Source: an uncultured Hyphomicrobiales bacterium (lineage in GTDB: Bacteria; Pseudomonadota; Alphaproteobacteria; Rhizobiales; Devosiaceae). Taken from it: a stretch of 64,000 bases of DNA. Below are positions 1 through 64,000 of the stretch, in pieces; position 1 is the first letter of the stretch; each line of letters begins with the position of its first letter. The translations under genes were made by a program, and so were the position numbers. The notes beneath the pieces are model-generated. The model was given only the letters and a program-made list of their open reading frames with translations, was not told where the DNA came from and searched no databases. Location: contig CAIKKY010000019.1 of assembly GCA_903828145.1 (NCBI GenBank), positions 186,001 to 250,000 on the forward strand, written 5' to 3'.

Positions 1-122
1 CGCAGCCAATCCACGGCGGCTTCCATGTCGCCATTGGTTTCGGCCAGCGCCTTCTTGCAATCCATCATGCCCACGCCGGTGAGGTCGCGGAGCTCTTTGA
101 CCTGTAGTGCAGTGACTGACAT
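1..122 (-). CDS. tsf: Elongation factor Ts, N-terminal part (truncated by window edge)
   Basis: The first 40 codons are present and read [16 protein letters not shown] followed by [20 protein letters not shown], the UBA-like N-terminal domain with the [12 protein letters not shown] motif typical of EF-Ts. EF-Ts is the cytoplasmic guanine-nucleotide exchange factor that recycles EF-Tu during translation elongation. It lies 72 bases downstream of rpsB on the same strand, the classic rpsB-tsf operon. The rest of the gene is outside the window. Confidence 0.93.
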
Positions 123-194
123 TTGCTAATCGCTTTCCCGCGAGCCCCGGGATCGGAGCCCGCGCGTTGGAGAATAGGAGGGACGAAACGCCGA

Positions 195-950
195 TCAGGC
201 GTTCAGCGCGGGCTCGTCGAGGGCTTCAACCGAAGCGCCGAGATCAGAGCCACGGCCAGCGGCCGAGCGCGAAATCCCGTCGATGGCTGCCCGCGAGACG
301 AGAGCGCAATAGAGTTCAAGCGCGCGCGCCGCGTCGTCATTGCCCGGGATGGCATAATCGACCGTATCGGGATCGGAGTTCGAATCGACAATGGCGATCA
401 CCGGAATACCGAGACGACGGGCTTCCTTGATGGCGTTCGCTTCCTTGTTGGTGTCGATCACGAACAGCAGGTTAGGCAGGTTGCCCATGTCCTTGATGCC
501 GCCGAGGTCGAGTTCCAGCCGGTCGCGTTCGCGGCCAAGCAGCAGCAGTTCCTTCTTGGTGAGGCCAGCCTGGCCTTCCGAGAGCTTGCCTTCAAGTTCG
601 CGCAGGCGCGAAATCGAGTTGGAAATGGTCTGCCAGTTGGTCAGCGTGCCGCCGAGCCAACGCGAGTTGACGAAATACTGGGCGCACTGGCGCGCCGCCT
701 CGGCCACCACCGGCGCCGCCTGGCGCTTGGTGCCGACAAACAGCACACGGCCGCCATCGGCCACGGTGTCGGAGATGAGCTGCAGCGCGCGCTGCAGCGC
801 CGGCACGGTCTGGCTCAGGTCGAGGATATGGATATCGTTGCGCACGCCAAAGATGTGACGTTCCATCTTCGGGTTCCAGCGATGCTTCTGGTGGCCAAAG
901 TGGACACCAGCTTCAAGCAGCTGGCGCATGGAAAATTCGGGCAATGCCAT
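195..950 (-). CDS. rpsB: 30S ribosomal protein S2
   Basis: The 251-residue product starts [20 protein letters not shown] and keeps the S2 signatures [25 protein letters not shown] and the [11 protein letters not shown] block near residue 110. S2 is a late-assembling small-subunit protein bound between the head and body of the 30S particle. The length is normal for the family. The ATG at 950 has an AGGAGCC Shine-Dalgarno stretch 5-6 bases upstream. A leader of about 120 nt separates it from a probable promoter at 1076-1104, in keeping with the autogenous control of rpsB-tsf known in other bacteria. tsf follows in the same operon. Confidence 0.97.
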
Positions 951-1069
951 TTTTCAGGCTCCTTTCCGGTTCTGCCGCCGCGGGGGAAAGTGAACGGTTA
1001 TCCCGTCACCGGATGGAGCGCCCTAAGGCCCTCATCCCCGCGTGTGAATTGCGCCCCACCACGGGACAC
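951..1069 (-). promoter_or_regulatory. Long rpsB 5' leader with repeated GGGCGCTC motif
   Basis: The predicted transcript has an untranslated leader of roughly 120 nt. Read on the minus strand, the block AGGGCGCTC occurs twice, once at the very start of the leader (just after the -10) and once about 55 nt later. Ribosomal protein S2 binds and represses its own mRNA leader in several bacterial groups. The visible repeat is a candidate structural element; the regulatory role is inference. Confidence 0.35.
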
Positions 1070-1075
1070 GAGCGC

Positions 1076-1104
1076 CCTATAGGCAGTTTCACCGGCTTTG
1101 TCCA
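1076..1104 (-). promoter_or_regulatory. Probable sigma-70 promoter of rpsB-tsf
   Basis: On the minus strand TGGACA (1104-1099) and TATAGG (1081-1076) are separated by exactly 17 bases, one and two mismatches from the sigma-70 consensus hexamers. It sits in the dnaE-rpsB gap (951-1127) and would start transcription near 1069. Confidence 0.6.
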
Positions 1105-1127
1105 GCGTAGCGCTCAGCCCGGCGGTC

Positions 1128-4598
<3,471 letters not shown>

Positions 4599-4659
4599 GG
4601 TGTTGTCCTAGCGGTTGGGAGCGCGCCAAACCAGTCCGGGTCAGCCGCTCGTCCACAAC

Positions 4660-4758
4660 TCACAAAAAACGTTGCGCCAGGTCCATCCAGGTGAACGCGG
4701 CAGCCGAAAAGCCGCAAAGCGTGGTGAAAGCGAAGAGATCCTTGACGAAGCTGAGCAT
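4660..4758 (-). CDS. 32-residue single-pass membrane peptide, SOS-controlled (SidA-like candidate)
   Basis: This is a short ORF of 32 codons plus TGA that begins MLSFVKDLFAFTTLCGFSAA and ends with FTWMDLAQRFL. It has a textbook Shine-Dalgarno (CGGAGGAC, 5 bases before the ATG at 4758). Residues about 8-24 form one hydrophobic helix, with K6/D7 before it and D26/R30 after it, so the product is probably an inner-membrane micro-protein. Two GTTC-N7-GTTC LexA boxes lie inside the promoter immediately upstream, and dnaE follows 61 bases downstream on the same strand. Caulobacter SidA, an SOS-induced 29-residue membrane inhibitor of FtsW, has the same size class, topology and regulation. Homology to SidA is inferred from these properties and not from an alignment. 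Confidence 0.7.
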   Translation of the reverse strand: MLSFVKDLFAFTTLCGFSAAAFTWMDLAQRFL

Positions 4759-4772
4759 TCCCGTCCTCCGTT

Positions 4773-4787
4773 GTTCCGCCTTCGTTC
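4773..4787 (-). promoter_or_regulatory. LexA (SOS) box 2, GTTC-N7-GTTC
   Basis: Plus-strand GTTCCGCCTTCGTTC is a perfect match to the alphaproteobacterial LexA consensus GTTC-N7-GTTC. It overlaps the last base of the predicted -10 element and the transcription start, a position where bound LexA would block initiation. Confidence 0.75.
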
Positions 4788-4815
4788 TTATATGTTCTCT
4801 TTCTGTTCCTGTCCA
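4787..4815 (-). promoter_or_regulatory. Sigma-70 promoter of the micro-ORF/dnaE transcript
   Basis: On the minus strand TGGACA (4815-4810) and TATAAG (4792-4787) are separated by 17 bases, each one mismatch from consensus. The transcription start would fall near 4780, giving a leader of about 22 nt before the 32-codon ORF. The spacer contains LexA box 1. Confidence 0.7.
4794..4808 (-). promoter_or_regulatory. LexA (SOS) box 1, GTTC-N7-GTTC
   Basis: Plus-strand GTTCTCTTTCTGTTC is a perfect GTTC-N7-GTTC match. It lies wholly inside the 17-base spacer between the -35 and -10 hexamers, the usual place for a LexA operator. Its centre is 21 bp from that of box 2, two helical turns, so two dimers could bind the same face. 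Confidence 0.8.
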
Positions 4816-4851
4816 CTGTCCCCGCGAAAAGCGTGAATCCTCTGTTAATAT

Positions 4852-5538
4852 CTACAGGGTGAGCGGCTCGACGCGGCCCTGCCGCAGCGTAACGATGCGG
4901 TTCGCCCGGCGCGCCAGATCGTGATTATGCGTGGCAATCAGGGCCGAGGCGCCCTCCTCGCGGATCAGGGTCTGCAGCGCCTCGAACACCCGATCGCTGG
5001 TGGCGGGGTCGAGATTGCCGGTTGGCTCGTCGGCGAGGATAATGCGGGGCCGGTTGGCGGCGGCGCGCGCAATGGCCACGCGCTGCTGTTCACCGCCTGA
5101 AAGCTCGCCGGGCCGATGCGTGGCGCGGTGCGCCACCCCCAGCACATCGAGCAGCTCCATGGCGCGCGCCAGCGCCCGCTTGGGATCGGCGCCGGCAATG
5201 AGCTGGGGCAGCACCACGTTTTCCGCCGCCGTGAATTCCGGCAGGAGGTGGTGGAACTGATAGACATACCCGATGGTATCGCGCCTGAGGAGCGTGCGGC
5301 CGCGCTCGCTCAGCGTGCTGGTCTTGAGCCCGGTGACTTCGACCTCGCCCGATTGCGGACGTTCGAGCAGGCCGCAAATGTGCAGCAGCGTGGATTTACC
5401 CGAGCCGGACGGGGCGACAATCGCCACCATTTCGCCCGAGCGCAGTTCGAGATCGGCCGCTTCGAGCACGCGCACTATGGTTTCGCCCCCGCCGAAATGG
5501 CGGTGCACGGCACTCAGCTTCAGGTGAACGTCACTCAT
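4852..5538 (-). CDS. lolD: Lipoprotein-releasing system ATP-binding protein LolD
   Basis: The 228-residue ABC ATPase begins [15 protein letters not shown]. It has Walker [10 protein letters not shown], a Q-loop, the signature [14 protein letters not shown], Walker [13 protein letters not shown] and the H-loop ATHNHDL. The combination [11 protein letters not shown] and ADEPTGNLD is typical of the LolD/MacB/FtsE group. With the adjacent permeases it powers release of lipoproteins from the inner membrane to LolA. The ATG at 5538 overlaps the upstream permease stop by 8 bases; a longer in-frame extension exists but would lie inside the permease gene. It is the last gene of proS-lolC-lolE-lolD. 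Confidence 0.92.
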
Positions 5539-6874
5539 ATCGCAAGGCCTCAACCGGGTCATATTGCGCCGCGCGCCAGGCCGGATAGAGCGTGGCGAGG
5601 AAGCTGAGCGTGAGCGCAACGCCCACAATGGTCAGCACCTCGTTCAAATCAGTCCGGCTCGGCAGCGACGAGAGATAGAAAATTTCAGGCGGGAAGATCG
5701 TCACTCCCAGAAGGCTGGAGAGGAAGGCCCGGATTGGTTCGGCATTGGCCGCGAGAAGAAGCCCGATGCCGAGCCCCAGCAGCGTGCCGCCCACACCTAT
5801 GGCGAGGCCCGCGAGCGCAAAAATCCGCATGATCGCCCCGCGCGTCGCCCCCATGGAGCGCAGCACGGCAATATCTGTGCCCTTGTCCTTCACCAGCATG
5901 ATGAGGCTCGAAATGATGTTGAAGGCCGCAACCACCACAATGAGCGAGAGGATGACGAACATCACCGAGCCCTGGCTCTTCAGCGCCTCGAAAAACGTCT
6001 CGTGCTGCTGCTGCCAGTCGGACAGCACCAGTGGCCGGGTGAGCGCCAGCGTAATCGCATCGCGCATGGGGCCGATGGCGTTGGGATCGGTAATGAAGAT
6101 CTCGAGCGCCGTGGCACGATAGAGCCGGTCATAGGCCGCTTCTTTCACCTCGAGGTCGGCATCGGCCGGGGGCGGCTCAACGCCCGCCTTCAGTTGCCGG
6201 TCAAAGAGGTTGAAATAGTCCTGCGCCGGCTTCAGCGGCAAAAAGACATAGAACCCGTCAAACTCGGTCATGCCGAGATCAAACACCGCCGTGACCTTGA
6301 AGCTGCGGATCTGCGGGGTCTTGCCGGTCGGGGTTTCCTGGCCGTTGGGCGAGAGGAGCGTGACCGGATCGCCGACACCGAGCTTCAGCTTTTCGGCGAG
6401 ACGGCGCCCGATGGCAGCGCCATTGGTCTCGTCCCACCCGGTCCAGCTCCCCGCAACGACACCCTTGTCAAGGAGCGCCAGCTTGGCGATGGACGCGGCA
6501 CTCAGCCCGCGCACCACAACGCCGGTCGATTGACTTTTCGGGCCCGAGGCCAGCGCTTGGCCCTCGGCATAGGGAATGGCGGCAATCACGCCGGGCACGC
6601 CCGCAATCTCGTTGGCGGCCTGGTCGTAATCGGTGAACTGCGATTCAATGGGATAGGCCGCAAAATGGCCGTTGAGGCCCAAAAGCTTGCTGACGATTTC
6701 GGCATTGAAGCCGTTCATCACCGAGGTCACGACGATCAGCGCCGCTACGCCCAGAGCAATCCCGCTGAGGGTGAGCCCGGTAATCACCGAGACAAAGCGG
6801 TCGGTGCGGCGCGACATGAGATAGCGCCCGGCGAGCAGGAATTCGAACCGCGAAAATGCCCCCCCGCCCCTCAT
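5531..6874 (-). CDS. lolE: Lipoprotein-releasing ABC transporter permease (second LolC/LolE copy)
   Basis: The 447-residue product has the LolC/E layout: [21 protein letters not shown] at the N-terminus, one membrane helix with [10 protein letters not shown], a large periplasmic domain, then three C-terminal helices of an FtsX-like domain, including [20 protein letters not shown] and the [13 protein letters not shown] coupling motif. It starts with an ATGA overlap on the preceding paralogue (6871-8220) and overlaps lolD by 8 bases. The two permeases share most of these motifs and are clearly paralogues. The C/E names follow gene order only. Many alphaproteobacteria carry one such permease at this locus. 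Confidence 0.9.
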
Positions 6875-8220
6875 CGACCGAGCCCCTTGATCGGATCGAG
6901 CCGCGCCGCCCGCCAGGCGGGATAAAGCGTGGCCAAAAATGTGAGGCTCAGCGAGACGAGCACCACGGTTGCGACCTCGCCCAGGTCCACCTGCGACGGC
7001 AAGGCGTTGAGGCGGAAGAGTTCGGGCGGAAAGATCGAGATGCTGAAGGTCTGTTCAATGAAGGCGCGGAGCGTTTCGGCGTTTTCTGCAATCAGCAGGC
7101 CGAGGCCGAGCCCGAGGATTGTGCCCAAAAAGCCGACGGCAAAGCCGGTCATGGCAAAGATGCGCAAGATGCTCCCGGCCGTTGCACCCATGGTGCGCAA
7201 AATCGCGATGTCCTGCCCCTTGTCCTTCACCAGCATCACGAGGCTGGCGATAATGTTGAAGGCGGCAACGAGGATGATGAGCGACAGGATGACGAACATC
7301 ACCACGCGCTCAACCTGCAGCGCGGAGAAATAGGTGGCGTTCTTCACCTGCCAATCGAGCAGGTTGAAGGGCCGCGGCAGGGCCGCTTCCAGCTTGGGGC
7401 GGAGCGCAAGGACGGCATCGGGATCGTCAGCAAACACTTCAACGCCGCTCGCTAGATAGGCGCGCTCATAGGCGGCGTCGATTTCGGCGTCACTGGCCAT
7501 GACGCCGGGCATCTTGGCGCCGGGCTTCAGCCGGTCGGTATAGAGCTTGAAATAGACCTGCGCCGACTGGAGCGGCATGAAGAGATAAAAGCCGTCAAAC
7601 TCGGGCATGCCGAGGTTGAAAATGGCCGACACCGGATAGCTGCGCACCGCGGGCGTCATGCCGAACGGCGTCAGCGTCCCTTCGGGGTTCACGATGGTGA
7701 TGGGGTCGCCAATGGTGACGCCCAGTTTTTCCGCCAGCCGCGCGCCGATGGCGACGCCCTGCGACTGGTCCCACTGGTCCCAGCCCCCCAGCATCAGGCC
7801 GACATTGAGCGCGTCGAGTTTCTGGATCGAGGACGCATCAATGCCATGCACCATGATGCCGGCAGAATCGTAATTGCCCGACGCGAGCGCCTGCCCTTCG
7901 ACATAGGGAATGGCGTAGCGCACGCCCTCAACGCCCTCAAGGCGCGTGACGATTTCGGCATAGTCCTCGAAGGGCTTGGCATTGGTCAGCTCAACATGAC
8001 CATTGAGTCCCAGGATCTTGCCCAGCAGTTCGGCTCGGAAGCCATTCATGACGCTGAGCACGACGATGAGCGTCGCAACCCCGAGCGCCACGCCCACGAG
8101 AGTCAGGATGGCGATGACCGAGGCGAATTTCTCCTGTCGCCGTGCGCGCAGATAGCGCCCGGCGATCAGCCATTCGACCCGTGAAAACGGTCCGGTGGGA
8201 CGCGCCTCGGCTTGGGTCAC
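6871..8220 (-). CDS. lolC: Lipoprotein-releasing ABC transporter permease (first LolC/LolE copy)
   Basis: The 449-residue product begins [19 protein letters not shown]. It shares with the next gene the motifs [11 protein letters not shown] near the first helix, LGLNGH, the periplasmic [14 protein letters not shown] segment, [20 protein letters not shown] and [14 protein letters not shown]. It would form, with its paralogue and LolD, the inner-membrane complex that extracts outer-membrane lipoproteins. The start is a GTG that overlaps the proS stop (GTGA), which indicates translational coupling. The C-terminal tail after the last helix, DPIKGLGR, differs from the DPVEALRYE end of the second copy. 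Confidence 0.9.
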
Positions 8221-9566
8221 AGGCTGTCCCGACGATTGGGGACGATCAGCGATTTGACCCGGCCCACGGCTTCCTCGATGGAGAGCGTTTCGCGCTCGCC
8301 GGATTGGCGGTGCTTGATCTCGACCGTGCCATCCTTGAGGCCGCGCGGCCCCACGATGACCTGGTAGGGCACGCCGATGAGATCGGCCGCCGCGAACTTG
8401 CCGCCCGCCCCCTGATCGCGATCATCATAGAGCGCATCGATCCCCTCGCCGAGAAAATCGGCATAGAGCCGCTCGGCGGCCGCATCGCTTCCGGCGTCGC
8501 CGACCTTCAGGTTGATGACCACAGCCTCAAACGGCGCGACGGATACGGGCCAGGCGATGCCATTCTCGTCGTGGAAGGCCTCGATGATACCGGCAACGAG
8601 GCGGCTCGGGCCAATGCCATAGCTGCCCATGTGCACATCGGTTTCCTTGCCGTCGGCACCGGTGACGCTCGCGCCCATGGGCTTTGAGTATTTGGTGCCG
8701 AAATAGAAAATATGGCCGACTTCGATGCCGCGCGCCGATACGCGCTTGTCTTCGGGCACGGCGGCTTCATAGGCGGCCGCATCCACCATGTCCTCAGTAG
8801 CCGCATAGAGCGACGTCCAATCCTCGAAGATCGGGGTCAGGTCGGCGCGGAAATCCGTCTCAAGCGGCGGAATGGGCTTATCGAGAATGTCGCGGTGGCA
8901 GAACACCTGGCTCTCGCCGGTTTCGGCGAGAATGATGAATTCATGGCTGAGGTTGCCGCCAATCGGGCCGGTGTCGGCGCGCATCGGAATGGCGGTCAGA
9001 CCCATGCGGTAAAAGGTGCGCAGGTAGGCGACGAACATGCGGTGATAGGCATCCACCGCCGATTTTTCATCGAGATCGAAGGAATAGGCGTCCTTCATCA
9101 GGAATTCGCGGCTGCGCATGGTGCCAAAGCGCGGGCGCACCTCATCGCGGAACTTCCACTGGATGTGGTAGAGATTGAGCGGCAGATCCTTGTACGATTT
9201 CACATAGGTGCGAAAAACGTCGGTGATCATTTCCTCATTGGTCGGACCATAGAGCAGGTCGCGCTCGTGCCTATCCTTGATGCGCAGCATTTCCTTGCCA
9301 TAGGCATCATAGCGGCCGCTTTCGCGCCACAGATCAGCCGATTGCAGGGTGGGCATCAGCAGCTGGATGGCGCCAGAGCGGTTCTGTTCTTCCTCGATGA
9401 TGCGGGTCAGCTTGTTCAGCACCTTGAGCCCCAGCGGCAACCAGGTGTAGCTGCCAGCGCCCTGCTGCTTGATCATGCCCGCGCGCAGCATCAGCTGGTG
9501 CGAAATGATCTCGGCTTCCTTCGGCGTCTCCTTGAGCAGCGGCAGAAAGTAACGGCTGAGACGCAT
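8217..9566 (-). CDS. proS: Prolyl-tRNA synthetase (compact form)
   Basis: The 449-residue class II synthetase begins [20 protein letters not shown]. Motif 2 region [21 protein letters not shown], the [15 protein letters not shown] segment and the C-terminal anticodon-binding domain ([16 protein letters not shown]) are intact. It charges tRNA-Pro. At about 450 residues it lacks the roughly 180-residue INS editing insertion found between motifs 2 and 3 of E. coli ProRS, which is usual for alphaproteobacteria. The chosen ATG has GAGGA about 6 bases upstream; an in-frame extension to 9752 looks untranslated. It leads the proS-lolC-lolE-lolD operon. Confidence 0.95.
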
Positions 9567-9743
9567 GGAGTCCTCGTGGGCCTGAAGGGGATTCGGATCA
9601 GTGGATATAGCGGCTTTTGCGCCGGTTTGAAAACCGCCTAGCGCCGCCCAAATGGGAGGCAAGCGCGCGTTTCCGCCGCCGGAGGGTGCCCCTATCCAAA
9701 AGTTGCACTTGACCGGTTCAATACCGATGGAAAACACGCAATT

Positions 9744-9936
9744 TTGAGGCAAAAATCCTCTTGGCAGAGGTCTGCTTCATTGCTACCACTGTGCGGCATA
9801 AGAACACAGGTGGCAGTCAGCCGCCGGACGCCGACAACGTCAAGGGAGGAGCGTTGGCCGCCGCTTTCGAGCGTGCCTAAGACCAACGATTGTCGAGCAA
9901 ACTTATACGGCAGGGCCCTGGTGCCCTGCTTTTTTA
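9744..9936 (+). ncRNA. Candidate small RNA or leader transcript ending in an intrinsic terminator
   Basis: A canonical plus-strand terminator closes this stretch, yet both flanking genes run on the minus strand, so something here is probably transcribed on plus. The stretch holds a strong Shine-Dalgarno-like GGGAGGAG at about 9843-9850, followed by a TTG and eight codons ending in TAA (MAAAFERA). No clear promoter could be fixed; TTGGCA near 9764 is one -35 option. The 5' end given is arbitrary. Confidence 0.3.
9910..9935 (+). terminator. Rho-independent terminator
   Basis: The stem GCAGGGC/GCCCTGC (7 bp, all paired) with loop CCTGGT is followed by six T residues on the plus strand. On the minus strand no T-run follows, so the orientation is plus. 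Confidence 0.75.
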
Positions 9937-9953
9937 TTGATCCTCAGCCCGTG

Positions 9954-9979
9954 ATCATCGGGCTTTAAAGCCCGATGAT
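9954..9979. repeat. Perfect 26-base palindrome
   Basis: Both halves read ATCATCGGGCTTT 5' to 3' on opposite strands, with no spacer. It lies 17 bases beyond the stop of the DUF1467 gene and may end the rnj transcript, although no T-run follows on the minus strand. The overlapping hairpin AGCCCG/CGGGCT on plus is followed by TTT. Confidence 0.6.
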
Positions 9980-9996
9980 AACAGCGCGTGATCGCC

Positions 9997-10245
9997 TCAG
10001 CTCCAGTATTGGCGGAGGAACGGGTTGCCCAATCCCCACAGCAGCAGACCGGTGAGAACCAGCGACAGGGCCGTGGTGATGAGAATGGCGCGCCCGAACC
10101 GGTAAGACCGCACCGGCGCCCCCCTATCGGTCCCAACCTGCCATTCGCCCTCGTCAATCTGCGTGCGCATGTTGAAAGGCAGCACCACAAACAGGCAGAG
10201 CCACCAGACAATGAAATAGATCGCGATATAGGTCCCAATCGACAT
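9997..10245 (-). CDS. DUF1467 family small membrane protein
   Basis: The 82-residue product begins MSIGTYIAIYFIVWWLCLFV and has two predicted membrane helices (about residues 4-24 and 52-74) separated by a polar stretch, LPFNMRTQIDEGEWQVGTDRGAP, that is characteristic of the DUF1467 family. Function is unknown. The gene sits 2 bases downstream of rnj and is probably co-transcribed. In related genomes it sits between rnj or mce and proS. The ATG at 10245 was chosen because the longer in-frame start overlaps rnj. Confidence 0.8.
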   Translation of the reverse strand: MSIGTYIAIYFIVWWLCLFVVLPFNMRTQIDEGEWQVGTDRGAPVRSYRFGRAILITTALSLVLTGLLLWGLGNPFLRQYWS

Positions 10246-10247
10246 GG

Positions 10248-11927
10248 CTACACCCTGTGAACAAAGATGGCGACATTGGGCTTGCGGCCCCAATAGGCGG
10301 TGACCTCACCGCGCAACGCCCGATGCAGCGCGTTTTCGATGAGTTCAGGATCGCTGCGGCGCTTGGCGGGAATGGATTTCAGCGTGCCGGTGACGATATT
10401 GCGCACCAGTTTTTCGAGCGTGAGCCCGTCTTCTTCCACCGCCGGCAGTCCATCAACGGCGACTTCGGGCCCGGCCAGCACCTGCCCGGATGAATTGACC
10501 ACGAGGCTGACCCCGATATGGCCGCCAAACCCGAGGCGGCGACGGCCCTTCACGCCACTTTCATCGGGCGAACAGAGAATATTGCCATCGAGGTAGAGGA
10601 CGCCGGTGCGCACTTCGCCAGGAAACAGCGTCGGGGTGGGCGAAAGCCGCGCCAGATCGCCGTTGCGGGCGTGGAGCACTTCGGGAATGCCCATTTCGCG
10701 GCCCAGTTTGGCATGGGCTTCAAGGTGCAGGGCTTCGCCGTGCACCGGGATCAGCACATCGGGCTTCACAAGGCCGTAGAGCGTGCGCAGCTCATCGCGG
10801 CGCGGGTGGCCGCTGGCATGCACCACACCATCATCGCGGGTGATGATTTCAATACCCCGGTCGACGAGCTGGTTCTGGATATCGATCACGGCCCGCTCAT
10901 TGCCCGGAATGGCCCAGGAAGAGAAAATCACCCGATCCCCGGCATTCAGCGTGATTTCGGGGTGCTCTTCGCGTGCCACGCGCGACATGGCCGCGCGGGT
11001 TTCGCCCTGGCTGCCGGTGAGCAGCAGCAGCACCTTGGCGCGCGGCAGATCGCGATAGGCAAAATGATCGAGGAAGGGCGGCACGCCTTCGAGCATGCCC
11101 AGCTCGCGTGCGATAGTGGAAATCCGGTGCAGGGCCCGGCCCGACATTACCACTTGGCGCCCGGCCTTGGCGGCAGCCCGCGCCACCGAAATCACCCGGC
11201 CAACATTCGAGGCAAAGGTGGTGACAGCCACGCGGTGCGGCGCTTCGGCGATCAACCGTTCGAGGCTGGCTCCGACTTCGGCCTCCGAGGGGCTAGTCCC
11301 CTCTTTCAGGGCATTGGTCGAATCGCACACGAGCGCGAGGGGGCTCGAGCGGTCGCGGCCGATCTCTTCGAGGCGTGCAACATCGGTGGGCGGCGAGCCG
11401 ACCGGGTGCGGGTCGAGCTTCCAGTCACCGGTATGCAGCACGCGTCCGGCTGAGGTTGTAATCAGCAGCGCGCAGCTTTCGGGGATCGAGTGCGCGACAT
11501 TGATCGGCTCGATGGTGAACGGCCCGAGCGTAAACGGGTCGCCTGGCGCCATCAGGCGCACGTCCACCGTTTCGGCAATACCTTCGCCAATCCGCTTGGC
11601 ACTGAGCATGGCCGCGGTAAAGGGCGTGGCGTAAACCGGCCTGTCGAACGCGGGCCACAGATCGAGCACCGCGCCATAATGGTCTTCATGGCTATGGGTG
11701 AGGATGAGGCCCAGCACGTTTTCGGCATTGTCTTCAAGAAACGCCGGATCGGGCAGGATCAATTCGATACCGGGCTCTTCGGGGCCCCCGAAGGTCACGC
11801 CGCAATCGACAACAATCCATTTGCGGTGGGTCGACGGACCAAAGCCGTAAGCGGCCATGTTCATGCCAATTTCGCCCACGCCGCCAAGCGGCACGAACAC
11901 CAGTTCATCGGGCCGGGTTTTCGACAT
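10248..11927 (-). CDS. rnj: Ribonuclease J
   Basis: The 559-residue metallo-beta-lactamase fold RNase has the zinc motif HSHEDH at residues 78-83, the DCGVTFGGPE segment, the beta-CASP domain (GSQGETRAAMSRVA, SSWAIPGNE, HASGHPRRDEL) and the PVHGEALHLEAHAKL motif. RNase J processes and degrades RNA with 5'-exo and endonuclease activity. The start has AAGGAG 7 bases upstream. It lies immediately after birA and before the DUF1467 gene. The methylmalonyl-CoA epimerase gene often found after rnj in related genomes is absent here. Confidence 0.95.
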   Translation of the reverse strand: MSKTRPDELVFVPLGGVGEIGMNMAAYGFGPSTHRKWIVVDCGVTFGGPEEPGIELILPDPAFLEDNAENVLGLILTHSHEDHYGAVLDLWPAFDRPVYATPFTAAMLSAKRIGEGIAETVDVRLMAPGDPFTLGPFTIEPINVAHSIPESCALLITTSAGRVLHTGDWKLDPHPVGSPPTDVARLEEIGRDRSSPLALVCDSTNALKEGTSPSEAEVGASLERLIAEAPHRVAVTTFASNVGRVISVARAAAKAGRQVVMSGRALHRISTIARELGMLEGVPPFLDHFAYRDLPRAKVLLLLTGSQGETRAAMSRVAREEHPEITLNAGDRVIFSSWAIPGNERAVIDIQNQLVDRGIEIITRDDGVVHASGHPRRDELRTLYGLVKPDVLIPVHGEALHLEAHAKLGREMGIPEVLHARNGDLARLSPTPTLFPGEVRTGVLYLDGNILCSPDESGVKGRRRLGFGGHIGVSLVVNSSGQVLAGPEVAVDGLPAVEEDGLTLEKLVRNIVTGTLKSIPAKRRSDPELIENALHRALRGEVTAYWGRKPNVAIFVHRV

Positions 11928-11929
11928 AA

Positions 11930-12721
11930 CTAACTCCTTAGCGTGCGGACGGCACCAAAGTGCACGTCCCCGGCGCTGATAACGATGCGCCGGTTCTCGG
12001 GGGTGCGGAGTACAAGCCGCCCTGTCTCGTCGACGGTTTCAAAGGTGCCGTCGATCACCTCGTCATTCTGTTCAATGCGCACCGGGCCATTGAGCCCAAA
12101 AGCACGCGCGCGCCAGGCCGCCAGAAGATCGGGCAGGCCCCTGCCCTGATCCCAAAGCGCAAAGGCGCTGCACCAGCGCTCGCTGAGCGCGGCGAAAACG
12201 TCGGGCGCCGTTACGGCGCTGCCGAGCGCCTGAAGCGAGGTCACCGGATAGGGCACGCCCTCGGGCGCGGCCACAACATTCACGCCAATACCGACCACAA
12301 CGCCGCTCTGGCCGGTGCCGAGAGGAACGGCTTCAAGCAGAATGCCGGCCATTTTCTGACCATCGGCCAAGACGTCATTGGGCCATTTCAGCCGGAACCT
12401 GTCGGCAAGCGCCGGTTCGACAACGGCGCTCAGCGCCTCATGCAGCGCCAGCCCAGCGACAAAGCCGAGCGTCGCCATCAGCGCCGGCTCGCACCCGGGC
12501 TCAACCAGCAGGCTTGCGGCAAGATTGCCGCTTGTTGTCTGCCAAACCCGGCCGCGACGACCGCGTCCGGCGCTCTGGTTGAGCGCCGCAACCCAGAGGT
12601 CGCCGCGATCTCCAGCGGCAGCGGCGCGCGCGGCCTCAACCATGGTCGAGCCGACACTCTCGCGGCCATCAAGCCGATATCCGCGCGCGGCGGCGCCCGG
12701 CCCCAGCCAGAAGGGGTTCAC
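11930..12721 (-). CDS. birA: Biotin--[acetyl-CoA-carboxylase] ligase
   Basis: The 263-residue product lacks an N-terminal DNA-binding domain, so it is a group I biotin protein ligase rather than a repressor. Visible motifs are STMVEAARAAAAGD, the biotinyl-AMP loop SAGRGRRGRVW (near residue 50), LKWPNDVLADGQKMAGIL and GIGVNV. It biotinylates AccB and other carboxylases. The start is a GTG directly after the nuoN TAA, so it is probably read as the last part of the nuo transcript, a location seen widely in Hyphomicrobiales. Confidence 0.93.
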   Translation of the reverse strand: MNPFWLGPGAAARGYRLDGRESVGSTMVEAARAAAAGDRGDLWVAALNQSAGRGRRGRVWQTTSGNLAASLLVEPGCEPALMATLGFVAGLALHEALSAVVEPALADRFRLKWPNDVLADGQKMAGILLEAVPLGTGQSGVVVGIGVNVVAAPEGVPYPVTSLQALGSAVTAPDVFAALSERWCSAFALWDQGRGLPDLLAAWRARAFGLNGPVRIEQNDEVIDGTFETVDETGRLVLRTPENRRIVISAGDVHFGAVRTLRS

Positions 12722-14173
12722 TTAGAACAGGCTCTCCGCCGCTGTTTTCGCCGCCGCAGCCAGCGGACCGCCGAGCGTGGCGAAATAGCTGACCACGAAA
12801 AAGCCCACGACGCCCATCACGGCGACCAACTCACCCGGGACAGCCCGGAACTCGGCCACCGGCTCATCAAAATACATGACCTTGATGATGCGCAGGTAAT
12901 AAAACGCGCTGACGGCGCTGGCGAGCACGCCAATGACCGCAAGGACGAACAGGTTCTGTTCAACCGCCGCGAGGAACACCTGCCATTTGGCAAAGAACCC
13001 GGCGAGCGGCGGCAGGCCGATGAGCGAGAACATCAGGACGCCGATGATCGCTGCGGTAAACGGGCGCTGCTGGCCAAGGCCCGAGAGCCCATCGATGGTT
13101 TCAACCGGCTTGCCGTCTGTGGTGCGCAGACCGATCACCGCAGCAAAAATGCCCACGGTCATGGCGACATAGATCGCCATATAGATCGCGACGCCTTCAA
13201 CCCCCAGCGTGGTGCCGGAGCTGAGCCCGACGAGCGCGAACCCGACATGGCCGATGGAGGAATAGGCGAGAAGCCGCTTGAGGTTCTGCTGGCCAATGGC
13301 CGCAAAGGCCGCAAGCACCATGGAGGCGATGGACAGGAAGATAATGATCTGCTGCCAGTCACGCGTGATCGAGCCGAAGCTGACCGTGGTGACGCGGATC
13401 ATCAGCGCCATGGCCGCCACCTTGGGCGCCGCGGCGAGGAAGGCCGTCACCGGGGTTGGCGCGCCCTCGTACACGTCGGGCGTCCACATATGGAACGGCA
13501 CTGCCGAAATTTTGAAGGCAATGCCAGCGAGCAGGAACACCATGCCGAACACCAGCCCGATGGACCGGGTATCCAGCACCACGGCCTTGACGATCTGATC
13601 GAGCTGCGTCGTGCCGGTGAAGCCATAAACCAGCGAGGCGCCATAGAGCAGCATGCCCGAAGACAGCGCGCCAAGGACGAAATATTTGAGCCCCGCTTCA
13701 GTCGCCCGCGGATCATCGCGTTTCATGGCGGCGATGACATAGAGCGCGAGACTCTGCAGTTCGAGACCGACATAGAGGCTCATCAGATCATTGGCCGAGA
13801 CCATGACCACCATGCCGAGGGTGGAGAGCAGAACCAGCACGGAATATTCGAACTTGTCGATGCCGTGCTCATGGGCTGCAGGCAGAGCAATCAACAGGCT
13901 GGCCGCTGCACCGCCCAGAACCAGCACTTTCATGAAGCGCGCGAATGCGTCGACCACGAAGACGCCGTTGAACAGCACGCCATCGGCCGGGACGAGCAGC
14001 AGAACGCCCAGCGCGCCGACGAGCAGCAGGATGGCGAGCGCCGCCACGGCACGGTGGCCGAGGCCTTTGACGAACAGCGCAATGAGCAGAACCAGCACGG
14101 CACCACCCGCCAGAAGCAGCTCGGGATAGGCCGGCGCGAGGGCGCTGAAGCTCAAAACATCGGAGGACGACAT
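12722..14173 (-). CDS. nuoN: NADH-quinone oxidoreductase subunit N
   Basis: The 483-residue antiporter-like subunit has about 14 membrane helices. Characteristic stretches are VLLSTLGMVVMVSANDLMSLY, YVGLELQSLALYVI, KYFVLGALSSGMLLYG and the discontinuous-helix lysine region LKRLLAYSSIGHVGFALVG. It forms one of the three proton-pumping modules of the membrane arm of complex I. It is the last nuo gene and abuts birA. Confidence 0.96.
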   Translation of the reverse strand: MSSSDVLSFSALAPAYPELLLAGGAVLVLLIALFVKGLGHRAVAALAILLLVGALGVLLLVPADGVLFNGVFVVDAFARFMKVLVLGGAAASLLIALPAAHEHGIDKFEYSVLVLLSTLGMVVMVSANDLMSLYVGLELQSLALYVIAAMKRDDPRATEAGLKYFVLGALSSGMLLYGASLVYGFTGTTQLDQIVKAVVLDTRSIGLVFGMVFLLAGIAFKISAVPFHMWTPDVYEGAPTPVTAFLAAAPKVAAMALMIRVTTVSFGSITRDWQQIIIFLSIASMVLAAFAAIGQQNLKRLLAYSSIGHVGFALVGLSSGTTLGVEGVAIYMAIYVAMTVGIFAAVIGLRTTDGKPVETIDGLSGLGQQRPFTAAIIGVLMFSLIGLPPLAGFFAKWQVFLAAVEQNLFVLAVIGVLASAVSAFYYLRIIKVMYFDEPVAEFRAVPGELVAVMGVVGFFVVSYFATLGGPLAAAAKTAAESLF

Positions 14174-14185
14174 GCGTTTGGTCTC

Positions 14186-15700
14186 CTACTGGGCCGAACC
14201 GACAACCGCAGGCGCGGCGCCGATGGCAGTAGCAAAGGTCTGGGCAACCACGTTAACGGAAGCGGCGGTCGCATCGAGGATCGGCGCCGGGTAGAAGCCG
14301 AACAGAATGGTCAGCACCACCATGGGCATCAGCACCAGGGCCTCGCGGCGATCGAGATCGAGAATGCCCTTCAGCGACTCCTTCGTCAGCGCACCGAAGA
14401 CGACGCGGCGGTAGAGCCACAGCCCATAGGCGGCCGAGAAGATCACACCGAAAGCCGCAAAGAACGCGACCCAGGTATTGACCTGAAAGACCCCGAACAT
14501 GGTGAGGAATTCACCGACAAAACCCGAGGTGCCGGGCAAGCCCACATTGGCCATGGTGAACACCATGAAGGCGAAGGCATAGCGCGGCATGCGCTCGACA
14601 AGCCCGCCATAGGCCGAAATCTCGCGGGTGTGCAGGCGATCGTAGACCACGCCCACCGTGAAAAACAGCGCCGCCGAGACAATGCCGTGCGAGATCATCT
14701 GGAAGATCGCGCCGTGCACGCCCTGCACCGTGCCCGAGAAAATGCCCATGGTCACAAAACCCATGTGCGCGACCGATGAATAGGCAATCAGCTTTTTCAT
14801 ATCGGTCTGCACCAGCGCGATCAGCGAGGTGAGAACGATGGCCGCAACCGAGAGCACGAACATGAAGGTGGAAAACTGCGCCGAGGCCAGCGGGAACATG
14901 GCCAGCGAGAAGCGGATGAAGCCGTAGCCGCCAAGCTTGAGGAGAATGGCCGCGAGGATCACCGAGCCGCCGGTGGGCGCCTCAACGTGGGCTTCGGGCA
15001 GCCAGCGGTGGAACGGCCACATGGGCATTTTGACCGCAAAGGAGGCAAAGAACCCGATCCACAGCCAGGTCTGCACTTCGGGCGCGAAGCGGAACTGCAG
15101 CAACTTCTGGATATCCAGCGTGCCCGCCTGCCAGAACATTGCCATGATGGCGATGAGCATCAGCACGGTGCCGGTGAAGCTGTAGAAAAAGAACTTGTAG
15201 GTCGCCTGGATGCGCCGCGCGCCGCCCCAGATGCCGATGATGAGGAACATCGGGATCAGCGTGCCTTCAAAGAAGACGTAGAACACCGCCAGGTCGAGCG
15301 TCGCAAAGGCGCCGAGCATGAAGGTTTCGAGCACGAGGAACACCACGAGGTATTCCTTCACCCGCGAATGCACGGAGTTGACCGAAGCAATGATCACGGC
15401 CGGCATCAGCACGGCGGTGAGCGGAATGAACAGGATCGAAATCCCGTCCACACCCATGCGCCAGCCGATGGATTCGCCGATCCAGGCGTAGTTCTCAACA
15501 AACTGAAAGCCCGGGTTGGTGGCATCGAACTGGGCCCAGAGCCACAGGCTCAACCCTGCCGTGACGAGGGTCACCGCCAGCGACACCGTACGCGATAGCT
15601 GAATCGCCGCCGGGCTGTGACCCGGAATGGCGAGAAGGATCAAGGCGCCGAGGGTCGGCAGCAGCGTGATGAGCGTGAGGAGATGGTCGCTCAGGATCAT
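14186..15700 (-). CDS. nuoM: NADH-quinone oxidoreductase subunit M
   Basis: The 504-residue polytopic protein shows [17 protein letters not shown]-like sequence ([11 protein letters not shown]), [20 protein letters not shown] (the conserved proton-channel glutamate), [15 protein letters not shown] and [18 protein letters not shown]. It is a Mrp-antiporter-like proton pump subunit of complex I. It overlaps nuoL by the 4 bases ATGA and precedes nuoN by 12 bases. Confidence 0.97.
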
Positions 15701-17724
15701 TTCATCAGCCCCCCGGCTGCGATGGCCCAGGTCAGAAGGGCCGCGATGCCAATCAGCATGGCAAAGGCATAGTGATAGAGATAGCCCGACTGCAGGCGCA
15801 CGACGCGGGTCGTCACATCCTTCACGCGGGCGCCAATGCCCTCGGTGATGGTGCGGTCGACCAGCCAGTCATCAAAGCCGTGCCAGAGCGCGCGGCCGAC
15901 ATAGAGCGCCGGGCGCACGAAGATCCGGTCATACAGCTCGTCGAAGTACCACTTGTTCAGCAGGAACTGATAGAGCCCCGGATTGGCCGCCGCGAGACGA
16001 CCAGGCAGCGACGGGTTGCGGATGTACATTTCATAGGCTGCGGCAAAGCCGATCAGCATGGCGATAGTCGCCGACCATTGCACCCAGAGCGGCACCGCGT
16101 GGGCGGCCTCATAGCGCTCAGCCACAACAGCGACAGCGCCATTGAAGAAATGCGCCACATGTTCGGCATGGCCGAAGAACAGATCGTGGAACACAACGCC
16201 AGCAAGGATGGCGCCCGCCGTCAACACCCCGAGCGGGATGAGCATGACGTTCGGGCTCTCATGCGGCTCATGGGCGTGCCCATGACCATGATCATCATGC
16301 GCATGCGCATCGTGCCCATGCGCGGCCTGTCCCCAGCGCGGCTTGCCGTGGAAGGTCAGGTGCACAAGGCGCCACGAATAGAAGCTGGTGAACAGCGCCG
16401 CAATGACAAGCGCCCAGAAGGCGATATAACCGGTCGGCGCGCCCATGGCATAGGCCACTTCGATGATGCCATCCTTCGAGAAGAAGCCGGCAAAGCCGAA
16501 GGGCGTGCCCGGAATGCCGACGCCGGTGAGCGCCAGCGTGCCGATCATCATGGCCCAGTACGTCAGGGGGATCTTGTCCTTGAGCCCGCCCATGTTGCGC
16601 ATGTCCTGCTCGTGGTGCATCGCGTGGATGACCGAGCCGGCGCCCAAAAACAGCAGCGCCTTGAAGAAAGCATGGGTGAACAGGTGGAAGACGCCCGCCG
16701 AATAGACCCCTGCCCCAAGCGCCACGAACATGTAGCCGAGCTGTGAACAGGTAGAATAGGCGATCACGCGCTTGATGTCGTTCTGTACGAGGCCAACCGT
16801 GGCCGCAAAGAAGGCGGTCAGAGCCCCCACGAGCATCACCGTGGTCATGGCGACTTCGGAGGCCTCAAACATCGGGGAGAGCCGCGCCACCATGAACACA
16901 CCGGCCGTCACCATGGTCGCGGCGTGAATGAGCGCCGACACAGGGGTCGGACCTTCCATCGCGTCCGGCAGCCAGGTGTGCAGCAGGAACTGGGCAGATT
17001 TACCCATGGCCCCCATAAACAGCAGCAGGCACACCACGGTCATGGCGTGGAAATCCCAGCTGAGAAAATGGATGGTCGCATCCTTATGCTCGGCCACAGC
17101 CTCGAAAGCCGCGTCGAAATTGAGCTGGCCCAGCACCATGAAGGCGGCAAAAATACCGAGCGCAAAGCCGAAATCGCCCACGCGATTGACCACGAAGGCC
17201 TTCATCGCCGCCGCATTGGCCGAGGGCCGCGTATACCAGAAGCCAATCAGCAGGTAGGACGCGAGCCCCACCCCTTCCCAGCCGAAGAACATCTGCAGGA
17301 AGTTGTCGGCGGTCACCAGCATCAGCATGGCGAAGGTGAAGAGCGACAGATAGGCGAAAAAGCGCGAGCGGTGCGGGTCTTCGGCCATGTAGCCGATGGA
17401 ATAGACGTGCACGAGGCTCGACACCGTGTTGACCACCACCAGCATGATGGCGGTCAGCGTATCAACGCGCAGCACCCAGTTGAGGCTCAGGCTGCCTGAA
17501 TTGATCCAGCTCAGCACCTCGACCTTGAGGGCTTCGGTGTGATGCGCACCCTCGGCCGCTTCCGGGGCAAACCAGTAGCCGAAAAACACCACCCAGCTCA
17601 GCAGGGCAGCGACGATGAGCATGCTCGTGGTGATGAGTTCGCTCAGACGATGCCCAAGAATCCGGCCCAGAAGACCGGCAATCAGGGCGCCGGCGAGCGG
17701 CAAAAAGACAATGGCCTGGATCAC
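15697..17724 (-). CDS. nuoL: NADH-quinone oxidoreductase subunit L
   Basis: The 675-residue distal pump subunit carries [59 protein letters not shown] and [20 protein letters not shown], plus the long C-terminal lateral helix HL. A histidine-rich loop (about residues 467-486, with [20 protein letters not shown]) lies between two late helices; such loops occur in NuoL of some alphaproteobacteria. Three bases separate it from nuoK. Confidence 0.97.
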
Positions 17725-17727
17725 GGG

Positions 17728-18048
17728 TCAGCCCTTCAGCTGGTTCACGTCTTCCACGGCAATGGAGCCGCGGTTGCGATAGAAAATCACGAGGATGGCA
17801 AGCCCGATCGCCGCTTCGGCGGCGGCGACGGTCAGGATGATGAGCGCAAAGACCTGCCCGGCGAGATCGCCAAGTTCAGCCGAGAACGCCACGAGGTTGA
17901 GGTTGACGCTCAACAGGATGAGTTCGACGCTCATCAGGATGATGATGATGTTCTTCCTGTTGAGGAAAATCCCGAACACGCCGAGCGTGAATAAAATGGC
18001 GGCGACGGTCAGGTAATGACCGAGCCCGAGACCAGCAGCAGCCAGCAT
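17728..18048 (-). CDS. nuoK: NADH-quinone oxidoreductase subunit K
   Basis: The 106-residue protein has three helices and the two conserved buried glutamates in [18 protein letters not shown] and [12 protein letters not shown] that form part of the proton path. The start overlaps the nuoJ stop by one base (TAATG). It is slightly longer than the usual 100-102 residues. Confidence 0.96.
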
Positions 18049-18656
18049 TAGAGCCCCTCCCCCGATTTGACTTTGACCAGTTCCGTCGCCTCAGCGCGCG
18101 TGCGCGAGGTCTGATGGAACACATCCTGCCGCTTGACGCCCGACTTATGGCGCAGCGTGAGCACGATGGCCCCGATCATGGCAACGAGCAGCACCGCGCC
18201 CGCGCCCTGGAACAGGAAGATGTAGCGCGTGTAGAGCAGCTCACCGAGCGCCTTGATATTGCTCATGCTGGGGTCGATCGGCACCATGGCGGTGGCCGTG
18301 ACCTCGGGCGCCAGCACAAAACTGCCGGCCACCATCAGCAGTTCCAGCAGCAGGATGACGCCGACCACCACGCCGATGGGTGCATATTGCAGCATGCCCT
18401 GTCGCAGCGAGGCAAAATCCACGTCGAGCATCATGGTGACGAACAGGAACAGCACCGCCACCGCGCCGACATAGACGACGATGAGGATGAGCGCCAGAAA
18501 CTCGGCCCCGGCGAGCATGAACAGACCGGCCGCATTGACGAAGGCGAGGATCAGGAACAACACCGAATGCACGGGGTTGCGGGCCGCAATCACCATCAGC
18601 GCGCTGGCGACGGTGATGGCCGAAAAGACGAAGAAAAAGAAAAGCGGCAGCGTCAT
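18048..18656 (-). CDS. nuoJ: NADH-quinone oxidoreductase subunit J
   Basis: The 202-residue membrane subunit shows the NuoJ pattern [40 protein letters not shown] (the pi-bulge helix TM3) and VTMMLDVDF. It contributes to the central proton axis linking the quinone site with the antiporter subunits. It lies 11 bases after nuoI. Confidence 0.96.
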
Positions 18657-18667
18657 ATCCCGGGCCC

Positions 18668-19156
18668 TCAGCGATACGGTGCGTCAGCGGCGAGATTGGC
18701 CGCGACTTCACGTTCCCAGCGATCGCCATTGGCGAGCAGCCGCTCTTTCGAGAAATACAGTTCTTCGCGCGTTTCGGTGGCGAATTCGAAGTTCGGGCCC
18801 TCGACGATGGCGTCCACCGGACAGGCTTCCTGACAGAAGCCGCAATAGATGCATTTCACCATATCGATATCGTAGCGCACGGTGCGGCGGGTGCCGTCGT
18901 TCTGGCGCGGACCGGCCTCGATGGTGATGGCCTGCGCCGGGCAGATCGCTTCGCACAGCTTGCAGGCAATGCAGCGTTCCTCGCCATTGGGATAGCGGCG
19001 CAACAAGTGCTCACCCCGGAAACGCGGCGAGTACGGGGCCTTTTCGAACGGGTAGTTCAGGGTCTTCTTCGGCGCGAAAAAGTAGCGCATCGACAAAAAG
19101 AATGCCGAAACGAACTCGCGCAGGAGCAGACCATTGAGGAACTGGGCAAAACGCAT
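18668..19156 (-). CDS. nuoI: NADH-quinone oxidoreductase subunit I
   Basis: The 162-residue protein has two 4Fe-4S motifs, [16 protein letters not shown] and [16 protein letters not shown], binding clusters N6a and N6b, which pass electrons toward NuoB. An N-terminal amphipathic helix precedes the [17 protein letters not shown] block. The start overlaps the nuoH stop. Confidence 0.97.
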
Positions 19157-20253
19157 CAGAGGGCACCTCCGTGCCAGCCCCAGCCCGTCAGCTGGAGCAC
19201 GGCGGCCACGACGATGACCATCACCAGCGAAATCGGCAGGAACACTTTCCAGCCGATCCGCATGAGCTGGTCATAGCGGTAGCGGGGAACAAAGGCCTTC
19301 ACCATGGCGAACATGAAGAAGACGAGGCAGAGCTTGAGCACGAACCAGACGACGCCGGGCACCAGCGTGAAGGGTACGAGGTTGATCGGTGACGCCCAGC
19401 CGCCCATGAACAGGATGGTGGTCATCGCGCACATCAGGATGATGGCGATATACTCACCCAGCATGAACAGCAGATACGGGGTCGAGGAATACTCGACCAT
19501 GAAGCCTGCAACGAGTTCGGATTCCGCTTCCGGCAGATCAAACGGCGGCCGGTTCGTTTCGGCGAGCGCCGAAATAAAGAAGATCACGAACATCGGAAAC
19601 AGCGGCAGCCAGAACCAGTTGAGCACGCTGAGCCACGGCACGCCGAGCATATAGGCCAGGCCCATCTGCGATTGCGCGGTGACAATATCGGTGAGGTTCA
19701 GTGAGCCCACGCAGAGCAGCACCGTGATGATGACAAGCCCGATGGAGACTTCATACGACACCATCTGCGCTGCCGAGCGCAGCGCGCCGAGGAAAGCGTA
19801 TTTCGAGTTCGACGCCCAGCCGCCCATGATGATGCCATAGACGCCAAGCGACGAGATGGCGAAAATATAGAGCACGCCGACATTCACATCAGCCAGAGCC
19901 CAGCCCGCATCGAACGGGATGACCGCATAGGCCGAGAGCGCCAGCACCGAGGTAACGAGCGGGGCGAGGAGGAACACCACCTTGTCGGAACTTGCCGGGA
20001 TCACCGGCTCCTTGAAGACGAACTTCAACAGATCCGCAAAGCTCTGCAACAGGCCGAAGGGACCAACCACGTTGGGGCCGCGCCGCACCTGCACCGCCGC
20101 CCAGATTTTGCGGTCAGCAAGCAGGATGTAGGCAGTGAACAGGAGCAGGGCCACAAGGAGCAGCAGCGCCTTGTACACAAAGCCGACTTCCGTCCCCCAG
20201 CCGAGGAGCGGAATGCCCAAGAGATAATTGAGGGCTGTACCCAGGAACTCCAT
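19156..20253 (-). CDS. nuoH: NADH-quinone oxidoreductase subunit H
   Basis: The 365-residue membrane protein forms the quinone-channel entrance. Visible motifs are [67 protein letters not shown] and the C-terminal [20 protein letters not shown]. Two adjacent ATGs exist at 20256 and 20253; the second has the better spacing from GGGAGG. An in-frame extension to 20307 would overlap nuoG and is unlikely. Confidence 0.95.
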
Positions 20254-20264
20254 CATGCCCTCCC

Positions 20265-22376
20265 TTATTCCGCGGCCTGCTTCAGCCCGGCCGAGAGGGC
20301 CGCGCATTCGCCCATCACCGCCGACGCCCGCGCGATCGGATTGGTGAGATAGAAGTCCGCCACCGTCGAGCTATAGGTCGCAATCTTGGTCTTGATCGGC
20401 GCCTTGGCGAGGGCCCGGATATCATCGAGCTTAGCCGGCGCGATCTGGTCGAGGGCCGCAAGGTGCGGGAACTCGCCATAGAGCTTCGCCCGCAGTTGCG
20501 AAAGCGAATCATAGGGCAGAGCCACACCGAGCACGGCCGAGAGCGCGCGGAAGATCGCCCAGTCTTCCTTGGCGTCGCCCGGCGGGAAGGTGGCGCGTTC
20601 GGCCATCTGCACCCGGCCCTCGGTATTCACATAGGTGCCCGACTTCTCGGTATAGGTTGCGCCCGGCAGGATCACGTCCGCCTTGTGCGCGCCCTTGTCG
20701 CCATGGGTGCCGATGTACACGATGAAGGTCTTGCCGGTGTAGTCGAGATCATATTCGTCCGCCCCGAGCAGGAAGAGCACATCCAGCTCATCCTTGCGGG
20801 CAAGCCCCAGCTGATCGAGCGAGCAGACGCCGCCCTTGCCCGGTACGAAACCGATATCAATGCCGCCGACGCGCGCCGCTGCATTGTGCAGCAGGGCGTA
20901 ACCGGTCCACCCCTCGGCCACGGCCGGGCCGGTGGCGAGTTTGGCGGCGAGCGCGATGGTGTCGCGGCCGATCTGCTTGGTGAGCGCGACGCCGTGCGAC
21001 ACAGCCCCCTCGCCCACGATGATCAGCGGCTTCTGCGCCTTGGCGAGCACGTCAGCGAACTTGCCTTTGCCCTCAACCAGATCGGTCAGGGCGTCAAAGC
21101 CATTGCCGAGGTATTCAACCGGATAGGTCAGGTCGGCCTTGTCGCCGATCACGGCAATCGGGGTGCCCTTCTGGCGCCAGGCTTTGCGGATGCGCGCATT
21201 CAGCACTGCCGCTTCCTTGCGCGGGTTAGCCCCGATGATGAGGATGGCGTCCGCCTCTTCGATCCCGGCAATGGTCGGGTTGAAGACATAGGCCGCGCGC
21301 GGCATCGAGGGATCGATGCCCGACATCGGCGGGCGACAGTCGGTCATGCCCGAGCCCAGCGCCCGCATCAGGCCCTTCAGGGCAAACATGTCTTCAACAG
21401 CCGCGAGATCACCGGCAATGGCGCCAAGGCGGTTGCCGCCGGCTGAGGCTTTGACGGCCTTGGCGATGGCGCCAAAGGCTTCGTCCCAGCTCGCGGGCTT
21501 CAGCTTACCATTCACCCGCACGTAAGGCCGGTCGAGCCGCTGGCTCTTCAAACCGTCCCAGATGAAGCGGGTCTTGTCGGAAATCCACTCTTCGTTAATC
21601 GCGTCATTGACGCGCGGCAGGATGCGCATGACTTCGCGACCGCGCGCATCGACGCGGATGTTCGAGCCGACGGCATCCATCACGTCGATGGATTCGGTCT
21701 TTGACAGTTCCCACGGCCGGGCGTGGAAGGCATAGGGCTTCGAGGTCAGCGCGCCGACTGGGCAGAGGTCAATGACATTGCCCTGCAATTCGCTCGAGAG
21801 CGCGCGTTCAAGATAGGACGTGATTTCGGCGTCTTCGCCGCGCCCCAACAGCCCCATTTCGGAGATGCCGGCGACTTCGGTGGTGAAGCGCACGCAGCGC
21901 GTACAATGAATGCAGCGGTTCATCGCGGTCTTGACCAGCGGGCCAAGATGCTTGTCTTCCACCGCGCGCTTGTTCTCGTGGTAGCGGTTCTTGTCCACGC
22001 CATAGGCCATGGCCTGATCCTGCAGATCGCACTCGCCGCCCTGATCGCAGATCGGGCAATCGAGCGGATGGTTGATCAGCAGGAACTCCATCACCCCTTC
22101 GCGGGCCTTTTTCACCATGGGCGTATTGGTGAACATCTCGGGCGGCTCGCCATTGGGGCCGGGCCGCAGATCCTTGACGCTCATGGCGCAGCTGGCCTGC
22201 GGCTTCGGGGGGCCGCCCTTCACTTCAACGAGGCACATGCGGCAATTGCCGGCCACCGACAGGCGCTCATGGTAGCAAAAACGCGGGATTTCCGCGCCTG
22301 CCGCCTCGGCAGCCTGCATCAGCGTGTAATAATCCGGCACATCGATCAGCTGGCCGTCGACCTTGATATTGGCCAT
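20265..22376 (-). CDS. nuoG: NADH-quinone oxidoreductase subunit G
   Basis: The 703-residue peripheral-arm subunit begins with a ferredoxin-like [2Fe-2S] domain ([20 protein letters not shown]), the N5 ligand block ([20 protein letters not shown]) and a [4Fe-4S] site ([12 protein letters not shown]), followed by a molybdopterin-oxidoreductase-like domain without the cofactor role. It relays electrons from NuoF/E to NuoI. It lies 3 bases after nuoF. Confidence 0.97.
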
Positions 22377-22379
22377 GGT

Positions 22380-23687
22380 TTACTCCGCCGCGATCGAGGG
22401 TACGGCACCCTCGGAGGTCGAATTGTAGGTATAGGCGTCGATCCGCGCTTCAATCACGGGCCGGAAATTGCGAATGAGCCCCTGGATCGGCCAGGCCGCT
22501 GCATCACCCAGCGCACAGATGGTGTGGCCTTCGATCTGCTTGGTGACTTCGAACAGCATGTCGATTTCGCGTTTTTCGGCGCGGCCTTCAACCATGCGTT
22601 CCATGACGCGCATCATCCAGCCAGTGCCTTCACGGCACGGGGTACACTGGCCGCAGCTCTCGTGCTTGTAGAAGGCGGAGAGGCGCCAGATGGCCTTGAT
22701 GATATCGGTGGATTTATCCATCACGATCACCGCTGCCGTGCCCATGGAGGAGCCGACTTCGCGCAACCCGTCGAAATCGACGACCGCGTTGCGGATCTTT
22801 TCGCCGGGGACGCAGGGCACCGACGCGCCGCCCGGGATGACGGCGAGGAGATTGTCCCAGCCGCCACGGATGCCGCCGCAATGCTTTTCAATGATTTCTT
22901 CGAACGTGCAGCCGAGCGCCTCTTCAAAGGTCGCGGGCCGGTTCACATGACCCGACACGCACATCAGCTTGGTGCCGGTGTTGTTGGCGCGGCCGATACC
23001 GGCAAACCACGCGCCGCCCCGGCGCAGGATTTCTGGCACCACGGCAATCGATTCGACATTGTTCACGGTCGTCGGGCACCCATAGACGCCCATGGCGGCC
23101 GGGAACGGCGGCTTCAGGCGCGGCTGGCCCTTCTTGCCCTCCAGGCTTTCAAGCAGTGCGGTTTCTTCGCCGCAGATATAGGCCCCGGCCCCGTGGTGCA
23201 CCACGATGTCGAAGTCCCAGCCGTTCTTGTTATTCTTGCCGATGAGCTTCGCGTCATAGGCTTCCTGCACGGCCTGTTCGAGATGCTGGCGTTCGCGGAT
23301 GAATTCGCCGCGCACATAGATGAACGCCGTATGCGCGTCCATGGCGCGGCCCGCGAGCAGCGCGCCTTCAACGAGGTGGTGCGGATCATGCCGCAGAATT
23401 TCGCGATCCTTGCAGGTGCCGGGTTCGGATTCATCGGCATTGATGACGAGGTAGTGCGGACGCCCGTCCGACACCTTGGGCATGAAGGTCCATTTGAGCG
23501 CTGTGGGGAAGCCTGCGCCGCCCCGGCCCCGGAGGCCCGAGCCTTTGACTTCATTGGTGATCCAGTCGCGGCCCCGATCAATGAAGGTTGCGGTATCGGA
23601 CCACGCGCCGCGCGCCATGGCGCCTTTCAGCGTCCAGTCGGCGGTGCCGTAGAGATTGGTGAAGATGCGGTCTTTATCTGCCAGCAT
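22380..23687 (-). CDS. nuoF: NADH-quinone oxidoreductase subunit F
   Basis: The 435-residue flavoprotein carries the NADH-binding [13 protein letters not shown], the FMN-binding [33 protein letters not shown] and the N3 cluster ligands [14 protein letters not shown]. It accepts the hydride from NADH and begins the Fe-S relay. Length is typical. Confidence 0.97.
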
Positions 23688-23704
23688 TTTTTACCTCGCC
23701 CCCA

Positions 23705-24409
23705 TCACTTCGAAGGCTTTTGAGCGTCAGGCTTGCCGCCAGGGGCGGCCGGCGCTTCAGCGGGCGGGGGGAATGGCGTGTAGGTGCGTTTGGCCGTCGG
23801 CTTGTCGAGCAGAACCACCTGGCCGCCTTCGGGCGCACCGAAATGGCGTTCGACCTGCGGACCGGGGGTCACATCCTTGCCCTTGCCGGCCGCGAACTTA
23901 TCGAGCAGAGCCTCGAAGCTTTCGGCGGTCAGGTCTTCGTAGGTATCGTTGCCGATCATCACCATGGGCGCGTTGACACAGGCGCCGAGGCACTCGACCT
24001 CTTCCCAGCTCAACGTGCCGTCCTTGTTCAGCTCGAACGGCTCGGTGCTGATCTTGCGCTCGCAGACGGCGCGAATGTCTTCTGCGCCGCGCAGCATGCA
24101 GGGGGTGGTGCCGCACACCTGCACATGGGCGCGGCTGCCCACCGGCTTCAACAGGAACTGGGTGTAGAAGGTCGCGACTTCAAGCACGCGGATATAGGCC
24201 ATGCCCAACAGCTCGGCCACGGTCTCGATCACCGCGCGGCTGACCCAGCCCTCCTGCTCCTGCGCTTTCCACAGGATGGGAATAACCGCCGACTGCTGGC
24301 GGCCTGCCGGATATTCGGCCATTTTCTTCTTCGCCCAGGCGAGATTTTCAGCCGTGAAGGCAAAGCCCTTGGGCTGGATCGCCTCATCGGCCAATCGACG
24401 AACAGACAT
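23705..24409 (-). CDS. nuoE: NADH-quinone oxidoreductase subunit E
   Basis: The 234-residue thioredoxin-like subunit binds cluster N1a through [15 protein letters not shown] and [12 protein letters not shown]. The N-terminal helical bundle includes [20 protein letters not shown] proline/alanine-rich C-terminal tail ([18 protein letters not shown]) extends beyond the conserved domain, as in other alphaproteobacterial NuoE. The start codon overlaps the nuoD stop (TGATG). Confidence 0.96.
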
Positions 24410-25602
24410 CAGCGATCCACCTCACCGAACACAATGTCGAGCGAGCCGAGCACGGCGGACACGTCCGCCAGCATATGGCCGCGACACAGGAAATCCATGG
24501 CGCTCAAGTGCGCGAAACCGGGCGCCTTGATCTTGCAGCGATAGGGTTTGTTGGTGCCATCGGCGACCAGATAGACGCCGAATTCGCCCTTCGGGGCTTC
24601 GACGGCAGCATAGACTTCGCCAGCCGGCACCTTGAAGCCTTCAGTATAGAGCTTGAAGTGATGGATCAGCGCTTCCATCGACTGCTTCATCTCGCCCCGG
24701 CGTGGCGGCACAACCTTGCCATCCGTCGCCGATACTGGGCCGCGGCCCTTTTCGGAATTCAACAGCGCCACGCACTGGCGCATGATGCGGATCGACTGGC
24801 GCATTTCGTCCATGCGCACGAGGTAGCGATCATAGCAATCGCCGTTCTTGCCCACGGGAATATCGAAATCGAGATCGGCGTAGCATTCATAGGGCTGAGC
24901 CTTGCGCAGATCCCACGGCACGCCCGAGCCGCGCACCATCACGCCCGAAAAGCCCCATTTCCAGGCGTCTTCAGCCGTCACCACGCCGATATCGGCATTG
25001 CGCTGCATGAAAATACGGTTGCCGGTGAGCAACCCTTCCAGATCGTCGCAGACCTTGAGGAAGGGATCACAGAACGCATCGATATCATCGATCAGGTCCT
25101 GCGGCAGGTCCTGATGCACGCCGCCTACGCGGAAGAAGGCCGCATGCATGCGGCTGCCCGAGGCGCGCTCATAAAAGATCATGAGTTTTTCGCGCTCATC
25201 AAAGCCCCAGAGCGGCGGGGTCAGCGCGCCCACGTCCATGGCCTGGGTCGTGGTGTTGAGAATATGCGACAGGATACGGCCGATTTCCGAAAACAGCACG
25301 CGGATCAGCTGGCCGCGATAGGGCACCTCGATGCCCAACAGCCGTTCGACTGCGAGACAGAAGGCATGTTCCTGATTCATCGGCGCCACATAGTCGAGCC
25401 GGTCGAAATAGGGAATCGCCTGGAGATAGGTCTTGGTCTCGATCAGCTTTTCGGTGCCGCGGTGCAAGAGCCCGATATGGGGATCAACCCGCTCAACCAC
25501 TTCGCCATCGAGTTCCAGCACGAGGCGCAGCACGCCATGCGCCGCCGGATGCTGCGGGCCGAAATTGATCGTGAAATTTCTGACGTCGGCTTCAAGGCTC
25601 AT
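24409..25602 (-). CDS. nuoD: NADH-quinone oxidoreductase subunit D
   Basis: The 397-residue 49-kDa-type subunit begins [20 protein letters not shown] and has [30 protein letters not shown]-type sequence ([15 protein letters not shown]) and the C-terminal DIVFGEVDR. With NuoB it forms the quinone-reduction site. It overlaps nuoC by ATGA. Confidence 0.97.
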
Positions 25603-26210
25603 GATTTGGCCTTCTCATCGCCCGGCAGCACGTAATCGGTGCCTTCCCACGGGCTCAAATAGTCAAACTGGCGGAATTCCTGAGCGAGCTTTACCGGCTC
25701 ATAGACCACGCGCTTGCGCTCTTCATCGTAACGGACTTCGACATAGCCGGTTGTCGGGAAGTCCTTGCGCAGCGGATAGCCGTCAAAGCCGTAATCGGTG
25801 AGAATGCGGCGAAGATCGGGGTGGCCGGAAAACAGAATGCCGTAAAAATCATAGGCTTCGCGCTCGAACCAGTCGGCGCCGGGGAACACGCCGGTGACGG
25901 AGGGCACCGGGGTCGCGTCATCGGTCGTCACCTTGAGCCGGATGCGCAGGTTCTGCGTCGGGCTGAGGAGGTGATAGACCACATCAAAGCGCTCGGCGCG
26001 CTCGGGATAGTCGACGCCGCAGATATCGGTGAAGGACCAGAAGGCCTCGCGGTCGCGGAGATAGGCCACGACCTCGGCAATGGCCTCGCGCTTCACGGGG
26101 ACGGTCAATTCGCCAAAGGCAAAGGACGGGGTGCCGAGGCTGTCGCCCAGGGCAGCAGTGAGCCGCCCGGCGAGCGCTTCCAGCTTTGATAGGTCGAAAC
26201 TCAACGCCAT
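25599..26210 (-). CDS. nuoC: NADH-quinone oxidoreductase subunit C
   Basis: The 203-residue 30-kDa-type subunit has [60 protein letters not shown] and the C-terminal [12 protein letters not shown]. The ATG at 26210 (MALSFDL) was chosen because the longer frame runs through nuoB. NuoC is a separate gene here, not fused to nuoD as in E. coli. Confidence 0.95.
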
Positions 26211-26220
26211 GCCCCTGCCC

Positions 26221-26802
26221 TCAGCGTTCAATCGTGCCGGTACGGCGGATCTTCTTCTGCAACAGCAGAAGGCCGTAGAGCAGCGCTTCCGCCGTGGGCG
26301 GACAGCCGGGCACATAGACATCGACGGGCACGACGCGATCGCAGCCGCGCACCACCGAGTAGGAATAGTGATAGTAGCCGCCGCCATTGGCGCAGCTGCC
26401 CATCGAGACCACATAGCGCGGCTCGGGCATCTGGTCGTAAACCTTGCGCAGCGCGGGAGCCATTTTATTGGTCAGCGTGCCCGCCACGATCATCACATCG
26501 GACTGGCGCGGCGACGCGCGCGGCGCGAGGCCGAAGCGTTCCACGTCATAGCGCGGCATCGACATCTGGATCATCTCAACGGCGCAGCAGGCAAGACCAA
26601 AGGTCATCCACATCAACGAGCCGGTGCGGGCCCAGGTGATGAGTTCATCGGTCGAGGTGACGAGGAAGCCCTTGTCGGCCAGCTCGTTGTTGATCTCGAC
26701 GAAATACGGATCATCGGCGCCGATCAGGCCACCGGTCCTGGGGTCGATCACGCCCTTGGGCTCAGGCGCGACCAGCGTCGAGGATGTGTTGATCAATCCC
26801 AT
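26221..26802 (-). CDS. nuoB: NADH-quinone oxidoreductase subunit B
   Basis: The 193-residue PSST-type subunit binds cluster N2 with the tandem cysteines in [16 protein letters not shown] plus [20 protein letters not shown] and [16 protein letters not shown]. The start MGLINTS at 26802 matches homologues and has GGGAG upstream; it overlaps the nuoA end by 10 bases. An earlier in-frame ATG at 26823 is possible but less likely. Confidence 0.96.
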
Positions 26803-27158
26803 TCGAGCGCTCCCTTTTTCCATTCGTAGATAAAGCCAACCGTGAGCACGCCGAGGAAGCTCATCACCGACCAGAAGCCGAGCCAGCCCACGTCCCGGAA
26901 GGCAACGGCCCAGGGGAAAAGGAAGGCGACTTCGAGATCGAAAATGATGAACAGGATCGACACAAGATAGAAGCGCACATCGAATTTCATGCGCGCATCG
27001 TCAAACGCATCAAAGCCGCATTCATAGGCCGAGACCTTTTCCGGGTCCGGATTTTTGAAGGCGACCAGAAAGGGCGCAACGAGCAGCGCAAGTCCGATAA
27101 CGGCCGCAAGCCCGATAAAGATCACGATCGGCAGGTAGTTGCTGAGCAACGCGTTCAT
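26793..27158 (-). CDS. nuoA: NADH-quinone oxidoreductase subunit A
   Basis: The 121-residue protein has three helices and the conserved [23 protein letters not shown] loop near the quinone site, then [18 protein letters not shown]. It is the first gene of the fourteen-gene nuo operon, whose order A to N is complete and uninterrupted. Confidence 0.96.
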
Positions 27159-27660
27159 TGGACAGCCTAATTGTCAGGATTCGGCAGGAAGTGCCGGCTC
27201 ACAGCGGCCTCGTTGGCAATGATGGGCCATCGAAGCGACGTGAACGGTGCCGGATTAACCCACGCCACCCCCGGTTTCAAGGAAAACAAAAGCTGATGTG
27301 TCGTATCAGCCTTGGTTTTGTCCGTCCATTTTGGTGGGAGTGTCTGTCCGGGTTATCCCCCGGGCAAAAATACTTGCCGAGCCGTGCATTTAGTCTCATC
27401 GGCAGCACCGGCTTCCCGGGCCAGATTGCAGCGCGACATGTCGCCGCTGAAGCGAGGGTCATGGCGCAGATGCCTGCTGATGAGGGCCTTGGGGCGAGAC
27501 CGGCCCTGCCCTGATTGCGTCCTGGCGACTTTGAGGCACCGGACAGGCGCGCGTGATTCCCCGCAGCCACACGGACAGGGCGACGGGTAAAGAGAATGGC
27601 GACAGGGATTGAGAATGTAGCGTCTGGGAGGGGTATCTACGCCACCTCTTTAACAGAGAG
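27159..27660. other. 502-base intergenic region upstream of nuoA
   Basis: No supportable gene is present. The part nearest nuoA holds the candidate nuo promoter (27252-27280). The remainder up to the tRNA-Asp gene shows no clear repeat, terminator or conserved small ORF. Confidence 0.6.
27252..27280 (-). promoter_or_regulatory. Candidate nuo operon promoter
   Basis: On the minus strand TTGAAA (27280-27275) and TAATCC (27257-27252) are spaced by 17 bases. The start would lie about 90 bases before the nuoA ATG. The -10 is imperfect. Confidence 0.4.
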
Positions 27661-27737
27661 TGGCGCGAGTGACGGGACTCGAACCCGCGACCTTCGGCGT
27701 GACAGGCCGACGCTCTAACCAACTGAGCTACACCCGC
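27661..27737 (-). tRNA. tRNA-Asp (GTC)
   Basis: A 77-nt cloverleaf is visible: acceptor GCGGGTG pairs with CACTCGC (one G-U), anticodon stem TCGGC/GCCGA with loop CTGTCAC (anticodon GTC), T-loop GGTTCGAGTCC, discriminator G and an encoded CCA. Confidence 0.97.
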
Positions 27738-27865
27738 TTGAGACAGCGATCTGCCGTCTGGCGTGGGGGTCGTTTAGAGGCTGGGGTGGGTCAAGTCAAG
27801 CGCCAATCGAAACGAATTCGGCAGCCATTTCACCAAGACGGGCCGATCCGGCCGATGGGGTAAAA

Positions 27866-27941
27866 TGGTGGGCGGTGACGGGCTCGAACCGCCGACCCTC
27901 TCGGTGTAAACGAGATGCTCTACCAACTGAGCTAACCGCCC
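27866..27941 (-). tRNA. tRNA-Val (TAC)
   Basis: A 76-nt cloverleaf is visible: acceptor GGGCGGT/ACCGCCC, D-arm AGCTCAGTTGGTAGAGC, anticodon stem TCTCG/CGAGA with loop TTTACAC (anticodon TAC), T-loop GGTTCGAGCCC, discriminator A and encoded CCA. Confidence 0.97.
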
Positions 27942-28047
27942 GACGCGCCCTTGGCGCGGCGCTTTGATTAGGCACTTCACACGGGCGCGTCAACCGCCCA
28001 CACGCCCCGCGCTGGGGCCAGGCTGCAGCTTCTGGCCGCCCAAACCC

Positions 28048-28087
28048 AAAAAGACCGTGGCCCCGGCGAAGCATCGCGCGGGGCCAC
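28048..28087 (-). terminator. Rho-independent terminator of hupB
   Basis: On the minus strand, stem GTGGCCCCG/CGGGGCCAC (9 bp) with a 13-base loop is followed by GGTCTTTTTGG. It starts 26 bases after the hupB stop. Confidence 0.75.
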
Positions 28088-28112
28088 AGGATCGTACCGA
28101 TCAAGTGATCAA

Positions 28113-28388
28113 TCAGTTGATCGAGTCCTTCAGGCCCTTGCCGGGCTTGAACTTGGCCTGGTTGGAGGCCGGGATATCAATGGCAGCGCCCGTGGCCGGG
28201 TTGCGGCCCGTGGTGGCCTTGCGCTTGGACACGGCGAAAGTGCCGAAGCCGACGAGGCGCACTTCATCACCCTGCTTCAGCGATGCCGTGATCGCATCGA
28301 ACACCGCGTCAACCGCATCACCGGCCTGCGCCTTGGTGAGGCCGGCCTTGTCGGCGACCACGCCGATGAGATCGTTCTTGTTAGCCAT
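28113..28388 (-). CDS. hupB: HU family DNA-binding protein
   Basis: The 91-residue nucleoid protein begins MANKNDLIGVVADKAGLTKA. The DNA-intercalating beta-arm has GRNPATGAAIDIPAS with the conserved proline, preceded by VRLVGFGTFAVSKRKA. HU homologues bend and compact DNA and assist replication and recombination. The gene lies downstream of lon, the common lon-hup order, but a 264-base gap containing a hairpin separates them. AGAGAGGAAACGTT precedes the ATG. Confidence 0.95.
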   Translation of the reverse strand: MANKNDLIGVVADKAGLTKAQAGDAVDAVFDAITASLKQGDEVRLVGFGTFAVSKRKATTGRNPATGAAIDIPASNQAKFKPGKGLKDSIN

Positions 28389-28598
28389 AACGTTTCCTCT
28401 CTATGGAAGCCCGCCCTCGGTGGCGAACCGAAACAGCCCGCAAAGTTCTTCGATTCTGGTCGGAACGCAAGGAAATCCGGCCTTCTCCGGCCGGATTCCT
28501 GCTGTTTCCTGTGAATGAGTGACAAAAAATGCCTGTCAAGCCTGCGGGAAAACGCGGCTCAAGGCGAAGACTGCCCGGAAAAGGCACCGCAAACGCCA

Positions 28599-28627
28599 GC
28601 GGCGCCCCTTTTGTAAAGGAGCGCCGC
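28599..28627 (-). terminator. Hairpin after lon, probable terminator
   Basis: On the minus strand GCGGCGC/GCGCCGC plus an inner CCTTT/AAAGG segment forms a strong hairpin 25 bases after the lon stop. The following sequence TGGCGTTTGC is only weakly T-rich, so termination efficiency is uncertain. Confidence 0.5.
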
Positions 28628-28652
28628 CGGGTTTTACTTCAGTCAACTGGTC

Positions 28653-31085
28653 CTAATGAGGAAGACCAGTTGGGGCTTCTTCTTCCACCGCATCGAGGGC
28701 CGGTACGGCCGGTTTCTCGTCGTCATGCTTCCATTCGATGGGCTCGGGCTGGCGGATCAGAGCCCGCGACAGCACTTCGTCCATGCGGCTCACCGGGATG
28801 ATTTCCATGCCCTTGGTCACATTGTCCGGAATTTCCTTGAGGTCACGGGTGTTTTCCTCAGGGATCAGCACGGTCTTGATGCCCGAACGCAGCGCGGCCA
28901 ACAGCTTCTCCTTCAGCCCGCCAATGGGCAGCACCCTGCCCCTCAGCGTCACTTCGCCCGTCATGGCAATGTCGTTGCGCACCGGAATGCCGGTCATCAG
29001 CGACACTATGGCCGTGGCCATGGCAATACCCGCCGACGGTCCATCCTTGGGCGTTGCGCCCTCAGGCACGTGCACATGGATGTCACGGGTATCGAACAGC
29101 GGCGGCTTGATGCCGAAATCAACCGCGCGCGACCGGACATAGCCATTGGCGGCGGTGATCGATTCCTTCATCACTTCTTTCAGGTTGCCGGTCACCGTCA
29201 TGCGGCCCTTACCATGGGTCATCACGCCTTCGATGGTGAGGATTTCACCCCCGACCGGCGTCCAGGCGAGACCGGTGACGACGCCAAGCTGCGGCTCGGC
29301 ATCGAGCTTGTCGAGACGGTAGAAGGCTGGGCCGAGATAGTCCTCAAGCCGCGCCGGGGTGATCTCGATCGAAGTGACCTTGGTCGTCACGATCTCGCGC
29401 ACGGCCTTGCGCATCAGCTTGGAAATCTCGCGCTTCAGGTTCCGCACGCCCGCCTCGCGGGTGTAATCGCGGATGACCGCCATCAGCTCGGTATCGCCGA
29501 TCACGAATTCCTTCGGCTGAAGACCGTTTTCCTTCAGCGTTTCGGGAATGAGGTGCCGCCGCGCGATCTCGAACTTTTCATCCTCGGTGTAACCCGAGAG
29601 CCGGATGATCTCCATCCGGTCCATGAGCGGGGCCGGAATGTTGAGCGTGTTCGAAGTCGTGACGAACATCACGTCCGACAGGTCGAAATCGACTTCCAGA
29701 TAGTGGTCGGCAAAGGTGTGGTTCTGCTCGGGATCCAACACTTCGAGCAGCGCCGACGACGGATCGCCGCGGAAATCCTGGCCCATCTTGTCGATCTCAT
29801 CGAGCAGGAACAGCGGGTTCGATTTCCCGGCCTTCTTGAGCGACTGGATCACCTTGCCCGGCATCGAGCCGATATAGGTGCGCCGGTGCCCCCGGATTTC
29901 GGCCTCGTCGCGCACGCCGCCCAGCGCCATGCGCACGAACTCGCGGCCCGTCGCCTTGGCGATGGATTTACCCAACGAGGTCTTGCCCACGCCCGGCGGG
30001 CCAACGAGGCACAGGATCGGCCCCTTCAGCTTGCCGGTGCGCGCCTGCACCGCGAGGTATTCCAGGATGCGTTCCTTGACCTTTTCGAGGCCATAGTGAT
30101 CTTCGTCCAGCACCTTCTCGGCAAAGCGCAGATCGCGCTTCACTTTCGACTTCTTGCCCCAGGGCAGGGTCAGGAGCCAATCGAGATAGTTGCGGACCAC
30201 CGTCGCTTCGGCCGACATCGGGCTCATGGCGCGCAGCTTTTTCAGCTCGCCATCAGCCTTCAGCCGGGCTTCTTTCGACAGCTTGGTCTTTTTGATCTTC
30301 TCTTCAAGCTCATTCAGCTCGTTCGAGCCTTCTTCGCCATCGCCGAGCTCGCGCTGAATGGCCTTCATCTGCTCGTTGAGATAATATTCGCGCTGGGTCT
30401 TTTCCATCTGGCGCTTCACGCGCGAGCGGATGCGTTTTTCGACCTGCAAAACACCGATCTCGCCTTCCATCAGGCCCAGAATCTTCTGGAGCCGCTCGCC
30501 CACCGACAAGGTCGCGAGCAGGTCTTCCTTCTGTTCGATTTTGATGACGAGATGGGAGGCAATGGTATCGGCCAGCTTGGAATAATTGCTGATCTGACCC
30601 ACCGCGCTCACGACTTCGGCGGAGATTTTCTTGTTGAGCTTGACGTAGTTTTCGAACTCGGACTGGGCCGAGCGGCTCAGCGCTTCGAGTTCGGTTTCGT
30701 CTTCCTCGGGCTCGGGCACTGCCGAGGCTTCGGCCTCAAAATAATCCGCCGTCTGCACATAGCGATCAACCGTCGCGCGGCGGAGGCCCTCAACCAGCAC
30801 TTTCACCGTGCCGTCGGGGAGCTTCAACAGCTGCAGCACCGAGGCAATCGTGCCGGTCGCGTAGATCTCATCGGGCTTCGGATCATCATCCTGGGCGTTC
30901 TTCTGGGTGACGACGAGAATATGCTTATCGTCGCGCATCACCTCTTCGAGGGCCTTCACCGATTTCTCGCGGCCGACGAAAAGGGGCACGATCATGCCCG
31001 GGAAAACGACAATGTCCCGAAGCGGCAGGACCGGATAGACCCGGTCTCGGTCAAGCGGGGCGCCGCTTTCGATCACGTCCGACAT
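28653..31085 (-). CDS. lon: Lon protease (ATP-dependent endopeptidase La)
   Basis: The 810-residue LonA has the N-terminal substrate domain ([20 protein letters not shown]), the AAA+ module with Walker [14 protein letters not shown] and FLLDEIDKM, and the C-terminal protease domain with catalytic Ser in [13 protein letters not shown] and Lys in [12 protein letters not shown]. It degrades misfolded and regulatory proteins in the cytoplasm. The start MSDVIES at 31085 has GAAAGGA upstream; a longer frame to 31211 runs through the heat-shock promoter and is rejected. A near-perfect sigma-32 promoter lies at 31177-31207. Confidence 0.97.
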
Positions 31086-31176
31086 GGTATGTCCTTTCTC
31101 GGGCCGCCGCGGCGGGAGGTGCGTGGGTGGCCCTGTCGTTGGCGAGCCCCCCTGAATGGGCCGCCGATTCTTGCGA

Positions 31177-31207
31177 CTAACATAGGTTTTCCGTTTCAAA
31201 GGGCAAG
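31177..31207 (-). promoter_or_regulatory. Sigma-32 (RpoH) heat-shock promoter of lon
   Basis: On the minus strand CTTG (31207-31204), a 17-base spacer and CCTATGTTAG (31186-31177) match the alphaproteobacterial RpoH consensus CTTG-N17/18-CYTATNTNNG at every specified base. The start would lie about 85-90 bases before the lon ATG. Confidence 0.75.
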
Positions 31208-31301
31208 CCAACCTGCCCGAATAGCCGGGTCTTCCCCCTGCCCATTAAACCGCTTCAGTCCTCCGACCCGCTGAGGCGTCACACCGCCCTCCGCTGAATG
31301 C

Positions 31302-31330
31302 AAACGGAGGGTGCGTTGCCACACCCTCCG
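31302..31330 (-). terminator. Probable terminator of clpX
   Basis: A perfect 9-bp stem CGGAGGGTG/CACCCTCCG with an 8-base loop lies 29 bases after the clpX stop on the minus strand. Only TTTG follows, so it is a weak intrinsic terminator or a transcript-end stabiliser. Confidence 0.5.
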
Positions 31331-31358
31331 CTCAAACGGTCCGGCTCTGAGACGCCCG

Positions 31359-32630
<1,272 letters not shown>

Positions 32631-32807
32631 CTCATACTCCTTGGGGAGACTCTGCTCCCACACCCCGCACTCATTTCACTACCCTATGAGCGGGACACCT
32701 AACAAAATGTAAGCCCGGTTAGCTTAAGCGCGACACCGGGCCTGCACAACATCAAGCGGGGCCTAAACCCCCAAGCGTTTCTTATTCACCTTAATACTTA
32801 AAACGCG

Positions 32808-33434
32808 TCAGACCGCATCGGGGATGGCGCGCTTCTCGAAGACGTGATCGATCAGACCGAAATCCTTGGCTTCCTCGGGCGACAGGAAGCGATCCCGCTC
32901 CAGAGCGGTCTCGATTTCGTCATAGGAGCGGCCGGTGTGCTTTTCGTAAATCTGGTTGAGGCGGCGCTTCAACCCCTCAACTTCACGGGCGTGGATCAGA
33001 ATATCGGTGACCTGGCCCTGGAAGCCGCCTGAGGGCTGATGCACCATGACGCGGGCATTAGGCAGCGACGCGCGCATGGTCTTTTCACCAGCAGCGAGCA
33101 GCAGCGAGCCCATCGAGGCGGCCTGCCCCATCACGAGCGTGGCCACGGCCGGGCGGATGAACTGCATCGTGTCGTAGATCGACAGACCTGCCGTCACCAC
33201 GCCACCCGGTGAGTTGATATAGAGGTTGATCTCTTTTTTCGGGTTCTCGCTTTCGAGAAACAGCAATTGCGCGCAGATCAGTTGCGCCATGTTGTCTTCG
33301 ACAACGCCTGTCACGAAAATGATGCGCTCTTTCAGAAGGCGCGAGAAAATATCGTAGGCGCGCTCGCCGCGGTTGGTCTGCTCGACCACCATTGGCACGA
33401 GCGTATTCATATAAGTGTCCAGGGGGTCGCGCAT
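32808..33434 (-). CDS. clpP: ATP-dependent Clp protease proteolytic subunit
   Basis: The 208-residue serine peptidase begins [20 protein letters not shown]. The catalytic serine lies in [14 protein letters not shown], histidine in [12 protein letters not shown] and aspartate in [15 protein letters not shown]. It assembles as two heptameric rings capped by ClpX or ClpA. The start was chosen by similarity; GAGGAG is 10 bases upstream. An earlier in-frame ATG at 33476 lacks a ribosome site. A sigma-32 promoter match lies at 33512-33540. Confidence 0.95.
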
Positions 33435-33511
33435 CAACAAGGGCTCCTCAAGCGATGGAATCAGCCATGCGCCCATAGCACCGGGCGGGCCTTAACGGCG
33501 GGTAAATCGAG

Positions 33512-33540
33512 ACATAGGCCGCAAACTGCGGAGCCGCAAG
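33512..33540 (-). promoter_or_regulatory. Sigma-32 (RpoH) heat-shock promoter of clpP
   Basis: On the minus strand CTTG (33540-33537), an 18-base spacer and CCTATGT (33518-33512) fit CTTG-N17/18-CYTATNT. The start would lie about 70 bases before the clpP ATG. Confidence 0.7.
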
Positions 33541-33665
33541 CTGGCGGTCCCCCTGAAACGCCTCGCCAGATGGATAGGTAAAGCCGGGGGATGGCCCCTG
33601 CCCCGAGGCTTTCCCCGGCCCGGGCACGCGACTAGGATTTGGCGCTCATCAGCGTCAGGATTGCC

Positions 33666-34901
33666 ATGCCCGCCTTCACCCTTTCCGGTACGACCGGCCA
33701 AGCCGATCCGCGCGACCCGGCGTTCTATTCCGATCCCTATCGGTTCTATGACCGGCTCCACGCCAAGGCGCCCCGATTTTTCTGGGCCGACTATGACCAT
33801 TGGTGCTTTGCCGGGTTTGACGATGTGAGCGCCCTGCTCCGCGACCGGCGGTTCGGGCGGCAGATCCTCCACAAAATGACCCGCGCGCAACTTGGCCTTG
33901 CGGATCGGCCGGGCCATGTCGCCGATTTCGATCTGTCGGAGAAATATTCGCTGCTGGCGCTGGAGCCGCCGGTGCACACGCGGCTGCGCGGGCTCGTCAA
34001 CCGCGCCTTTGTCTCGCGGCACGTCGAGGGCCTGCGCCCCCGCATTGCCCAGCTGGCGCATCAGATGATCGACGGGTTTGAGGCCGAGGGCGCCGCCGAG
34101 CTGCTTGGGGCCTTTGCCACACCCATCCCGGCCATTGTCATTGCCGAAATGATCGGCATGCCGGCCGAGATGGCAACGCAGATCGTCTCGTGGTCGAACC
34201 GCATGGTGGCGATGTATATGTATGGGGTGACCGAGGCGGTGGAGCGGGACGCCAATGCCGCCGCCCGCGACTTCATGGATTATGTCGCCCATGAGATTGC
34301 CGCCCGCCGCAAAGCGCCGCGCGATGATCTGTTGACCCATATGCTGACCGCCGAGCCGGGTGGCGACCGGTTGAGCGATGATGAGGTGATTTCCACCGCC
34401 ATCCTGCTGCTCAACGCCGGCCATGAGGCGAGCGTCCACACCACGGGCAATGCCATTCGCGCCATCGTGCAAAGCGGCATCGAGCCCCAGCGTCTGTTTG
34501 CAACCGATGCCCAGACCGAGGCCACGGTGGAGGAATGCCTGCGCTTTGATGCGCCGCTGCATATGTTTACCCGCTACGCGCTTGAGGATGTCACGCTGCC
34601 CTCGGGCCAGAGCTTCAGGCAGGGCGAGGTGATCGGGCTGATGCTCGGGGCCGCAAACCGCGACCCGGTGCGCTTTTCACAGGCCAACCGCTTCGATCCG
34701 TTCCGCAGCGATGGGCAGAATGTCAGTTTCGGCGCGGGCATCCACTTCTGCATCGGCGCACCGCTGGCGCGGATCGAGATGCAGATTGCGCTCAAGATCC
34801 TGTTTGACCGCCTGCCGGGCCTCAGGCTCACGCGAGAGCCCGAGGTCCGGAACATCTACCATTTCCATGGCTTTGACCGGATCGAGGCCGCCTGGGGCTG
34901 A
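33666..34901 (+). CDS. Cytochrome P450
   Basis: The 411-residue protein has the bacterial P450 fold signatures: the C-helix HTRLRGLVNRAF, the ExxR of helix K (ECLRF), RFDPFRSDGQNVSF and the heme-thiolate loop FGAGIHFCIGAPLAR with Cys362. The I-helix reads LLLNAGHEASVHTTG (about 247-261): the usual threonine after the acid is alanine and serine follows. No ferredoxin or reductase gene is adjacent, so redox partners are elsewhere and the substrate is unknown. It lies divergently from clpP and convergently with nnrD, 4 bases apart. The ATG at 33666 has TCAGGA upstream; a TTG at 33639 is an alternative. Codon use matches its neighbours. Confidence 0.93.
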   Translation: MPAFTLSGTTGQADPRDPAFYSDPYRFYDRLHAKAPRFFWADYDHWCFAGFDDVSALLRDRRFGRQILHKMTRAQLGLADRPGHVADFDLSEKYSLLALEPPVHTRLRGLVNRAFVSRHVEGLRPRIAQLAHQMIDGFEAEGAAELLGAFATPIPAIVIAEMIGMPAEMATQIVSWSNRMVAMYMYGVTEAVERDANAAARDFMDYVAHEIAARRKAPRDDLLTHMLTAEPGGDRLSDDEVISTAILLLNAGHEASVHTTGNAIRAIVQSGIEPQRLFATDAQTEATVEECLRFDAPLHMFTRYALEDVTLPSGQSFRQGEVIGLMLGAANRDPVRFSQANRFDPFRSDGQNVSFGAGIHFCIGAPLARIEMQIALKILFDRLPGLRLTREPEVRNIYHFHGFDRIEAAWG

Positions 34902-34905
34902 CCGC

Positions 34906-36378
34906 TCAGCCGAGCGCCGCGAGAACATCGGGAATGAGGTCGGGCAGGTCTTCGGCAATGAGGCCGGGCCGGCCAAAGCGCGTGCCGGTCTCGCCATGGA
35001 TATAGACCCCGGCCGAAGCCGCCTCGAAGCCCGGCATGGCCCCGGCCAGTAGCCCCGCAATAATGCCCGCCAGCACATCGCCTGATCCGGCGGTGCCGAG
35101 GGTGGGTGGGGCATTGGCATTGATGGCGGCGCGGCCATCGGGGGCTGCAATAATGCTGTCCGAACCCTTCAGAACCACCACGGCGCCCGAGAGCCGGGCC
35201 GCCGTGCGGGCACGCTCGAGCTTCGAGGCGGGCAGCAGGCCGAAGAGCCGCTGGAACTCGCCTTCGTGCGGCGTGATGACGACCGGCGCGCTGCGCGCCG
35301 TGATCGCGGCGAACAGGGTATGCGGATCGTCGGCAAAGCTGGTGAGCGCGTCGGCATCGAGCACCAGAGCGGCACCGGTTTCGAGCAGGGCTTTGACGCG
35401 GCTTCGGGTCTCGTCGCCCACCCCGGCAGCGGGGCCGATGAGCACACTCGAGACTTTTCGATCCAGAATGAAGCGGGTCATCGCCTCGGCGCTGTCCAAG
35501 GGGCGCAGCATGATGGCCGTGACATGGGCGGCCTGAATGCGCAGCGCCGCTTCTGATCCGCCGAGGGTAACGAGCCCGGCACCGGCGCGCAGCGCTGCGC
35601 GGGCACTCATCCGGCTGGCGCCGGTTTCAAGCGGTCCGCCTGACCAGACGAGGACATGGCCGCGGGTGAACTTATGGGCGTCGGCATCGAGCAACGGCAG
35701 GCGCCAGAGACTGGGTGCATTGCGCCACAGTCTCGGGCCGATTGTGTCCAGCACGTCCCGTGGAATGCCGATGTCGGCCACCAGGGTTTCGCCGCAGAGC
35801 GTACGGCCGGGCAGCAGCAGATGGCCAGGCTTGAGCCTGAAGAACGTCACCGAGAGATTGGCCCTTATTGCGGTGCCCCGGACTGCGCCGGTGGCCCCAT
35901 CGAGCCCGCTCGGCAGATCAACCGCCACCACGGGGACGCCGGAGTCATTCACAGCACCCAGAAGATCGGCAAGCGGGCCGGTGACATCGCGGTCAAGTCC
36001 GGCCCCCAAAAGCGCATCGACAATGAGGCCCGCGCCCCTGAGGACAGCGGGGGTGGCGGCAAGGACCGGACCATCCCAGCGCGCGGCCATGGCGGCGGCG
36101 TCGCCCCGCAGCAGCGCGCGATCGCCGAACAGCGCGATGCGCACGGCGCGGCCGCTGGCCTTGAGGAGCCGGGCGATGACAAAGCCGTCGCCGCCATTGT
36201 TGCCGGGCCCGGCAAGCACCAGCACCTCGCCCAGCGGATAGTGCGCCCGGATCGCATCGGTCACCGCGCGCCCGGCCCGCTCCATCAGCGTGAGGCCCGG
36301 CACGCCCGCCGCGATGGCGAGCCGGTCGGCCTCGGCCATCTGGGGCGGGGTCAGTAGCGCAAGGGGGGCAGCATGCAT
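34906..36378 (-). CDS. nnrD: Bifunctional NAD(P)HX epimerase / ADP-dependent NAD(P)HX dehydratase
   Basis: The 490-residue two-domain protein repairs hydrated NAD(P)H. The N-terminal YjeF_N epimerase domain has [16 protein letters not shown] and [15 protein letters not shown]. The C-terminal ribokinase-like dehydratase domain has [42 protein letters not shown] and [18 protein letters not shown]. The start [18 protein letters not shown] at 36378 has GGAGTG 8 bases upstream; a longer frame to 36423 enters the tig terminator. Fused Nnr proteins are common in bacteria and may be named nnr or nnrE/nnrD. Confidence 0.93.
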
Positions 36379-36413
36379 GCGGGTCACTCCGTGAGGCAGC
36401 CTATCATGGGCGC

Positions 36414-36448
36414 GAAAAAGCAAAAGGCCGCCCCGAGGGACGGCCTTT
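36414..36448 (-). terminator. Rho-independent terminator of tig
   Basis: On the minus strand the stem AAAGGCCG/CGGCCTTT with extra G-C pairs is followed by TTGCTTTTTCG. It lies about 25 bases after the tig stop. Confidence 0.8.
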
Positions 36449-36473
36449 CGACGTTTAAAGGCGCCGAAGCGGC

Positions 36474-37853
36474 TTAATGGTGATGTTCCTCGGGAACGCC
36501 ATCATCATCGGCCTGGATGATCTTGGCGAGTTCCTCGCGGGTCATGGTCTTGTCGGCGGACTTCACGAGACCAGCGACGAAATCGATGACCTTGTTCTCG
36601 AACACCGGGGCGCGCAGCGCGGCGAGGGCCTGCGGGTTTTTCCGATAGTAGTCGTAAACCTGCTGTTCCTGGCCGGGGAAGCGGCGGACTTCGGCGATCA
36701 GCGCCTGCTGATGCTCTTCGTCGGTCACTTCGACCTTGTTCTGGTTGCCCACTTCGGCAACCACGAGCCCGAGGCGCACGCGGCGCTCGGCGATCTTGCG
36801 GTACTGCTCACGCGAATCGGCTTCGGTCGTGCCTTCGTCTTCGAAGGAGCGGCCATGGTGCTCTATCTCGTGCACAACGCGCTGCCAGATTGTGTCGAAT
36901 TCGGCATCGACCAGCTGGGCCGGCACATCGAACTTGTGGCCTTCATCCAGCGCATCGAGAAGCTGGCGCTTCACGGCCTGGCGGCTCATCGAATCAAGCG
37001 CCGCGCGCATCTGGTCCTTCACGGCGTCGCGGAGGCCCGCAACGTTCTCAAGACCCAGCGACTGGGCAAAGCCATCGTCCAGCTCACCCTTCTTGGGGGC
37101 GTCGGCGTGGAGGATCGACACCTCGAAATCGGCCTTTTTACCGGCGAGTTCTGCCTGATTATAGTCCTTGGGGAACGTGACCTTGACGGTCTTGGTCTCG
37201 CCCTTCTTCAGGCCCACGAGCTGCTCTTCGAAGCCGGGGATGAATTCGCCCGAGCCCACTGTGAGGTGAGCATGGTCGGCCGAACCGCCGGTGAAGGCCT
37301 CACCATTGATGGTGCCCTTGAAGCTGAGCCCGATCCGGTCGCCGTTTTCAACCACGGCGCCGTCGCCCTTATCCTCGTACCCCTTCTGGTTGAGGAACAC
37401 GCGGTGGACTTCCTTCTCAACCTCGGCGTCGTCGATGTCGACAACCGGCCGCTCGATCTTGATCGAGGCGAAGTCCATCAGCGCAACCGGCGGCAGCACT
37501 TCATAGGAGACTTCGAACGAGAGGTCGGCGCCACCGTCGAGGATCTGGTTGATGACGGCCTGATCTTCGGGCAGGTCAACCTTGGGCTGGGCCGCGGCGC
37601 GTTCGGAGCGCTCATCAAGCGCCTTGGCGACGGTCTGGTTGATCGCATCCGTCAGCACTTCGGACATGGCCGAACGACCATAGACCTTCTTGAGGTGCGC
37701 GGTCGGCACCTTGCCGGGGCGGAAGCCCTTGATATTGGCAGTGCCTTTCAGCTCGTCGAGCCGGGCTTCGAGCCGTTCGCTCAGGTCCTTGGCCGGAATG
37801 ACCAGGGAGAGTTTGCGCTTGAGGCCCTCGTTAAGGGTTTCTTTAACCTGCAT
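36474..37853 (-). CDS. tig: Trigger factor (ribosome-associated chaperone and prolyl isomerase)
   Basis: The 459-residue protein begins [20 protein letters not shown] and includes the ribosome-docking signature [10 protein letters not shown] near residue 42, an FKBP-like PPIase domain (about 155-240; [23 protein letters not shown]) and the helical C-terminal arms. It binds nascent chains at the exit tunnel. The C-terminus ends in acidic residues and three histidines. The open frame continues upstream to 38009 across the tRNA-Leu gene but homologues start at 37853. Confidence 0.96.
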
Positions 37854-37910
37854 TGGAGTTCCCGTTCTCGACATTGTTCTTTTGGCCGGAGCGATACCTC
37901 GCGACGGCGC

Positions 37911-37996
37911 TGGTGCGGGTGAGAGGGTTCGAACCTCCACGCCTTTTGGGCGCTGGAACCTAAATCCAGTGCGTCTACCAGTTCCGCCACACCCGC
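37911..37996 (-). tRNA. tRNA-Leu (TAG)
   Basis: An 86-nt class II tRNA is visible: acceptor GCGGGTG/CACCCGC, D-arm GGCGGAACTGGTAGACGC, anticodon stem CTGGA/TCCAG with loop TTTAGGT (anticodon TAG), a long variable arm (CGCCCAAAAGGCG), T-loop GGTTCGAACCC and encoded CCA. It may be co-transcribed with tig, as no T-run separates them. Confidence 0.97.
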
Positions 37997-38191
37997 GAAG
38001 CGGCCCCAAGCCGGGGTCGCGTGCATATATGGCAAGAACAAACCCCAGTCAAAGCCTTTGCCGACAAGGCGTGACGCAAAGCCGCGCGCACCACCCTGCC
38101 CGGGCGCCGGATAAAGCGCCCAACGATGAGGCAAAGGGCGTTTTGGCCCCGGCGGCATGCCCTAAATTCCATCGTCGTGCCTTAAATTTAG

Positions 38192-38686
<495 letters not shown>

Positions 38687-38750
38687 CACTCACTCCCGGA
38701 GCGACGGCGAGGCCCAATGCTCCATAACAGCTTTCTAACAGGGGAACCTT

Positions 38751-40160
38751 ATGACCACTGGAAGCGACATCCTCAAGAAGATCAAGGACGAGGATATCAA
38801 GTACGTCGACCTGCGCTTCACCGATTTGCGCGGCAAGCTGCAGCATGTGACCTTCGATAGCTCGGTGGTCGATGAAGACCTGTTCGAAGAAGGCACGATG
38901 TTCGACGGTTCGTCGATCGTTGGCTGGAAGGCGATCAACGAGTCCGACATGGTGCTGATGCCCGATCCGGATTCGGCTTATATGGATCCGTTCTTCGGCG
39001 CCTCGACCCTCGCCATCAACTGCGACATTCTCGAGCCCCTCACCTATCAGCCCTACAACCGCGATCCGCGCACCACGGCCAAGAAGGCCGAAGCCTATGT
39101 GCGCGAACTCGGCCTTGGCGATTCGGTGTATTTCGGGCCGGAACCCGAATTCTTCATTTTCGACGACGTGCGCTATTCGAACACCACCTACAAAGTGGGC
39201 TTCGAACTCGATTCGAGCGAACTGCCGACGAATAACGACACCCAGTATGAGATGGGCAACAACGGCCATCACATCGGGCTGAAGAAGGGCTACTTCCCGG
39301 TCCCGCCGCTCGACAGCGCGCAGGATATGCGCGGTGAAATGCTGGCCGCGATGGGCGCCATGGGCGTACCGATCGAAAAGCACCACCACGAAGTCGCCTC
39401 GGCACAGCACGAACTGGGCATGAAGTTTGCGCCCATCATTCAGGCCGCCGACAATGTGCAGATCTACAAGTACGTGATCCAGCAGGTTGCCCAGGCCTAT
39501 GGCAAGACGGCCACGTTCATGCCGAAGCCGGTCTATGGCGACAATGGCTCGGGCATGCACTGCCACCAGTCGATCTGGAAGGACGGCAAGCCGCTGTTCG
39601 CCGGTGACCAGTATGCCGGTCTGTCGATGGATGCCCTGTACTACATCGGCGGTATCATCAAGCACGCCAAGGCCATCAACGCCTTCACCAACCCGACCAC
39701 CAACAGCTACAAGCGCCTGGTGCCGGGCTTTGAAGCCCCTGTGCTGCTGGCCTATTCGGCCCGCAACCGTTCGGCCTCGTGCCGCATTCCCTTCGGCCAG
39801 TCGCCGAAGGCCAAGCGCGTCGAGATCCGCTTCCCCGATCCGCTGGCCAACCCGTATCTCGGCTTTGCCGCGATGCTGATGGCCGGTGTCGACGGCATCC
39901 GCAACAAGATCCACCCGGGCGACCCGATGGACAAGGATCTGTACGAGCTGCCGAAGGAAGAACTCCGCAACATCCCGACCGTCTGTGGCAGCCTGCGCGA
40001 AGCGCTGGAAAACCTCGACAAGGATCGCGCCTTCCTCAAGGCCGGCGGCGTGTTCGATGACGATCAGATCGACAGCTATATCGAAGTGAAGATGCAGGAA
40101 GTGATCAAGTTCGAGCACACCCCGCATCCGGTCGAATATGAAATGTACTACTCGGCCTGA
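38751..40160 (+). CDS. glnA: Glutamine synthetase type I
   Basis: The 469-residue GSI enzyme has [18 protein letters not shown], the metal-binding [12 protein letters not shown], the ATP-binding [16 protein letters not shown], and the adenylylation loop [12 protein letters not shown] with the target tyrosine at about residue 398. It makes glutamine from glutamate and ammonia as a dodecamer. Co-transcription with glnB under sigma-54 and the presence of the adenylylation tyrosine indicate standard Ntr control. A strong terminator follows. Confidence 0.97.
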
Positions 40161-40181
40161 TCGGCTGGAGAGCGCAAAACG

Positions 40182-40209
40182 AAAGGGCCCCGGTTGGGGC
40201 CCTTTTTTT
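40182..40209 (+). terminator. Rho-independent terminator after glnA (bidirectional)
   Basis: Stem AAAGGGCCCC/GGGGCCCTTT with loop GGTT and seven T residues lies 21 bases after the glnA stop. On the minus strand the same stem is followed by TTTCGTTTT, so it can also end the DUF4432 transcript. Confidence 0.9.
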
Positions 40210-40232
40210 ATGCTGCGCTCTTTGGCGCGTAA

Positions 40233-41333
40233 TCAGCGAACACGGGTCTTCACGTCAGCAATGCGGCTCCGCATCGCTTCGGTTTCGGGGGCGGTCAGCG
40301 CGCCGAAGGCATAGTCGCAATGCCAGGTGGCACCGGGCGGCAAGGCCAGCACGTTGCCCTTGCGCAGTTCGGCGGTGCGGCCATCGGCTTCGGCCGTGGC
40401 CGGCAGAACCAGCCCGAGCGCGTCTTCATCGCCATTGCGGGTCATCCAGCGCACGGCGCGGGGCAGTTGTTCGGGCCGGTGCGCAATCCAGTCGGCGCTG
40501 CCATCGGGCAGGATCTGCAGCGCGTCGGCCCAGCCATCGGGGCTGGCGACGCAATCCATGCCGGCCACCAGTTCGGGCGCCACGCGGCGGCCCGGCAGCA
40601 CCATGCGGTGCATGGCCGGTTCGGCCGCCATGGCATCCATCAGTTCGCGATAGGCCCGCTCGCCGTCGCGGTAGATCGGCAGGTGCCGCCGCACCCGGAA
40701 ATGGGTCGCATCATCGGCCACCGCATCGACAAGGCGGGCGCCGTCGATGGGCCGGAAATTCACATGGGCGAGATACATGAGGTCCATCGGGCTCGACCGG
40801 TGGTTGGTCACCGACACGCCGACATCAAGGCGGGCAGAGGCCGCGCCCAGCCGAATGACCGGCGCAAAGGTGTAATGCGCCGAAAAGGCCACGCGCTCGA
40901 GCCGTTCCCCGGCGATCTTGAGATAGGCACCGGCCCCCTCCCCGCCGAAGATCAGCCGCGCCGTATCCATTTTGGCATTGGGCAGCTCGCCGTGCAGCGG
41001 ATGGGTATCCTCGGGGGCCGGGTTGCCCATGGCGGTTACCCCGCAATGCAGCAGCAGCCCGCCGTAATTGCGGGTGTAGAGCGGGCTATCGACGGGCTCA
41101 TCGAAAATCGACTGCATGGTCAGGCGGCGCCCGTAGAAACTGGCGTCCCAGATCTGCTGACCGTGGAAGGGCAGCACAATGACTTCGCCCACCGCGTTGC
41201 GGATGCGCAGCGCTGCCAGACCCGACCCATAGCGGAAGGCCGAGACCGACAGCGTGCCGCTTTGGGCGAGCGGCCGCTCCTTGAGGTCAAAATCGGCTTC
41301 GATCAGGTTGAATACGGATTCTGGCGCGCTCAT
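40233..41333 (-). CDS. DUF4432 family protein (aldose-1-epimerase-like fold)
   Basis: The 366-residue product begins MSAPESVFNLIEADFDLKER. Features typical of DUF4432 are VLPFHGQQIWDASFYGR, the NYGGLLLHCGVTAMGNPAPED segment, DTHPLHGELPNAKM, and NHRSSPMDLMYLAHVNFRP. The family is related to galactose mutarotases, and conserved histidines suggest a sugar-binding beta-sandwich, but the substrate is unknown. No sugar-uptake or catabolic genes are adjacent. The ATG at 41333 has GGAGTAAGG upstream. Confidence 0.8.
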   Translation of the reverse strand: MSAPESVFNLIEADFDLKERPLAQSGTLSVSAFRYGSGLAALRIRNAVGEVIVLPFHGQQIWDASFYGRRLTMQSIFDEPVDSPLYTRNYGGLLLHCGVTAMGNPAPEDTHPLHGELPNAKMDTARLIFGGEGAGAYLKIAGERLERVAFSAHYTFAPVIRLGAASARLDVGVSVTNHRSSPMDLMYLAHVNFRPIDGARLVDAVADDATHFRVRRHLPIYRDGERAYRELMDAMAAEPAMHRMVLPGRRVAPELVAGMDCVASPDGWADALQILPDGSADWIAHRPEQLPRAVRWMTRNGDEDALGLVLPATAEADGRTAELRKGNVLALPPGATWHCDYAFGALTAPETEAMRSRIADVKTRVR

Positions 41334-41449
41334 GGCCCTTACTCCCAGCTCTTTTTCTCGCTCTATAAGGTCTAGCTGAGGCGGCGGGAAAGACCAGAGC
41401 CTTGCGGCCCGTTCCCCCGCCAATCCGCAAGAGACCCAGGCGGTTTCCG

Positions 41450-42970
41450 CTATGGCGCGATGTCGGCCCGCAGCCGGGTGAAGAAGGGTTCGGGACTATC
41501 GACCTCAACAAGGCGCCGCCCGACGATTTCAGCAAAGCGCGTGCCGACGCGGCGCACAAAGGCCCGATCATGCGACACGATCACCGCCGTGGCGGCCTTG
41601 TCGAGGATTTCGGCCTCCAGCGCTTCGCGGCCCGCGATATCGATATGGTTGGTCGGCTCATCGAGGAGGTAAAAGCTCGGCGCGGTCAGCCGCAGGCCGA
41701 GGAGCCCAAGCCGCCCGCGCTGCCCGGGGCTCAACTCGGCGATGGGACGGCCCTGCTTTTCGAGCGGAATGCCGATGGCAGCCAGCAGACTGCGCGTGCG
41801 CGCGTCCGGCTCATCGAAGCTTTGCGACACATAGTCGGTGGGAGTCCCTGCGCTGATGAGGGCTTCCATATCCTGATCGGCATAGCCGAGGGTCACGCGG
41901 GCGAGCTTCAGCCCGGCTGCTGGCCTGCCCTCTGCCGCCTCGTTGATCGCGCGGATCAGCCGGGATTTGCCCGTGCCGTTGCGGCCGAGCAGCATGAGCC
42001 GGTCACCCGGGGCAAGCACCAGCCGGTCGATCCGGTAGAGCGGTCCGCCATCCGGCGTCGTTACCGCAAACGCATCAAGCTGGAGGATGGCGCGGGCGTG
42101 GGTCTCGCTGGTCGCGAGCCGGATTTCGCCCTGCCGCTCGCGGTGGGCCGGTCGGGCAGCGGCTTCGATACGGGTGGCGCGGTCCTTGAGTTGCCGCGCC
42201 TTGACGGTCAACAGGTCGCTGCCGGAATTGATGCCGATATTGGTTAGTTTCCTCGCCTGATCGCGCAGCTTGCCTGCGGCTTTCACATCGCGGGCGAAGT
42301 CGCGGGCATCGGCGGCATCAGCATCATCGAGCGCAGCACGGGCTGCGGAATAGGGCACGGCAAAAAGCCGCGATTCCCCGGGCCGCAGAAACAGCGTGCG
42401 GGTCGTGAGCGCATCGAGAAAATCGCGATCATGGCTGACGATCACCATGGGCAGGTCGCGCGCCTCGCGTTTGAGCCAGGCTTCGAGCCGCATGATCTGG
42501 CCGAGATCGAGGTGATTGGTGGGCTCATCGAGCAAGAGCACATCCGGTTCAGTGACGAGGAGCCGCGCGACAAGCGCGAGCCGCTGCCAACCGCCGCTCA
42601 GCGCGTTAAGCGGTCGCGACCTGAGGGCCGTGTCGGTGCCAAGACCATCGAGGATCACATCGACGCGCCAGCGGTCGGTGTCCCGTGCCTCGGGCGGGAG
42701 CGCATCGAGCACCGCGTCGTCGAGCGACAGCGTGAGGAGGCGCTCTGGCACCATCTGGTCCATGATCCCCAGCCGGGCGCCGCGCGAGGTGATGATCTCC
42801 CCGGCTGTGGGGTCGAGCTGCCCGGCCATCAGCCGCAGCAGCGTGGATTTGCCGCGCCCGTTTCCGGCGACGACACCCAGCCGGTCGCCGGGAGACAGGG
42901 AGAAAGTCAGCCCCGAAAACAGGGGCTCGGTGGCCGTGAAGGCCAGGGATTTAACGGAAAGGGTGGCCAT
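41450..42970 (-). CDS. ABC-F family ATPase
   Basis: The 506-residue protein has two ABC domains and no membrane segments. NBD1 has Walker A GNGRGKST, signature LSGGWQRLALVARLL and Walker B VLLLDEPTNHLD. NBD2 has Walker A GRNGTGKS, a degenerate signature LSPGQRGRLGLL and LLDEPTNHID. A basic linker (about 215-290) joins them. ABC-F proteins act on the ribosome in translation or antibiotic protection; the specific role here cannot be read from sequence. The upstream region holds a palindrome and a short ORF that could form a regulatory leader. A shorter start is possible but the given ATG matches the first beta-strand. Confidence 0.9.
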   Translation of the reverse strand: MATLSVKSLAFTATEPLFSGLTFSLSPGDRLGVVAGNGRGKSTLLRLMAGQLDPTAGEIITSRGARLGIMDQMVPERLLTLSLDDAVLDALPPEARDTDRWRVDVILDGLGTDTALRSRPLNALSGGWQRLALVARLLVTEPDVLLLDEPTNHLDLGQIMRLEAWLKREARDLPMVIVSHDRDFLDALTTRTLFLRPGESRLFAVPYSAARAALDDADAADARDFARDVKAAGKLRDQARKLTNIGINSGSDLLTVKARQLKDRATRIEAAARPAHRERQGEIRLATSETHARAILQLDAFAVTTPDGGPLYRIDRLVLAPGDRLMLLGRNGTGKSRLIRAINEAAEGRPAAGLKLARVTLGYADQDMEALISAGTPTDYVSQSFDEPDARTRSLLAAIGIPLEKQGRPIAELSPGQRGRLGLLGLRLTAPSFYLLDEPTNHIDIAGREALEAEILDKAATAVIVSHDRAFVRRVGTRFAEIVGRRLVEVDSPEPFFTRLRADIAP

Positions 42971-43048
42971 GACATCTGTCCTTAAAATTACGTCAGCAAA
43001 AGGAACTGACAGGGCAGAACCGGCTTCAATCTCAGGTCGATAAGCCGA

Positions 43049-43147
43049 TCAGCCCTGCATCGCGCGATGCAGGGCGGGCACAGGCCCACGGGTGCGATGA
43101 GGATCAGGGCGCTTCAGCACCATCCACTCCGGCAAGAACACATTCAC
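43049..43147 (-). CDS. Possible 32-codon leader peptide upstream of ABC-F gene
   Basis: A GTG-initiated frame reads VNVFLPEWMVLKRPDPHRTR and continues to MQG, then TGA, which falls at the edge of the 24-base palindrome. Third-codon positions are mostly G/C like real genes here, and the ORF ends 78 bases before the ABC-F start. No strong Shine-Dalgarno is seen. ABC-F genes are often controlled by ribosome stalling on short leaders; that role is inference. Confidence 0.3.
   Translation of the reverse strand: MNVFLPEWMVLKRPDPHRTRGPVPALHRAMQG
43052..43075. repeat. Perfect 24-base palindrome in ABC-F leader
   Basis: Both strands read GCCCTGCATCGC from each end with no spacer. In RNA it would form a strong hairpin about 80 bases before the ABC-F start; no T-run follows on the minus strand. 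Confidence 0.7.
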
Positions 43148-43222
43148 GCTCAAATGATGCGACGGAGGTCGCGAGCACGCAAGCCCAATCACGCCAGAGC
43201 CTCGCCGGAGCGGTCAGGTGAT

Positions 43223-43250
43223 AAAAAAAGCGTCGCCACCAAGGCGACGC
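43223..43250 (-). terminator. Intrinsic terminator, repeat copy 1
   Basis: On the minus strand stem GCGTCGCC/GGCGACGC with a 5-base loop is followed by seven T residues. Confidence 0.75.
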
Positions 43251-43295
43251 GGAGACGATGCTCAAGAGTGAGCGTCGCCGGAGCGGTCAGGCGAT

Positions 43296-43324
43296 AAAAA
43301 AAAGCGTCGCCACCAAGGCGACGC
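43296..43324 (-). terminator. Intrinsic terminator, repeat copy 2
   Basis: The same 8-bp stem is followed by eight T residues on the minus strand. Confidence 0.75.
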
Positions 43325-43360
43325 GGAGACGATGCTCAAGAGTGAGCGTCGCCGGAGCGG

Positions 43361-43528
43361 TCAGGCGATAAAAAAAAACGTCGCCACCAAGGCGACGCTC
43401 AGGGACCGCGGCAGGGCGAGGTTGGCAAGCCGGTACGCACAACGAGATCCGGCTCGCCGCAACCCCATACAAAACCGCGTCCATGGTCCGGACATCAGGT
43501 CCGCTAGATGCACGGCCATGAAAGACAT
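43361..43528 (-). CDS. Doubtful 55-codon ORF running into terminator copy 3
   Basis: An ATG at 43528 with GGAGTAG 7 bases upstream opens 55 codons (MSFMAVHLADLMSG...). The last ten codons (VALVATFFFIA) run through the terminator hairpin and its T-run, which is unusual for a real gene. It may be an untranslated transcript that happens to be open. Confidence 0.2.
   Translation of the reverse strand: MSFMAVHLADLMSGPWTRFCMGLRRAGSRCAYRLANLALPRSLSVALVATFFFIA
43370..43398 (-). terminator. Intrinsic terminator, repeat copy 3
   Basis: Stem CGTCGCC/GGCGACG is followed by about nine T residues on the minus strand. It is the first met by a minus-strand transcript coming from 43400-43740. Confidence 0.75.
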
Positions 43529-43747
43529 ACGGCTACTCCAAACGCCAAACCGTACCTTCAGCAAATTACTGGCCCGACTTTAAAAAAGTGTGTGGAGACG
43601 GCAAACAGCCGGTAAACGGATCGTCCCTTTTTGGGGCAGTTTGCAGCGCCAAAGTGCGCTTGGCGCATGGCCGCCCCGCCCCACTCTCCGAGCCGGGCAG
43701 AAGACTGTGCTACAAGCGGTCAAAACGAATCGCCTTCTGGAGTGCCA

Positions 43748-45787
43748 ATGGCCATCGATCTTTTCGGCAGCGCGGACGACCTTCCCGAGCGTCGGCCCGC
43801 TGTCACGCCGCAACCTGCCCCGGCCTCTGGCGCGCCCAAGCCGCAGGCCATGCCGCCGGCCTCGGCCGGGGGCGGCTATTCGGCAGCCGATATCGAAGTG
43901 CTCGAAGGGCTCGAGCCCGTTCGGCGGCGGCCGGGCATGTATATCGGCGGCACCGATGACAATGCGCTGCATCACCTGTTTGCCGAAGTCATCGACAACT
44001 CGATGGACGAGGCGATTGCCGGACATGCCTCGCGCATCGAAGTTCATTTTTATGACGATGGCTCGCTGAGCGTCACCGATAACGGGCGCGGCATTCCGGT
44101 GGAGGCGCACCCCAAGTTCCCCGGCGTTTCGACGCTTGAGATCGTGATGACCAAGCTGCACGCGGGCGGCAAGTTTGATGGCAAGGCCTATGAGACCTCG
44201 GGCGGTCTCCATGGCGTGGGCGTGTCGGTGGTGAACGCGCTATCGGATTCGCTGGTCGTTGAAGTGGCCCGCGAACAGGTGCTGTACCGGCAGAGCTTTG
44301 CGCGCGGCAAGCCGCTTGGCCCGGTCGAAACCGTCGGCAAAATGGCCAATCGGCGCGGCACAACCACGCGATTTCACCCCGACCCGGAAATTTTCGGGCC
44401 CGAGGCGCGCTTCTCCCCGGCGCGACTGTTTAAAATGGCGCGGTCCAAGGCCTATCTGTTTGGCGGCGTTGAAATCCGCTGGAGCTGCGACGAAAGCCTC
44501 GTCACCAAGGACATTCCGGCCAAGGCCGTGTTCCACTTCCCCGGCGGCTTGAAGGACTTCCTCCTCAACCGCATCGAGGGCGAACCCCGGATCGTCGAGG
44601 ATGTGTTTGCTGGCACCGTGGGCAAGCCCGGCACGCATGGCGCGGTCGAATGGGCTATTGCCTGGTGCCTTGGCGATGGCTTCGTCAACTCCTACTGCAA
44701 TACCGTGCCGACCGGGAACGGCGGCACACATGAACAGGGCCTTCGCGTCGCGTTGCTGCGCGGCTTGCGCAACTATGCTGAACTGAGCGGCAACAAGCGC
44801 GCCGCCGTACTTACCGCCGATGACGTGTTCGTCTCGTGTTCGGCCATGCTGTCGGTATTCGTGCGCGAACCCGAATTTGTTGGCCAGACCAAGGACAGGC
44901 TGTCCTCAGCCGAGGCACTGCGGATCGTCGATGTTGCCCTGCGCGATGCGTTCGATCATTGGCTCGCCGCCTCGCCCAATCAGGCGGGCAAGCTGCTCGA
45001 CTGGTCCATCGAGCGCGCCGAAGAGCGGCTGCGCCGCCGTAAGGAAAAGGAAGTCGATCGGCAAAGCGCCACGCGCCGGTTGCGGCTGCCCGGCAAGCTG
45101 GCCGATTGTACCCAGACCGCCCAGCAGGGCGCCGAACTGTTCATCGTCGAAGGCGATAGCGCCGGGGGCAGTGCCAAGCAGGCGCGCGACCGGGCGAGCC
45201 AGGCTGTGCTGCCCCTGCGCGGCAAGGTGCTCAATGTGGCCGGCGCCTCGCGCGACAAGCTTGCAGCCAACCAGCAGATCGGCGATCTGGTGCAGGCCCT
45301 TGGCTCAGGCACGCGCGACCGCTACCGCGAAGATGACCTGCGCTATGACAAGATCATTCTGATGACCGACGCCGATGTCGACGGGGCCCATATCGCGGCG
45401 CTGTTGATGACGTTCTTCTTCCAGGAAATGCCCAAGCTGATCGAGGGCGGGCACCTCTATCTCGCGATGCCGCCGCTGTTCCGCATTACCCAGGGCAGCA
45501 AAGTGGCCTATGCAATGAATGACGCGCATCGCGACAGCATTCTCGCCACCGAGTTCAAGGGGCAAAAGCCCGACATCACCCGCTTCAAGGGCCTTGGCGA
45601 AATGCCCTACCAGCACCTGCGCGAAACCACGATGCACAAGCGCACCCGTACGCTGCTGCAGGTGAAAGTTCGCGATGACCTTGAGGGAACCAAAGACGCG
45701 GTGGAGCGCTTGATGGGCAACCGGCCCGAGTCGCGCTTTGACTTCATCCAGGAGCATGCGGCCTTCGTGACCGACCTCGATATCTAG
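43748..45787 (+). CDS. parE: DNA topoisomerase IV subunit B
   Basis: The 679-residue ATPase subunit has the GHKL motifs EVIDNSMDEAIAGHA, DNGRGIPVEAHPKFP and TSGGLHGVGVSVVNALS, and the TOPRIM motifs ELFIVEGDSAGGSAKQARDR and ILMTDADVDGAHIAALLMTF. The C-terminus DFIQEHAAFVTDLDI and the lack of a GyrB-type insert indicate ParE. It decatenates daughter chromosomes with ParC. A 45-residue proline/alanine-rich N-terminal extension precedes the ATPase core. CTGGAG lies 6 bases before the ATG. Confidence 0.95.
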   Translation: MAIDLFGSADDLPERRPAVTPQPAPASGAPKPQAMPPASAGGGYSAADIEVLEGLEPVRRRPGMYIGGTDDNALHHLFAEVIDNSMDEAIAGHASRIEVHFYDDGSLSVTDNGRGIPVEAHPKFPGVSTLEIVMTKLHAGGKFDGKAYETSGGLHGVGVSVVNALSDSLVVEVAREQVLYRQSFARGKPLGPVETVGKMANRRGTTTRFHPDPEIFGPEARFSPARLFKMARSKAYLFGGVEIRWSCDESLVTKDIPAKAVFHFPGGLKDFLLNRIEGEPRIVEDVFAGTVGKPGTHGAVEWAIAWCLGDGFVNSYCNTVPTGNGGTHEQGLRVALLRGLRNYAELSGNKRAAVLTADDVFVSCSAMLSVFVREPEFVGQTKDRLSSAEALRIVDVALRDAFDHWLAASPNQAGKLLDWSIERAEERLRRRKEKEVDRQSATRRLRLPGKLADCTQTAQQGAELFIVEGDSAGGSAKQARDRASQAVLPLRGKVLNVAGASRDKLAANQQIGDLVQALGSGTRDRYREDDLRYDKIILMTDADVDGAHIAALLMTFFFQEMPKLIEGGHLYLAMPPLFRITQGSKVAYAMNDAHRDSILATEFKGQKPDITRFKGLGEMPYQHLRETTMHKRTRTLLQVKVRDDLEGTKDAVERLMGNRPESRFDFIQEHAAFVTDLDI

Positions 45788-45827
45788 GCTCAAACCGGGC
45801 TGTGCCGCGGCCAAAACGCGATTCCCG

Positions 45828-45855
45828 TTGACTTGCAAGGGGTTTTCACTATGGT
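45828..45855 (+). promoter_or_regulatory. Candidate promoter of the RNA helicase gene
   Basis: TTGACT and TATGGT are spaced by 16 bases. The transcript would have a leader of about 145 nt before the TTG start, similar to long leaders of cold-shock helicase genes. Confidence 0.5.
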
Positions 45856-46007
45856 CCGCCCGGCGACTGAGACGAGCCCGATTGGCTCGCCAAGCGCGAG
45901 GCACGCGTAATCGGCCTCCTTCGGGCCTCGGCTGAGAGTGGCCCCCGCCGCCCATTGGGGGCCGCGACACCCCAGCCGCCCCGGTCACATTTGACGGACC
46001 CCACACT

Positions 46008-47516
46008 TTGACAACAGATTTCAACGGTTTGGGCTTGAGCACTAAGGTAATCGAAGCGGTCGCCGCCGCCGGTTACAGCAAGCCAACCGACATTCAGGCG
46101 CAGGCCATTCCGCATGTTCTTCAAAAGAAGGACATCATCGGCATTGCCCAGACAGGGACCGGCAAGACCGCATCCTTCGTGTTGCCCATGCTGACCCTGC
46201 TCGAAAGCGGGCGGGCCCGGGCGCGGATGCCCCGGACGCTGATCCTTGAACCGACGCGCGAACTCGCGGCGCAGGTGCATGAGAATTTCGAAAAATACGG
46301 CAAGAACCATCGGCTTTCGGTGGCGCTGCTCATTGGCGGCGTCAGCTTTGAAGAGCAGAACAAAGTGCTCGATCGCGGCGCTGACGTGCTGATCGCCACC
46401 CCCGGCCGTATGCTCGACCAGTTCGAGCGCGGGCGCATCCTGCTCACCGGCGTCGATATTCTCGTCATCGACGAGGCCGATCGCATGCTTGATATGGGCT
46501 TTATTCCCGATATCGAGCGGATTTGCGGCCTGTTGCCGCCGCGCCGCCAGACGCTGTTTTTCTCCGCCACCATGCCGCCGGAAATCCAGCGGCTCACCTC
46601 GCGCTTTCTGCGCGACCCGGTGCGGATTGAAGTCGCGCGGCAGAACTCCACCGCCGACACCATCGAGCAGCGGCTCGTGAAAGTGTCGAACAAGCCCGAG
46701 GACAAGCGCGCCGTACTGCGCCAGCTGATCCGGGCCGAAGGCGGGCTGACCAACGCCATTATTTTCTGCAACCGCAAGCGCGATGTGGCGACGCTCGCCC
46801 GCTCGCTTGAGCGGCATGGCTTTTCAGCCGGCGGGCTCCATGGCGACATGGAACAGAAGGCACGCACCGAAACGCTCGATGCCTTCAAGGCCAACCGGCT
46901 GACATTGCTCGTTGCCTCGGACGTGGCCGCGCGCGGGCTTGATATTCCGGCGGTGAGCCATGTGTTCAATTTCGACGTGCCAACCCATGCCGAAGATTAT
47001 GTCCACCGCATTGGCCGCACCGGCCGGGCGGGCCGTTCGGGCGTGGCGGTCACGCTCGCGACCCCGGCTGATGGCAAATATGTGGACGCGATCACGAGCC
47101 TGATCCGCAAAGATATTCCTGAAGTTAAGCCCGAGGGCGGCGCGGCCGAGGCCAGCACCGGCCCGGGCGAGACCGAAGAGCGGGCGCCCCGCACCAGCCG
47201 ACGCACCCGCGGCAATCGGACTGAAAAGACCGAGCGCAGCGAGCGTCAGCCCGAAGCCGACCGGACGCCGCGCGCCGAGCAGCCTCCCCGTGCGGAGCGG
47301 GCGCCGCGCCCTGAGCAGCCGCAACGGGCTGAGCGGGCTGAAACCGCGCCGCGAGCCGACCAGGCTGCCCGTCCTGAGCGGGAAAAGCCGCGCCGCGCCC
47401 ATCGCGAAGACCGGTTCGAGGAACCCTCGACCAGTGAAGGCGTAGACGCGAAGTCGCCCTTCGGCGCCGATGGTCCGGTTCCGGCCTTTCTGCTGCGCGC
47501 CAGCAAGCTGAGCTAA
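46008..47516 (+). CDS. rhlE: DEAD/DEAH box RNA helicase, RhlE type
   Basis: The 502-residue helicase begins at a TTG (MTTDFNGLGLSTKVIEAVAA). It has the Q motif GYSKPTDIQAQAIP, motif I AQTGTGKTASF, Ia PTRELAAQV, II VIDEADRMLDMGF, III FFSATMP, and the C-terminal VASDVAARGLDIPAVSHVFN and HRIGRTGRAGRSG. A low-complexity tail of about 130 residues rich in Arg, Glu and Pro follows, typical of RNA-binding extensions in RhlE/DeaD. It remodels RNA in ribosome assembly or decay. Its stop overlaps the convergent aroA stop. The rhlE name is by subfamily and not certain. Confidence 0.88.
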   Translation: MTTDFNGLGLSTKVIEAVAAAGYSKPTDIQAQAIPHVLQKKDIIGIAQTGTGKTASFVLPMLTLLESGRARARMPRTLILEPTRELAAQVHENFEKYGKNHRLSVALLIGGVSFEEQNKVLDRGADVLIATPGRMLDQFERGRILLTGVDILVIDEADRMLDMGFIPDIERICGLLPPRRQTLFFSATMPPEIQRLTSRFLRDPVRIEVARQNSTADTIEQRLVKVSNKPEDKRAVLRQLIRAEGGLTNAIIFCNRKRDVATLARSLERHGFSAGGLHGDMEQKARTETLDAFKANRLTLLVASDVAARGLDIPAVSHVFNFDVPTHAEDYVHRIGRTGRAGRSGVAVTLATPADGKYVDAITSLIRKDIPEVKPEGGAAEASTGPGETEERAPRTSRRTRGNRTEKTERSERQPEADRTPRAEQPPRAERAPRPEQPQRAERAETAPRADQAARPEREKPRRAHREDRFEEPSTSEGVDAKSPFGADGPVPAFLLRASKLS

Positions 47517-48784
47517 ACGGCGGGCTCGAGCGGAACGCCGAGCCCAGCCAACACATCCCAATAGGCCGGGAAGGTCTTGCCGACACAGGCGGGATCGAGA
47601 ATGGTCAGGCCGTGGATGCGGAGCCCGAGCAGGGCAAAGCTCATGGCGATGCGGTGATCTTCGTAAGTTTCAATCCGCGCCGGGCAGGTTGTGCCCGAGA
47701 GGGCCGGATCGGCATTGACGATCAGGTCATCGCCTTCCTCCCGCGCGAGGCCGGGCCTGATCCGGTTGAGTTCCGTGGCAAGTGCTGAAATCCGGTCGCA
47801 TTCCTTCACCCTGAGGTTGGCAATGCCGACAAAGCGGACCGGCGCCGCATTGAGCGCCGCGAGCACGGCGAGGGTCGGCACGGCATCCTGCATCTGACTG
47901 CCATCAATGACGGGCGGCAGGTTCGGGAACTGGCTGATGAAGCGCGCCGCTTCCGCATCGGGTTGCGTGAAGGCGCTCATGGGAACGCCGAGATCAATGG
48001 CGCCCTTGGTCAGGACTTCGGCCGCCCAGAGATAGGTCGCCGCCGAGGCATCGGGCTCAATGTGATAGTCGGTGGCACGATAGCCTGTCGGCTCGACCCG
48101 CCAGGTGCGCTCGTCGGTCCGGCTCACCGCTGCACCAAAGGCCCGCATGGCGGCGATGGTCAGATCAACATAGCCCTTGGCCCCAATTTCCGCGCCGGTG
48201 AGGGCCACATCAATGGCACTCTCGCCAAAGGGCGCGGCCATAAGAAGCGCCGAGACATATTGGCTCGACAGCCCGCCGTCGATTTCGACGCGCCCCCGAC
48301 CAAAACTGCCGGTACCCGTGACGACCACTGGCGGACAACCGGTTTCGGCCCGCGCATCGATACCGAGCGAGCGAAGCGCAACAAGCAGCGGCTCAATGGG
48401 GCGCTTGCGCATCGATTCTTCGCCATCGACCACCACCCTGCCCGCAACGAGGCTGACCGCGGCAGTGAGAAACCGCGTCGCCGTGCCGGCATTGCCCAGC
48501 ATCAGGGGGCCAGCGGGTGGCTGCAGGCGGCCCGTGCTCGTCACCACAAAGCTCGTGGCATCGGGCTCATCGATCGCAACGCCCATGGCGCGGAGCGCCG
48601 CCGCCATCAACACCGTGTCTTTGGATTTCAGGGCGCCTGTCAGGCGGCTTGTGCCGGTGGCGAGCGCAGCCAGCAGCAGCGCGCGATTGGTGATGGATTT
48701 CGATCCCGGCGGGGTGACAGCACCGCGAAGCGGATGGCCGGGCGGGATGATGCGGAGCGCAGGCGGGAGCTTTTCCATGGTCAT
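47513..48784 (-). CDS. aroA: 3-phosphoshikimate 1-carboxyvinyltransferase (EPSP synthase)
   Basis: The 423-residue enzyme has PPGSKSITNRALLLAALATG, LGNAGTATRFLTAAVSL, the GLSSQYVSALLMAAP block, GYVDLTIAAMRAFG and VKECDRISALATEL. It joins shikimate-3-phosphate to PEP in aromatic amino acid synthesis. In the GNAGTAxRPL motif of many class I enzymes the proline is phenylalanine here. Two ATGs (48784, 48778) are possible. Stop codons of aroA and the convergent helicase share the tetranucleotide CTAA. Confidence 0.94.
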   Translation of the reverse strand: MTMEKLPPALRIIPPGHPLRGAVTPPGSKSITNRALLLAALATGTSRLTGALKSKDTVLMAAALRAMGVAIDEPDATSFVVTSTGRLQPPAGPLMLGNAGTATRFLTAAVSLVAGRVVVDGEESMRKRPIEPLLVALRSLGIDARAETGCPPVVVTGTGSFGRGRVEIDGGLSSQYVSALLMAAPFGESAIDVALTGAEIGAKGYVDLTIAAMRAFGAAVSRTDERTWRVEPTGYRATDYHIEPDASAATYLWAAEVLTKGAIDLGVPMSAFTQPDAEAARFISQFPNLPPVIDGSQMQDAVPTLAVLAALNAAPVRFVGIANLRVKECDRISALATELNRIRPGLAREEGDDLIVNADPALSGTTCPARIETYEDHRIAMSFALLGLRIHGLTILDPACVGKTFPAYWDVLAGLGVPLEPAV

Positions 48785-48806
48785 CCGGATGGCATGAGCC
48801 CGCCCC

Positions 48807-48840
48807 AAAAAGCAAGAGCCCGCGCTGCGGCGGGCTTTGC
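48807..48840 (-). terminator. Rho-independent terminator of the suf operon
   Basis: On the minus strand stem AGCCCGC/GCGGGCT is followed by CTTGCTTTTTGG. It lies 28 bases after the sufA stop and just before aroA. Confidence 0.8.
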
Positions 48841-48867
48841 ATTATCGCGGGAGCTGCAGCGGACCGA

Positions 48868-49245
48868 TCAGACCGCGCGGGCCTCGGCGATGCTCTTGAG
48901 GTCAGCCGGTTTCAGCATCACGCTTTCGCCGCAGCCACAGGCACCAGTCTGGTTGGGGTTGGTGAAAGTGAACCCGGATTTCAGCAGGTCCTCCTCAAAA
49001 TCCATCACAGTGCCTAAAAGGAACATCGTGGCCTTGGGCTCCACCCAGACGTTGACGCCCTTGTCGAACACATGGTCATCGCCTTTGACCGGCTCGGCCA
49101 CATAATCGAGCGTGTAGGCCATGCCGGCGCATCCGGCGTTTTTCACGCCCACGCGCACGCCCTTAACCGGTACCGTGCTTTCGGCCATGATTTCATTGAC
49201 CCGCAGAGCGGCCGCGTTGGTCAGGCTCATGATCTTCAGCGCCAT
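48868..49245 (-). CDS. sufA: A-type Fe-S carrier (SufA/IscA family)
   Basis: The 125-residue protein begins MALKIMSLTNAAALRVNEIM and carries the three conserved cysteines of A-type carriers: KNAGCAGMAYTLDY and GACGCGESV. It receives clusters from the SufBCD scaffold and passes them to apoproteins. The ATG at 49245 has AGGTGA upstream; a longer frame to 49302 overlaps sufT. It is the last gene of the suf operon. Confidence 0.92.
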   Translation of the reverse strand: MALKIMSLTNAAALRVNEIMAESTVPVKGVRVGVKNAGCAGMAYTLDYVAEPVKGDDHVFDKGVNVWVEPKATMFLLGTVMDFEEDLLKSGFTFTNPNQTGACGCGESVMLKPADLKSIAEARAV

Positions 49246-49295
49246 AGCGTCACCTTTATCGTCACTTGACGATATATAGAGCAGATTTGCGCCCA

Positions 49296-49694
49296 TTACC
49301 ACCAGTTGAGAGCGACCTGCGCCTCTTCACTCATGCGTGAGGCGTCCCAGGGCGGATCATAGACCATGTTGACGGTCACATCCTGAATGCCTTCCACCGA
49401 GCGGGCGGCGTTTTCGACCCAGCCCGGCATTTCCCCGGCCACCGGACAACCCGGCGCGGTGAGCGTCATATCGATGGCGAGGTTACGATCATCATCGAGA
49501 TCGACCTTATAGATCAGGCCCAGCTCGTAGATATCGACCGGGATTTCAGGATCATAAACGGTCTTCAGCGCCGCGATCAGATCAGCGGTGATGCGCTCCA
49601 CATCGGCGGCCGGGATACCGGCACCTACGGTGGGTGTGATCCGCGGGGCATCGGGCACCGGGTCAGCCATGGTCACAGGGCTCTCATCGCTCAT
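49296..49694 (-). CDS. sufT: SUF system Fe-S cluster assembly protein SufT (DUF59/MIP18)
   Basis: The 132-residue product has the DUF59 core: ALKTVYDPEIPVDIYELGLI, TLTAPGCPVAGEMPGWV and VNMVYDPPWDASRMSEEA. SufT helps maturation or repair of Fe-S proteins under high demand. The ATG at 49694 is preferred to a GTG at 49703 that abuts the sufS stop. Confidence 0.92.
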   Translation of the reverse strand: MSDESPVTMADPVPDAPRITPTVGAGIPAADVERITADLIAALKTVYDPEIPVDIYELGLIYKVDLDDDRNLAIDMTLTAPGCPVAGEMPGWVENAARSVEGIQDVTVNMVYDPPWDASRMSEEAQVALNWW

Positions 49695-49703
49695 TGGCCG
49701 CAC

Positions 49704-50924
49704 TCACTGAAAAAAGGTCATGGCGCGCACAAGGCCATCGGCCAGCGCGTCGATATCGTCTTTGCCGGTATATAGGCCGAAGCTGGCCCGGCAGGTAGAG
49801 GTTACGCCGAAACGGTTGAGCAGCGGCATGGCGCAGTGGGTGCCGGCGCGCACCGCAATGCCATAGCGATCAAGGATCGTCGCCATGTCATGGGCGTGGA
49901 CGCCGTCGAGCGCGAAGGAAAAGATACCGCCCTTACCCGGCGCATCACCGATCATCCGCAAGGCATTGATCGACATCAGCTTTTCGCGGGCATAGTCGAC
50001 AAGATCCTGCTCATGCGCCGCAATGGCCTCACGCCCGAGGCTCGTTATGAAATCCACCGCGGCGCCCAGGCCCACAGCCTGCACGATGGGCGGCGTGCCA
50101 GCTTCAAAGCGGTGCGGTGGGGTGTTGTAGGTGATCGTGTCGGTGGTCACGACATCAATCATTTCGCCCCCGCCCTGATAGGGCTGCATCTCGGCGAGCA
50201 GATCATAGCGACCATACAGTACGCCGATCCCCGTCGGCCCATAGAGCTTGTGGCCGGTCGCGACGTAGAAATCGACACCGAGATCGGTGACATCGACCGG
50301 CAGATGCACCGCCCCCTGGCTGCCATCGACCAAGACCGTGATGCCGCGCTGATGGGCCAGCGCCACGATCTCTTTGATCGGCAGCACCGTGCCCAGCACA
50401 TTCGACATGTGGGTGATGGCCACCATTCGGGTCTTCGGCCCGAGCGCACGCTCAAAGGCCTCGAGGCTGAAGCTGCCATCGTCGGCGACATCAACAAAGG
50501 TCAGCACGGCACCCTGCCGCTCGCGATGGAAATGCCACGGCACGATGTTGGAATGGTGCTCCATGATGGAGAGCACAATGTCATCGCCCGCCGCGATCCG
50601 GGGACCGAGGAAGGACGAGGCTACGAGATTGATCGCCTCGGTGGCCGAGCGCGTGAACACGATCTCTTCGGGGCGGCTGGCGCCCAAGAAGAGCTGCACG
50701 GCCTTGCGCGCGTCCTCAAAAGCCTCGGTGGCGCGGTTGGCGAGAGTGTGCAGGCCCCGGTGCACGTTGGCATAGGCGTGCCGGTGCATCCAATCCATCT
50801 TGTCGAGCACAGCGAGCGGCTTCTGCGCCGATGCGCCGGAATCAAGATAGACGAGCCGCTTGCCGTGAATTTCTTCGGCAAGGATCGGAAAATCCGCGCG
50901 GACGGCCCCTAGATCAAGGCTCAC
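49704..50924 (-). CDS. sufS: Cysteine desulfurase SufS
   Basis: The 406-residue group II desulfurase begins at a GTG (MSLDLGAVRADFPILAEEIH). The PLP lysine lies in FYVATGHKLYGPTGIGVLY and the catalytic cysteine in VRAGTHCAMPLLNRFG; EHHSNIVPWH is the group II signature. It removes sulfur from cysteine for cluster assembly. SufE, its usual partner, is not in the window. Confidence 0.95.
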   Translation of the reverse strand: MSLDLGAVRADFPILAEEIHGKRLVYLDSGASAQKPLAVLDKMDWMHRHAYANVHRGLHTLANRATEAFEDARKAVQLFLGASRPEEIVFTRSATEAINLVASSFLGPRIAAGDDIVLSIMEHHSNIVPWHFHRERQGAVLTFVDVADDGSFSLEAFERALGPKTRMVAITHMSNVLGTVLPIKEIVALAHQRGITVLVDGSQGAVHLPVDVTDLGVDFYVATGHKLYGPTGIGVLYGRYDLLAEMQPYQGGGEMIDVVTTDTITYNTPPHRFEAGTPPIVQAVGLGAAVDFITSLGREAIAAHEQDLVDYAREKLMSINALRMIGDAPGKGGIFSFALDGVHAHDMATILDRYGIAVRAGTHCAMPLLNRFGVTSTCRASFGLYTGKDDIDALADGLVRAMTFFQ

Positions 50925-50932
50925 ATCAAACC

Positions 50933-52135
50933 TCAGCGTTCGAGCCAGGAGTCGATGAGGGTGTGGAGCAGCGCCGCCACGGTCTCATCGGTGATCGGGT
51001 CGATCAGTTCAGCGAGGAAGCCGCGCACCAGCATGGTCTCGGCAACCGATTTCGAAATGCCCCGGCTCATCAGGTAGAACAGATGATCCTCATCGAGTCG
51101 GCCGCAGGTCGAGCCATGACCGCACACCACGTCATCGGCGTAGATTTCGAGTTCGGGCTTGGTCAGGATTTCGGCTTCGTCCGACAGCATCAGGCCCTGG
51201 GCCATCAACTTGGCATCGGTTTTTTGCGCATTGCGGGCAACGACGAGACGCCCCTGCACCACGGCGCGCGAGCGACCGCGTGCGATGGTTTTGAACAGCG
51301 GCTTCGAGGCGGTATGCGGCACTGCATGGAGCGCATCCATGGTCAGATCGACGTGCTGGCCATCGCCCACGAGGTTGAGGCCGGTGATCGCGGCGGTAGC
51401 GCCTTCCCCCTCATAGGTGGGAAACAGCTGCGTGCGCGACAGCGCGCCGCCGGCCTGCACGACGAGGGTGCGCAGGTGCGCCGCTGCCCCGAGGTGATAC
51501 TCATTCGTGGCGAAATGCGTTGCCGTCGGGCCCATCACATTGAGGGTGATGTGGGTGAGGTTTGCGCCTTTACCGAGCGTGATGGCGGTCGCGTGATTGC
51601 CCACATGGGCGGCATCGGAGCCTGAAAACACTTCGATCAGCGTGAGGCTGGCATGATCGGCGACAAACAGCTTCACCGCGCCTGCGGCATGGGAGGCTGC
51701 TCCCTCGATACGCCGGTCGATGACCACAGGCACCGTCACCGCGCCCTTGACCTCAAGCGCCAGATGCTCGCCCGCCAGCGCAGAATTGAGCCGCACAAGC
51801 ACATCATCGCGCTGGGCGAGAACACCGCCCTGCCCTTTTTGGCCATGAAGCCCCTGGGCCAGGGTCGGGATCGGCCCGACACGGGCATTGGTGATGCTGA
51901 GCGCCACGGCGCCGGGGATCGAGAGCGGGCCCTGCGTAGCGGGCCCCGCTTCGGCCAGCACCGGCACGCTGCGCAGCAACTGGCGCAGATCGGTATAGTG
52001 ATAGGCCTCAACCCGGCGGGTCGGGAGGCCCGCGCCCAGCAGCCGTTCGGCTTCAGCGGCCGCGCCCCGCGCGCCCAACTGGGCCACCAGCGTGGTTTCG
52101 GCCTCGGTGAGTTTCAAAACGGGACCAGCGCTCAC
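50933..52135 (-). CDS. sufD: Fe-S cluster assembly protein SufD
   Basis: The 400-residue beta-helix protein has the C-terminal [20 protein letters not shown] and [20 protein letters not shown] motifs of SufD. It pairs with SufB on a SufC dimer. It starts at a GTG overlapping the sufC stop (GTGA). Confidence 0.94.
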
Positions 52136-52899
52136 GCCGCCTTCTCCCCGTCGAACCCGGCATAGCCCTTGGCTTCAAGTTCGAGCGCCAGTTCCTTGGG
52201 GCCGCTTTCCACCACGCGGCCATCGGAGAACACATGCACGACATCGGGCACGATATGATCGAGAAGCCGCTGGTAATGGGTGATGACGAGCATGGCGCGA
52301 TCAGGGCCACGCAGCGCGTTGACGCCTTCGGACACGACCTTAAGCGCGTCGATATCGAGGCCGGAATCGGTCTCATCGAGCACGCACATTTTCGGGGCGA
52401 GCAGCGCCATCTGCAGGATTTCGGCGCGCTTTTTCTCGCCGCCCGAAAAGCCGACATTGAGCGCGCGCTTCAGCATGTCGGAATCGACATTGAGCTTTTC
52501 ACCGGCGGTTTTCACCGCGCGCATGAAATCGGGCGTCGAGATTTCGGCCTCACCGCGCCCCTTGCGCTGGGCATTCAGCGCTGCCTTCAAAAAGGTCATG
52601 GTCGCGACGCCGGGGATTTCGATGGGGTACTGGAACGCCAGAAACAGCCCGGCCACTGCGCGCTCGGCGGGTTCCATCTCGAGGATATTGACGCCATCGA
52701 GCAGCACTTCGCCCTCGGTGACTTCATAGTCTTCGCGGCCCGCGAGCACATAAGACAGCGTCGACTTGCCCGAGCCGTTGCGGCCCATGATCGCGTGGAC
52801 CTCGCCCTTGGGCACGATCAGGTTCACGCCTTTGAGGATCTCGCGGTCCTCGATGCGGGCGTGCAGGTTGCGGATTTCAAGCATGGGGGTGGTGGTCAT
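52132..52899 (-). CDS. sufC: Fe-S cluster assembly ATPase SufC
   Basis: The 255-residue soluble ABC ATPase has Walker [17 protein letters not shown], signature [16 protein letters not shown], Walker [12 protein letters not shown] and the H-loop [12 protein letters not shown]. It drives conformational change in SufBCD. Adjacent ATGs at 52902 and 52899 are both possible; the second is better spaced from AAAGAG. Confidence 0.95.
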
Positions 52900-52924
52900 C
52901 ATCACTCTTTCGAAGATCGGGCGG

Positions 52925-54424
52925 TCAGCCAACGCTGCCTTCAAGGCTGATCGAGATCAGCTTCTGCGTTTCGACCATGAATTCCATCGGCAGGTGCTGC
53001 AGCACATCGCGCACGAAGCCATTGACGATCAGCGCCACGGCTTCCTCTTCGGACAGGCCGCGCTGCTGGCAGTAGAACATCTGATCGTCCGAGATTTTCG
53101 AGGTGGTCGCCTCGTGTTCGAACACGGCGCTCGCATTGCGGCTTTCGATATAGGGCACGGTATGGGCGCCGCATTTGTCGCCAATCAACAGGCTGTCGCA
53201 CTGGGTGAAGTTGCGGGCATTGGTGGCCCGGGCATGGGCCGAGACCTGCCCGCGATAGGTATTGTCGGAGAACCCGGCAGCGATGCCCTTCGAGATGATG
53301 CGGCTCGAGGTGTTCTTGCCGAGATGGATCATCTTGGTGCCCGAATCCACCTGCTGGTAGCCGTTCGAGATGGCGATGGAATAGAATTCGCCGCGCGAGT
53401 TGTCGCCGCGCAGAATGCAGCTGGGGTATTTCCAGGTGATGGCAGAGCCGGTTTCGACCTGGGTCCAGCTGATCTTCGAATTCTCGCCGCGGCAGTCGCC
53501 GCGCTTTGTCACGAAATTATAGACGCCGCCCTTGCCGTCCTTGTCGCCGGGGAACCAGTTCTGGACGGTGGAATATTTGATCTCGGCGTCTTTCAGCGCG
53601 ACCAGTTCCACCACGGCCGCGTGCAGCTGGTTCTCTGCGCGCGAGGGCGCAGTGCAGCCTTCGAGATAGCTCACATAGCTGCCTTCATCGGCAATGAGCA
53701 GGGTGCGCTCGAACTGGCCGGTCTTGGCTTCATTGATGCGGAAATAGGTCGAGAGTTCCATCGGGCAGCGGACGCCCTTGGGGATGTAGCAGAACGACCC
53801 ATCGGTAAAGACCGCCGAATTGAGCGTCGCGTAAAAATTGTCGCTCACCGGCACGACCGTGCCGAGATATTGCCGCACCAGCTCCGGATACTCGCGGATC
53901 GCCTCGGCAATCGAACAGAAGATGATGCCCTGCTTGTTGAGTTCGGCGCGGAACGTGGTCGCAACCGACACGGAATCAATCACGGCGTCGACGGCGACAC
54001 GCGGCTGCTCGACACCGGCGAGAAGCTCGCGTTCCTTGAGCGGCACGCCGAGCTTTTCGTACATTTCAAGAAGCGCCGGATCGACTTCGTCGAGGCTCTT
54101 GGGCTTTTGCGCGCTCTTGGGCGCGGCATAATAATACATGTCCTGATAGTCGATCGGCGGATAGTGCACCTTGGCCCAGGTCGGCTCGGTGAGGGTCAGC
54201 CAGCGGCGGTACGCATCGAGCCGCCACGCGAGCATCCACTCGGGCTCGCCCTTTTTGGCCGAAATGAAGCGGACCGTATCCTCACTAAGACCCTTGGGGG
54301 CCTTGTCGGTCTCAAAATGGCTTTCGAAGCCATATTTGTACTTGTCGACATCGAGCGACAGCACCGCATCGACGGTGGCGTCTTCGATTTCCTCTTTCAG
54401 GGTGGGGATCGCGTATTTGTTCAT
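52925..54424 (-). CDS. sufB: Fe-S cluster assembly protein SufB
   Basis: The 499-residue scaffold has [60 protein letters not shown] and [20 protein letters not shown]. It is the site of cluster formation in SufBC2D. The ATG at 54424 was chosen; a GTG precedes it at 54427. It lies 21 bases after the upstream desulfurase. Confidence 0.96.
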
Positions 54425-54445
54425 CACAACCTGTCCTCTACCGTC

Positions 54446-55600
54446 CTATGCAGCCCGATGATCGCGCGACTTGTGCCGCGCCATGATCCCGGCCAAGCCG
54501 GTGGTGAGCGCTTCGATATCGGCCCGGGTGGAATTCCACCCCAGGCTGACCCGCAGCGCACTGTCCTTCAGTGCGGGGTCCACCTGCATGGCCCCCAGCA
54601 CATGGCTTACCCCAACTTTCCCCGACGAACAGGCAGAGCCCGAACTCACGGCAATACCCGCCAGATCAAGCCCCATCATCGCCACAGCATTCTTTAAACC
54701 CGGCACCGCGAAATTGGTGACATTGCCTATACGCAAAGCGCCCCCGCCGAAGATCACAGCATCGGGCGCCAGCGCGAACAGCGCGCTTTCAAACCCGGCA
54801 ATCAGCCCGGCAACACCGGCGGCACGATAGCGCTCGGGAAAGGCTTTGGCCGCTGCGCCAAAGCCGGCAATCAGCGCGGCCGGTTCGGTGCCGCCACGGC
54901 GGTTGGATTCCTGGCCGCCGCCGGGGATAAGCCGCACCGCGTCGGCATGCGATTTAACGAGCAGGGCCCCGACACCGGTGGGCCCACCGATCTTGTGGGC
55001 CGATACGGCCATCATGTCGGCAGGGCGGCTCATGAAACCAAGGTCGAGTTTGCCCAGGGCCTGCACGGCATCGATAAACAAAATGTGCGGGGTCGGGCCG
55101 ACAAGGGCCTCAATCTGCTCAACCGGTTGAACGATGCCGGTTTCATTATTCACGGCATGAACCGCGACCAGCAGCGTTTCGCCCGCCTTGGTGGCTTCGG
55201 TCACGCGCCGGGTGAGGTCCTCAAGATCAATACGGCCATCGGCGTGTAACCCGATGGTCCTGATCGGCAGCCCGGTGAGTTCAGCGGCCCTGAGCACGGC
55301 CATGTGGTCACCGGCAGTGACAACGACCGCATCGGGCCGGAAGTGCCGGGCCCCGCCCACGATCGCCTGGGTGATCGCCTCGGTGGCCGACCCGGTAAAC
55401 ACCACTTCCTCGCGCCGGGCGCCAGTCAGCGCTGCCACATCGGCGCGGGCCTGATCGATCAGCGCGCGCAGCGCGCGCCCCTCGGCATGAACCGAGGACG
55501 GATTGCCTATGAGATCAAGCGCCGACAGCAGCGCAGCCCGCGCTTCGGGCAGAAGCGGCGTCGAGGCATTGTGATCGCAATAGACCGCTTGGCGCGTCAT
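54446..55600 (-). CDS. Cysteine desulfurase, NifS/IscS type
   Basis: The 384-residue group I desulfurase begins MTRQAVYCDHNASTPLLPEA. The PLP lysine is in MMAVSAHKIGGPTGVGALLV and the catalytic cysteine in VSSGSACSSGKVGVSHVLG; NRRGGTEPAALIAGFGAAA is a family motif. It is the first gene of the suf operon, which therefore encodes two desulfurases of different groups. No IscR/Rrf2 regulator gene is adjacent. An Irr-like box lies at 55747-55769. Confidence 0.92.
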   Translation of the reverse strand: MTRQAVYCDHNASTPLLPEARAALLSALDLIGNPSSVHAEGRALRALIDQARADVAALTGARREEVVFTGSATEAITQAIVGGARHFRPDAVVVTAGDHMAVLRAAELTGLPIRTIGLHADGRIDLEDLTRRVTEATKAGETLLVAVHAVNNETGIVQPVEQIEALVGPTPHILFIDAVQALGKLDLGFMSRPADMMAVSAHKIGGPTGVGALLVKSHADAVRLIPGGGQESNRRGGTEPAALIAGFGAAAKAFPERYRAAGVAGLIAGFESALFALAPDAVIFGGGALRIGNVTNFAVPGLKNAVAMMGLDLAGIAVSSGSACSSGKVGVSHVLGAMQVDPALKDSALRVSLGWNSTRADIEALTTGLAGIMARHKSRDHRAA

Positions 55601-55746
55601 TCGCCGGGGGTGACCTTTCCTCGATCTGCCATGCCCATGAAGTCAGGGGCGAAACTTCTTGAAATCCGGAGCGCACATTCACTAAAAGGAGCGCTCACCA
55701 GCGCCCGACCCGCGGGGAAACCACACCGCGCTTCGGGACCAAAGAT

Positions 55747-55769
55747 CAGTTTAGAACTTTTCCAAACTG
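55747..55769. promoter_or_regulatory. Irr/ICE-like iron box upstream of the suf operon
   Basis: A 23-base near-palindrome has core TTTAGAA-CTT-TTCCAAA, one base from the ICE consensus TTTAGAA-N3-TTCTAAA of the alphaproteobacterial iron regulator Irr. The outer bases CAG/CTG extend the symmetry. It lies about 150 bases before the first suf gene and 120 before the divergent hydrolase gene. Confidence 0.65.
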
Positions 55770-55887
55770 GAGTTTTCGACCCATGTATTAGGCAGCATGG
55801 GGGCTTTCGTCAAGCCGCGAGTCCGCTCTGGACCCTGCGCTTTGAGCAAGGCTCGTCTGCTGCTTACAGGGCCTCAGGGATCATCAC

Positions 55888-56550
55888 ATGCCAGAAGTCA
55901 TCTTCAACGGACCAGAAGGCCGCCTCGAAGGCCGCTACCAGCCGGGCAAGGAGCCCAACGCGCCCATCGCCATCGTGCTGCATCCGCACCCGCAGTTCGG
56001 CGGCACGATGAACAACCAGATCGTCTATAACCTGTTTTACATGTTCGCCGAGCGCGGCTTTTCGGTGCTGCGCTTCAATTCGCGCGGCGTTGGCCGCTCG
56101 CAGGGCCTGTTCGACCATGGCGTGGGCGAATTGTCTGATGCCGCAGCGGCGCTGGACTGGCTGCAATCGCTGAACCGCGAAAGCCGGGGCTGCTGGATTG
56201 CCGGCTTCTCGTTCGGCGCGTGGATCGGCATGCAATTGCTGATGCGCCGTCCCGAGGTGGAGGGCTTTATTTCCGTGAGCCCGCCTGAAAATCTCTATGA
56301 TTTCAGCTTCCTCGCCCCCTGCCCGTCGTCGGGCCTCATCATCCATGGTGAAAAAGACCGCGTGGCGCCGCCGCAATCGGTCCAGAAGCTGGTCGATAAG
56401 CTGAAGACCCAGAAGGGCATCACCATCGAACAGCAGATCGTGGATGAAGCCAATCATTTCTACGAGGGCAAGATCGACGATTTGACGACGCGCTGCGCCG
56501 ACTATCTCGACCGCCGCCGCGCCGAAATCGCTGCCGGCAAGGGTCGCTAA
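55888..56550 (+). CDS. Alpha/beta hydrolase
   Basis: The 220-residue protein has the oxyanion-hole block [17 protein letters not shown], the SRGVGRSQG turn, the nucleophile elbow GFSFGAW, an acid in [10 protein letters not shown] and a late histidine in EANHFYEGK. This small family of hydrolases is conserved in alphaproteobacteria; the substrate is unknown. It lies 34 bases before tyrS and may be co-transcribed. Confidence 0.85.
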
Positions 56551-56584
56551 GACTCCTGCCCCCTTGCCTCTGGGACCATCCATC

Positions 56585-57829
56585 ATGACCAGCTTCCAAT
56601 CCGATTTCCTGAAGACGCTCAGCGAACGCGGCTTCCTGCATCAGATCTCGGACCCCGAGGGTCTTGATGCGGCCTGCCTCAAGGGGCCGATCACCGGCTA
56701 TATCGGGTTTGATTGCACCGCAGACAGCCTGCACGTGGGCAGCCTGTTGCAGATCATGATGCTCTATTGGCTGAACGCCTCGGGACACCGCCCGATCGCG
56801 CTCATGGGCTCGGGCACGACCCGCATTGGCGACCCGACCGGCAAGGACGAAAGCCGCAAGGTGCTCAGTGCCGAGGAAATCCAGCACAACAAGGACGGCA
56901 TTTCCAGGAACTTCCTGCCGTTCTTCCAGTTTGGCACCGGGCCCACCGACCCGCTGATGGTCGACAATGCCGATTGGCTTTTGAAGCTCAACTATGTCGA
57001 CTTCCTTCGCGATGTCGGTCGGCATTTTTCGGTCAATCAGATGATCGGGCGCGATTCGGTGAAGCTCCGGCTCGAACGCGAGCAGCACCTGTCGTTCCTT
57101 GAATTCAACTATATGATCTTTCAGGCCTATGACTTCCTCGAACTCAGCCGCCGCCATGGCTGCGTGTTGCAGATGGGCGGCTCTGACCAGTGGGGCAATA
57201 TTGTCTCGGGTGTCGAGCTGGGGCGGCGGGCCGATAATGCGGCGCTCTTTGCCCTGACCTCGCCCCTCATGACCACGGCCTCGGGCGCGAAAATGGGCAA
57301 GACCGCCGCCGGTGCGGTGTGGCTGAGCCCGGACCGGCTCTCGCCCTATGATTTCTGGCAGTTCTGGCGCAATGCCGAAGACGCCGATATCGAGCGGTTT
57401 TACAAGCTCTACACGGTGTTGCCGCTTGGTGAGATTGCCGGAATCATTGCGGGCGACATCAACGAGGCCAAAAAGCGCCTCGCGACCGAAGTTACGGCGC
57501 TGGTGCATGGCCGCGCCGCGGCCGACCAGGCCGCCGAGACCGCTCGAGCGACGTTCGAATCGGGGGCGCTTGATCTCTCCTTGCCGACCGTCGAGGTGCC
57601 CAGCGCCGAGTTTGAGGCCGGGATCGGGCTCCTTGCGGCCCTCGTTCGGGCCGGGCTCGCCCAATCAAACGGCGAAGCGCGCCGTCACGTCCAATCGGGC
57701 GCGGTGCGCATCAATGATACGGTTGCAGCAGATGAAAAAGCCCTGATCTCGACGGTGACCCTCCTCACTGAAGGCGTGGTGAAGCTGTCGGTCGGCAAGA
57801 AAAAGCACACGCTGCTGAAGCCGGTCTGA
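56585..57829 (+). CDS. tyrS: Tyrosyl-tRNA synthetase
   Basis: The 414-residue class I enzyme has the HIGH-like [29 protein letters not shown], the KMSKS-like [13 protein letters not shown] and a C-terminal S4 domain ([17 protein letters not shown]). It charges tRNA-Tyr. The ATG at 56585 (MTSFQSDFL) was chosen over an in-frame ATG at 56564. It ends 18 bases from the convergent AsmA-like gene; the palindrome CGCGCCTTAAGGCGCG spans the junction. Confidence 0.96.
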
Positions 57830-57847
57830 CCGGTCGGGTGGCGCGCC

Positions 57848-60800
57848 TTAAGGCGCGTCCGGCAGTTCTTTGGCGCGGAACTCGAACAGGCGGCGGAACG
57901 CACCGGGCACCAGCGCTGACATCGGATTGATGCGGAACTGCGGGTTGTCGAGCGGACCGCGCACGGCAAAGGTGACCCCGAACAGCCCCTCGCCCTGCCG
58001 ACCCGCCAAGGGCCCGAGCAGCTTTGAGAACGCATTGTTGAGCCCGAACAGCGGCACATAGGTACCGGTCAGATCATACTGGCGCTTGTCGATATAGATG
58101 AAGCCGCGCGCAGTGCCGCCCACCATGGGGCCTGCCAGCAGCGCATCCTTGATCTCCAGGCGGTCCTTCTTGCGCACGAATTCCACCTGCGCCGATTTGA
58201 AGGCGAGCGAGTTCGATTGCAGCAATTGCCGGCTTTCGGAGTGGTTGCGCAGCACCTGGGCAACATTGGCTTCGTTCACAAAGGCGAAATTGCGCAAAGC
58301 GAAGGTGCCATTATCCAGCTTTTCCGCCTTCACCGTATCAAGCCGCAACAGGCCCTCGCCGCCCTGGATATTGGGATAGACATTCACAAAGCGCAGCAGT
58401 TCGCCCAGGTCATCAAAGGCCACCGCCATCGATTTCCCAGCGGGCGTCGGGTTGGTGGTGATCGAGACATTGCGATTATCGCCGAGATTGGCCTGGAGGC
58501 TGACCCGCAGAAGGTCGGCGCCCCGCAGCGCCATGTCGACATTGAGGTTGAAGGCCGTGGTCTTGTAGAAGCCGAGCGCGCGCTTCAGCGCCACCTCAAC
58601 GGCAATGGTCTTATCCACTGCGGTGGCCTGCGGCCCGCCGGTTGAATCGCCCGAGAGCGAGAAGAACCGCTTCAGCATGGGTTTGAGATCGAGCTGCTCA
58701 CCGCTGACCTTCACCGCATAGCCGCCCTCGGTGGGCACGAGGGTGAGCTGTGCATTGTCATCGGGGCTCAGCTTGAGGTCCGAAAAATTCGCGGATTTGA
58801 GCCCGGTTTTGGCATCGAGCGCCAGTTGGCCTTTAAGGCTCACGTCGCCAAAGCCGATATCGACCTTACTGACGCTGATGGCGTCGCCATCGATGGTGAT
58901 TTCGGCCTGGGCCTTGCCCGCCACGCCCTTGGGCTTGGTGATGCCCAGATCCTTGATCGTGAGCGCGGCCTTTTCAACATCGGCCACCATCTGGATCGAG
59001 CCGCCCGGCATGGGGCGGGCCGCAAAGGTCACCGGGCCTGAAATGAACTCGGACACGTCAAAGCCAAGCTTCTTGAAATCCTTGGCATCGAGCGTGGCGC
59101 TGAGCGTCAGTTCGGGCGGCGGCGCCCCCTCCTCGGCCTTTCCGGCGACCTTGACCTCTGCTCCAATGCCATCAACATCCGCCGTGCCGCCAATGGCGTA
59201 GCCCGCCGGGGTGGCGTGCAGGGTCAACTGCCCATTGCTGATCCGGTGGCCCTCAAGCGGTTCGGCCGCGCCAAAATCCTGTACCACGCCATTGAGCGCA
59301 TAATCGAAGCTGCGCGGCTTTTCGGCATTGTCGCGGCCCATAACGATGGTCGACAGGAGCGATACCGACAGCTTGCCGGACAGGCTTTCGGGCTTGATGG
59401 GCAGAGCGTCGCGCTTCAGCGCACCGGGGGCCACCTGATCGACAAAGCCGATGAGCGCGGGCAAGCCGCCCGACACATCGCCCGAGATTTCGTAAATGAC
59501 ATTATCAGGCGCATCAGAGCCGATGCTGAAGGCGACATTGGCAGCGGCAAGATCGCCTGTATCGGTCTTCACCGACGCGCCATCGGCGGCAATCGTAACC
59601 CGCGCATCGCGCACGGTGACGCGCATTTCGCCGTCAATAGGCACCGCCGCCATCGCCTCGGTGGGCTTCAGCACCACGCCTTCGCTCGCGATATCAATCG
59701 CAATCGAGTTTTCCGGCAGGGGCTGATCACTCGTCGCGGGATCGAAGCTGCCCACGGGGAAACTATAGTGCATTTTCGACGGCTTGAGGCGGCCTGCCGT
59801 CACCAGTTTCTTGAACCAGTCGCGGCTCTCGGGCGAAATAAACGTCGGCCAGATCCGTTTCAGATCGTCGGCACTCATCTTGTCGCCCGCCACCGTCAGG
59901 TCGAACCCGGCGCCCCGGCGCAGCATGTCGATGCGGCCGGTTGCGACAATGCGGCTGCCGTCGACTTTCGTGAGTTCGAACTGGTCGATGCCGGTGGCCC
60001 CATAGAGCGGCGCCGACCAGCCGGTCAGCTTCATTTCATCAAAGGGCTTCTCGGGCACGCCAAGGTCCGAGGGGATCGAGACGTTATAGCCCGTCACGGC
60101 CATGGAAATGGTCGAGCCGTACTGGGTATCGAGGCCGATACGGAACACGCCCTCGGCCTCCGCCGTGTTATCGCCCACGCTGACGCGGCTCCGCGCCATG
60201 GTGAACTGACCAAGCCCGGGCTCCCATTTGACCTCGGCAACCGAGGTGGCGATCGGGAGCGTCATGTCCTCGATCTTCAGGTCCATGCCAGTCAGATCGA
60301 GATGAAACAGCCCGTCGGTGATGGTCTTCTTGGCGCTGAACCCGATATCCATCGACACAGACATGGTGCCGAGCGCGGTTACCATGGCCGTGGGATCGCC
60401 GATCATGGGGGAAATCGCGGAGGGGTCGAAATTGACGATGTTCGCGCCCATGTGGGCGCTGCCATCAGCCTGTTCGGCCCAATCGACCTGTCCGGACATG
60501 GTCGTGCCGGCAAACTCGGCGGAAAACAGCCCCCCGGCGCGGCGTGCATCCGCAGAGGGCGCCACATCGAGAGTGATGTTTTTGAAGGTGCGGAACACGC
60601 CATAGAGCGCATCATTCATGTCGAGCGTGCCATCGCGCACAACGAGCCGCGAAAACCGCCCCTGCCGCGCCTGCTCGATGATCCCGGCTACGCCCTGTCC
60701 GGCCGCCTCCAGGTTGTAAATGAGCCAATCATTATCGGAGCGGATACCCACCGCCGGCGAGGGGATGAGGCCGGAAACATTGACGCCCTTTTTCGACAGG

Positions 60801-61351
60801 GCCACATCGGGGAAGGCGGTTTCGCCCTCAATGACGCGCACCGTGCGGTTGCCGCTGGCATCGTCGACATATTCGAATTTGGCCAGGCGCGGCCCAAAAA
60901 TGTCCTGATTGACCTGAAGGTGCGGGCCGACCACGGTCACGGTTGCCCCCGGCTGGCCGACGAGGGCGCGGATGGGCGAAAAGCCGACTTCGAGCGCATC
61001 CATGGTGACGGAGCCGCCCGATTTATCATCGGTATAGGTCACGGGAGAAAAGCGGATCACCGGCCAGACAAAGCCCTCAAGCGCGAGATCCATCTCCCCC
61101 AATTCAAGCTCACTGCCCTCGGGCATGGAGGACAGGACCAGCGCGCGCACGGGCTGGCTGAGGAAGGGCAAGGGCAAGGGCGTGATGAGCAGAACCAGAT
61201 AGAGCAGCGCCAGCGCCATGATGGGCGCGGCAATCGCCGCCGAGGCCGCGCGCGCAAAACGCTGCCAAAGCGGGCGGACAAGGCGCCCAGAGGGGGGTTT
61301 GGTGCTGTCTTTCACGGTTTTCCGACTTGAGCCGGTCCGGGTCGCGGCCAT
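57848..61351 (-). CDS. AsmA-like / DUF3971 envelope protein
   Basis: The 1167-residue protein has a basic N-terminus, one membrane helix (about residues 37-58, IAAPIMALALLYLVLLITPL) and a very long beta-rich periplasmic part. The C-terminal LTGTYVPLFGLNNAFSKLLG and GVTFAVRGPLDNPQFRINPM are typical of AsmA-like_C/DUF3971 (YhdP-type) proteins, thought to bridge inner and outer membranes and move phospholipids. The specific role is not shown here. The start at 61351 is preferred to an upstream in-frame ATG at 61414. It is divergent from the peroxiredoxin gene. Confidence 0.88.
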   Translation of the reverse strand: MAATRTGSSRKTVKDSTKPPSGRLVRPLWQRFARAASAAIAAPIMALALLYLVLLITPLPLPFLSQPVRALVLSSMPEGSELELGEMDLALEGFVWPVIRFSPVTYTDDKSGGSVTMDALEVGFSPIRALVGQPGATVTVVGPHLQVNQDIFGPRLAKFEYVDDASGNRTVRVIEGETAFPDVALSKKGVNVSGLIPSPAVGIRSDNDWLIYNLEAAGQGVAGIIEQARQGRFSRLVVRDGTLDMNDALYGVFRTFKNITLDVAPSADARRAGGLFSAEFAGTTMSGQVDWAEQADGSAHMGANIVNFDPSAISPMIGDPTAMVTALGTMSVSMDIGFSAKKTITDGLFHLDLTGMDLKIEDMTLPIATSVAEVKWEPGLGQFTMARSRVSVGDNTAEAEGVFRIGLDTQYGSTISMAVTGYNVSIPSDLGVPEKPFDEMKLTGWSAPLYGATGIDQFELTKVDGSRIVATGRIDMLRRGAGFDLTVAGDKMSADDLKRIWPTFISPESRDWFKKLVTAGRLKPSKMHYSFPVGSFDPATSDQPLPENSIAIDIASEGVVLKPTEAMAAVPIDGEMRVTVRDARVTIAADGASVKTDTGDLAAANVAFSIGSDAPDNVIYEISGDVSGGLPALIGFVDQVAPGALKRDALPIKPESLSGKLSVSLLSTIVMGRDNAEKPRSFDYALNGVVQDFGAAEPLEGHRISNGQLTLHATPAGYAIGGTADVDGIGAEVKVAGKAEEGAPPPELTLSATLDAKDFKKLGFDVSEFISGPVTFAARPMPGGSIQMVADVEKAALTIKDLGITKPKGVAGKAQAEITIDGDAISVSKVDIGFGDVSLKGQLALDAKTGLKSANFSDLKLSPDDNAQLTLVPTEGGYAVKVSGEQLDLKPMLKRFFSLSGDSTGGPQATAVDKTIAVEVALKRALGFYKTTAFNLNVDMALRGADLLRVSLQANLGDNRNVSITTNPTPAGKSMAVAFDDLGELLRFVNVYPNIQGGEGLLRLDTVKAEKLDNGTFALRNFAFVNEANVAQVLRNHSESRQLLQSNSLAFKSAQVEFVRKKDRLEIKDALLAGPMVGGTARGFIYIDKRQYDLTGTYVPLFGLNNAFSKLLGPLAGRQGEGLFGVTFAVRGPLDNPQFRINPMSALVPGAFRRLFEFRAKELPDAP

Positions 61352-61437
61352 ACCTTGAGAATCACCCCCGAAACGCGCCTCAGGTGCCGGATGATACCGG
61401 CTCAATTGTGGCACTCCAGATCAAAAGCGGCCAAACC

Positions 61438-61929
61438 ATGAGCCTTACCCTGCCCGAAGCCCTCGCCCCTGGAGCAGTCTTGCCGCCCCTTCGGCTCGAA
61501 ACTACCGATGGGCCGCTTGATCTCGGCGTGCCCACGGGCAAGCCCATGGTGCTGTTCTTTTACCCCGAGGACGATACCGAAGGCTGCACTACGGAAAACA
61601 TCGAGTTCAGTCTCCTCGCAAAGGCGTTTGGCGAGGCCGGGATCATGCTGGTCGGCATTTCCCCGGACAGTGTTCACACCCATGCGGCCTTCCGGCACAA
61701 GCACGGGCTGAAGGTCCGGCTTGCCGCTGACCCCGATCATCGCGTGACCGAGGCCTTTGGCCTGTGGCAGCTCAAAAAAATGTTCGGCGTCACCTTCATG
61801 GGCGTGAAGCGCGCCACCGTGCTGATTGATGCGTCCGGGCGCGTGGCCGACACCGTGTTTGCGACGCGGATCAAAGGCCATGCCCTAAAGGTTCTCGATC
61901 GGGCACTGGCGCTGTTTCTATCAGCTTAA
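61438..61929 (+). CDS. bcp: Peroxiredoxin, Bcp/PrxQ family, single-cysteine form
   Basis: The 163-residue thioredoxin-fold protein has [19 protein letters not shown] with the peroxidatic Cys50, [19 protein letters not shown] and a C-terminal [12 protein letters not shown]. It reduces peroxides. Cys50 is the only cysteine; the resolving cysteine five residues on in many PrxQ enzymes is absent, which suggests a 1-Cys cycle with an external thiol. The ATG at 61438 was chosen; a longer frame overlaps the divergent gene. Its stop overlaps that of prfB. Confidence 0.9.
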
Positions 61930-63054
61930 TCGATATCGCCAATGTTGTCGGCCTTGCCGCTGACGCGCGCCGCCAGCGAGGCTTCCATGAAGTCATCAAG
62001 GTCGCCATCGAGCACCGCCGAGGTGTTCGAGGTTTCCGCCCCGGTGCGCAGATCCTTGACCATCTGGTAGGGCTGCAACACATAGGACCGGATCTGGTGA
62101 CCCCAGCCGATATCGGTCTTTGCCGCGGCGGCGGCGTTGACGGCTTCTTCGCGCTTTTGCAGCTCGACCTCATAGAGGCGGGCTTTCAGCATGGCCATGG
62201 CGGTCGCCCGGTTCTTGTGCTGGCTGCGCTCGGCCTGACAGGCCACCACAATGCCCGAGGGCACGTGCGTGATGCGGATCGCCGAATCGGTGGTGTTCAC
62301 GTGCTGGCCGCCAGCGCCCGAGGACCGGTAGGTGTCCACTTTCAGATCGCTTTCGCTGATCTGGATATCGATCGTGTCATCAACCACCGGGTAGACCCAG
62401 GCCGAGGAAAAGCTGGTGTGGCGGCGGGCCGCACTGTCATAGGGCGAAATGCGAACCAATCGGTGCACGCCGCTTTCAGTTTTCAGCCAGCCATAGGCAT
62501 TGTGGCCCGAAACCTTGATGGTGGCCGACTTGATGCCCGCCTCTTCGCCATCATGGATTTCCATGGTCTCAACCTTGAACTTCCGCCGCTCGGCCCAGCG
62601 CGAATACATGCGCAACAGCATCGATGCCCAGTCCTGGCTTTCGGTGCCCCCGGCCCCGGCATGGATTTCAATATAGCAATCGTTCGCGTCGGCTTCGCCC
62701 GAGAGCAGGGTTTCCACCTGCGCGGAGCGGGCTTCCTTCACGGCGTCAAACAGCGCTTTTTCGGCTTCCTTGATGATATCGGCATCGCCTTCGGCCTCGC
62801 CCATGGCGATCAGCTCGGCATTGTCGCGGATAATCGCTTCGAACCGCTTCACATGGGCCACCTGCACGGCCAGATCGTCGCGGTCGCGCATGATGTCGCG
62901 CGCCTTGTCCGGATCAGCCCAGAAGGCGGGGTGCTCGGTGCGAGCGGTCAGATCTTCGAGCCGGGCTTCAGCTGTATCCCAGTCAAAGATGCCTCCTTAG
63001 CAGGCTCAGCACCTGCTGGATTTCGGCAATGGTCTTTTCGACTTCGGCGCGCAT
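61926..63054 (-). CDS. prfB: Peptide chain release factor 2 (programmed +1 frameshift)
   Basis: RF2 is encoded in two frames. The zero frame starts at ATG 63054 ([20 protein letters not shown]) and hits an in-frame TGA at 62983-62985 after 23 codons. A +1 shift at CTTTGAC joins the 352-codon main frame, giving about 375 residues. The main part has the GGQ motif [20 protein letters not shown]. The stop-recognition tripeptide reads SPY ([17 protein letters not shown]) rather than SPF, as also seen in other alphaproteobacteria. RF2 ends translation at UGA and UAA. Annotation from the first in-frame ATG alone (62891) would lose the N-terminus. Confidence 0.95.
62982..62997 (-). other. prfB programmed frameshift site
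   Basis: The minus strand reads AGGAGGCATCTTTGAC: an internal Shine-Dalgarno AGGAGG, a 3-base spacer, the slippery CTT, TGA and C. The layout is base-for-base that of E. coli prfB (AGGGGGTATCTTTGAC). Low RF2 favours the shift, giving autoregulation. Confidence 0.95.
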
Positions 63055-63177
63055 GGGGTCCTCATACGATCGGCGGCTGTCACATAGTTGAGCGCGCGGC
63101 CCGGATCAACCCATGCTTTCCCGTGCAACCGGCCCGTGGTACCAAGAGGAGAGGGATTTCACTTCAGGGTCAGATCG

Positions 63178-63948
63178 TTGGGCGATTTTTCGCGCATTGC
63201 TTTCGTATCGAGCGGTACCCCGGATGCCGATGCGGCCGCCGCTGTACTGAGCGCGCGCTATGGCGCGGTGACGCTCGAGGACGCCGACGTGGTGGTGGCG
63301 CTCGGCGGCGATGGGCTGATGCTTCAGACCCTGCACCGCACCATCGGGCGCAATGTGCCGGTCTATGGCATGAATTTCGGGTCCGTCGGTTTTTTGATGA
63401 ACGACTATGCCCCCGATGATCTCGTGACGCGGCTCAATGCGGCCAAGCCCACTGCGATTGCGCCGCTCGAAATGACCGCACGGCTGGCTGATGGCACCCG
63501 GCACCGGGCGCTGGCGCTTAATGAAGTGTCGCTGTTCCGCATGAGCTACCAGGCGGTGAAGATCGAAATCGAGGTCGATGGCCGCATCCGACTCGATGAA
63601 CTCGTGGCCGACGGAGTGCTGGTCGCCACGCCGGCCGGTTCGACCGCCTATAATCTGTCTGCGCATGGGCCGATCCTGCCCATCGATTCGCCGCTCCTCG
63701 CGCTTACGCCCATCTCGCCCTTCCGGCCCCGACGCTGGCGCGGTGCCATTTTGAACAACCACGCGGTGGTGACATTCCGGCTGAAGGAAGCCGACAAGCG
63801 CCCGGCAAGCGCGGTGGCCGACAGCGCCGAATTCCGTAATGTAGTTGAAGTCACGGTGCGCGAAAACAAGGCGCAGCGCGTCACCCTGCTGTTCGACCCC
63901 GGCACGGGTCTTGAGGAACGGGTCCTCTCCGAACAGTTCCGCTACTAA
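63178..63948 (+). CDS. nadK: NAD kinase
   Basis: The product of about 256 residues has [18 protein letters not shown] (GGDG motif), [35 protein letters not shown] and [20 protein letters not shown]. It phosphorylates NAD to NADP. The start is unclear: no ATG lies at the expected place. TTG at 63178 ([13 protein letters not shown]) fits homologue length; GTG 63136 is an alternative. Its stop shares CTAA with a convergent gene. Confidence 0.92.
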
Positions 63949-64000
63949 GCCGCGCGGCGGGTTTCGGTGCGGGTGAGCTGCTGCACCTGGCGCTCCAGAT
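63945..64000 (-). CDS. C-terminal end of an unidentified gene (truncated)
   Basis: The minus strand ends [17 protein letters not shown] then TAG, an open frame to the window edge with coiled-coil character. Its stop overlaps the nadK stop, the same arrangement as two other convergent pairs in the window. Too short to identify. Confidence 0.35.

Follow-up and report, generated by a model that had tools for sequence, protein, structure and literature searches.

SOS division inhibitors are usually regarded as lineage-specific inventions. The closest described system to the locus analysed here is SidA of Caulobacter, a 29-residue, SOS-induced peptide of the inner membrane that is described as inhibiting division via FtsW (PMC4211646). 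In a Caulobacter lexA mutant, deletion of sidA has been reported to relieve filamentation (PMC12700426). Caulobacter also possesses DidA, a damage-induced division inhibitor with a single helix (PMC4211646), which our peptide resembles by description. DidA differs from it in having 71 residues, in not depending on the SOS response and in binding FtsN. Among Gram-positive bacteria, YneA, SosA and ChiZ are SOS-induced, single-span division inhibitors that have been modelled on FtsW, with SidA modelled at the opposite side of FtsW TM7 (PMC13396833); all three are larger than our peptide and unrelated to it. Here, we describe a short gene in front of dnaE in a bacterium of the family Devosiaceae, order Hyphomicrobiales, whose product is likely a divergent homologue of SidA.

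The window, the whole stretch of 64,000 nucleotides that was analysed, carries dnaE on the minus strand (1128..4598, ATG at 4598), encoding the replicative DNA polymerase III alpha subunit of 1156 aa with Pfam PHP, DNA_pol3_alpha and finger domains. Upstream of it, on the same strand and separated by 61 nt, lies an ATG-initiated ORF of 32 codons (4660..4758), the product of which is the 32 aa peptide MLSFVKDLFAFTTLCGFSAAAFTWMDLAQRFL. A Shine-Dalgarno sequence, GGAGG (4765..4769, minus strand), is located 6 nt ahead of the start codon. The next gene upstream, also on the minus strand, encodes an ABC-transporter ATPase (4852..5551) that we take to be LolD-like; it ends before the promoter and is not part of the system. 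An earlier note on this DNA had reported the ATG, the strong Shine-Dalgarno sequence and the position and strand of the ORF relative to dnaE, all of which we confirm on the sequence. It had also described a single hydrophobic helix with charged ends. This description holds for the predicted structure, as AlphaFold2 run on the single sequence gives one helix spanning residues 2-31 with a mean pLDDT of 86.9, and the one hydrophobic stretch is flanked by the charged residues K6/D7 and D26/R30, although its hydropathy is modest (Kyte-Doolittle 17-residue maximum of 1.43 at residue 8).

The ORF is conserved as a reading frame within its own family. Among 47 distinct own-family loci in which the start of dnaE could be located, window included, it has 32 codons in 45 and 33 codons in two (L024, and L045 if counted from its ATG), and a ribosome-site core lies no more than 18 nt from the start in all 47. 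Peptide matches at E<=10, the weakest of which may be due to chance, were obtained in 130 of 136 own-family genomes. Eight residues (M1, F4, K6, D7, A10, F17, W24 and D26) are invariant across 19 representatives. Pooled over 23 disjoint own-family pairs, pN/pS is 0.33 in the frame of the ORF and 0.96 and 2.33 in the shifted frames; pN is below pS in 1063 of 1081 own-family pairs. The earlier note had proposed conservation of the frame and a Ka/Ks below 1 in relatives as a check, and both are borne out within the own family. Because selection is frame-specific, length is conserved and ribosome-site cores are present, the comparative evidence indicates that the ORF at 4660..4758 is a real gene under purifying selection.

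The region ahead of the start codon reads TGGACA-G-GAACAGAAAGAGAAC-A-TATAAGAACGAAGGCGGAAC and contains two exact matches to the pattern GAACN7GAAC, both on the minus strand. The LexA site of Caulobacter is given as GTTCN7GTTC, which is the same pattern read on the opposite strand (PMC4211646), and a published example of a LexA site is GTTCttgttatGTTC (PMC12700426). Box 1, GAACAGAAAGAGAAC (4794..4808), is situated between a -35-like TGGACA (4810..4815) and a -10-like TATAAG (4787..4792), which are 17 nt apart and on the same strand; box 2, GAACGAAGGCGGAAC (4773..4787), overlaps the last base of the -10 element and the likely start region. The promoter elements were identified by reading of the sequence, and a stricter sigma-70 scan called no promoter at the peptide's upstream region; TATAAG or TATAAA together with a -35-like pattern is found in 30 of the 47 own-family loci. 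The two exact boxes, which the earlier note had not described, lend support to the SOS link that it had drawn. Across 4773-4808 the window has four half-sites in a row.

Our comparison with Caulobacter used genomes that were reached via the DnaN sequence of structure 5wce, which has 100% identity to C. vibrioides records. A 29-codon ORF with a LexA-type box upstream directly precedes dnaE in C. vibrioides DSM 9893 and scores 72.4 bits on the NCBI SidA model NF033228 (cut-off 35); on its other flank is an inosine-uridine nucleoside hydrolase gene. The literature assigns sidA to CCNA_02004 (PMC10769358), an inosine-uridine nucleoside hydrolase to CCNA_02005 (PMC3667746) and dnaE1 to CC1926 (PMC1839093). 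Taken together, the two neighbours and the NF033228 score identify the ORF before dnaE as sidA itself, and the SidA ORF precedes dnaE in all 18 Caulobacteraceae genomes examined. The earlier note had pointed to Caulobacter sidA and its neighbours as the proper comparison; this comparison gives the same place before dnaE, LexA-type boxes in both lineages and a link between the peptides at profile level.

This link was found by an iterated hidden Markov model that was seeded with own-family peptides alone and run over 3746 ORF segments, taken from both strands of the regions ahead of dnaE at 244 distinct loci. Eight of 252 loci had been removed as duplicates, and L013, L016, L054 and L055 were left out as the start of dnaE was not found in the stretch. 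At E<0.01, the profile recovered the peptide in 47/47 own-family loci, in 42/83 loci of the order, in 11/89 loci of the class set (three of these 89 being of the same order) and in 7/7 loci that an initial search of the order had added; the frequencies in the order and class sets are not unbiased, as 60 added order loci were hand-picked to cover families and 60 added class loci were chosen in descending order of DnaE similarity, with two skipped for short flanks. One of the 11 class-set matches (L064) belongs to the same order, and the other ten fall in five families. None of the Caulobacteraceae SidA loci was matched in round one, two were matched in round two and all 18 in round three. The E-values were calculated with the 3746 segments as the database, and from round two onwards the profiles contain the matches themselves. 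No reverse-strand match at E<0.01 occurred among the 3746 segments, and on 7834 control ORF segments (127 sources, 375 kb) the final profile found the window's own ORF alone at E<1.

A profile that contains no peptides from Caulobacteraceae or other orders (A2) was then applied to whole genomes. Over 18 Caulobacteraceae genomes, its top match was the ORF before dnaE in eight, elsewhere in six and absent in four; the E-values of the eight, 0.01-0.95, are weak singly, but eight top matches on one target of a hundred bases are not due to chance. In 289 genomes of the class, five of the six best matches besides the window's own were located before dnaE (one of these belongs to the window's order); with the threshold set at E<=0.3, a match lay before dnaE in at least 9 of the 47 genomes with matches. 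Alignment of A2 with SidA by hhalign gave a probability of 92% (E 5.8e-7, 21 columns), compared with 66% over 18 columns for the own-family profile. A2 scored 13/13 SidA peptides above all 1000 composition shuffles of each, while the direct own-family profile did so for only 2/13. In the reverse direction, the SidA profile (A3) gave the window peptide 4.7 bits, a score equalled or exceeded by 14 of 1000 shuffles; certain other members of the own family are matched in score by hundreds of their shuffles. Since direct profile comparison is weak, the claim of homology rests on the intermediates. Two peptides of another family, which score 20.5 and 23.5 on NF033228 and are thus below the cut-off, look like bridges.

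The alignment with SidA is confined to about the first 18-21 residues, the N-terminal two thirds of the peptide, and the C-terminal half is unaligned. The common pattern is M-x-x-h-h/A-[KR]-[DE]-x-x-A-h-x-x-h-x-x-F. Beyond it, the window family has a conserved W-M-D and an R-L tail, whereas SidA has C-x-V-A-x-L-V-A; the window peptide is also slightly longer, with 32 residues against 29. Neither Pfam nor NCBIfam assigned the window peptide to a family. NF033228 gave no match to it at E<=1, nor at E<=10 when it was scored as a member of A2, and matched none of the 45 peptides of A2, which come from the own family and the order and include that of the window. We accordingly rejected the peptide as a SidA equivalog in NCBI's sense. 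It does share the wider traits of the SidA family, namely a sequence relation through intermediates, a short peptide of one predicted helix and a place before dnaE1. The comparison with SidA drawn in the earlier note is partly supported, by position, LexA-type boxes and an indirect profile link; NF033228 does not back equivalence, and direct similarity is weak. Inhibition of division through FtsW and a role as a checkpoint in this organism are predictions. Our profile data argue that the link between the window peptide and SidA is real, that it runs through intermediates and that it concerns the N-terminal two thirds.

The window peptide is best read as belonging to a family of putatively SOS-controlled peptides that are encoded before dnaE in Alphaproteobacteria, an assignment made from sequence. 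Like SidA, it has about 30 residues, one helix (predicted here), LexA-type boxes and a gene directly before replicative dnaE. We consider it likely that it is a divergent SidA homologue, a membrane peptide under SOS/LexA control that would hold the septal complex after damage. In undamaged cells, the promoter would be silenced by LexA bound at both boxes; upon DNA damage, RecA-driven cleavage of LexA would open it, and the peptide of 32 residues would insert into the inner membrane as a single helix and lock the FtsW/FtsI/FtsN septal wall-synthesis complex in an inactive state until repair. This transcription may at the same time increase the replicative polymerase, as the 61 nt gap carries no terminator-like site (none was found in 4560-4900), and dnaE probably shares the promoter of the peptide gene. 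LexA binding, induction, membrane insertion, division arrest, FtsW as the target and co-transcription of dnaE are thus all predictions, and the steps that would follow from the boxes draw their strongest support from the relationship to SidA.

The kind of system is already known, an SOS-induced inhibitor of the SidA type, and the window peptide is below the cut-off of the NCBI family for SidA. As far as we searched the literature, what is new is the occurrence of relatives across the order and in five families outside it, the dnaE locus that they have in common and the LexA boxes at that locus. A SidA-type checkpoint looks more widespread than recorded. If SidA relatives are encoded ahead of dnaE throughout Hyphomicrobiales and in further families, the checkpoint by which many soil and symbiotic bacteria respond to damage would become directly testable, the place to look would be before dnaE and behind LexA boxes, and comparison could separate the target-binding half of the peptide from the varying tail. 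More tentatively, and as a proposal that may well prove wrong, SidA could represent, in Caulobacter, one branch of an operon of a LexA-controlled peptide and dnaE that is ancestral in Alphaproteobacteria and whose single SOS promoter both halts the septum and increases the polymerase, so that division would be held exactly during boosted replication capacity; the differing tails might then reflect a retuned contact with the divisome.

A different target is conceivable. TisB of E. coli is a LexA-controlled peptide of about 29 residues with a single helix that acts on membrane potential. Likened from description, it has in common with the window peptide the control by LexA, which is predicted for the latter, and the short single helix, and differs in its site of action. 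An SOS-induced, membrane-depolarizing peptide of this kind would slow growth or promote persistence instead of blocking the divisome, and the size, the single helix and the LexA boxes of the window peptide fit it equally well; moreover, the C-terminal half is unlike SidA, so the target may differ. We nevertheless regard this as unlikely in view of the profile relationship and the common locus with SidA.

The differing tail also leaves room for a partner other than FtsW within the divisome. The peptide could inhibit division through FtsN, as does DidA, itself a single-helix, damage-induced peptide, and the C-terminal half of the window peptide is not aligned to SidA. The part that is aligned, however, is aligned with SidA, and we think such a switch of partner quite unlikely.

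The proximity to dnaE could suggest a leader peptide, the translation of which tunes dnaE while its amino-acid sequence is of little importance. The gap is short in the window and in the own family as a whole (median 73 nt, range 59-480) and leader coding sequences are known in Caulobacter (PMC4117421). At the loci compared, though, neither fixed coupling nor weak selection on residues was found. The pN/pS of 0.33 reflects selection at the level of residues, and the gap reaches 480-590 nt (26 to 590 nt overall, and 33-71 nt in 18/18 Caulobacteraceae). In L016 (genome G103), the own-family peptide gene (1501-1593, minus strand) lies behind an ABC ATPase gene and is followed by a folD-type gene instead of dnaE, and in the genome of L054 the start of dnaE is about 1.6 kb from the peptide. 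SidA, at the equivalent locus, is described as acting as a protein (PMC4211646). We rejected a dnaE leader on these grounds and consider it very unlikely. In two loci of one own-family genus (L025 and L026, genus g16), the peptide gene lies 473-480 bases before dnaE and a second exact box is present.

The distribution of exact boxes indicates that LexA-type boxes travel with the peptide across loci. In the own family, an exact box lies no more than 75 nt from the peptide start in 40 of 47 loci, and one lies between -35 and -10 in 26. Within 500 nt before dnaE, exact boxes occur in 44/83 order, 24/89 class, 38/47 own-family and 10/18 Caulobacteraceae loci, against 3/83, 3/89, 2/47 and 0/18 for a reversed-pattern control; control boxes with spacings of 8 and 9 were found 0 to 5 times per locus set. 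The spacing-6 pattern is frequent in the own family (35/47 loci), where it does not serve as a clean control because the -10 region contains a genuine third half-site. This half-site is conserved in own-family loci, with GAAC-N7-GAAC-N6-GAAC running across the -10 element.

Within the 700 nt covered by the upstream search, no recognizable peptide was found before dnaE in 41/83 order and 78/89 class loci. Over the same distance, an exact box is present in 38/42 peptide carriers and 9/41 non-carriers of the order, in 11/11 carriers and 13/78 non-carriers of the class set, in 40/47 own-family loci and in 10/18 Caulobacteraceae, several more of which have a site with one mismatch. The boxes at those 9 and 13 loci without a recognized peptide might suggest that only dnaE is controlled by the boxes and that the short ORF arises incidentally from conservation of the promoter region. 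This is hardly credible, given that selection is frame-specific, that boxes are far commoner in carriers and that a peptide close to the threshold is present at some box-only loci. At the box-only loci of the order and class, either the peptide would have diverged or dnaE itself would be under direct SOS control. One of them, L063, has no accepted peptide, yet contains a hydrophobic ORF of 35 aa at E 0.015.

In the window, a third exact box is found at 44827. It is located inside a coding region that resembles a topoisomerase (ParE by eye), and we rejected it as a regulatory site and attribute it to chance. The whole genome contains 48 exact boxes and 31 matches to the reversed-pattern control. 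Exact boxes whose starts are less than 30 bases apart occur in this genome only before the peptide gene and just before lexA, the latter matching the expectation for the box pair of an autoregulated LexA. The recA gene (L263) of the same genome is without an exact box and has the one-mismatch site AAACAAAATGAGAAC upstream. A further pair of exact boxes, 72 bases apart, is found in the same genome at G000:C19:383600-383686 and may mark a further SOS gene.
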